Source: an uncultured Oleiphilus sp.
GTDB taxonomy: Bacteria; Pseudomonadota; Gammaproteobacteria; Pseudomonadales; Oleiphilaceae
Direction of reading: 5' to 3'
DNA: 41,800 bases
Assembly: GCA_913020245.1 (NCBI GenBank)
Contig: CAJWAD010000021.1
Location: 1 to 41,800 of the forward strand
This document shows, piece by piece, positions 1 through 41,800 of this stretch (position 1 is its first letter; each line of letters opens with the position of its first letter). A program made the position numbers and the translations under genes. Under the pieces are notes generated by a model that saw nothing but the letters and a program-made list of their open reading frames with translations, ran no database searches and had not been told where the DNA came from.

Positions 1-605
1 TTTACAACTTCAGTATGCTTGTTTACCAGCGCAATAGCAGGCAGGAAACGTGCTCTTTGCAAACCATCTTTGTAAAGACCATCAGGAACAATGTTTGATG
101 TACAGACCAACGATACACCGCGTGCGAATAAGGCCTCCATTAAACCTGCCAAAATCATCGCATCACCAATATCTGAGACGAAGAATTCATCAAAGCAAAT
201 AATGCGTGCCTCTTGACTAAGCTTATCAGCAACTATTAACAGCGGGTTACTTTGATCTTCTAGCTTTTGCAGCTCAGCATGCACTCGCTGCATAAAACGG
301 TGAAAGTGAATCCGCATTTTTTGATCAAACGGCAAGCTCTCAAAAAAGTTATCCATCAGATAGGTTTTACCGCGACCCACGCCACCCCAAAAATAAAGGC
401 CTTTTACCGGCTTTGGATGAGTTTTACGAAACTTGTTAAACCACTTTCTGGCCTCTCGGTCACGCTGTTTTTGATCGTCTATTAGCACTGAATAAAGGGC
501 TTGGAGCTTATCAACCGCCATTTTTTGTGCAGCATCCGCGACAAAGCCATCCCGCTCCAGATCTTTTAAATAACGCTGCAAGGGTGACAGGGGTATAGAT
601 GACAT
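1..605 (-). CDS. zapE: Cell division AAA ATPase ZapE (3' end cut by window edge)
   Basis: ZapE (AFG1-like, YhcM) is a cytoplasmic P-loop ATPase that acts at the Z-ring during constriction. About 201 N-terminal residues are visible; the C-terminal part lies beyond position 1. The Walker A motif WGGVGRGKT follows a short N-terminal helix region that starts MSSIPLSPLQRYL, and the Walker B region reads IICFDEFFVSD, both typical of the AFG1 family. After Walker B the text runs into a segment on conserved 'CTSN' (sensor region). The ATG at 605 has GAGGT about 11 bases upstream on the reverse strand. It is divergent from zapG, a pairing common in gammaproteobacteria. Identification is firm; only the C-terminus cannot be judged. 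Confidence 0.95.
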   Translation of the reverse strand, partial: MSSIPLSPLQRYLKDLERDGFVADAAQKMAVDKLQALYSVLIDDQKQRDREARKWFNKFRKTHPKPVKGLYFWGGVGRGKTYLMDNFFESLPFDQKMRIHFHRFMQRVHAELQKLEDQSNPLLIVADKLSQEARIICFDEFFVSDIGDAMILAGLMEALFARGVSLVCTSNIVPDGLYKDGLQRARFLPAIALVNKHTEVV

Positions 606-822
606 TTATTTACGTAACCTCTAAATTATCTCGCATACGAGATGAACACATAACAATCGTATTTAAGCCTAAATTTGCGGCGATATTGTGCCCGTTCAAA
701 CGTCAAAGGCCAACCAACAGGCAAAAAAAAACTTGTCTATTGTGTTAATCCACAAAGGTCTCTAGTATCAAAGTCAACTATGGTGACGATACGAAAACGA
801 TCAAATTCGATTAGGAGCTGGC
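606..822. promoter_or_regulatory. Divergent zapE/zapG intergenic region
   Basis: This 217-base spacer must hold the promoters of both divergent genes. No textbook -35/-10 pair stands out by eye. A perfect 6-bp inverted repeat with a 4-base loop (ATCTCG-CATA-CGAGAT, 628-643) lies about 25 bases ahead of the zapE start and could be a leader hairpin or operator. The stretch 720-735 is A-rich. The zapG Shine-Dalgarno AGGAG is at 813-817. Confidence 0.5.
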
Positions 823-1323
823 TTGGATATTTCAGAAATTCAAATTTTTGCTGGATTAGGGCTATTTATATTAGGCGTTTTGATTGGCGTCGTGATTCAA
901 AAAAGCAATGGTACTGACGGTAAGCGAGTCACCCGCCTGCAGCAAAAATTAGCAGAATCTGAAGAGAAGCATATCAAGTATCAAGCACAAGTCAGTGAGC
1001 ATTTTTTGGAAACCGCGCGCAAAGTTCAAACATTAAACAACAGCTACCAAGCAGTGCATGAGCAATTAGCGCATGGCGCGACAAAACTATGCGCAAGCGA
1101 CGAGGCGAGTGCTTTCATCCCACTTAGTTTTGACCAGTCACATCGCGGTCACACGATAGAAAGCTCGGAAGAGCAAGGCTTCATTCCGCCTATGGACTAT
1201 GCACCTAAAAATGTAAAAGAGTCAGAAGGCACCTTATCTGAAAAATTCGGCTTGGAAGAAATTATTAACGCACCAGATCAAACTGCTGGCGATAGCGAGG
1301 AGTTAACGCCTCGTCAGGCGTAA
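823..1323 (+). CDS. zapG: ZapG (YhcB, DUF1043) inner-membrane cell division protein
   Basis: ZapG/YhcB is a single-pass inner-membrane protein tied to division and envelope growth. The 166-residue product has one membrane helix at about residues 7-24 (GLGLFILGVLIG), then a charged, coiled-coil-prone segment at about 32-70 containing the family pattern LQQKLAESEEKH...VSEHFLETA, and a low-complexity acidic tail. The start is TTG at 823: AGGAG at 813-817 is five bases upstream and no in-frame ATG gives the membrane helix. The tail (about 85-166) is poorly conserved in this family, so its sequence says little. It is convergent with the nif3 gene, 40 bases away. Location beside zapE supports the call. 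Confidence 0.9.
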   Translation: MDISEIQIFAGLGLFILGVLIGVVIQKSNGTDGKRVTRLQQKLAESEEKHIKYQAQVSEHFLETARKVQTLNNSYQAVHEQLAHGATKLCASDEASAFIPLSFDQSHRGHTIESSEEQGFIPPMDYAPKNVKESEGTLSEKFGLEEIINAPDQTAGDSEELTPRQA

Positions 1324-1363
1324 ACCAAGAACTACTGACGTTTTGTTAGGTGGACTGCCGCAT

Positions 1364-2125
1364 TTACACCGGATTATCAATATCGATGAATTCGAAATCG
1401 ACCTTAAACTTTTCGCCCAAATGCTTACCAAGAGCCTGAACCCCATAACGTTCAGTTGCATGATGGCCTGCCGCGAAATAGTGAATACCTGCCTCACGCG
1501 CAATATGCACTGTCGGTTCGGAAATCTCACCACTCACGTATGCGTCAACACCTAAATCGACAGCTCGCTCAATCATGCTTTGCGCAGCCCCCGTGCACCA
1601 TGCAATCGTTTTTATCGGCTCTTGGTTACCGGCGATATGCATGACTTTCCGTCCTAGTTTCTCACCAATCTGAGCGGCAAGCGTTATTGCATCGGCCGGC
1701 TCGGCAAGCTCGCCTGCTAACCCAACTTTTATCTGTGCACTTGGCTCTAACGCACCCGTAATTTTAAAGCCTAATAACTCAGCTAGACAAACGTTATTAC
1801 CCACTATTTCATGCACGTCTAACGGCAAATGATAAGCAAAAAGATTCAAGTCGGCACCAAGCAAAGCTTTAAGACGACGCTTCTTTATACCCTGGATTTG
1901 CGCTGACTCACCTTTCCAAAAATAGCCATGATGCACAACCAATGCATCGGCATTTACGGAGATTGCCGCATCAATGAGGGCTTGCGAAGCCGTCACTCCA
2001 CCCACTATTTTTCGAATGGTTTCTCGGCCTTCCACTTGCAAGCCATTTGGACAGTAGTCGTTGATGTGGTCAGCATTCAAAAACGCATCACAATAACGTA
2101 GGAGTTCAGCTCTCGAAATACTCAT
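1364..2125 (-). CDS. Nif3/YbgI family dinuclear metal-binding protein
   Basis: A 253-residue Nif3-like protein (NIF3, DUF34; sometimes labelled 'GTP cyclohydrolase I type 2' although that activity is not established for the family). Metal ligands are all visible: His65-His66 in VVHHGYFWKG, Asp103 in LPLDVH, His221-His222 and Glu225 in GHHATERYG. The toroid-forming hexamer and two-metal site known for E. coli YbgI are therefore plausible, but the substrate is unknown. ATG at 2125 is preceded by GGAAG at six bases. It follows hisC by 34 bases and is probably the last gene of the murA-his transcript. In Pseudomonas a degS/algW protease gene sits between the two; here it is absent. Confidence 0.92.
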   Translation of the reverse strand: MSISRAELLRYCDAFLNADHINDYCPNGLQVEGRETIRKIVGGVTASQALIDAAISVNADALVVHHGYFWKGESAQIQGIKKRRLKALLGADLNLFAYHLPLDVHEIVGNNVCLAELLGFKITGALEPSAQIKVGLAGELAEPADAITLAAQIGEKLGRKVMHIAGNQEPIKTIAWCTGAAQSMIERAVDLGVDAYVSGEISEPTVHIAREAGIHYFAAGHHATERYGVQALGKHLGEKFKVDFEFIDIDNPV

Positions 2126-2159
2126 TTTAAGCTTCCTAATGTAAGGGCTTTGTCAGCAA

Positions 2160-3305
2160 TTAAACGCTTGATTTACGAGTAGACAGCTCTACTAGCGACG
2201 CCGTCAGTGCTGTCAGCATTTGTACATTTTGCTGGGGCTTACCAACGGTTAAACGAAGACAGTTTTTCAAACTCGGATGCCCGCCATCCAGACACTTAAT
2301 GAGAACGCCTAGCTCTTTCATTCGCGTAAAAACCTCGCGCGCTGAAGCCTGAAGACATCGTACAAGCACAAAGTTAGCCTCACTTTCATAAACCTGCAAT
2401 CCGTCAATAGCCTGCAGCCCTGCCGTCAATTCAGATCGCGCAGCTCGCAAACTCTCAGTTTGCTCAGACAGAACATGATAGTTGTCCAAAGCCAACTCGG
2501 CGCTTGCTTGGGTCAGGACGTTGATATTGTAGGGCAAACGCAACTTATCAAATTCATTCAACCAAACGGTCGAGCCAATCAAAAAGCCTAAACGAAGACC
2601 TGCTAAACCGACTTTCGAGAGCGTACGCATTACCACAACATTTGGATATTCGGCAATGAGTGGCAAAAGATCTGAACCGGTAAAGGCCATATATGCCTCA
2701 TCGACGACGACAAGCCCCTTGCTTGCCTCCACAATTGCTTTTACTTCATTTACGCCGAACAAATTTCCTGTCGGATTGTTGGGGACAGCTAAAAATATCA
2801 AAGAAGGATTGTAGGCTCGAATTGACGACAAAAAAGCATTTAAGTCGAGCGAGAAGTCTTCATTCAATTCAACACCGTGATATGGAATACCGACAAACTT
2901 CGCAATCATTTGGTACATCACAAAACTTGGCTCTGGCGCCAGTATACCGCGCTCTTTTGAAGCCAGCGTCATGGCTAATATTTGAATAATCTCATCAGAG
3001 CCATTACCGAGCATGATACTTAGCTCAGTATTCGCTCGCGCAGCAAGCACATCGACATTCAGCAATTTACGCAGACGCTGATTAACGCCCGATGCAGATG
3101 GATCGGGGTAGCGATTCGCATCAATTTCTTTTAATTTATCAAACCACGCATTTTGCAAATGACCTGGCCAAGAAAAAGGATTCTCCATCGCATCGAGCTT
3201 TAGTAGTCCAGACGAACCGGGTACATGATAGGAATGCAAGTCTTTTACTTCCGCACGCACTAATGACTCAACCAGCATTTCGCTTTGCCGCTGCAACTCA
3301 CTCAT
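2160..3305 (-). CDS. hisC: Histidinol-phosphate aminotransferase
   Basis: HisC is a fold-type I PLP enzyme that transaminates imidazole-acetol phosphate with glutamate, the seventh step of histidine synthesis, in the cytoplasm. Visible marks, numbered from the ATG at 3305: NPTGN near residue 177, DEAYMAF near 202 and the PLP lysine in RTLSKVGLAGLR at about 231, plus a C-terminal RLTVGK segment. Length 381 is normal. A GTG at 3317 would add four residues, but the ATG at 3305 has GGAAGA close upstream and is preferred. It lies 47 bases after hisD in the hisGDC cluster; the remaining his genes are not in the window. Confidence 0.95.
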   Translation of the reverse strand: MSELQRQSEMLVESLVRAEVKDLHSYHVPGSSGLLKLDAMENPFSWPGHLQNAWFDKLKEIDANRYPDPSASGVNQRLRKLLNVDVLAARANTELSIMLGNGSDEIIQILAMTLASKERGILAPEPSFVMYQMIAKFVGIPYHGVELNEDFSLDLNAFLSSIRAYNPSLIFLAVPNNPTGNLFGVNEVKAIVEASKGLVVVDEAYMAFTGSDLLPLIAEYPNVVVMRTLSKVGLAGLRLGFLIGSTVWLNEFDKLRLPYNINVLTQASAELALDNYHVLSEQTESLRAARSELTAGLQAIDGLQVYESEANFVLVRCLQASAREVFTRMKELGVLIKCLDGGHPSLKNCLRLTVGKPQQNVQMLTALTASLVELSTRKSSV

Positions 3306-3352
3306 GTTTTCTTCCACTCCAAACTCTCTTTGTCAGTCTTATTTATTTCAGA

Positions 3353-4654
3353 CTAATCTTTAATGCGGTATTCAGCAGAGCGCGCATGTGCAGTTAAACC
3401 CTCACCTCGTGCAAGTACCGACGCCACTTTGCCTTGTGTGCTCGCGCCATCCTCCGAAAAATTAATGATCGAAGAACGTTTTTGAAAATCGTAGACCCCT
3501 AATGGTGAGGAAAACCTTGCTGTTCCAGACGTGGGCAATACATGATTGGGCCCGGCACAGTAGTCACCCAAGGCCTCTGCCGTATAACGCCCCATAAAAA
3601 TTGCACCTGCATGGCGAATTTGCTTGAGCAAGACATCCGGCTCCTCGACCGACAGCTCTAAATGTTCTGGCGCAATACGATTACTTACATCAGCTGCCTC
3701 CCGCAGAGAAGCCACCTTAATAAACGCAGCGCGAGATCGAATCGAAGACTCAATAATGTCTTTTCGCTCCATCGTTGGCAGAAGTTTTTCAATACTCTTC
3801 TCCACCGCATCGAGAAAACGTTCGTCTGGACAAATTAAAATTGATTGCGCATTTTCGTCATGTTCGGCTTGCGAAAATAAGTCCATGGCAATCCAATCTG
3901 GATCGGTCTGTCCGTCACAGATCACTAAAATTTCTGACGGGCCAGCAATCATATCTATACCAACCTGCCCAAAGACCTCTCTTTTTGCAGTGGCCACATA
4001 TATATTGCCAGGACCAACAATTTTATCGACGGCTGGAATTGTCTCGGTCCCGTAAGCAAGTGCTGCAATTGCTTGCGCACCGCCAATCGTAAAGACGCGA
4101 TCAACACCCGATAGCGCGGCTGCCGCTAAAACTAATTCACTCACCTCACCACGCGGGGTGGGCACTACCATCACAATTTTCTCAACGCCTGCTACTTTTG
4201 CTGGAATAGCGTTCATAAGAACAGATGACGGATAGGCTGCTTTGCCACCGGGCACATATAAACCCGCACTATCTAATGGCAACACACGTTGACCGAGTAA
4301 GGTGCCATCAGCCTCTGTGTATTGCCATGAGCCTTGCGCTTGTTTCTCATGATAACTGCGGACACGGTTAGCCGCATTTTCCAAGGCAGCTCTTTGTTGG
4401 TCAGAAATATTCCTAAGCGCCATTTTTAAACGCTCATTCGAGACTTCAAGGTCAGCCACGCTGTCAACCTCTAACCCATCAAATGTAGACGTATAGTCAA
4501 GCAATGCCTGATCGCCTGATTTCTTGATCCCTGCAAGCACACCTTTAACGGTGGTATATACCTGCTCATCTAAGGCTTCATCCCATGCAATGAGTTTTTC
4601 TAGCTTTTGCTGGAAGTTGCCATCAGACGCATTAAGCCGTGTAATACCGTACAT
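3353..4654 (-). CDS. hisD: Histidinol dehydrogenase
   Basis: HisD is a zinc-dependent, NAD-linked homodimer that oxidises histidinol to histidine in two steps. The 433-residue product is of normal length and carries the zinc ligands Gln262 and His265 in [11 protein letters not shown], Asp364 in [14 protein letters not shown] and a His near 424 in the C-terminal tail. The catalytic Glu330-His331 pair is in RIAPEHLEL. The signature block [12 protein letters not shown] lies near 213. ATG at 4654 has AGG eight bases upstream. It sits between hisG (31 bases upstream) and hisC. Confidence 0.97.
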
Positions 4655-4685
4655 ATGTAAAACCTAAAAAAACGTTCGAAAGAGC

Positions 4686-5330
4686 TTATTTACGTTGACG
4701 TTTAGCGACCGCTTCAGCTAAACGCTCAATAATTGGTTGAATTTGAGCATGCTTTATTTTCATCGATGAGCGGTTTACAACTAGCCGCGTACTGATATCG
4801 TGGATCGCTTCGCGCGGCTCTAAGCCATTCGCTCGAAGGGTGTTGCCTGTATCAACAATATCAACAATTTCATCCGCCAAATTTAAGACGGGCGCCAGTT
4901 CCATTGCTCCATAAAGTTTTATAATGTCAGCTTGTATACCCTGTTTAGCATAAAACTCTTTTGCCAAATTAACGAACTTCGTGGCAACACGTATTCGCCC
5001 TGTCGGCTTTTTTTCGCCCTTTAAGGCCGCTGTCATCAACTTACATTTAGCAATACATAAATCAAGCGGCTCATAGATTCCCTCAGCGCCATGTTCCATC
5101 AGCACATCTTTGCCCGTCACACCAAGATCAGCACCCCCATACTGCACATATGCAGGTACATCAGTTGCACGAATAATGATGAACTTAATGGTATTTACCG
5201 TGGTGTCAAAGATGAGCTTTCTGCTCGATGACAAATCTTCAACCGGCTCAACACCAGCCTCAGCAAGCAATGGTAACGTTTCTTTTAAAATACGCCCTTT
5301 AGACAAGGCGATTACCAAATTATCAGTCAT
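4686..5330 (-). CDS. hisG: ATP phosphoribosyltransferase, short form (HisG-S)
   Basis: HisG joins ATP and PRPP in the first and feedback-controlled step of histidine synthesis. At 214 residues this is the short form, which lacks the C-terminal ACT-like regulatory domain of the roughly 300-residue enterobacterial enzyme. Short forms work with a HisZ regulatory subunit, which must be encoded elsewhere. Conserved stretches include LSKGRI at the N-terminus, [11 protein letters not shown] in the substrate-binding lobe and the PRPP-loop region [18 protein letters not shown]. The ATG at 5330 has only a weak ribosome binding site. It is 60 bases downstream of murA, probably co-transcribed. Confidence 0.96.
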
Positions 5331-5358
5331 AATCTACGCGCCATTGCGCCAATCCATA

Positions 5359-5373
5359 GCAGGATTTACCTGC
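5359..5373 (-). other. Small hairpin between murA and hisG
   Basis: A perfect 5-bp GC-rich inverted repeat (GCAGG-ATTTA-CCTGC as read on the forward strand) sits in the 60-base murA-hisG spacer. There is no T-run after it on the reverse strand, so it does not look like a terminator; it may be an RNA processing or stability element, or chance. Confidence 0.3.
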
Positions 5374-5390
5374 AAAATAAGTGATGTTTG

Positions 5391-6656
<1,266 letters not shown>

Positions 6657-6674
6657 TTAAATTCTCTTATAAAG

Positions 6675-6917
6675 TTATGCATTTTGAGTTTGCCATTCTT
6701 CCGGTGTAAACGTTTGCATGATCACCGCGTGAATGGTGCCATCTGCAATATGCTTATTGAGACACCCGTAAATTAACTGTTGTCGCTTTACTTTATTGAG
6801 CCCCGCGAACACTTCACCAATCGCTCGAAGCTGGTAGTGATAACCATCCGTTTCTACGACTACATCCAATTCTGGATATTGATCCAAAACAAGTTTTTCC
6901 ACTTCGCTGGCTTGCAT
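6675..6917 (-). CDS. ibaG: BolA-family protein IbaG
   Basis: A small (80-residue) BolA-family protein. Such proteins pair with monothiol glutaredoxins through Fe-S clusters; IbaG is linked to acid stress in E. coli. The visible family features are the helix-turn-helix-like core with GLNKVKRQQLIYG and the C-terminal IHAVIMQTFTPEEW, whose histidine is the usual cluster ligand. Another start, TTG at 6932, would add five residues. The ATG at 6917, with GAG eight bases upstream, gives the expected length and is preferred. It is the first gene of the ibaG-murA-his run and follows mlaB after a 150-base gap that holds a candidate promoter. Confidence 0.93.
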   Translation of the reverse strand: MQASEVEKLVLDQYPELDVVVETDGYHYQLRAIGEVFAGLNKVKRQQLIYGCLNKHIADGTIHAVIMQTFTPEEWQTQNA

Positions 6918-6937
6918 AGCATTTCTCGTCAATATTG

Positions 6938-6965
6938 ATAATAAGCGTATAAGTCAAGCTGTTAC
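6938..6965 (-). promoter_or_regulatory. ibaG: Candidate promoter for ibaG-murA-his
   Basis: On the reverse strand a -35-like GTAACA (6965-6960) and a -10-like TATTAT (6943-6938) are 16 bases apart, each close to the sigma-70 consensus. Initiation near 6931 would leave a short leader before the ibaG ATG at 6917. A TATAAT at 6981-6986 (forward), which reads TATTAT one base off on the reverse strand, is a second candidate in the same gap. No experimental support. Confidence 0.35.
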
Positions 6966-7067
6966 GCTTCTTGGGAGCGGTATAATACAGGATACATTCG
7001 AAAGGCTAAAGTCATGAAACTGATTACATGAAGAATCTATCAGCGGATGATAGTCACTGTGATCGTC

Positions 7068-7373
7068 TTATAACGATCGTGGTAAGACCGAGTCCAAACC
7101 GCCTACTCGAGCCATGTCAAAAAGCCCTGGAGGCATATTATCAAAGCGCACACGACATTCACTTTTCTGAGCCATGCGCAGGCCGCATAACAGTAATGAT
7201 AAAACTTGTGAATTGAAGGTCGTTAACTTTTCTAGATCAATGACTAAATCATCATTTTTTGATTTTTGAATTTCATTAGTAAGCGCCGCTTTAAGTTGGA
7301 GCAAATTGAGCTCACTCTCAACGCCGCCCTCGAGCTTAATTAATTGGGCATTTAGTCTATTCAGCTCAGCCAC
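7068..7373 (-). CDS. mlaB: MlaB, STAS-domain subunit of the Mla phospholipid transporter
   Basis: MlaB is the small cytoplasmic STAS protein that binds the MlaF ATPase and stabilises the MlaFEDB complex, which moves phospholipids at the inner membrane. The 101-residue product is a single STAS domain with LVIDLEKLTTFNSQVLSLLL at about residues 43-62, where the conserved serine/threonine helix cap is expected. It starts at GTG 7373, immediately after the mlaC stop; AGGAGG inside the end of mlaC is five bases upstream, so translation of the two is probably coupled. It is the last gene of mlaFEDCB. Confidence 0.92.
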   Translation of the reverse strand: MAELNRLNAQLIKLEGGVESELNLLQLKAALTNEIQKSKNDDLVIDLEKLTTFNSQVLSLLLCGLRMAQKSECRVRFDNMPPGLFDMARVGGLDSVLPRSL

Positions 7374-8018
7374 CTAAACCTCCTCGGGCAAATCAATACC
7401 GATGTCTACTGTCCAGCCATCAATCACCTTATCAACATCGCCCTTATTAACCCGCATTTGCGCTTCAAACCTATCTTTGAATGCCAACCCAATGTTAACC
7501 CCAAATACAATGACATTTTCTACCAACCAAATATCTTCTTTGTTACGAAACATGGAATACGTGACCGGGTAAGAATTACCCTTGTCGGATACCACCTCCA
7601 TTTCAACACTTGCACGCTTATCGCTTCTCGGGTTAATTTTTGCTTTTAAAACAGTAATATTGAATGATCCGCTGTTCACTAATGTTTTGGAATACGAATC
7701 GAACAAACTCGACTTAAACACCTCAACGAAGCGATTGCGCTGCTCTTTACTCGCCTTGCGCGCATGTTTACCCATCACACGCGCAGCAATCCGGCGAAAA
7801 TCTACTATTTTGGTAAGCGCCCCCTCCATGTCTTGATAAAAGCCCTCTGGATCCGTTTCAAACGAAGATTTTTTCTCCTCGAAGGTCGCTAAGATACTTT
7901 CCACGTTCTGCTCAACCACCTGTTTTACTTCAATGGCCTGATCCGCCCAAGCATTAGCAGAAAAAATTAAACCCAAAACAAGGCATGCTCTAAAGACCGA
8001 TTTTATCTGCAGATCCAT
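7374..8018 (-). CDS. mlaC: MlaC, periplasmic phospholipid carrier
   Basis: MlaC ferries phospholipids between the outer-membrane MlaA-porin complex and the inner-membrane MlaFEDB complex. From the ATG at 8018 the product has 214 residues with a signal peptide (MDLQIKSVFRACLVLGLIF, cleavage after SANAWA) and the MlaC/Ttg2D fold, with KIVDFRRIAARVMGKHA near residue 60. An upstream ATG at 8042 overlaps the mlaD stop (TAATG) and would put eight residues before the signal peptide. The ATG at 8018 has GAGGTGG just upstream and is preferred, though coupling could use both. Confidence 0.95.
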   Translation of the reverse strand: MDLQIKSVFRACLVLGLIFSANAWADQAIEVKQVVEQNVESILATFEEKKSSFETDPEGFYQDMEGALTKIVDFRRIAARVMGKHARKASKEQRNRFVEVFKSSLFDSYSKTLVNSGSFNITVLKAKINPRSDKRASVEMEVVSDKGNSYPVTYSMFRNKEDIWLVENVIVFGVNIGLAFKDRFEAQMRVNKGDVDKVIDGWTVDIGIDLPEEV

Positions 8019-8041
8019 TAACCACCTCAATTGATCACTCA

Positions 8042-8500
8042 TTAAAAATCTGCCTGTCCGGAGGCAAAGGCGCCAATTAATTTTTCTAAGTTCAACGCTG
8101 ACTGAGTATCAAAAATGGTATCGCCATCCGCCAAATATTCTTCGTCTGCTCCCACGCTGATAGCTATGTATTTGTCGCCCAGCAGTCCAGACGTTTGAAT
8201 TGACGCAACACTATCTGTCGACAAATTGTCAACTTCGGTGTAAATCTCAAGCTCCACCAAGGCGCTATATGATTCTTTATCCAACGAGACATTATTGACG
8301 CGACCAATGGTGACTCCTGCAAGTGAGACACGGCCGCGAACGTTTAAGCCACCCAAGTCATCAAACTGCGCATATACTTTATATGTCGCTCGCTGACTGT
8401 CGAGTGAGAGGCCACTTACCTGGAGGGCAAGAAATACCATCGCTAGGGCACCGAGGAGAATGAACACTCCGACCACTAATTCCATCGAACGCTGATACAT
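8042..8500 (-). CDS. mlaD: MlaD, MCE-domain subunit of the Mla transporter
   Basis: MlaD anchors a hexameric periplasmic MCE ring on the inner-membrane MlaFE core and passes lipid to or from MlaC. The 152-residue product has one N-terminal membrane helix (about residues 8-29, ELVVGVFILLGALAMVFLAL) and one MCE domain (about 38-115) with the hallmark GGLNVRGRVSLAGVTIGRV. The pore-lining loop region GLLGDKYIAI is present. The short length places it with the single-MCE MlaD proteins, not with PqiB or YebT. ATG at 8500 has AGGA seven bases upstream. The 67-base gap after mlaE is the largest inside the mla cluster. Confidence 0.96.
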   Translation of the reverse strand: MYQRSMELVVGVFILLGALAMVFLALQVSGLSLDSQRATYKVYAQFDDLGGLNVRGRVSLAGVTIGRVNNVSLDKESYSALVELEIYTEVDNLSTDSVASIQTSGLLGDKYIAISVGADEEYLADGDTIFDTQSALNLEKLIGAFASGQADF

Positions 8501-8567
8501 AAACTTTTCCTAATTTTTTTCTAATTCGGGCCAACTTCATAGCGGGTATTTATCGTAACCCGGCACA

Positions 8568-9350
8568 TTAAATACCACCGAACATCACGGCAGTAAGCAA
8601 GAAATCTAAACCAAGCACAGACAAAGATGAATACACAACGGTTTTCGTTGTCGCGGCGCTAATTCCCTCTGAGGTTGGCACCAAATCGTAACCTTGGAAA
8701 ACCGCAATCCAAGTGCAGACCCAACCAAAGACGACCGCTTTGATCATACCGTTAATCACATCATTGTTAAATTCGACTGCCTTCTGCATGTTAGACCAAA
8801 ACGCCCCGTCATAGACGCCAAGCCAATCGACACTGATCAACATACCGCCAAAAATCCCCACCATGCTAAAAATTGCTGCCAATATTGGCATCGAAATAAA
8901 ACCTGCCCAGAAACGCGGCGCAATGACACGTTTGAGAGGATCAACACCCATCATTTCCATGCTAGATAATTGTTCGGTCGCTTTCATCAAACCGATTTCT
9001 GCCGTCAAGGCGGAACCTGCCCGCCCAGCAAAAAGTAGGGCTGTCACAACAGGGCCAAGCTCTCGCACTAAGGTGAGTGCCACCATCTGTCCGACCGCCT
9101 GCTCCGAGCCATAATCAACTAAAATGCTATAGCCCTGCAAGCCCAACACCATGCCAATAAACAAACCCGACACAATGATAATAATGAGCGACAACACACC
9201 AACGCGATAGATTTGACGCGCCAATAGTTTTAGGCCCTTACCTGATAGCGACAGACCCACTATCGCTCGTAACAAAAAAATACTTGCTCGACCGACTGCT
9301 GCGCAAAAATCTAAACCGCTCCGGCCGCTTCTTCTTATAAAATCAATCAC
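8568..9350 (-). CDS. mlaE: MlaE, permease subunit of the Mla transporter
   Basis: MlaE is the integral-membrane dimer of the Mla ABC complex. The 260-residue product has five to six hydrophobic segments and the family blocks [21 protein letters not shown] and [22 protein letters not shown] (the coupling helix that contacts MlaF). The start is GTG at 9350, seven bases after the mlaF stop, so the two are almost certainly translated from one message. No defect is seen. Confidence 0.96.
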
Positions 9351-9357
9351 GTACGGC

Positions 9358-10155
9358 TCATCTGTTCGTTAACAAATCCTGCGCATAATCGCCGGCAGGA
9401 AAATGGAATGGAACGGGCCCGTCAGGCAGTCCGTTTATGAACTGATTTACCAATGGTGAATCCATAGCTTTTAATTCTGAGGGTGCACCTGCACCGATAA
9501 CACGCCCATCTGCAATAATAATCGCGTGATCACAAATACTTAGGGCTTCAGAAATATCATGGGAAACTAATACACTGGTCAACCCTAATGCATCATTTAA
9601 TAATCGGATCAACTGCACCAAAACCCCCATAGCTATCGGATCCTGCCCCGCAAACGGCTCATCATACATAATCAAATCGGGGTCGAGTGCGATGGTTCTA
9701 GCGAGCGCCACGCGCCGTGTCATGCCGCCTGACAGTTCGGAGGGCATCAAATTTCGCGCTCCGCGCAAACCTACCGCATTCAATTTCATCACGACAATGT
9801 CGCGAATCATTTCGTCCGGCAGCTGGGTATGCGCGCGCAAGGGAAATGCTATATTCTCAAACACCGTCAGATCCGAGAACAAAGCTCCACTTTGAAACAA
9901 CATACCCATTTTTGCGCGTGCATCGAACAGTTGTTTTCGCGACAACCGCTGAAAGTCAAGCCCGCCTACCAGAACACGACCTGAATCGGGACGTAATTGG
10001 CCACCGATTAGTTTCAGCAAAGTTGTTTTGCCTATGCCGCTCGGCCCCATTATTGCAGTTACTTTTCCTCTAGGGATCGCTAAATCAAGATCCGTAAAGA
10101 TGCTTCGGTGGCCACGAGAAAAACAAAGCTTTTGAACTTCTATGTAGGACGACAA
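9358..10155 (-). CDS. mlaF: MlaF, ATPase subunit of the Mla transporter
   Basis: MlaF is the cytoplasmic ATPase of the Mla complex. All ABC motifs are present: Walker A GPSGIGKT (about 37-44), signature [15 protein letters not shown], Walker [14 protein letters not shown] and the H-loop in [12 protein letters not shown] chose TTG at 10155 as the start: AAGGA lies seven bases upstream and the N-terminus SSYIEVQKL then matches the family, giving 265 residues. An ATG at 10206 would add 17 residues with no family match. It is the first gene of mlaFEDCB and divergent from yrbG, exactly as in E. coli. Confidence 0.95.
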
Positions 10156-10323
10156 TGCCCATTCCTTATATTGTTGCTGAACGCATAGTACCCAAAGATG
10201 GCACATCTATCCAAGCGCTTTACAAATTAAAACATGTCAATCTAGTTGATCCGCAGAAAACTTGAACTGTGCTCATGACTTACGCACAATGCCTGAACTA
10301 TTTAAATCAGGAACTTCACCTTC
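10156..10323. promoter_or_regulatory. Divergent mlaF/yrbG intergenic region
   Basis: This 168-base region must drive mla leftward and yrbG-kds-lpt rightward. For the forward direction TTGAAC (10262-10267) and CACAAT (10285-10290) are 17 bases apart, each four of six matches to consensus. A 5-bp inverted repeat CCTGA-N10-TCAGG (10292-10311) partly covers the AGGAA (10309-10313) that serves as the likely yrbG ribosome binding site. No clear reverse-strand pair was found. Confidence 0.4.
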
Positions 10324-11295
10324 GTGCTTCTTTTCTCTCTTGCGATCATTGGCGGCCTTATTATTCTCATATGGAGTGCCGATAGATTTGTCGAAGGCGC
10401 TGTCGCCAGTGCGCTAAAAATCGGTATGACCCCGATGATGATCGGTATTACTATTGTCGCCTTTGGCACCTCTGCACCTGAGCTCATTGTTTCAGCAACC
10501 GCCGCTTTCGAGGGCGCAAGTAACCTTGCCGTCGGCAACGCACTTGGCTCTAATATTGCGAACATCGCACTCGTGCTAGGTATCACGGCATTAGTTTCTG
10601 CTATTCCTGTCACACGAGGCATTCTAAAAATAGAAATGCCGATTCTTATCACCGCAACGTTACTCGCAACCCTTTTCATCATGGATGCAACGCTTACATT
10701 CTGGGACGGCATTGCCTTGCTCATTATACTCACTGCCTCTCTGCTCGCCTTAGCAAAACTCTCTTCAGGCAACAATAATGGTACCGCTGATGAAATTGGC
10801 GAGACTGCTTTGATGTCATCAGCCAAAGCATATGGTTTGCTTGGGTTCAGTATTATTTTACTGCTGGGCAGTTCACATCTTTTGGTATGGGGCGCTGAAG
10901 GCATTGCAAAGGCGCTTGGCGTTAGCGATCTAATCATTGGATTAACCATCGTCGCAATTGGCACCAGTTTGCCCGAACTCGCGGCTTCAATTGCTAGCGC
11001 AATGAAAAACCAACATGAATTAGCACTTGGCAACATTATCGGCTCAAACTTATTTAATTTGCTTGCCGTGCTTGCTATTCCAGCACTCATTCACCCACCA
11101 GAAATTGATGCCTCCGCACTTTACAGAGATTACGGGGTCATGCTGGGACTTACCATAGGCCTTGCTTTGTTAGCTTTTTGCAACCATCTGTTCGAGAAGC
11201 CTTACATTGGGAAATTTGCAGGTATACTACTTGTCAGCAGCTATATTGTTTACTTAGCTGTCCTATTCCAGCAAACGACAAGCACAGCGCTATGA
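10324..11295 (+). CDS. yrbG: YrbG-type sodium/calcium exchanger family membrane protein
   Basis: A member of the CaCA cation antiporter family, inner membrane, 323 residues, about ten hydrophobic segments in two halves. Each half holds the alpha-repeat: GITIVAFGTSAPELIVS near 41-57 and GLTIVAIGTSLPELAAS near 210, the ion-binding region in NCX-type proteins. The exchanged ion in this subgroup is not firmly known, so transport of calcium is family inference. The start is GTG at 10324; the frame is closed at 10303 upstream and AGGAA precedes it by about ten bases. Its last bases overlap kdsD (ATGA), so it is the first gene of the Kdo/LPS operon. Pseudomonas lacks it at this place, E. coli has it. 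Confidence 0.93.
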   Translation: MLLFSLAIIGGLIILIWSADRFVEGAVASALKIGMTPMMIGITIVAFGTSAPELIVSATAAFEGASNLAVGNALGSNIANIALVLGITALVSAIPVTRGILKIEMPILITATLLATLFIMDATLTFWDGIALLIILTASLLALAKLSSGNNNGTADEIGETALMSSAKAYGLLGFSIILLLGSSHLLVWGAEGIAKALGVSDLIIGLTIVAIGTSLPELAASIASAMKNQHELALGNIIGSNLFNLLAVLAIPALIHPPEIDASALYRDYGVMLGLTIGLALLAFCNHLFEKPYIGKFAGILLVSSYIVYLAVLFQQTTSTAL

Positions 11296-12254
11296 GTTAT
11301 CAAGAATCTGCATTAAGAACCATACGCATCGAGCAAGATGCTATTGCCGACCTTAAAGGTCGCATTAATCATAATTTCCATCAGGCTTGCGAGATTATGC
11401 TGCAGTGTACCGGTCGGGTCGTAGTAACCGGAATGGGCAAATCAGGCCACGTGGCGAATAAGATTGCGGCCACACTGGCGAGTACGGGGACACCCTCGTT
11501 TTTCGTGCACCCCGGCGAAGCAAGCCATGGTGACCTCGGTATGATTACGAAATCCGACGCTGTGCTTGCGATTTCTAATTCCGGTAATACCGAAGAAATA
11601 TTGACAATCCTGCCGCTTATTAAACGCATGGGCGCCCCACTAATCAGTATGACCGGCAATCCAAGCTCCATGCTTGATCAACAAGCTGATGTCAGCCTAG
11701 ACATAAGTATCAAGGAAGAGGCTTGCCCGCTTGGTTTGGCGCCAACTTCAAGCACGACAGCAACGCTCGTTATGGGCGATGCCTTAGCAGTTGCGCTACT
11801 TGAGGCACGAGGCTTTTCTGAAGAAGATTTCGCTTTTTCTCATCCAGGAGGCAGCTTGGGCAGAAAATTGCTCCTCACCGTGTCAGACCTTATGCACACA
11901 GGAGAACGCATCCCAATTGTGCCAAGCGGTACAATGCTTTCGGATGGTTTACTCGAAATATCAAAAAAAGGGTTTGGCCTGACGGCCATTATAAATCCCG
12001 ATAACTCGCTTTTAGGGCTCTTCACGGATGGCGATTTACGCCGTGCCTTTGAGGAAAATGTTGACCTGACGTGTACACAAATTGATAAGCTTATCACACA
12101 CGATTGTAAAACCGTTCAACCAGATACCTTGGCCGCCGAAGCGATGCAAATTATGGAGCAATACAAAATCACCGGTTTGCTTGTTTTAAACTCAAATCGT
12201 GAATTAGTGGGTATTCTTCATATGCATGACCTTATCCGCGCTGGAGTGGTGTGA
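11292..12254 (+). CDS. kdsD: D-arabinose 5-phosphate isomerase KdsD
   Basis: KdsD converts ribulose 5-phosphate to arabinose 5-phosphate, the first step to Kdo, the inner sugar of LPS. The 320-residue product has an N-terminal SIS domain (about 35-170; VVVTGMGKSGHVANKIAATLAS and HGDLGMI) and a tandem CBS pair (about 205-318). The ATG at 11292 overlaps the yrbG stop by four bases and gives the family N-terminus. Longer in-frame extensions into yrbG exist but have no support. kdsC begins one base after its stop. Confidence 0.97.
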   Translation: MSYQESALRTIRIEQDAIADLKGRINHNFHQACEIMLQCTGRVVVTGMGKSGHVANKIAATLASTGTPSFFVHPGEASHGDLGMITKSDAVLAISNSGNTEEILTILPLIKRMGAPLISMTGNPSSMLDQQADVSLDISIKEEACPLGLAPTSSTTATLVMGDALAVALLEARGFSEEDFAFSHPGGSLGRKLLLTVSDLMHTGERIPIVPSGTMLSDGLLEISKKGFGLTAIINPDNSLLGLFTDGDLRRAFEENVDLTCTQIDKLITHDCKTVQPDTLAAEAMQIMEQYKITGLLVLNSNRELVGILHMHDLIRAGVV

Positions 12255-12255
12255 G

Positions 12256-12804
12256 ATGACGATAAGTTCTTTAGCCTCAGCCAACTATGCAAAAGAAAAA
12301 GCAAAAAGTATAAAGCTTCTCGGTCTTGATGTTGATGGTGTGCTGACGGATGGCAAACTCTACTTTAGTGCACAAGGGGACGAACTCAAAGCTTTTAGCA
12401 TCCTCGATGGCCTTGGCATCAAAATGCTACAAAAAAGTGGTGTTCAAGTCGTAATCATTACCGGACGTGAGTCGCCCCTGACCGCTCGCAGGGCGAGTGA
12501 TTTGGGCATTGAAATAATTCGACAAGGAAGAGAGGACAAAAAAGCTGCTTTACTTGAGATTTGTGCGGAGCTCTCGCTCTCGATTGAACAGTGCGCATAC
12601 ATGGGAGACGACTTGCCAGACTTATCTGCCATTCGCTCTGCCGGATTGGGTTTAACCGTCCCCAACGCTTACGAATTTGTAAAAGACCATGCCGACTTTT
12701 GCACAGAAAAAGCCGCCGGGCAAGGCGCCGTCCGAGAGGTATGCGACCTCATTCTCAATGCACAAGGTAATCTAAACGCTATGCTTGACGCCTACCTTAC
12801 TTAA
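12256..12804 (+). CDS. kdsC: 3-deoxy-D-manno-octulosonate 8-phosphate phosphatase KdsC
   Basis: KdsC removes the phosphate from Kdo 8-phosphate, a HAD-family reaction. Of the 182 residues, the catalytic aspartates are Asp25 and Asp27 in LGLDVDGVLTDG, with the threonine motif ITGRE, a lysine in the DKKAAL region and MGDDLPDLSAI near the C-terminus. There is no cap domain, as expected for the tetrameric KdsC group. The ATG at 12256 has GGAG nine bases upstream, inside kdsD; a further ATG at 12226 would overlap kdsD by 29 bases and is less likely. It is followed directly by lptC. Confidence 0.96.
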   Translation: MTISSLASANYAKEKAKSIKLLGLDVDGVLTDGKLYFSAQGDELKAFSILDGLGIKMLQKSGVQVVIITGRESPLTARRASDLGIEIIRQGREDKKAALLEICAELSLSIEQCAYMGDDLPDLSAIRSAGLGLTVPNAYEFVKDHADFCTEKAAGQGAVREVCDLILNAQGNLNAMLDAYLT

Positions 12805-12805
12805 A

Positions 12806-13381
12806 ATGCCACGTCGCCCTGCTCGCCCTCGTTTTATCGTAAGCCTCGCAATTGCTCTGGCGGGAATTTGCCTTTACTTGCTAGAAAGTGAGCAAAACAA
12901 TACGGCAGAATACGTGGGTTCTGATGTGCTAAAACCGTCTCATTTTATACGTGATGCTCGCTTTGTTTATTACAATAAAGAAGGCGAAATTAAATTAGAT
13001 GTAGAAGCCATGAAAGCGAAATATTATGAAGCTCCAGAGGAGGTAATTGAAATAGAAGCACCTACAATTCATTACCTGCCATCACAAAATCTCAAAATGG
13101 ACTTGAGGGCAAAGTTTGGTCGCTATCTCCCGGCAACTGAATCCCTCATATTAAAAGATGCCGTGGAACTATCGCGCGCAGACAAAACGTTCGGCGAAGT
13201 TCAAATCCTAACGGAAACTTTATATCTAGATGCAGAGAAACGCTTTATATCAACCGATCAACTCGTTACCATTAAGCAGAACAATAGCCAACTGACATCA
13301 TATGGTTTAGAAGCGTCGTTAAATGATAAAAAGCTACAACTGGTTGATCGTGTACGAGGTTATTATGAAACGACACCTTGA
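12806..13381 (+). CDS. lptC: LPS export protein LptC
   Basis: LptC is the bitopic inner-membrane member of the LPS bridge; it takes LPS from LptBFG and passes it to LptA. The 191-residue product has basic residues (MPRRPARPR) then one membrane helix (about 10-28, FIVSLAIALAGICLYLL) and a periplasmic beta-jellyroll rich in alternating polar/hydrophobic strands. The family is weakly conserved, so the call also leans on location. ATG at 12806 is one base past the kdsC stop and has no evident Shine-Dalgarno, suggesting coupled translation; TTG at 12785 is an alternative. It overlaps lptA by 17 bases. Confidence 0.9.
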   Translation: MPRRPARPRFIVSLAIALAGICLYLLESEQNNTAEYVGSDVLKPSHFIRDARFVYYNKEGEIKLDVEAMKAKYYEAPEEVIEIEAPTIHYLPSQNLKMDLRAKFGRYLPATESLILKDAVELSRADKTFGEVQILTETLYLDAEKRFISTDQLVTIKQNNSQLTSYGLEASLNDKKLQLVDRVRGYYETTP

Positions 13382-13907
13382 GCGCAAATACTGCATTTTA
13401 TGCTTATGTTTATTAACAGGCGTCAACGCGAGCTACGCGATTGATGCAAAGAGCAATTTACCAATTTCTATTGAGTCAGATAGCGCCTTACTTGACGATT
13501 CAACGGGCACCTCAACCTATTCTGGTAACGTTGTTATTTCTCAGGGTGATTCCGTTGTCAATGCGGATAAAATCGACGTAAAAGCGATTGATCGTAAGAT
13601 CAGCTCGATCACCGCTACGGGAAAGCCTGCACATTTCTTACAGAGCGATGCAGTACTTGGAAAAACCGAGGGTTATGCCAATATCATTGTGTTTTCGGCA
13701 CAAGAAGCAATTCTAAGTTTCGAAGGCGACGCTTCATTGATCCAAACGCATAATTCTTTTTCAGGTGAAAAAATAGAATATGACATTATGAAAAAAGCGA
13801 TTCGTGCTAGAGGCGATGAAAATTCGGGTAAACGCGTAAAAATCCAATATTTCCCCAATACAGATACTGAGGTATCTGCTGACGAAAAAGTCTATGAAGC
13901 CGAATGA
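13365..13907 (+). CDS. lptA: Periplasmic LPS-bridge protein LptA
   Basis: LptA polymerises into the periplasmic beta-jellyroll bridge that carries LPS to LptD in the outer membrane. The 180-residue product has a signal peptide ([19 protein letters not shown], cleavage after NASYA) and the OstA-like N-terminal motif [22 protein letters not shown] that starts the jellyroll. ATG at 13365 has GAGGT four bases upstream and lies inside the end of lptC. Its stop overlaps the lptB start (ATGA). The rich overlap of lptC, lptA and lptB points to strict co-translation. Confidence 0.94.
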
Positions 13908-14629
13908 AAACGCTGACAGCTAGAAACCTCGCGAAAAGTTACAAGAAACGACAGATTGTAAAAGATGTGTCCATGTCCATTAAATCGGGGCAGATTGTCG
14001 GCTTACTGGGACCAAATGGTGCGGGAAAAACTACCTGTTTTTATATGATTGTAGGCCTTGTGAAACAAGACAAGGGTAGCGTGAGCATTGATGATCAAGA
14101 CATCACAAAACTACCCATGCACGGACGAGCTCGCGCAGGTATCGGCTATCTGCCACAAGAGGCTTCGATTTTTCGAAAGCTAAGCGTACACGATAATATT
14201 TTGGGCATTCTCGAAACACGCAAAGACTTAAATCGTGCAGAGCGACTTGAACAGACCGTCAAACTCCTCGACGAATTTCATATTAATCACATTCGAGATA
14301 ACTTGGGCATGTCATTATCGGGCGGTGAGCGCCGTCGGGTAGAAATTGCACGCGCCGTTGCGACTGAACCAGATTTCATTCTATTAGACGAGCCCTTTGC
14401 GGGCGTCGATCCTATTTCAGTAAGCGACATAAAACAGATCGTTCGTCATCTAAAAGATAAGGGCATCGGAGTACTGATAACCGATCATAATGTGCGCGAA
14501 ACGCTCGATATTTGTGAAACCGCTTACATCGTTGGCAACGGTTACATTATTGCTTCAGGAACTGCTGAAGAAATTTTACATAATGAAAAAGTAAAAGAAG
14601 TCTATTTAGGAGATGAATTTATCCTGTAA
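13904..14629 (+). CDS. lptB: LPS export ATPase LptB
   Basis: LptB is the cytoplasmic ATPase that powers LptFG extraction of LPS. The 241-residue ABC domain has Walker [10 protein letters not shown] (about 37-45), the Q-loop in [12 protein letters not shown], signature [15 protein letters not shown], Walker [14 protein letters not shown] and the switch histidine in [11 protein letters not shown]. The C-terminal [10 protein letters not shown] matches LptB proteins. ATG at 13904 overlaps the lptA stop by four bases. lptF/lptG are not in this window, as usual. Confidence 0.97.
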
Positions 14630-14822
14630 TGCAGTTTTTTGGGCAAGAATCATCTGTAAACATAACTTTTAAGCACGAGTTCACAACAAACAAAGTTTCA
14701 CAAACGAAGTTATCGCAGTAAACTATATTTAAAGCGTTGACGCGACGCTTAGCTGGCGAGAGTAAGAAATAAAACCATATGAAACAAAACATAATCCGTA
14801 GCCAGGTAATAAGCCTGTGGTC
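14630..14822 (+). promoter_or_regulatory. rpoN: lptB-rpoN intergenic region
   Basis: A 193-base spacer likely to hold an rpoN promoter. A TTGACG (14737-14742) is a good -35 but no -10 at usual spacing was found. An AT-rich TATATT lies at 14724-14729. A 6-bp inverted repeat AAGCGT-N7-ACGCTT (14732-14750) overlaps the TTGACG. No -24/-12 sigma-54 site was recognised. No T-run terminator follows lptB, so read-through is possible. Confidence 0.35.
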
Positions 14823-16361
14823 ATGAAAGCATCGCTTCAGCTAAGAATGGGGCAATCGCTGACAATGACGCCTCAGCTGCAACAGGCAATCCGCCTACTA
14901 CAGCTATCTACACTAGATTTACAACAAGAAATTCAAGAAGCCCTTGAATCCAATCCTATGCTGGAAGAATTCGAAGAAACGTCCAGCGAAACCAACAAAG
15001 ACAATAACACCCAAGAGACAGCCCCGAAAGAACAAAATGGATCTGAGGTCAATGACGCTGATCGCCCCACCGGTAACGAATCGGAAGTGAATGAACCGTC
15101 GACTGAAAAACATGAGAGCGAGCTTGATGAGTGGGGTGATAACCTTCCAAATGACTTGCCTGTTGATACGGCTTGGGAAGATGTGTACCAGTCATCATCA
15201 GCGCCAAGTAGCGGGCCAGCTGACGATGAAAATGATTTCGATTTTGAGAGTCGAAATTCACCTGGTGAAACACTTAATGATCACCTGCAATGGCAATTAA
15301 ACCTCACACCGTTCAGCGAAAGAGATAAGGCGTTAGCAGGCACGATTATTGATTCGATTGATTCAGCCGGTTACTTAATGAGCAGCCTCGAGGAAATCCT
15401 AGAGGGACTTGTTGATGAGCAAGACGAGGACCCTGTCGAGCTAGATGAATTGCAAGCAGTGCTCAAACGTATCCAACATTTTGACCCAGCAGGAGTTGCC
15501 GCCCGGGACTTGCAGGAATGTCTACTTTTGCAGCTTAGACAATTATCGCCAGAGACAATGTGGTTAGGTCAGGCAAAACTGGTTATCAGTCATTACCTCA
15601 ATCTGCTGGGCAGTCGTGATTACGCGCAGTTAATGCGACGCAGTCGTCTCAAAGAGGATGAGCTGCGCGACGTTCTGCAACTTATCCAAACCTTGAATCC
15701 TCGACCGGGCGAGTCAGTTGTCCATAATGAACCCGAATACGTTATTCCGGATGTTATTGTCAAAAAACTGAATGGTCGATGGCGCGTTGAATTAAATCCG
15801 GAGATCGCCCCTAAAATTCGTGTAAATAACAATTATGCAGGGTTCATCAAGCGAGCGGACAACAGCACCGACAACACATTTATGAAGGATCAATTACAAG
15901 AAGCAAAGTGGTTCATTAAGAGTCTGCAAAGCCGAAATGAAACACTGCTGAAAGTTGCCAGTAAAATAGTTTTACATCAACAAGGCTTTTTAGATTACGG
16001 TGACGAAGCAATGAAACCGCTGATATTGCATGACATTGCTCAGGCGGTAGATATGCACGAATCAACTATTTCTCGGGTTACCACCCAAAAATATATGCAT
16101 ACGCCTCGTGGCATTTTTGAGCTGAAGTATTTCTTTTCAAGTCATGTTAGTACAAGTTCAGGCGGCGAGTGTTCGTCAACTGCAATTCGCGCTATTATTA
16201 AAAAATTAATTGCTGCAGAAAACCCAAAGAAACCGCTGAGCGATAGCAAAATTGCAGAAGTATTAAAAGACCAAGGGATCAACGTTGCCAGACGGACTAT
16301 CGCAAAATACCGCGAAGCCATGTCTATACCCCCTTCCAATGAGCGAAAACGATTAGTTTAA
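14823..16361 (+). CDS. rpoN: RNA polymerase sigma-54 factor RpoN
   Basis: RpoN directs polymerase to -24/-12 promoters and needs an AAA+ activator. The 512-residue product has the glutamine/leucine-rich region I ([21 protein letters not shown]), an acidic, low-complexity region II (about 50-135), the core-binding region, a helix-turn-helix segment and the RpoN box [10 protein letters not shown] at about 489-498. The acidic region appears longer than the E. coli counterpart, which is variable across species. ATG at 14823 gives the family start [14 protein letters not shown] two codons earlier is also possible. hpf follows after 86 bases. Confidence 0.97.
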
Positions 16362-16447
16362 CCCAGGCGTCAACTAATCTAATTCTCTTGGGAGATTCAA
16401 AGTGTCTGCGCGCAAGCGGGCATTCTGTTAAACGATAGGAGACAGCT

Positions 16448-16750
16448 ATGCAATTAAATATTACTGGTCATCACGTCGAGCTTACCGACTCAATGAAAGA
16501 CTATGTAAATACAAAAATAGCCAAACTTGAGCGACATATGGACGGAATCACGAATGCTCAAGTAACGCTTTCTGTTGAGAAACAGCGTCAAATAGCGGAA
16601 ACGACCCTACACATTAGCGGTGCCGATATTCACGCAACAGCGGAAAACGAAGACATGTATGCTGCGATCGATACCATGGTAGATAAACTAGACCGCCAAA
16701 TCTTAAAACACAAAGAGAAACAAGTCGCACGCTCCCATGGGACGGCCTAA
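16448..16750 (+). CDS. hpf: Ribosome hibernation promoting factor, short form
   Basis: HPF binds the 30S decoding site and helps form inactive 100S ribosome dimers on entry to stationary phase. The 100-residue product is the short form, with the usual N-terminus MQLNITGHHVELTDSM and the basic surface region in DRQILKHKEKQVARSH. Short HPF works together with RMF, which must lie elsewhere. AGGAGA at about 16437 is a strong ribosome binding site. It sits in the conserved rpoN-hpf-ptsN order. Confidence 0.95.
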   Translation: MQLNITGHHVELTDSMKDYVNTKIAKLERHMDGITNAQVTLSVEKQRQIAETTLHISGADIHATAENEDMYAAIDTMVDKLDRQILKHKEKQVARSHGTA

Positions 16751-16767
16751 GTAAACTGAGTCACGTT

Positions 16768-17232
16768 ATGAACCATAGTTCGATCACGATCGAGTCTATC
16801 CTTGCCCCTGGCTTAACCCTCACGGGTTTTCCAGGGACGAGTAAAAAGAAAGTTATAGAGCATATCTCTCAAACCATTGCGAGAGAGCATCCAAAACTTG
16901 ACGCAGACCATGTGTTTGAGAGTTTAATTGCACGAGAAAAGCTTGGCAGTACAGGCGTAGGACAAGGGATCGCCATTCCTCATGCACGTTTAAATAACTG
17001 TAGTCATGTGATCGGCAGCCTAGTTCGACTGAAGGAGACAATTGATTTTGATGCGATTGATGGTAAACCAGTGGATCTTCTTTTCGTGCTCGTTGTTCCA
17101 AAAGAGGCAACCAGCGAACACTTAGAGTTGCTAAGTCAAATTGCTGAAAAATTTAACAACTCAAAGCTATGTGACGCACTACGCCAAGCCGAAAACGACG
17201 AAAACCTTTATAACTTAATGTTTGATAGTTGA
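16768..17232 (+). CDS. ptsN: PTS IIA-like nitrogen regulatory protein PtsN (EIIANtr)
   Basis: EIIANtr is the terminal phosphate acceptor of the nitrogen PTS and controls potassium and nitrogen responses by protein contacts rather than sugar import. The 154-residue EIIA fold has the phosphorylation site His72 in GIAIPHARL. The GVGQGIAIPHAR stretch and VDLLFVLVVPKEATSEHLELLSQIA are typical. ATG at 16768 has a weak GAG upstream. Its partners ptsO (NPr) and RapZ are in the same run; EINtr (ptsP) is not in the window. Confidence 0.96.
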   Translation: MNHSSITIESILAPGLTLTGFPGTSKKKVIEHISQTIAREHPKLDADHVFESLIAREKLGSTGVGQGIAIPHARLNNCSHVIGSLVRLKETIDFDAIDGKPVDLLFVLVVPKEATSEHLELLSQIAEKFNNSKLCDALRQAENDENLYNLMFDS

Positions 17233-17325
17233 ATGAACCAATAAACGCTTTTTGCCTAGCTATATGAACGAACAAGGCATTACACAAAAACCTGAAATCC
17301 GCGTCCCCATGTCAGGAGAGCATCT

Positions 17326-18201
17326 TTGAAACTTGTTATCATTAGCGGCCGATCTGGCTCTGGTAAGAGTACTGCTCTGCATGTGCTCGAGGACTTAGGG
17401 TACTATTGTATTGATAACTTACCAGTAGGTTTGTTACTTGAGCTTGGCGCTCAATCAGCTCGAAGCCAAGACCAGCGACTTTCCAAAGTTGCCGTAAGTA
17501 TTGATGCGCGAAATCAGCAAAGCGGAATCGAAAACTTTCCTGTTTTCTTCCAAGCCTGCCAAAAACAAAATATCGATATTGATATAATTTATCTGGACGC
17601 AGACAGTGAAACACTTCTGAAACGCTTTCACTCCACGCGGAGAAAACATCCGCTTAGTGATGCAAATCTTTCATTGAAAGAATCGATAGAAATTGAGAGC
17701 AAACTGCTGGAACCCATTGCTCGTAAAGCTGACTTGAAAGTAGATACCAGCGCACTATCTCTTTATGAATTGCGTGATCAAATTAAGCTTCGCGTTGCCG
17801 GTCGAACTAGCCAAGAAATGGCATTACTTTTTCAATCCTTCGGCTTTAAACATGGCGTGCCGCGTGATGCGGATTATGTGTTTGACGTTCGCTGCTTACC
17901 GAATCCCTATTGGGATCCAGCACTTCGCAGCTTCAATGGCTTAGACCAACCGGTTATTGACTTCCTATCCGCCCAAGACGAGACAAAACGTATGGAAAAC
18001 GCAATTGTCAATTTCCTTGAACCTTGGCTAAAAAGCTTTTCGGATACAAATCGAAGCTACATGACCATTGCAATTGGCTGTACCGGCGGACAGCACCGTT
18101 CAGTATACTTATGCGAACGCGTCGGCGCTTTCTTTGCGGACTTGCATCAAAACGTTCAAATACGCCACAAAGAGCTACACGCCAGTTTAAAAAACGAATA
18201 G
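17326..18201 (+). CDS. rapZ: RNase adapter / nucleotide-binding protein RapZ
   Basis: RapZ is a P-loop protein that in E. coli guides RNase E to the small RNA GlmZ and so tunes glucosamine 6-phosphate synthesis; in other species the role is less well tested. The 291-residue product has Walker A GRSGSGKS at 8-15, the Walker B-like IIYLDAD and the C-terminal RNA- and metabolite-binding domain with IGCTGGQHRSVY. The start is TTG at 17326, with AGGAGA eight bases upstream. Between ptsN and rapZ lie 93 bases that include a 21-codon reading frame ending in the rapZ start (TTGA). ptsO follows. Confidence 0.96.
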   Translation: MKLVIISGRSGSGKSTALHVLEDLGYYCIDNLPVGLLLELGAQSARSQDQRLSKVAVSIDARNQQSGIENFPVFFQACQKQNIDIDIIYLDADSETLLKRFHSTRRKHPLSDANLSLKESIEIESKLLEPIARKADLKVDTSALSLYELRDQIKLRVAGRTSQEMALLFQSFGFKHGVPRDADYVFDVRCLPNPYWDPALRSFNGLDQPVIDFLSAQDETKRMENAIVNFLEPWLKSFSDTNRSYMTIAIGCTGGQHRSVYLCERVGAFFADLHQNVQIRHKELHASLKNE

Positions 18202-18240
18202 ACTTTACGTTAGGTTTAATTTGAAACGTCGTCCTTAATC

Positions 18241-18510
18241 ATGCTTATTCAAAAAGTGGAAATAATCAACGAACTTGGCCTTCATGCGCGGGCAGCTGCC
18301 AAGTTCGTTGCGTGCGCGTCACGCTTTGAAAGTACGATGCAGGTTCGTAAAGACGATAAGATGGTAGACGGTAAAAGCATTATGTCTATTATGCTATTAG
18401 CAGCGAGCATTGGTTCGATATTAGAAATCGAAGTTTGCGGCGCTGATGAGGGTGAGGCCATGACCGCAATCATAGACCTCATCGCCAATAAATTTGGCGA
18501 AGAAAATTAG
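18241..18510 (+). CDS. ptsO: Nitrogen-PTS phosphocarrier NPr (HPr family)
   Basis: NPr relays phosphate from EINtr to EIIANtr. The 89-residue HPr fold has the phospho-histidine His15 in NELGLHARAAAKF and the second conserved block VDGKSIMSIMLLAA. There is no Ser46-type kinase regulation context to infer. ATG at 18241 has no clear Shine-Dalgarno. It closes the rpoN-hpf-ptsN-rapZ-ptsO run and is followed by a 124-base AT-rich gap before mgtE. Confidence 0.95.
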   Translation: MLIQKVEIINELGLHARAAAKFVACASRFESTMQVRKDDKMVDGKSIMSIMLLAASIGSILEIEVCGADEGEAMTAIIDLIANKFGEEN

Positions 18511-18634
18511 TTCACACACCTGCCAGCAAATCAAAAAAATAAGTTAAGCTATTGTTTTTATTTGTTTATTAATGCCATTTTAAGATTTTTAGCTATACTT
18601 ACATTCTATAAGTCGCCTAGCGGAAACTCGTTTA
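18511..18634 (+). promoter_or_regulatory. mgtE: ptsO-mgtE intergenic region with -10-like site
   Basis: An AT-rich 124-base spacer. TATACT at 18594-18599 resembles a -10 hexamer about 35 bases before the mgtE start; no convincing -35 was found at 16-18 bases. No M-box-like riboswitch structure was recognised, and no hairpin plus T-run. Confidence 0.3.
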
Positions 18635-19996
18635 ATGGTCAGTCAATACACGCCCAAACTGTCAACATCACAATGGCAATCGATCAGTGATGCAATTGAT
18701 TCGGGTTCGCTGACGCAAGTTGCTCGAATTCTCAATAAAAGCCTTGTTCCCGGTGATATCGGGCACCTGCTGGAATCCTCTCCGCCTAAACAAAGAAATA
18801 TAGTCTGGCAGCTTATCGACCACGATTTACGTGGCGAGGTACTGCAATACCTCAGTGAGGACGTACAAGGCTACTTATTAAGCAAGCTAAATACTCAAGA
18901 AGTAATAAGTGTCACGGAAGATCTTGATACAGATGATTTAGCCGATATCCTTCAGAATTTGCCTGAAAAAGTTATTCAAGAAGTGCTCACTTCAATGGAT
19001 AGCCAAGATAGGGAACGTGTTGAGAAAGTCCTTGCTTATCCCGAGGATACGGCAGGCGGTTTGATGAACACGGATACGATTACTATCCGTGCTGACCTGA
19101 CTATCGACGTCGTCTTACGCTATCTGCGTCGTCATCGTTCCCTCCCAGACATGACCGACAGTTTACTCGTCGTCAGTCGCAAGGGTGTGCTTATCGGCAG
19201 TTTACCTATTACGAAAATGTTGGTTACTAACCCTAATACGACCGTACGGGAAGTCATGAAAACCAGCATCGTCACCATTAATGTAGCGCTAAGCGATAGT
19301 GATGTAGCTAATTTATTCGAAAGGCAAGACTTAGTCTCTGCCCCAGTAATCAATGAGAAAAATGAACTGCTTGGGCGAATTACGATCGACGACGTGGTGG
19401 ACGTTATCCGTGAAGATGCGGACCATTCATTAATGAGTTTGGCCGGTTTAGATGAAGAAGAAGATACCTTTGCGCCGATTAGACCGACCGCTAAACGACG
19501 CGCAGTATGGTTGGGTATCAACCTCATTACCGCTTTTATCGCCTCTGCTGTCATTGGTTTATTTGAAGCTACGATTGAGCAAGTAGTCGCACTTGCTGTA
19601 CTGATGCCGATTGTCGCCAGTATGGGCGGTATAGCTGGCAGTCAAACATTAACGCTTGTCATTAGGGCCATGGCCGTCGGGCAAATCAGCTCAAACAACC
19701 TAAATTGGTTACTGAACAGGGAATTTGTGGTGGGCTTGTTGAACGGCTCGCTTTGGGCATTGGTCGTCTCGGCACTCTCGATATTTTGGTTCAATGACCC
19801 TACCATTGGCATTGTAATCGCAGCTGCGATGATTATTAATCTTGCAGTCGCTGCGCTTGCCGGGACGATCCTACCAATTTTCTTGAAATCGCGAAATATT
19901 GACCCCGCCCTGGCGGGTGGTGTCATTCTTACCACGATTACTGACGTCGTAGGCTTTCTATCCTTCCTAGGTTTAGCGACAATAGCCTACACATGA
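18635..19996 (+). CDS. mgtE: Magnesium transporter MgtE
   Basis: MgtE is a dimeric inner-membrane Mg2+ channel gated by its cytoplasmic domains. The 453-residue product shows, in order, the MgtE N-domain helices (about 25-130), a tandem CBS pair (about 135-260; DTAGGLMNTDTITI opens it) and a C-terminal pore domain with five membrane helices (about 285-450) including the pore signature region VLMPIVASMGGIAGSQTLTL. All parts are intact, so self-regulation by cytosolic Mg2+ is likely by family knowledge. ATG at 18635 lacks a strong ribosome binding site. A ptsO-mgtE order also occurs in other marine gammaproteobacteria. Confidence 0.95.
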   Translation: MVSQYTPKLSTSQWQSISDAIDSGSLTQVARILNKSLVPGDIGHLLESSPPKQRNIVWQLIDHDLRGEVLQYLSEDVQGYLLSKLNTQEVISVTEDLDTDDLADILQNLPEKVIQEVLTSMDSQDRERVEKVLAYPEDTAGGLMNTDTITIRADLTIDVVLRYLRRHRSLPDMTDSLLVVSRKGVLIGSLPITKMLVTNPNTTVREVMKTSIVTINVALSDSDVANLFERQDLVSAPVINEKNELLGRITIDDVVDVIREDADHSLMSLAGLDEEEDTFAPIRPTAKRRAVWLGINLITAFIASAVIGLFEATIEQVVALAVLMPIVASMGGIAGSQTLTLVIRAMAVGQISSNNLNWLLNREFVVGLLNGSLWALVVSALSIFWFNDPTIGIVIAAAMIINLAVAALAGTILPIFLKSRNIDPALAGGVILTTITDVVGFLSFLGLATIAYT

Positions 19997-20038
19997 GTGT
20001 GACTGCACTAACATCAAGCGAGCGATGCTGAGACCGAG

Positions 20039-20563
20039 ATGAATAAACACAACAAATTCCCAAAAAATGAAAACGAAGACGAACTTGAAGACGTAAAGAG
20101 TCGCACACAAATAAAGCGTGAGATGGAAGGTTTGCAGGCAATCGGGAAAAAACTCTGTGAGTGCAAAGAAAGTATTCTAAAAGAAGTGCCATTGAGCGAT
20201 GAATTAGACGATGCTATCAGCACCTATAAACGCATCAGTTCAAGGGAGGCAAAGCGTCGCCAACTTCAATATATCGGCAAACTTATGCGGTCGGAGCCTA
20301 TTGAAGATATCCAGCTAATACTCGATAAGCACGATGCAAGCAGTCAAGTCTTTGCGCAACATCTGCATCAAATTGAAGCATGGCGTGATCGACTCATCAA
20401 TGACGGTAAAAGCGCTCTAACTGACTTCGTCGATGCCCACTCAAATGTAGAAGTGCAGCAGCTTCGTCAACTGACACGCAATGCTATAAAAGATAAGGAC
20501 AACAGTAAAAATACTGGCGCCGCAAAGAAGTTATTCCAATTTATCAAGAAAGCAGCCGATTAG
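20039..20563 (+). CDS. darP: DarP (YjgA, DUF615) ribosome biogenesis factor
   Basis: DarP/YjgA associates with late 50S ribosome precursors. The 174-residue, highly charged helical product carries the DUF615 blocks VKSRTQIKREMEGLQAIGKKL at about 19-39, ISSREAKRRQLQYIGKLMR and WRDRLINDGKSALTDFVDAHS. ATG at 20039 follows mgtE by 42 bases. The 3' end overlaps the opposite nitrilase gene by four bases. In Pseudomonas and others yjgA is next to pmbA and tldD; neither is present here. Confidence 0.93.
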   Translation: MNKHNKFPKNENEDELEDVKSRTQIKREMEGLQAIGKKLCECKESILKEVPLSDELDDAISTYKRISSREAKRRQLQYIGKLMRSEPIEDIQLILDKHDASSQVFAQHLHQIEAWRDRLINDGKSALTDFVDAHSNVEVQQLRQLTRNAIKDKDNSKNTGAAKKLFQFIKKAAD

Positions 20564-21384
20564 AAGATATCGGTTCGCTGATGTTTATTCATTGGCATTG
20601 CTTTCCGGATATCGTTTAACGTATCTAAAGTCAGCTCAGCACAGCATATGCCTGTTTCCTGATCCACTTTTGCGATGACATTTCCCCAAGGGTCAATGAT
20701 CATACTATGCCCCCAAGTTTGACGGCCATCAGCATGAATACCTGTTTGATTAGCGGCCAGCACGTAACATTGTGTTTCGATTGCGCGAGCACGCAAAAGC
20801 ACCTCCCAATGCGCCTCCCCCGTTCTCGCTGTGAATGCAGATGGAATCGTCAACACATTGGCACCATGCATTGCATAGCGTTGATATAATTGAGGAAACC
20901 GCAAGTCATAACAGATTGACATCCCGAGACGTAAGCACTCAAACTGAACCAGCTCTGGCTTTTTGCCACGGATAAACTGGTCTGACTCGCGATAGCTTGA
21001 GTACGGATCATCAACATCAACATCAAAGAGATGCAACTTATCATAAGACGCAAGCGTTTCGCCCTCTCGCCCTAGCAACACAGAGCGAGAAAAGTAACGA
21101 GATTCCGCTTGCGATGCGCTTACCGGCACCGAACCGCAAAGTATCGCAATATTGCCATCTTTTGCACGCTGGCTTAACTGATATAGCGCCACCTTAAACT
21201 TTCTCGATGCATCCTTTAATTTACTAAGCCCCATACAAAGAAAGTTTTCAGGAAACACAACTAGGTCAACCCGTTGATCGACCGCCTGTTCGATTAACGA
21301 CGAAATCCGAAGCATATTCTCGCTCGGCTCGAGCTGACTATTGAGTTGTGCGACCGCCACTTTCGGTATGTGCGCTTTAGGCAT
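20560..21384 (-). CDS. Nitrilase-superfamily amidase (Nit1/deaminated glutathione amidase type)
   Basis: A carbon-nitrogen hydrolase of about 274 residues, most like the Nit1/YbeM group that repairs deaminated glutathione; the substrate here is inferred. The catalytic triad is complete: Glu46 in VVFPENF, Lys116 in SYDKLHLFDV and Cys158 in MSICYDLRFP (numbered from the ATG at 21384). An ATG at 21411, inside the end of yhdP, would add nine residues; neither has a good ribosome binding site, so translation is probably coupled to yhdP. In Pseudomonas this gene is followed by tldD; here it runs directly into darP tail to tail. Confidence 0.9.
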   Translation of the reverse strand: MPKAHIPKVAVAQLNSQLEPSENMLRISSLIEQAVDQRVDLVVFPENFLCMGLSKLKDASRKFKVALYQLSQRAKDGNIAILCGSVPVSASQAESRYFSRSVLLGREGETLASYDKLHLFDVDVDDPYSSYRESDQFIRGKKPELVQFECLRLGMSICYDLRFPQLYQRYAMHGANVLTIPSAFTARTGEAHWEVLLRARAIETQCYVLAANQTGIHADGRQTWGHSMIIDPWGNVIAKVDQETGICCAELTLDTLNDIRKAMPMNKHQRTDIF

Positions 21385-21385
21385 G

Positions 21386-24300
21386 TTATTTGAGTTTAAC
21401 ACTTGGGTCATCCCAGCTGCCCGTGATTTTAAATTTAGAGCGCGTAATTTTTGATAAAGGCGACCCCAACACTTTATCCACTAACCAGACCGCACCGCCG
21501 ATTTGCGGTGCACCCAGCATCAAGCCAGCCAGTGGAGCATTACTGGCAATGGGTAACAGCACCTCCATTTCCATATCTAGCATTTCTTGACGCATGTCTG
21601 TTGAGCCTTTAATTGTATAATCACCGCCTGGACCTTCTATTCTTAATGGCTCTACCAACTTAAGTTGCCCATCTGCAATCGCTGCTTTGATGGAGACATC
21701 GTCGTAACTTAAACCACTTTTGTATACATCGGAAAAATCGAGTCGCAGTCGTCGGCCGATCGCCTCAGCATTAAACACGCCAAATAACCGCAGCAGTCCA
21801 GTTTTAGAATCAGACGTATTCAAGAACCCCTCTTTAAATTTCATATCTACCGCACCCGTTAAATTTGCCAAACTAAATGCTTGCGGCGCGTCAGGCCAAC
21901 TAAGATCGAAGTCGGCCTGATAACTTTTGCTGCTTAATGGCGGTTTTCGACCAAACGAAGCAAAAAGCGGCTCTGCATTGCCACCCGTAGCGTTGATAGT
22001 CAGGCGACTTGAATGATCACTATCGATGCATTTCCAGTCCAAACGACCAGAAATGTCTGATCCATTCGTTCGACCCAAAATGTTATTAAACAAAATACCC
22101 TGATCATTCGATTCTGCGGCGAGTGTCCAACGACCAAGCATTTGATTGTTTAGTGTCAGCTTCTCGACTGAAAAATTCATTGAAGGAATAAACTGTGGTT
22201 CCACATTCGATTTTTGCTGTACTTGCGCAGCAGGGGCTCGGTCATGATTTGTGTCGAGAACTAAATGGTCGAAATTTAACGATATTGGCTGCTCATCATC
22301 TGCAAGTATAACTCTTCCCTTTGCGCTCTTCCCTTCTACGTCGATTAACCAATCTTCAGAAACGCTTGCACTTGGCTTTATACCAACATTTAAATTGGGA
22401 AACATTTGCCCGTAAGCATTCAGACGCTTGGCAGCGACCACAACACTCGATAAAGAAAAATCAGGCTTATCTTGTGATACTAGGGTCGATGAATTCCCTA
22501 ATTGGTCAACCTTTGCAAATGTCTTACCGACAAAATCAACCCAAGTCTCAACCGCTACATCGTCAACAGAAGCGTTTACATGCAATCCAGTTAATTTGGC
22601 GACATCCCCGGTATTATGGCCGACTTTATTATTGCCTACCCTTACATCCGCAGCTTTAAACGCACCCTTTTCAATATATATAGTCGCATTGGTATCTGAT
22701 ATCGGCTCACCAGACAGTGATATCTCAACACTCAGATCATCATCACTTAGACGACTACTTGCAAGAAAGGAAACAGGCGTATCACGCGGCTTTTTTAGTG
22801 GCATGGGCCAAGCACTCGTAATACCAAGCAAAGAAGAATTTAAGCGTAATGAGACCGGTTCGCTATCATAGGGGATTGCCAAGTTTAAATTGTACTCGGC
22901 TTCTCCACTTAGCCCCCAAACTTCACCAAACTCAAACATCTTTTCCAGATGAGAAATACCGATCTTAGATTTCAAATTAACTGCCGTACTGACAGCCTTT
23001 GTAAGACCGCCTGAGGCCGTTTGCATCTTTGTACGAATTTTAACTTGCGAGGGCTTACCTAGGAAATCCATATACAAATTATCGGCAAATACCCCACGTT
23101 CCGAGCCAATCTTTAAGACACCTTGCATACTCTCCGAGCGCAGTCCTGTCGGAATATGTTCAAGTTTTGCCTCGGACAAATCTAAATTAAGCGCATACCC
23201 GACAGAAATCGAATCGTTTAGATCAAGGCTAAGATTTAACTCACCAGGAATACTGCCTTCAACTTTTAATTGATTATTTACTTCGGCAAGACCATCGGCG
23301 ACGGGTGACTCTGTCAACCAATAGCGAATTTGATCTGAGTTCGCGACAAACTCCGTATCGATATTTAATTTCGACGCGAGGTCATCTCGCTGTGCAGGCA
23401 AAAACACCTCCACAGAGGTCAGGGCCATATCCGCAATCGAAGCATCCTTTGCACTTAGCTTCAACTCCGAATCTTGCAGACTAAGTTCTGCGGCGACGTT
23501 CTCCAGGGGTGGCCATGCCTCATCAAACTTTAAGTTGCCTGATCGCGTCGTAACACGCAAGCTACTGGTAAAACTATTATCAGCCGAGTCTGATTCAACC
23601 GAGCCAAATGCCGTGTATAACGCAGAGTCTACGTTACCACTGATGAGTGAGGCATCGAGCCATTCATAAAGACTTTGGTCAATTTCATAAAAGGGCACCA
23701 AACTCGTCACTTGGGTAAAGGGTAAATCTTCTACTGCGAGACTCAATGACAAATAGTCTTCATGATCATCATCATTTAATCGTAAACTAAAATCACCGAA
23801 AACATGCCCACCTTTTGCCAGCTCAAGGCTTAAGCCCTGCGAGTAAATATCAACCGAGTCATCAATCCCCTTAATCAACCAACGCACTTCGCCTTGCCCG
23901 TTCGTATCTAAGAACGGGTTAGTGTATAAGTCAGGAAATGACAGTCCAAACTTGTTACTGGCAAAACGCACTACCCCCTCATCCTCACTAGCATGCAGAC
24001 TACCCGTTACATGATACAAACCCGGTGTACCCTCGAAAGGTTCCATCGAGACATCTAGCAACTGTGCATCAACACGTAATTTTGTCGGCTTCGAATCTAT
24101 AAATTCGGAGGTAAGCACTTCTAATAGTCTCTGATCAATTAAACCTTTTTGGTATAACTCAGGCACAGATTCAATGCGTTCATAAAGATTTTTCGCATAC
24201 GCATCTAAACTTTTATCGTAAAAAATATTTAAGTGCTCAAGCAAACCAGAGGGTTGACCGACAAACACTCGATCTTTTAATTCGTCACCAAGAATACCCA

Positions 24301-25372
24301 CCGTCGACGTCATGTCCGAAACACATCTTAGATCCAATGCTTTAATGTAAGCTTTATGCTGTAAAGCACTTGCCTCATAAAACCCACTCAATGGTTCGCA
24401 GGCCTCGCCTCTCCAACGCAGATTCATCTGGTGAACATCGATCCGCTGACCTACCTCGTTTCCATGCCAGCTTAACCGCAAAGAAGAATTAAGAAGTGGG
24501 GGTAAAGATTCGTTATCATGCGACCAGTTAAGCTCACTAAACTGCAACTCTGTGTAAATGTTATCAATCTTAGGCCCTTCAAAATCAACCCAAAGTCGAG
24601 CGCGGCCATCCACATTATTGATCGAAAGACCTTCCCAGTTTAAGTTGTGTAGCAATTCATCAACGAAATTTGAGGACCGCAATTCAACATAGAGGCGCTT
24701 GTTTACAGTATTTGAAAAGGTTTTGGGCCGTTCATTATATGTAAACCTTATAAAAGGTTGTAAGCCTTCCGGTTCAATTACATGACCATCGGCGAATATC
24801 TGCCCATCAAAATAACTAATATTCGCGGCAGGTATTCGCCAACGGCGGCTAAGTTTATCTTTGGTCTGTAGCGACATATAGATATCAATCAGCTTAATAT
24901 TTGCGCCGAGAAACACTTCCTCAATTGGAAAAGCAGCAGAATTAGGCGAGTCGTTTAGGTTAAAATCATTGAGTCGAAAACCTGCAACTACCCAATCACG
25001 ATCAGCTACCTGCTGAACAGCAACCTGCCCCTCGCTAAATTCGAGATCTTTAATTCTAGGTGCTCGGTCAAGTAGCGTTTTTAAAAAAGCAAACCGCGCG
25101 CGAGCAGACCCTAAATAAGCATGATCTGGCCCGTTTATACTGATCCCTTCGATAATAATAATCGGATCAAAACCAGACCATGTTCCTCTTATGCCATCAA
25201 TCTGAATAGGGAAACCGAGTTCACTTGAGAGGTATGTTTCTAAATCAGATTTATAATCAGGAAGATACAAAAAGGCGAGACGGCCCAAGGCGACGTATAG
25301 CAAGACGGAGAACAGTATCAGGTAAGCGAACCATCGGGTATTGAAATTCAGAACACGGTAAAACTTACTCAC
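21386..25372 (-). CDS. yhdP: YhdP, AsmA-like envelope lipid transport protein
   Basis: YhdP is a giant AsmA-like protein that, with TamB and YdbH, carries phospholipids from the inner to the outer membrane in E. coli. The 1328-residue product has one N-terminal membrane helix (about residues 13-33, WFAYLILFSVLLYVALGR) followed by a very long periplasmic part of repeating beta-strand segments (DUF3971-type), and an AsmA-like C-terminal region around 1180-1320 (GAVDMKFKEGFLNT, then GDYTIKGSTDMRQEML). The start is GTG at 25372 with AGGT eight bases upstream. No frame break is seen across nearly 4 kb. It lies between rng and the nitrilase gene. Confidence 0.95.
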   Translation of the reverse strand: MSKFYRVLNFNTRWFAYLILFSVLLYVALGRLAFLYLPDYKSDLETYLSSELGFPIQIDGIRGTWSGFDPIIIIEGISINGPDHAYLGSARARFAFLKTLLDRAPRIKDLEFSEGQVAVQQVADRDWVVAGFRLNDFNLNDSPNSAAFPIEEVFLGANIKLIDIYMSLQTKDKLSRRWRIPAANISYFDGQIFADGHVIEPEGLQPFIRFTYNERPKTFSNTVNKRLYVELRSSNFVDELLHNLNWEGLSINNVDGRARLWVDFEGPKIDNIYTELQFSELNWSHDNESLPPLLNSSLRLSWHGNEVGQRIDVHQMNLRWRGEACEPLSGFYEASALQHKAYIKALDLRCVSDMTSTVGILGDELKDRVFVGQPSGLLEHLNIFYDKSLDAYAKNLYERIESVPELYQKGLIDQRLLEVLTSEFIDSKPTKLRVDAQLLDVSMEPFEGTPGLYHVTGSLHASEDEGVVRFASNKFGLSFPDLYTNPFLDTNGQGEVRWLIKGIDDSVDIYSQGLSLELAKGGHVFGDFSLRLNDDDHEDYLSLSLAVEDLPFTQVTSLVPFYEIDQSLYEWLDASLISGNVDSALYTAFGSVESDSADNSFTSSLRVTTRSGNLKFDEAWPPLENVAAELSLQDSELKLSAKDASIADMALTSVEVFLPAQRDDLASKLNIDTEFVANSDQIRYWLTESPVADGLAEVNNQLKVEGSIPGELNLSLDLNDSISVGYALNLDLSEAKLEHIPTGLRSESMQGVLKIGSERGVFADNLYMDFLGKPSQVKIRTKMQTASGGLTKAVSTAVNLKSKIGISHLEKMFEFGEVWGLSGEAEYNLNLAIPYDSEPVSLRLNSSLLGITSAWPMPLKKPRDTPVSFLASSRLSDDDLSVEISLSGEPISDTNATIYIEKGAFKAADVRVGNNKVGHNTGDVAKLTGLHVNASVDDVAVETWVDFVGKTFAKVDQLGNSSTLVSQDKPDFSLSSVVVAAKRLNAYGQMFPNLNVGIKPSASVSEDWLIDVEGKSAKGRVILADDEQPISLNFDHLVLDTNHDRAPAAQVQQKSNVEPQFIPSMNFSVEKLTLNNQMLGRWTLAAESNDQGILFNNILGRTNGSDISGRLDWKCIDSDHSSRLTINATGGNAEPLFASFGRKPPLSSKSYQADFDLSWPDAPQAFSLANLTGAVDMKFKEGFLNTSDSKTGLLRLFGVFNAEAIGRRLRLDFSDVYKSGLSYDDVSIKAAIADGQLKLVEPLRIEGPGGDYTIKGSTDMRQEMLDMEMEVLLPIASNAPLAGLMLGAPQIGGAVWLVDKVLGSPLSKITRSKFKITGSWDDPSVKLK

Positions 25373-25439
25373 TTTTGCGTACCTGCAAAATTTATAGTGC
25401 GCTGATAGGTCATAGGTTTGTTATTTATGATTGATAAAA

Positions 25440-26936
25440 CTAGATGAGAACAACGTCATATTGACCTTGGTTATACATTACCTCAACTTGAAATTTAATC
25501 TGTTTGCCAATAAACGTCTCAAGGTCTGCTACGTTATCAGACTCTTCGTCTAATAGACGATCAATAACACTTTGGGAACCCATGACTAAGTAAACAGATG
25601 CGTCGTATGCGCGATTAACGCGAAGAATTTCTCGCATCACTTCATAACATACTGTCTCTGCCGTCTTCATATAACCGGTGCCATCACACACGCTACAGGG
25701 CTCACATAAGGTCTGACCCAGACTCTCCGTCGTGCGCTTGCGGGTCATTTCTACAAGGCCTAGTTCAGACACACAGCTTATACTCGTGCGAGCGTTATCG
25801 CGCTCGAGCATTTTCTCGAACATACGAAGCACCTGACGTTGATGCTCCGCATCTTCCATATCAATGAAATCAAGAATGATAATGCCACCAAGATTCCGAA
25901 GGCGTAGCTGGCGGCCAATCGTTCGCGCCGCCTCAAGATTTGTTTTGAAAATAGTTTCTTCTAAATTACGATGCCCGACAAAGGCTCCCGTGTTTACATC
26001 AATCGTCGTCATCGCCTCAGTTTGGTCGATAATCAGATACCCCCCTGATTTTAGTTGAACTTTTCGACCCAAGGCCTTTTGAATTTCATCTTCGATACTG
26101 TAAAGATCAAAGATTGGACGCTCCCCAGGGTAGTATTCCAAGCGTTCACTAACGTCAATTAAGAAACTTTCTGCGAATTCTTTGACCATAGCGAAACTTT
26201 CGCGCGAGTCGATGCGGATTTTTTCAGACTGTGGTTTTACCAGATCGCGAATTGCGCGCACATGCAGCGGCAAATCTTGATATATTAGTTCACCCACCTG
26301 CGTGGTCTTAATATTTTGCACCAGCTTTAACCACAATTTTTGAAGAAATCGAATGTCCGCTTTAAATTCATCACTACCGGCACCTTCAGCAACTGTACGC
26401 ACAATAAAACCAGCACCCGGTTCTAATGCCTTTGCCCCATCACTTTGCGCGAGTGGTTGCTCTTCCACATCATTACAGCATTCACCGACGAGCTGTCGCA
26501 GACGCTCGCGCTCGGCGTCATCGTCAATGCGCTGAGAAATACCAACATGTCCAACCGAGGGCATGTAAACTAAATAGCGGCTAGCAACAGATAACTGCGT
26601 GGTTAAACGCGCCCCTTTTGTACCAATAGGATCTTTTATAACTTGAACGACTAGCGACTGCCCCTCACGCAGAATCATCGCAATTTCAGTTTGCTTACCT
26701 TCTGCATTTGCATCAACGATATCAGACACATGAATGAAGGCCGAACGCTCCAAACCGACATCGACAAACGCGGCTTCCATACCAGGAAGCACACGCACGA
26801 CTTTACCTTTATAAATATTTCCGACAATACCTCGGCGGCTCGCACGCTCAATGTAAACTTCTTGAAGCATACCGTTTTCAACGACTGCGACGCGCGTCTC
26901 GACGGGGGTTACGTTTATTAGAATTTCTTCACTCAT
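25440..26936 (-). CDS. rng: Ribonuclease G
   Basis: RNase G is an endoribonuclease that trims the 5' end of 16S rRNA and cuts some mRNAs. The 498-residue product has an S1 RNA-binding domain (about 35-125; GIVGNIYKGKVVRVLPGMEAA), the catalytic DNase I-like domain with the metal aspartates in MTTIDVNTGAF and ILDFIDMED, and the zinc-link cysteines in CEPCSVCDGTG. It lacks the long C-terminal scaffold of RNase E. ATG at 26936 gives the family N-terminus MSEEILINVTPVETRVA, with AGGA five bases upstream. The start further out at 26981 adds residues with no family match. Confidence 0.96.
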   Translation of the reverse strand: MSEEILINVTPVETRVAVVENGMLQEVYIERASRRGIVGNIYKGKVVRVLPGMEAAFVDVGLERSAFIHVSDIVDANAEGKQTEIAMILREGQSLVVQVIKDPIGTKGARLTTQLSVASRYLVYMPSVGHVGISQRIDDDAERERLRQLVGECCNDVEEQPLAQSDGAKALEPGAGFIVRTVAEGAGSDEFKADIRFLQKLWLKLVQNIKTTQVGELIYQDLPLHVRAIRDLVKPQSEKIRIDSRESFAMVKEFAESFLIDVSERLEYYPGERPIFDLYSIEDEIQKALGRKVQLKSGGYLIIDQTEAMTTIDVNTGAFVGHRNLEETIFKTNLEAARTIGRQLRLRNLGGIIILDFIDMEDAEHQRQVLRMFEKMLERDNARTSISCVSELGLVEMTRKRTTESLGQTLCEPCSVCDGTGYMKTAETVCYEVMREILRVNRAYDASVYLVMGSQSVIDRLLDEESDNVADLETFIGKQIKFQVEVMYNQGQYDVVLI

Positions 26937-27002
26937 ATACATCCTGAAGCTGTTGCTTCTTATCCTTGAGGTGTCAAGCACTTATGGATAAAGCACCGCC
27001 CA

Positions 27003-27614
27003 TTAAATAACGGTCGCATAGCCGCGTACTCGCAATGCTAAATGTAATTCTTGCAATGGTAAGCCAACAACATTGCTATAACTGCCCTTAATTCTAGACA
27101 CAAACAACGCCCCCAAGCTCTGAATACCATAACCTCCCGCCTTATCAAGCGGCTCTCCGGTTTGCCAGTACGCATTCATTTCGAGCGTCGACAACACTTT
27201 AAATTCGACCTCTGTCTCAACACTGATTAACTCATCAGCTAACTTACCTACACCATGCGGGTTTGCACCAGAAATCGCAATGGTGCTTACAACTTTATGC
27301 GCTCTACCAGAGAGCTTTCTCATCATTTGCATAAAATCCTCATACCCTTTAGGTTTCCCTAAAATGAGCTCATCGACAATAACGGAAGTATCACACGTCA
27401 CGACTATGACGTCCTCAAGGTTTGCGAACTCCTTCGAAAGCTTCAACTTTGCAGTAATTAATTTCTGTTTTGCCATACGTTCTACATAAGTCAATGCTAG
27501 CTCATCCGCATGCGGTGTCTCGTCAATATCCACCGGTCGAACTAAAGCTTGGATCCCGATTTGAGCAAGTAGTTCCCTCCGTCGAGGCGAGGCTGATGCT
27601 AAAACCAGACGCAT
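27003..27614 (-). CDS. Maf-family nucleotide pyrophosphatase (YhdE type)
   Basis: A Maf/Ham1-fold pyrophosphatase of 203 residues, probably acting on dTTP/UTP as in YhdE; it may limit misincorporation and affects division in other bacteria. Motifs: LASASPRRRELL at the N-terminus, the catalytic aspartate in VVTCDTSVIVDELILGKP (cysteine where alanine is common before DT), and DKAGGYGIQ near residue 160. ATG at 27614 overlaps the mreD stop as TAATG; ATG at 27626 is possible. It sits in the common mreBCD-maf-rng order. Confidence 0.94.
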   Translation of the reverse strand: MRLVLASASPRRRELLAQIGIQALVRPVDIDETPHADELALTYVERMAKQKLITAKLKLSKEFANLEDVIVVTCDTSVIVDELILGKPKGYEDFMQMMRKLSGRAHKVVSTIAISGANPHGVGKLADELISVETEVEFKVLSTLEMNAYWQTGEPLDKAGGYGIQSLGALFVSRIKGSYSNVVGLPLQELHLALRVRGYATVI

Positions 27615-28090
27615 TAGCGGACCCATGCGCTAATGCGATCGAGCAGTAGAGCAAAAAACGGCCAAATTAACGCACTCGTAAACGCCTGCAAAAAAATCGA
27701 AATAAGATTGTCAGGAACCGACAATAATGATTCAAAGGTATAAACAATAAACAGGCTCAAAGTCACCAAAAAAAACACCACAAAAGCCTGCTGAGGAATT
27801 GGGAAGAGCTGCACTCTTTTTTGCATTCCAACTAAAAGATATGAGACCAAGCTCAGGGCCAAAGTGTGAATACCAAAATATGAACCGGATACGACATCGA
27901 GTGCCAAACCAATAACAAAGCCGAACCCAACTCCAGCAATATCGGGTCTGCGTAATATCCAATGCACCAGCACAAGGGTTAGCCATTCTGGTCGCGCATT
28001 TGCAATTAAATCTGGGAATCGAATAAACTCCAGCACCAAAGCAAGCACGACACTAATGATTACCGCGATCCAATTTCCGCTCACCCTCAT
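27614..28090 (-). CDS. mreD: Rod shape-determining protein MreD
   Basis: MreD is a small inner-membrane protein of the elongasome that balances MreC and PBP2 activity. The 158-residue product has about five membrane segments, with a PDLIANARPEWLTLVL stretch in the first third, a block seen in gammaproteobacterial MreD (RPDWxxLVLxYW). ATG at 28090 overlaps the mreC stop (ATGA), and its stop overlaps the maf start, so translation is tightly coupled on both sides. Confidence 0.94.
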   Translation of the reverse strand: MRVSGNWIAVIISVVLALVLEFIRFPDLIANARPEWLTLVLVHWILRRPDIAGVGFGFVIGLALDVVSGSYFGIHTLALSLVSYLLVGMQKRVQLFPIPQQAFVVFFLVTLSLFIVYTFESLLSVPDNLISIFLQAFTSALIWPFFALLLDRISAWVR

Positions 28091-29025
28091 GGCGAGATCT
28101 CTTTGGTCGCGACTTCGCCGTTTATCTCATTCGAGGGTGCCGCATCATTGAGCCTAAGTGCAACTTCATCGCGTTCACTATCGGTGCTTTGGCTCTGAAG
28201 CCCTTTTCCATCCTGAAACACTAATAACAGCAAGCTACTTTCGTTTAGCTTTGCCTTAGGCCTAACCTCGACGCGGGCAAACGAGTAACCCGGATCATGC
28301 TCAATACTAGAGACCGTTGCGACCGGATAGCCCTGAGGGAAACGCCCACCCAGACCAGAACTAACAAGCAGATCACCTACCTGAATATCTGCAGTATCCG
28401 GCACATTACCAAGCTCCAGCCGCCCCATTGACCCAACCCCATATGCGATCGCTCGAACCCCATTACGATTGACCTGCACAGGTACCGCATGACGGCCATC
28501 AGAAATCAACAACACACGGCTTGTAAACTCACTTAACTCGATCACTTGTCCCATTAAACCATTATCATCTAGAACAGCTTGTCCTCGATAAACACCGTCC
28601 GATATTCCTTTATCAATGACAATGTACTGGTTATCAACATCAGGACTAACCCCGCTTAATTCAGTAACCACTACATCATCATCGACGACTCGGGAAGCCT
28701 TCAATAGCTCTCTAAGGCGGTTCATCTCAGCCGTCATCGACGCTAATTTTTGTGATTTTCGCTCTAGGACCAAGACCTTGGCTCGCATTGATTCAAGCTC
28801 GTCTTCCAAGGCTTCACGTGAAGTAAATAAGAACGCTATGCCATTGGAGAGACGAAACGGCAGATCACCAAGCCACTGCATTGGCGTAAAGGCGGAACTT
28901 AGCCAATGCCGGGCGTGGTCTAAGTGCTGAAAGCGCACATCCACTACAATTAACGTAATCGAGAGCACGACCGACAACATAAGCCGATAGGCTGTGAAAG
29001 GCCCTTGTACGAATATAGTGCTAAT
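28087..29025 (-). CDS. mreC: Rod shape-determining protein MreC, probable ATT start
   Basis: MreC is a bitopic periplasmic scaffold that activates the RodA-PBP2 pair. Read from ATT at 29025 it has 312 residues: a short cytoplasmic N-terminus STIFVQGPFTAYRL, one membrane helix (about 15-33), a coiled coil (about 70-115) and the two beta-barrel MreC domain (about 125-280), ending in an acidic tail. The N-terminal pattern IF-x-x-GP-...-R is the family one, but the first ATG (28980) lies after it and has no Shine-Dalgarno. GAGGAG (29032-29037) sits six bases before the ATT, and no ATG, GTG or TTG occurs in frame upstream before a stop at 29046. Identity is certain; the start is inferred. Confidence 0.93.
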   Translation of the reverse strand: MSTIFVQGPFTAYRLMLSVVLSITLIVVDVRFQHLDHARHWLSSAFTPMQWLGDLPFRLSNGIAFLFTSREALEDELESMRAKVLVLERKSQKLASMTAEMNRLRELLKASRVVDDDVVVTELSGVSPDVDNQYIVIDKGISDGVYRGQAVLDDNGLMGQVIELSEFTSRVLLISDGRHAVPVQVNRNGVRAIAYGVGSMGRLELGNVPDTADIQVGDLLVSSGLGGRFPQGYPVATVSSIEHDPGYSFARVEVRPKAKLNESSLLLLVFQDGKGLQSQSTDSERDEVALRLNDAAPSNEINGEVATKEISP

Positions 29026-29055
29026 TGATAGCTCCTCTAAAAATCATCCATACAA

Positions 29056-29081
29056 AAATGCGCTGACAAAGCAGCGCATTT
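29056..29081 (-). terminator. Terminator-like hairpin between mreB and mreC
   Basis: A perfect 10-bp inverted repeat (AAATGCGCTG / CAGCGCATTT, loop of six) lies in the 76-base mreB-mreC spacer. Read on the reverse strand it ends in a run of five Ts. It could end or attenuate transcription after mreB so that mreB is made in excess of mreCD, or protect the mreB message 3' end. Confidence 0.65.
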
Positions 29082-29101
29082 CAAACTAATCGAATGTTCC
29101 A

Positions 29102-30439
<1,338 letters not shown>

Positions 30440-30727
30440 ATGTCTATAAGCCCAGAGGACATTCAAAAAATTGCCAAGCTGTCGCATCTTCAATTAGAGA
30501 AAGATAAAACAGAAAAACTTGGACAAGATATTAACAACATTCTGTCCTTTGTAGATCAACTTCAGGCGGCAGATACGTCTAATATCGAACCTATGGCGCA
30601 TCCTATGGACGCCGAACAAATCCTCAGGGCAGACATAGTGAGTGAACATGATCAACGCGAAAAACTCGCAAAGAATGCTCCGGCGATCGAAGATGGTCTT
30701 TTTTTAGTTCCAAGGGTAATCGAATAG
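30440..30727 (+). CDS. gatC: Asp/Glu-tRNA amidotransferase subunit C
   Basis: GatC is the small subunit that wraps around GatA and joins it to GatB in the amidotransferase that makes Gln-tRNA(Gln) and/or Asn-tRNA(Asn). The 95-residue product has the family pattern IQKIAKLSHLQL at the N-terminus and the C-terminal DGLFLVPRVIE. AAGGA lies eight bases before the ATG. It begins the gatCAB operon. Confidence 0.95.
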   Translation: MSISPEDIQKIAKLSHLQLEKDKTEKLGQDINNILSFVDQLQAADTSNIEPMAHPMDAEQILRADIVSEHDQREKLAKNAPAIEDGLFLVPRVIE

Positions 30728-30791
30728 ACCGATTCGTCCAGAATCGCAACAATCAATGTAACGCAGTCGCCAAACAAACTAAGAGCCAAAA

Positions 30792-32261
30792 ATGTTTGAA
30801 AAATCTATAAAAGAACTTGCCGAAGGACTCCGCCAGGGTGAGTTCTCCAGCCAAGAGTTAACCAAAGCGTATTTAGATCGTATCGATCAATATAACGGTA
30901 ATCTTAATGCCTATATCACAGTCGCGCATGAACAAGCGTTAGCGGATGCGAGAGCGGCGGATGAGAAAATAGCCGCGGGCCCTGCAAACATATGGACAGG
31001 TATTCCGTTCGCGCACAAAGATATTTTTTGTACCGAGGGGTTATTAACAAGCTGCGGATCAAAAATGCTCAGCAATTTCGTTCCTCCCTATGATGCGACA
31101 GTTGCCACCAACTTTAAACAGGCAGGCGCGGTATGCTTGGGCAAGGCAAATATGGATGAATTTGCGATGGGGGGCAGCAACGAAAATAGTTTTTATGGCC
31201 CTGCAATTAATCCTTGGAGCACTGACACGTCTCTAGTTCCGGGCGGTTCATCAGGTGGCTCTGCTGTTGCCGTGGCCGCAAGACTTGCGCCGGCCGCAAC
31301 AGGCACAGACACTGGCGGATCAATTCGCCAACCCGCAGCATTTTGTGGACTCACCGGACTGAAACCGACTTATGGACGCGTCTCACGCTATGGCATGGTC
31401 GCGTTTGCCTCTAGCCTCGATCAAGGTGGGCCGATGGCACGCAGCGCAGAAGATGCAGCGGCAATGCTGCAAGTAATGGCCGGTTATGATGCAAAGGATT
31501 CTACAAGCGTAAAACAAGCTGTACCGAACTATTCAATGCACCTAAATCAGGATTTGAAAGGTTTACGCATCGGACTTCCCGTTGAGTATTTCAACAAACA
31601 CTTAAATGCAGCTATGCAAAAAGTCTTAGAAGATGCGATCAAACTCTTCGAAGCCCGTGGCGCTGTCTGTAAGGAGATATCACTTCCGCACACCGAGCTC
31701 GCAGTGCCTGCCTATTATGTCATTGCACCAGCTGAAGCTTCTGCAAATCTGAGCCGCTTTGATGGGGTTCGCTACGGCTACCGCTGCGATGACCCGCAAG
31801 ACCTGATGGATATGTACATGCGCAGCCGCTCCGAAGGCTTCGGAACAGAGGTTAAGCGTCGCATAATGGTCGGCGCTTATGCTCTTTCGGCGGGTTATTA
31901 CGATGCCTACTACCGTAAAGCCCAACAAGTTCGCCGTCTCATTAAAAACGACTTTATGACGGCTTTTGAAACCGTGGATGTGATCTTAGGTCCGACCACC
32001 CCAAGCCCAGCCTTCGGCCTTGGCGAAAAAGGCGATGACCCAGTACAAATGTATTTGGAGGATATTTATACCATTTCGGCAAATCTTGCTGGCCTGCCAG
32101 CGCTCTCAGCACCTGCAGGCACTATCGACGGACTACCAGTGGGCATGCAGCTGATTGGCAACTACTTTGACGAAGCCAGACTGCTTGCGATCGCCCATCA
32201 ATTTCAAGCCGAGACAAACTGGCATACTCAAGCCCCGAAAACTGAACTAACAGGCCTATAA
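30792..32261 (+). CDS. gatA: Asp/Glu-tRNA amidotransferase subunit A
   Basis: GatA is the amidase that frees ammonia from glutamine for the transamidation. The 489-residue product has the complete amidase-signature triad: Lys76 in PFAHKD, the cis-serine in [16 protein letters not shown] (about 154) and the nucleophile Ser177 in [15 protein letters not shown]. Length and motifs match GatA rather than a stand-alone amidase, and the flanking gatC and gatB confirm it. The stop is 17 bases before gatB. Confidence 0.97.
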
Positions 32262-32278
32262 GCTGAGGAATAAAAACT

Positions 32279-33727
32279 ATGAAATGGGAAACCGTAATCG
32301 GCTTAGAAGTTCATGTCCAGTTGGCGACAAAATCAAAAATATTTTCTGGGTCCTCTACTACCTTTGGTGCTGAACCAAATACACAGGCAAATGCAGTTGA
32401 CTTGGCATTACCGGGCACATTGCCCGTGCCAAATGAGCAAGCATTTCGTTATGCAACGATGTTCGGCCTAGCAATTGACGCTAAGATAAATCGCCGCAGC
32501 GTTTTTGAACGCAAAAACTATTTTTATCCGGACCTACCGAAAGGCTATCAAACCACTCAGCTTGATGCACCTATTGTCGGGTCGGGCATTGTACAAATTC
32601 AGCTTTCAAATGGTCGAACAAAAGATATTCGCATCCACCATGCACATCTAGAAGAAGATGCAGGAAAGTCACTTCATGAAGACTACCATGGCATGTCAGG
32701 TATCGATTTAAATCGAGCAGGAACGCCACTTATCGAAATCGTTTCTGAGCCAGATATGCATACCGCGGAAGAGGCCGTCGAATTCGCAAAAGCATTGCAT
32801 TCAATCGTGACCTCACTCGGTATTTGCGATGGCCAAATGTCTCAAGGCTCTATGCGTTTCGATGTAAACATTTCAGTACGTCCGGAGGGCTCCGATACCC
32901 TAGGCACACGCACAGAAACAAAAAATCTTAACTCGTTCCGTTTTATGGAACGCGCCATAGCGCTCGAAGTTGAACGCCAAATTGATCTCATCGAAGATGG
33001 TGGCCGCGTTATCCAAGAAACTCGGTTATACGACGGTGAAAAAGATACGGCACGCTCTATGCGGAGCAAAGAAGAAGCAAACGACTACCGATATTTCCCT
33101 TGCCCAGACCTATTACCAGTCGTACTGGATGATAGCTTTATCGACGCAGCGCGCGCCGCGATGCCAGAACTGCCGAAAGATAGAAAGAATCGCTTTATAG
33201 ATAACCTAGGTTTAAACGATTACGATGCAGGAATTCTTGCCGCTAGCGCCGAGCTCTCGGCCCTATTCGAATCGGCAAACAAGGTGGCGGATAACGCAAA
33301 GCTTTGCGCTAATTGGGTAATCGGAGAACTCTCCGCAAGACTAAACAGTGACAATGTAAACCTCGAAGATAAGGGCTTTACTGGCGATATGTTGGGGCTT
33401 TTAGTTTTGCGCATTAAAGATGGTACGGTTTCTTCCTCAGGCGCTAGAAGGGTCTTCGATATTTTGTGGGAAGGCGAGCACGCGGATGTGGATGCCATTA
33501 TAGAGACGCAAGGCCTCAAACAAGTTTCAGACACCGGTGCATTAGAAGCAATCGTAGATGAAGTGCTAGCGAGCATGACTGCTCAAATTACCCAGTATAG
33601 AGAGGCTGATGATAAGAAACGCAAAAAGCTGATGGGTGGTTTTATGGGACCTTTGATGAAGGCCTCCAAGGGGCAAGGCAACCCAAAACTATTTAACGAA
33701 ATTCTGCAAAAGAAATTGAATGGTTAA
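32279..33727 (+). CDS. gatB: Asp/Glu-tRNA amidotransferase subunit B
   Basis: GatB binds mischarged tRNA, activates the acyl group with ATP and adds the ammonia delivered from GatA. The 482-residue product has the cradle domain signature ([13 protein letters not shown], then [15 protein letters not shown]), the [17 protein letters not shown] block, and C-terminal helical and YqeY-like tail domains (about 330-480, ending [14 protein letters not shown]). GAGGA lies about nine bases upstream. It ends the operon, and a hairpin lies 23 bases after the stop. Confidence 0.97.
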
Positions 33728-33750
33728 CGGAGCCGTCTCGGTCCCAGACA

Positions 33751-33790
33751 ATACCAAAAGCTCAACCTAAACTGATAGAGCTTTTGGTAT
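33751..33790. terminator. Long hairpin between gatB and the TraF-like gene
   Basis: A perfect 13-bp inverted repeat (ATACCAAAAGCTC at 33751-33763, GAGCTTTTGGTAT at 33778-33790) with a 14-base loop fills the gap between two convergent genes. It is symmetric, so it may serve both, but no T-run follows on either strand; the match to a Rho-independent terminator is therefore partial. Confidence 0.5.
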
Positions 33791-33810
33791 CGGACGATTA
33801 CCTCATACGC

Positions 33811-35115
33811 CTAAAAGCTCAAACCAAATTGAAGGCTCAATCCAAAAGTATTGAGGTCGACACTCGTAAATGCTGCAACTTCCAACGCTGAATCAAGGAT
33901 ATCAACGCCGAGACCCGCCGTCGCAAGCGTTTGTTTATCAGGATTTATTAGATCTACGCGCGCGCCCGTTCTCACTTGAACGGTTGGCCAAGCATCATAT
34001 TCAAGCCCCATGCTCCAAGCTTGTTTGTCCCCCTCGGAAAAGGTTTCTGAGGTTTTCGTCAACTCAAGATCTGTTGCCAAAGTCAGCCCTTCATCATGAT
34101 AGGCCAATCCCGCCAACAGCACCGGGGACAAGCTTACTTTAATTGAATTTGATGCTGACGTTAAACCCGTCCCGTTAGTCGGCGCTGTGTTAATATCTTT
34201 TGGAATAACGTTAACAACCGAAATGCCGGCAATGACTGTTTGCGCATTGTCAATATAACTTGCCAAACCCAAATCGAAATTAAAAGATCCGTCGTTGTCA
34301 TACTCATCTTTTAAATCGTCAAACTCATATTCATCAAATGTTGATGAATAATCGTATACCCGCAGATCAACATACTTAGGTGTAACGCCGATAGCATAGT
34401 CATGCCCGTTGATTCGCAGATTATGAGATAAAGCCAGTCCTACTTGAGATCTCGCCAGACCAACACCTCGCACTGAAGACTCTAACGTATCGATATCAGG
34501 ATTATACGGAATGTCTGCGCTCGAGGTGTAACCACCGACATCGTTTATAATGCCCTGCAATAAGTCTCGATCTCTGTATTGTCCTTCGATAACTACTTGC
34601 GCCGCGACACTTGTAAATAAACCCACGCCAAGCGTTCGACTCGGACGCACAAGGGAAACGCCAACCCCCGCGTTGCCATCGGCATTATCGCCATCAATGT
34701 CTTGAAGCTTTTCATTAAGACGACGCGCCGAACTCGCAGCTCGCACTTTATTGATCGTTTCCTCTGACGTTCCAAAAGAAGAGCGAAGCGCTTGGATCGC
34801 TTCATTAAACGGATCTAGGTAATCACCCTGAAAATCGTCGATCGCACCACGCAAGTCATCGCCATCGCGATCCATCACATAAGCGGAGGGCAATAATGCA
34901 CCAAATTTGTCCTGATTTTTTGGTTGCCGTAAAGATAAAAGGGCCGGATTAACATATACCGCCGCCGCGGGCCGAGCAGATGCTACCCCAACGCCCCCCA
35001 TACCCAATGCACGCGAGTCCATAAATATAGTGGGTTGGGCGAGAGAGTTTAGGGGCAGAAAGAGCACTAACCCCAAAAAACAAACACTCGGACCGCGAGG
35101 ATTAAAAATTTTCAT
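33811..35115 (-). CDS. TraF-like (PF13729-type) outer-membrane beta-barrel protein
   Basis: A secreted barrel-like protein often annotated 'conjugal transfer protein TraF' because of family PF13729; there is no conjugation system nearby. From ATG at 35115 it has 434 residues: a signal peptide (hydrophobic stretch CFLGLVLFLPL, cleavage near SLA), then SRALGMGGVGVASARPAAAVYVNPALL, a motif seen in FadL-like and UPF0164 barrels, a helical insert (about 85-135), many amphipathic strands, and a C-terminal strand ending LQFGLSF, a typical outer-membrane assembly signal. TTG at 35121 would add two residues. It is probably a monocistronic unit. Function unknown; a lipid or hydrophobic-substrate porin is a guess. 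Confidence 0.75.
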   Translation of the reverse strand: MKIFNPRGPSVCFLGLVLFLPLNSLAQPTIFMDSRALGMGGVGVASARPAAAVYVNPALLSLRQPKNQDKFGALLPSAYVMDRDGDDLRGAIDDFQGDYLDPFNEAIQALRSSFGTSEETINKVRAASSARRLNEKLQDIDGDNADGNAGVGVSLVRPSRTLGVGLFTSVAAQVVIEGQYRDRDLLQGIINDVGGYTSSADIPYNPDIDTLESSVRGVGLARSQVGLALSHNLRINGHDYAIGVTPKYVDLRVYDYSSTFDEYEFDDLKDEYDNDGSFNFDLGLASYIDNAQTVIAGISVVNVIPKDINTAPTNGTGLTSASNSIKVSLSPVLLAGLAYHDEGLTLATDLELTKTSETFSEGDKQAWSMGLEYDAWPTVQVRTGARVDLINPDKQTLATAGLGVDILDSALEVAAFTSVDLNTFGLSLQFGLSF

Positions 35116-35240
35116 AGACAACTCGAGTAGTATTAAATTTATTTGGCTCGACCCTAAACATCAAAATAAGTTAGCCCGTGCAAGCTGCGCCATGCAAACT
35201 TATTTCAGTGTCTTGATAACCCCATCAAAAAGCAGACGGC

Positions 35241-36581
35241 TTATTTACTCAGTTTTGGATCTAAACCTCCAGTAACAAGATCTCTAAGGCTAGCATCACC
35301 TAATTGCGCCTCAATCTGCCCCTGCACAAAATGAAGAAGCTTTTCGATCGGAATACGTCGACGTGCATCTGCTACCTTGTGTCCACCCTCTTCCCTAATC
35401 GATTGAAGCAAAGATGAAAGCAAAATTTCAGAACTTGGTCGTGCCAACACTATATGAGCTTGACGCTCATTTATCCTTATATAATTATAGTGTAGCAAGT
35501 GTTCCATAAGTTTCTTGATCAAAACACCGGGGACGTTCGGTAACCGTTCAATTTCTATGAGCGCCACTTGACGACCCTCTAACTCCGCTTGTGTTAAGCG
35601 ATACATTATTTCAATGGCTAGCCCCTCACGCATTTCCGCTGAGGTATCGTCATCTAAACGATTTACTATGTAATTGTCATGCTGGAAATAAAACGAAACA
35701 GACGAGCCAAGCAAAAGAATTAGCCAGCTCGTATATAGCCAAAGTAATGCGACAATCGCCAAAGCAAAACCTGAATAAACCAGCTGATAGCGCGCTGAAT
35801 TAACAACAAAAGCGGTAAAACCCCAACTTGCCAAATGCCATACTAAACCGGCTATACACGCCCCCAACAGTGCGCTAGTAAAATTCACATCAGCATTTGG
35901 CACCCATTTATAAATGAATAAAAACACGAAGATAACCAATAAATATGGCTCGAATGATATGAAGCCTAGCAACATCAATCTCGATTTAGAGGCGACCCAC
36001 CACTCACTTGCATAGGCGATTTGGCCTAGATCAACGACCATTGCACCCAGTGCTGCCAGAACCAACGGTCCTAACAGCGCTAAGCCGATATACACCAGCA
36101 AACGACGCATAATTGCCCTGCTCGACGTTACACACCAAATACTATTTAACGCTTGCTCAACCTTATGCATCAGCGTGATTACCGCATACAGAAGCACCAA
36201 AGCACCCACGATTCCAAGTAAACCGACCTTAACATTTGAGACTGCGTTAATAATTTGCTGATAAATTTGATGCCCTTTCTCACCCATGGGAAAAAGCATC
36301 TGCTCTAAGATGGGCGCAAAATAATCCTGTACATTGAAATAGGTGAAAGCATAAAAACTAATTGCTAACAACGGCACAATAGCCAAAAGCGTTGTATAGA
36401 CAAGGCTCATTGCGTGGAGCTCCAGCGCACCTTGGAAAATATCCCGCACCAAGGCGTAACAAATCCTAAAAAATCTATGCGCAAACAGCGCCAGTAAGTT
36501 GCTCTCAGAGCCCGAACGCATAAAGAGCCATCGTCGGAACTTTTTACCGCGAGACGCCATCATTTGAGAGAACGCTTGCAT
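35241..36581 (-). CDS. YihY/BrkB-family inner-membrane protein
   Basis: A 446-residue YihY (UPF0761) family protein, formerly misnamed RNase BN. About six membrane segments lie between residues 55 and 285, beginning with the conserved MSLVYTTLLAIVPLLAISF and including GLVWHLASWGFTAFV and ALLWLYTSWLILLLGSSVS. A cytoplasmic C-terminal part of about 150 residues looks like a winged-helix-type segment (MLYxLTQAELEG..., VLIKKLMEHLL), also seen in related longer YihY proteins. ATG at 36581 has AGG about ten bases upstream; a TTG at 36590 is less likely. Divergent from the ABC exporter. Substrate unknown. Confidence 0.88.
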   Translation of the reverse strand: MQAFSQMMASRGKKFRRWLFMRSGSESNLLALFAHRFFRICYALVRDIFQGALELHAMSLVYTTLLAIVPLLAISFYAFTYFNVQDYFAPILEQMLFPMGEKGHQIYQQIINAVSNVKVGLLGIVGALVLLYAVITLMHKVEQALNSIWCVTSSRAIMRRLLVYIGLALLGPLVLAALGAMVVDLGQIAYASEWWVASKSRLMLLGFISFEPYLLVIFVFLFIYKWVPNADVNFTSALLGACIAGLVWHLASWGFTAFVVNSARYQLVYSGFALAIVALLWLYTSWLILLLGSSVSFYFQHDNYIVNRLDDDTSAEMREGLAIEIMYRLTQAELEGRQVALIEIERLPNVPGVLIKKLMEHLLHYNYIRINERQAHIVLARPSSEILLSSLLQSIREEGGHKVADARRRIPIEKLLHFVQGQIEAQLGDASLRDLVTGGLDPKLSK

Positions 36582-36697
36582 ATTTCTCAACCTATTGTTT
36601 CAACCCGTATAAAGCGCAGCTTACTTTTCCAATTAGGTCAAGGCCAACGTATACTAAATGGTTCCCATCCGCCTTTTACACGATGATCTATCTGGCC

Positions 36698-38524
36698 ATG
36701 TTTACTTTTTTTGAAAAACTAGTTTCAGCATTTCCACCAGAAGAACCCTCCCAAGCACCGCATTCACTTATCGCGTTTTGCTTGCACTACACCAAAGGGG
36801 TTTACCCGCATTTATTCGCGATGTCCGTGCTCACAGCAAGCATTGCCATCATGGAAGTCAGTTTATTTGGCTTTCTAGGCCAGCTCGTCGATTGGTTGAG
36901 TACTAAAGCACCGGATACGCTATGGCAAGACGAATCAAATACCTTAATATTTTATGCAGGTTTGGTGTTATTCGGTTTACCTCTAACGGTATTGCTGCAC
37001 TCGTCAATCATTCATCAAGCGCTACTTGGAAATTATCCCATGCGCATCCGATGGCAGGCTCATCGTTACTTATTGGGTCAAAGTCTCTCGTTTTACCAAG
37101 ATGAATTTGCTGGCCGTATAGCGACCAAATTAATGCAAACATCCCTTTCCATACGCGAAGCCGTGATGAAGATGCTGGACGTACTGCTTTTTATCGCCGT
37201 CTACTTTATTGGTATGGCGAGCATTATCGCAAGCGCTGATATTCGCCTGATGCTTCCATTATTGGTCTGGTTGGTCTGCTATGGCTTTACGTTGTTCTTT
37301 TTTATTCCACGCCTGCGCAAAATATCTGCTGCGCAAGCCGATGCCCGTTCAATGATGACCGGCAGTATCGTCGATACTTACACGAATATCTCTACCGTCA
37401 AACTGTTTAGCCACTCCCAGCGAGAGTCGGACTATGCCAGAGGCGCGATGGACAACTTTCTTCAGACTGTCCATCCACAAATGCGCTTGGTCACAAAGTT
37501 AAATATCAGCATTTGGATACTGAACGCGTTGCTCATTTTTTCTATTAGCTATGTATCGATCAGCCTTTGGTCCATGAACGTCATCACTACCGGGGCGATT
37601 GCTGTTGCAATTAGTCTGGCACTGCGCTTAAACGGCATGTCTCAATGGATCATGTGGGAGGTTTCAACTCTCTTTGAGAATATTGGCTCAGTGCAAGATG
37701 GTATGAATACTCTTGCGCAAACACGTGCAGTTCAAGATGTCGTAAACGCGCCTGCATTAAAAGTAACGCAAGGTGCCATCACTTTTAACCATTTGCACTT
37801 TTGCTATGACCAAGGGCCACCAGTACTTGATAACCTTAACCTCACTATTCAACCCGGAGAAAAAATTGGTCTTGTGGGTCATTCTGGAGCCGGCAAATCC
37901 ACACTCATCAATTTGCTATTACGTTTTTACGATCATAATGACGGTGAAATTAGTATCGACGGTCAAGATATCTCCAGTGTTCAACAAGAGAGTTTACGCG
38001 CACAAATAGGGGTTGTGTCCCAAGATACCTCGCTTATGCATCGGTCGGTTCGAGCCAATATTTGCTATGGCAAGCCAGAAGCAACCGATGCACAAATGAT
38101 CGAAGCCGCAAAGCAGGCTGAAGCCCATGAATTCATTCAAGGTTTAAGTGATGCAAAAGAACGCATTGGCTACGATGCGCACGTGGGGGAGCGAGGCGTA
38201 AAATTAAGTGGCGGGCAACGCCAGCGTATCGCAATAGCCCGCGCTCTGCTGAAAGACGCACCCATTTTAATACTCGATGAAGCCACTTCAGCATTAGACT
38301 CAGAAATTGAGGCGGCAATTCAAGAAAGTCTGTCTCGGCTGATGAAAGGGAAAACGGTGATTGCCATTGCCCATCGTCTGTCGACTATTGCAGCCATGGA
38401 CAGGCTTATTGTGTTAAACGAAGGACGCGTTGTCGAAGAGGGTTCGCACCAGTCGCTCCTTAATCAAAAAGGTATTTATGCACAGCTTTGGACTCGCCAG
38501 TCTGGTGGCTTCATTGGCGAATAA
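36698..38524 (+). CDS. ABC exporter, fused permease and ATPase
   Basis: A half-size type IV ABC exporter of about 608 residues. The membrane domain (about 35-325) has six hydrophobic segments; the ATPase domain (about 355-605) has Walker A GHSGAGKST, Q-loop, signature VKLSGGQRQRIAIARALL, Walker B PILILDEATSALD and H-loop IAIAHRLSTI, all intact. It likely acts as a homodimer exporting a lipid, peptide or drug, but the substrate cannot be read from sequence. The ATG at 36698 gives the N-terminus MFTFFEKLVSAFPPEEP seen in related marine and Pseudomonas proteins; ATG at 36683 is an alternative. TATACT at 36650-36655 is a possible -10. It ends nine bases from the convergent yjbQ. Confidence 0.9.
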   Translation: MFTFFEKLVSAFPPEEPSQAPHSLIAFCLHYTKGVYPHLFAMSVLTASIAIMEVSLFGFLGQLVDWLSTKAPDTLWQDESNTLIFYAGLVLFGLPLTVLLHSSIIHQALLGNYPMRIRWQAHRYLLGQSLSFYQDEFAGRIATKLMQTSLSIREAVMKMLDVLLFIAVYFIGMASIIASADIRLMLPLLVWLVCYGFTLFFFIPRLRKISAAQADARSMMTGSIVDTYTNISTVKLFSHSQRESDYARGAMDNFLQTVHPQMRLVTKLNISIWILNALLIFSISYVSISLWSMNVITTGAIAVAISLALRLNGMSQWIMWEVSTLFENIGSVQDGMNTLAQTRAVQDVVNAPALKVTQGAITFNHLHFCYDQGPPVLDNLNLTIQPGEKIGLVGHSGAGKSTLINLLLRFYDHNDGEISIDGQDISSVQQESLRAQIGVVSQDTSLMHRSVRANICYGKPEATDAQMIEAAKQAEAHEFIQGLSDAKERIGYDAHVGERGVKLSGGQRQRIAIARALLKDAPILILDEATSALDSEIEAAIQESLSRLMKGKTVIAIAHRLSTIAAMDRLIVLNEGRVVEEGSHQSLLNQKGIYAQLWTRQSGGFIGE

Positions 38525-38533
38525 TAAAAAATT

Positions 38534-38956
38534 CTAACGATAGAGTGTGGCGAGTACCTGACGCGAGCCACCATCAGATCTGTGCTCGCCTAGATAGATC
38601 CCTTGCCATCTCCCGAGCGCTAAACATCCGCTTTGAATGGGAATGCTAAGGCTACAGCCGATTAGTGACGCCTTAATATGCGCAGGCATATCGTCGGCGC
38701 CCTCATAATCATGTTGGTAATGAAAGTTACCTTCCCCAGCATCTGGGATTAGTTGTCGAAGGCAACTTTCCATATCAGCGCGCACCGTGGGGTCGGCATT
38801 TTCATTAATCGATAATGAGGCAGACGTATGTTGAATAAACAAATTCAGTAAACCCGATTCAACCTCGCTTACCGATGGCAACGCTGAGATAATCTCTTCA
38901 GTAATCAAATGAAAACCGCGCGAGCGCGCGTTCAATAAAATCTTTTTTTGAAACAT
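38534..38956 (-). CDS. YjbQ/UPF0047 family protein
   Basis: A 140-residue member of the YjbQ (UPF0047, secondary thiamine-phosphate synthase-like) family. The conserved blocks are all present: HTSASLSINENADP near residue 47, HDYEGADDMPAHIKASLIG near 81 and GRWQGIYLGEHR near 117. The biological role is not settled; E. coli YjbQ has weak thiamine-phosphate synthase activity in the literature of the family. GAGG lies eight bases before the ATG. The fpr terminator hairpin is directly upstream, so its own promoter or read-through is needed. Confidence 0.92.
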   Translation of the reverse strand: MFQKKILLNARSRGFHLITEEIISALPSVSEVESGLLNLFIQHTSASLSINENADPTVRADMESCLRQLIPDAGEGNFHYQHDYEGADDMPAHIKASLIGCSLSIPIQSGCLALGRWQGIYLGEHRSDGGSRQVLATLYR

Positions 38957-38971
38957 GCCCGAGCCTCAAAC

Positions 38972-39016
38972 AAAAAAACGCCAAGGCTCTTTCTACCATA
39001 GCCTTAGCGTTTTTTT
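38972..39016 (-). terminator. Rho-independent terminator of fpr (symmetric)
   Basis: Two 17-base arms (38972-38988 and 39000-39016) form a long stem with a single mismatch, ending in seven As on one side and seven Ts on the other, with an 11-base loop. On the reverse strand it ends fpr 22 bases after its stop with a clean T-run; in principle it works in both directions. It is the clearest terminator in the window. Confidence 0.88.
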
Positions 39017-39037
39017 AAGCGTAAAGAAGAGCGTTGA

Positions 39038-39814
39038 CTAGCTTTCTACGAATGCTCGTTCTATGACATAGTGCCCGAGATTCCCTTGCTTTGCTTCTTT
39101 AAAACCCATCCCATCTAAAATATCGCAGGTGTCTTTCAACATACTGGGGCTTCCACATACCATGAAGCGGTCATGTTCCGGATCTAACGCCGGCAAACCA
39201 ATCTCTTGCGCCAGCTTTCCGCTTTGCATCGCATCTGTAATACGACCTTGGGTTCTGAATTCATCCCGCGTGACGGTTGGGTAATAAATCAATTTGTCAC
39301 GCACAAAATCCCCAAAAAATTCATTACTTGGCAACTCATTTTCGATCTGATCTTGATACGCCAACTCAGATACGTAACGCGTACCATGTGTAAGAATAAC
39401 GCGGTCAAACGCTTCATATGTTTCGGGGTCTTTAATAATGCTCATAAATGGTGCTAAACCAGTGCCCGTGCTGATCAGATATAAATTTTTACCCGGCAAT
39501 AAGTTATCTACAATCAACGTGCCCGTTGGCTTTTTGCTCAGGATAATTTCATCACCGATCTGAACTTTCTGCAGTTTTGAGGTCAATGGGCCATCCGGCA
39601 CTTTAATACTAAAAAATTCTAACTCTTCTTCGTAATTAGCGCTCGCGATGCTGTAAGCACGCATAAGCGGCCGCCCCTCTTCTTGGGGTAAGCCGATCAT
39701 AATAAAGTGTCCGTTTTTGAAACGAAACGAGGGATCACGACTCGTCGTAAAACTAAACAACGTGTCATTCCAGTGCTTAACGCTTGTTACTTTTTCAGTA
39801 ATAAATCCGGCCAT
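39038..39814 (-). CDS. fpr: Ferredoxin/flavodoxin-NADP+ reductase
   Basis: A bacterial Fpr that moves electrons between NADPH and ferredoxin or flavodoxin and helps in oxidative stress and iron-sulfur upkeep. The 258-residue product has the FAD motif RAYSIAS at about 52-58, the NADP-binding GTGLAPFMSIIKDPETY at about 116 and the C-terminal GHYVIERAFVES, the subclass with a short extension after the conserved region that also ends Pseudomonas enzymes. ATG at 39814 has AAGG upstream. It is divergent from a LysR regulator, as in Pseudomonas where that regulator (FinR) activates fpr. Confidence 0.95.
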   Translation of the reverse strand: MAGFITEKVTSVKHWNDTLFSFTTSRDPSFRFKNGHFIMIGLPQEEGRPLMRAYSIASANYEEELEFFSIKVPDGPLTSKLQKVQIGDEIILSKKPTGTLIVDNLLPGKNLYLISTGTGLAPFMSIIKDPETYEAFDRVILTHGTRYVSELAYQDQIENELPSNEFFGDFVRDKLIYYPTVTRDEFRTQGRITDAMQSGKLAQEIGLPALDPEHDRFMVCGSPSMLKDTCDILDGMGFKEAKQGNLGHYVIERAFVES

Positions 39815-39945
39815 GTGTGCTCTCTTACCTTAATTCTTAACAAAGCGCTCGCTTTGCTGTTACAAACTTATTGATGAATAGTCTAACGACGGCTAACATA
39901 TCTGTACAACAAATTATTCTTATATGATTAATCGAATTTTTAGAT
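39815..39945. promoter_or_regulatory. fpr / LysR divergent promoter region with inverted repeats
   Basis: Between the two divergent genes, a perfect 6-bp inverted repeat with a 4-base loop (CAAAGC-GCTC-GCTTTG, 39841-39856) lies 27 bases ahead of the fpr start. A second imperfect dyad (ATTC...GAAT, 39916-39937) lies next to the LysR gene start. Either could be the binding site of the LysR protein, which usually sits between such divergent genes; neither was compared with a known FinR site. Confidence 0.4.
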
Positions 39946-40836
39946 ATGCGATATACCTTTAAACAACTCGAAGTTTTCCTCGCGATTGCCAATCATCAAA
40001 ATGTGAGCACGGCGGCACAAGAGCTATCCATGTCGCAATCTGCGGCCAGCGAGTCATTGAAAGCCTTAGAGTCCCAATTTGACATCCAGCTATTTGATCG
40101 AATCGGTAAAAAACTCCAATTAAATGAATTGGGCAAAAGCGTTCGTAGCGAAGCAAGTACGCTGATCGAACGTGCGAGTAATCTTGAACTCTCGCTACGG
40201 CAACATGCCCGAGTGAAAGATTTGAAGGTGGGCGCAACACTTAGTATCGGAAACTATCTCGCTATTAATATGCTCAGTGAGTTTAAACAGTGCTACCCGA
40301 GCGCCTCCATAATTTTGGATGTTGCCAACACCACAGAAATAGCCGAGCGCGTGCGTAATTTTGAACTTGATATCGGCCTAATTGAAGGTGAAGTAAATGA
40401 AAATGACCTGCATGTGGAGCCCTGGCGAGACGATGAACTTGTGGTGTTTTGTAGCCCTAGTCACCCATTTGCCAAAAAGCCCTTGTTAGAGGACATGCAC
40501 CTGCGTGAAGCGAAGTGGGTGCTGCGTGAGAGTGGATCGGGCACGCGACAGGCTTTTGATTACGCCATGCATGGTCTTATCAGCAAACTAAATATCGAAT
40601 TAGAGCTGCAACACACCGAGGCAATAAAGCGCGCCGTACAATCAAACATTGGGATTGGTTGTTTATCTCGCATAACGCTTGAGGATGCGTTTAAACGAGG
40701 CACTCTTGTGCCTTTATCCGCACCACAGCGCGATTTTAAGCGGCAATTATTTATTATCCAACACCGGCAAAAATACCAAAGTGCGGGCATGACCGCCTGG
40801 CTAAAAATTTGCCGAGACTTTACGACACATGCATAG
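39946..40836 (+). CDS. finR: LysR-family regulator, FinR-like
   Basis: A 296-residue LysR-type regulator. The N-terminal winged helix (about 4-62; FKQLEVFLAIANHQNVSTAAQELSMS) is followed by a coiled linker and a periplasmic-binding-like effector domain (about 90-290). Placement divergent from fpr and the N-terminal sequence MRYTFKQLEVF suggest FinR, the superoxide-related activator of fpr in Pseudomonas putida; this is by synteny and general likeness only. The start ATG at 39946 has no good ribosome binding site. It is followed by the patatin-like gene 45 bases on. Confidence 0.8.
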   Translation: MRYTFKQLEVFLAIANHQNVSTAAQELSMSQSAASESLKALESQFDIQLFDRIGKKLQLNELGKSVRSEASTLIERASNLELSLRQHARVKDLKVGATLSIGNYLAINMLSEFKQCYPSASIILDVANTTEIAERVRNFELDIGLIEGEVNENDLHVEPWRDDELVVFCSPSHPFAKKPLLEDMHLREAKWVLRESGSGTRQAFDYAMHGLISKLNIELELQHTEAIKRAVQSNIGIGCLSRITLEDAFKRGTLVPLSAPQRDFKRQLFIIQHRQKYQSAGMTAWLKICRDFTTHA

Positions 40837-40881
40837 GGTCATAAACTCTTACGCTCTTTTATTTTCGAGAGAGGCCATAGC

Positions 40882-41715
40882 GTGAGTTTTGACAGTGTTG
40901 TATTTGCCGGTGGTGGTAACCGCTGCTTTTGGCAAGCGGGCTTTTGGCACACCTACACAAAAGAACGCGCGCTATTTCCCAAAACCGTCGCCTCAGTGAG
41001 CGCGGGCGCTGCGATCTCAAACTCCCTTTTTTCTGGTAATTTCGACAAAGTGCTAGAAAACACGGTAGCAGTTCAAGAAAAAAATCAAAAAAACCGATAC
41101 TGGAAAAACCTGATCGGTTCCGAATCCGTGCATCCACATAGCAAACTTTATCGAGAGATAATCTACCAATCGATTGATGAAGCGGGCATGCAATCCATTG
41201 TAAATGGCCCCCTAAACCGCATGTTAGTTGCACATATTCCGGGATGGTTAGGTCCACGCTCCGCCACTATTGTTGGGCTAAGTGCTTATCAACTGGAAAA
41301 AAAACTTAAGCAACGTGTGCATCCAGTCTTTGGTAGGAAGTTGGGGTTTCGTTCAGAGTTTATTGAAACCTCAACACTCAAAACGGTTGAACAGCTTGCG
41401 GATGCTATTTTAAGTTCATCCTGTACGCCGCCTTTTACACCACTGATGTTCCGCGAAAACAAACCCGTGCTTGACGGCGGCATGGTCGATAACGTGCCCG
41501 TTCACGGCATTGAGGCTGAAAATACCAACACCTTGGTATTATTATCGCGGCCATATAAACAATTGCCCGAAATTGCTGGGCGTACTTATGTGCAGCCGCT
41601 GAAACCTGTTCCGGTTTCTTCTTGGGATTACACCAACCCACAAGCAGTGCTTGCTACCTATGAACAGGGTAAACAAGATGCCTATTACTACCTTAAATTG
41701 TTAAATCGTATGTAA
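40882..41715 (+). CDS. Patatin-like phospholipase with altered GxSxG elbow
   Basis: A 277-residue patatin-domain protein. The oxyanion-hole loop GGGNR is at 10-14, the nucleophile is Ser40 in the elbow SVSAG and the catalytic aspartate is Asp197 in LDGGMVDNVP, so the Ser-Asp dyad is intact. However the first residue of the usual GxSxG is serine (TCA codon), not glycine. No signal peptide is seen; it may be cytoplasmic or exported by a type III-like route as for some relatives, but nothing here shows that. The start is GTG at 40882 with GAGAGAGG about eight bases upstream. Lipid substrate is inferred from the family. Confidence 0.85.
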   Translation: MSFDSVVFAGGGNRCFWQAGFWHTYTKERALFPKTVASVSAGAAISNSLFSGNFDKVLENTVAVQEKNQKNRYWKNLIGSESVHPHSKLYREIIYQSIDEAGMQSIVNGPLNRMLVAHIPGWLGPRSATIVGLSAYQLEKKLKQRVHPVFGRKLGFRSEFIETSTLKTVEQLADAILSSSCTPPFTPLMFRENKPVLDGGMVDNVPVHGIEAENTNTLVLLSRPYKQLPEIAGRTYVQPLKPVPVSSWDYTNPQAVLATYEQGKQDAYYYLKLLNRM

Positions 41716-41800
41716 ATGCGAATAGTATCAACACGCTCGGCACTTTCTATGTGATACCTTTCTCACTAACCTTTGCTAAATTTCTTTTCAGTTTATAAGC
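41716..41800. other. Short unassigned 3' edge
   Basis: The last 85 bases hold no recognised gene. A 6-bp inverted repeat GTATCA/TGATAC (41725-41757) with a 21-base loop is the only structure seen, and it is weak as a terminator. Confidence 0.3.

Follow-up and report, generated by a model that had tools for sequence, protein, structure and literature searches.

A probable AUU start codon behind a strong Shine-Dalgarno sequence in mreC of an uncultured Oleiphilus, and AUU, AUC or AUA starts of mreC across the Gammaproteobacteria

The window, the whole 41,800-nucleotide stretch of DNA analysed here, carries the mreBCD genes of an uncultured Oleiphilus sp. on its minus strand. mreB (29102..30139) lies upstream of mreC, starts with ATG and matches profile NF010539 with 532.7 bits. 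mreD (27614..28090) lies downstream, matches TIGR03426 with 106.4 bits and starts with an ATG that overlaps the stop codon of mreC. The gene order mreB-mreC-mreD, followed by maf, rng and yhdP, is that of E. coli K-12; mreB and mreD were identified by profile, while maf, rng and yhdP were assigned by reading their sequences. The open reading frame for RNase G (25440-26981, minus strand) is given with GTG 26981 as its first codon; judging by the E. coli protein, its natural start is probably the later ATG of MSEEILINVTP. Between mreB and mreC, the minus strand contains a hairpin, GAAATGCGCTG-CTTTGT-CAGCGCATTTT followed by T (29055..29082), which is a candidate attenuator. Terminator-like hairpins are found at the mreB-mreC junction in 15 of 30 loci under a permissive rule, and the hairpin at 29082-29055 is not listed by a stricter hairpin scan. 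In several genera of the family, the mreB-mreC junction has a recurring G+C-rich stretch like GCAGCGGCGGTTGTCGTTTT that immediately precedes the Shine-Dalgarno (SD) sequence of mreC (loci L014, L016, L019, L020, L022, L024, L025 and L027).

Read from an ATT codon at 29025, mreC spans 28087..29025 on the minus strand (312 codons plus stop). Its product matches TIGR00219 and PF04085, the latter with 142 bits against a cut-off of 28. The frame is preceded by an in-frame TGA (29046-29044), continues as TTT TTA GAG GAG CTA TCA ATT AGC, and then runs ACT ATA TTC GTA CAA GGG CCT TTC ACA GCC TAT CGG CTT to an ATG at 28980. The sequence-only reading had stated that the frame is open from 29043 to this first ATG and holds no ATG, GTG or TTG on the way, and the minus-strand reading agrees. 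The SD sequence GAGGAG (29032..29037, minus strand) is located 6 nt before the ATT (29023..29025), as it had also noted, and pairs with the 16S tail at an energy of -8.3 kcal/mol. Starting at ATT adds 15 codons to the protein that starts at ATG 28980. The TIGR00219 score is 187.8 bits with the ATT start and 182.7 bits with the ATG start, both above the cut-off of 92.75, and the match begins at position 3 and position 15, respectively. The N-terminal extension STIFVQGPFTAYRL (28981..29022, minus strand) comprises a cytoplasmic tail and the start of the transmembrane helix. It is the counterpart of MKPIFSRGPSLQIR in E. coli, and F5, G8, P9 and R14 are invariant in the alignment of relatives. The sequence-only reading had matched this extension to the family N-terminus of MreC. 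The architecture of a tail plus one N-terminal hydrophobic helix is found only with the ATT start. The gene combines three features expected of a noncanonical AUH (AUU, AUC or AUA) start: no usable canonical start, a conserved N-terminal AUH codon and a properly spaced SD sequence. Three other candidates nearby were rejected. ATA 29016 has SD pairing of only -1.9 and lies off the conserved border. Two leader ORFs, ATG GAT GAT TTT TAG (29051-29037) and ATG ATT TTT AGA GGA GCT ATC AAT TAG (29047-29021, with its stop overlapping the mreC ATT), are not evident upstream of mreC in the compared relatives and are probably due to chance.

The codon at 29025 was compared with 30 other genomes from the genus, family and order. 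It is ATT or ATC in all 30, so that chance, a sequencing error or a lost ATG at this position is rejected. Most of these relatives have a purine-rich SD sequence upstream of the ATT or ATC, and the protein sequence from the aligned codon follows the pattern I-(K/N/S)-x-(I/L/V)-F-x-x-G-P. Canonical codons near the aligned start are absent or scattered, with none within -12 to +8 codons in 26 of 31 loci. The same test gives ATG for mreB in 29 of 29 scored loci and ATG or GTG for mreD in 31 of 31 loci. infC, the textbook gene with an AUU start, served as a further control; in the same lineages it mostly starts with ATT or ATC behind an SD sequence. The infC of the window's own genome (contig C36) starts with ATT behind an SD sequence and, as in E. 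coli, its conserved region is not preceded by any canonical start. Within the family, divergence at codon positions 1, 2 and 3 is 0.69, 0.68 and 0.71 in the 16 codons upstream of the ATT, with no coding signal; 0, 0 and 0.47 at the start codon itself; and 0.31, 0.21 and 0.65 in codons 2-15, which is a coding pattern. This switch from non-coding to coding divergence indicates that the coding region starts at the ATT codon. The comparison with relatives strongly supports the start that the sequence-only reading had suggested, and ATT 29025 is very likely the start codon of mreC.

The survey was extended to mreC regions sampled across the order and class, with starts called from profile alignments and hand checks. 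Some 30 of the starts had to be positioned manually, and no call was made for 18 to 19 of the loci sampled. The first class-level sample was biased to matches reaching model position 1; to reduce this bias, 60 more loci were added, almost all of them from additional families. Confident calls number 196, from about 160 GTDB families, and comprise 141 AUH starts (61 ATT, 66 ATC and 14 ATA) and 55 canonical starts (ATG, GTG or TTG), 42 of them ATG. AUH starts make up 29 of the 29 calls from the family to which the window belongs (all ATT or ATC), 44 of 60 in the other families of the order and 67 of 103 in the remaining orders. They occur at least once in about 100 of the some 160 families, and five families are mixed. 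As judged from these alignments, AUU, AUC or AUA with a strong SD sequence is a widespread state in Gammaproteobacteria as defined by GTDB, a class that takes in the betaproteobacteria, and the noncanonical start appears as a class-wide trait of mreC rather than the oddity of a single gene that it had first seemed. MreC can do without an AUH start, since 55 of the 196 genomes use a canonical one. In E. coli, Proteus and Aeromonas, the gene starts with ATG and has no good SD sequence; in Acinetobacter, it starts with GTG. ATA makes up 10% of AUH starts and 13.5% of internal isoleucine codons; start-codon usage is close to internal usage, and codon bias therefore adds no support. In loci from the rest of the phylum there is mostly an ATG on offer, and the N-terminus is too diverged for firm calls. 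Legionella adelaidensis (L202) and one other locus (L137) seem to have neither an AUH nor a nearby canonical start. The annotated mreC of Legionella starts at a GTG within the end of mreB, so its translation may be coupled to that of mreB. Three of the uncalled loci (L210, L230 and L245) have ATA, ATC or ATT before the conserved N-terminus, but the codon is displaced and its SD sequence ambiguous.

The strength of the SD sequence differs between the two kinds of start. The median pairing energy is -7.3 kcal/mol for AUH starts and -2.6 kcal/mol for ATG starts. A value of -5 or better is reached by 92% of AUH starts, 24% of ATG starts and 28% of shuffled upstream sequences. The difference has a raw Mann-Whitney p of about 5e-13, and it is also present inside the order (p 0.004) and in other orders (p 6e-10). 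A test corrected for relatedness is not significant, with three independent pairs on well-supported branches, of which about two agree and none oppose; with too few resolved branches, it has almost no power.

We propose that an ordinary SD-dependent 30S complex would initiate mreC at ATT 29025, with the initiator fMet-tRNA mispairing at the third base of AUU. The strong SD sequence would load the ribosome, and the near-cognate codon, disfavoured by IF3, would keep the yield low. Because of this combination, the membrane scaffold MreC would be produced at a constant low rate from the mRNA it shares with the filament protein MreB. Lineages with ATG (for example enterobacteria), mostly without a strong SD sequence, look as if they reach an equal output by the opposite route. 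We infer the decoding by fMet, the repression by IF3 and the low yield from established knowledge (PMC5472188, PMC13009471), and the purpose of such a yield is inferred as well. It is suggested by E. coli, in which MreC is present at about 180 copies per cell, and its overexpression is harmful and deforms cells (PMC7793260); noncanonical starts are repressed by IF3 (PMC5472188). The earlier idea of a low, IF3-based MreC level fits both this published work and the trade-off between SD sequence and start codon. We put the probability that the conserved near-cognate AUH start sets a low MreC level from the shared mreBCD transcript at roughly 75%. Acting on the transcript, the hairpin with its T tail at 29082-29055 may reduce mreC expression still more. 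More tentatively, and with odds somewhat below even, mreC could be an IF3-sensitive target beside infC, with AUU, AUC or AUA holding its translation down in most Gammaproteobacteria; this would tie initiation fidelity to wall elongation and leave the MreC tail unannotated in many genomes.

Active regulation of mreC by IF3 is possible. The AUH codon would then be a regulatory input, and IF3 activity, changing with growth rate, cold or stress, would tune MreC and couple wall elongation to translation capacity. The ATT start of infC in the same genome (L199) is as expected for IF3 autocontrol, and sigR of Streptomyces is repressed by IF3 through its GTC start (PMC5472188). Such an input, however, would be lost in the many lineages with ATG or GTG in place of AUH, and we consider it unlikely. 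Slightly less likely still, an AUH codon with a strong SD sequence could be one of several neutral routes to an ordinary initiation rate, with no selection for low MreC. Across prokaryotic genomes, start codon and SD sequence compensate each other, AUG going with a weak SD sequence and non-AUG with a strong one (PMC5622118). As this is a general trend, the pattern in mreC need not signal a special set-point, and the lack of significance of the trade-off on the tree points the same way. The compensation reported genome-wide is milder than the trade-off in mreC. Against a neutral route, a switch to AUU occurs in 1 of 61,358 ancestral AUG starts (PMC5622118) and AUH starts are otherwise extremely rare, yet in mreC they are kept across about 100 families. 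The ATG-started mreC genes, in turn, mostly have no SD sequence, contrary to a demand for high output.

The two remaining alternatives dispute the low set-point at its base, the start codon itself, and both are very improbable. The conserved isoleucine could be an internal residue of a longer MreC that begins at a canonical codon further upstream. In 17 of 141 AUH loci, some ATG, GTG or TTG does occur after the upstream stop and before the AUH codon, and the Legionella gene is annotated from a GTG inside mreB. Against this, 124 of the 141 loci have no canonical codon in that interval, in 16 the stop comes no more than one codon before the AUH codon, and the upstream sequence has no coding periodicity; in the window itself, the longer protein is refuted by TGA 29046-29044, with no canonical codon between it and the ATT. 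Translation from ATG 28980 (28978..28980, minus strand), which would leave the conserved upstream peptide unmade, has in its favour that this is the first canonical start in the frame, but it is contradicted by the missing SD sequence, which the sequence-only reading had noticed and which is borne out by a pairing energy of 0 kcal/mol, by the lack of conservation of the codon among relatives, by coding constraint and invariant residues in the 14 codons upstream, and by its position inside the transmembrane helix, so that the protein would have no cytoplasmic tail and a truncated helix (peak Kyte-Doolittle 1.63 versus 2.04).

The AUH start also bears on the annotation of MreC in Pseudomonas aeruginosa, where mreC reads TAGGAG-CGGATC-ATC AAA CCG CTA TTC. 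One public record annotates the gene from a GTG 48 nt downstream of this ATC, and the resulting protein model starts within the transmembrane helix. A structural paper on the P. aeruginosa protein refers to residues Glu188 and Arg190 and assigns both its cytoplasmic and its transmembrane portion to the first 14 residues (PMC8137920). This numbering of E188 and R190 agrees only with the protein model that starts at GTG and conflicts with the one that starts at ATC, suggesting that the cytoplasmic tail was overlooked in the structural study. MreC proteins can thus be annotated too short, the one in that study included.

Noncanonical starts of this kind are already known from infC, pcnB, sigR and cvfC1, and mreC is an unusually broad addition to them. 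A report of mreC with a noncanonical start was not found in the literature searched, which covered few subscription journals, and an earlier report is possible. infC resembles mreC in its conserved AUU or AUC start, its strong SD sequence and its frequent misannotation by gene finders, and such a start is present in the infC of the same genome; it differs in that it encodes the very factor that reads the signal and controls itself, whereas mreC encodes a cell-wall scaffold and would be a target only. For pcnB of E. coli, an AUU start is described as translation-limiting (Binns and Masters 2002, as cited in PMC13009471). That case, as cited there, is described in E. coli, while the trait in mreC extends over about 100 families and is absent from E. 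coli, whose mreC has an ATG start. sigR of Streptomyces also combines a noncanonical start with an extensive SD sequence, is conserved in the genus and misannotated in genomes, and its start sets the stoichiometry with a co-transcribed partner (PMC5472188). It differs in using GTC or GTT instead of AUH, in being limited to a single genus and in having been shown by experiment (PMC5472188). cvfC1 (AUU) and ccpN (AUA) of Staphylococcus aureus are similar in their conserved starts and extended SD sequences, and in reporters their starts yield less than AUG (PMC13009471); they are other genes in another phylum, and their starts were shown by Ribo-Ret (PMC13009471). AUU-type starts are known in few bacterial genes, and those cited here, except infC, are confined to narrow groups. 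With an AUH start in about 100 families, mreC amounts to a large natural experiment in which to ask what a cell gains by pairing a bad start codon with a good ribosome-binding site.
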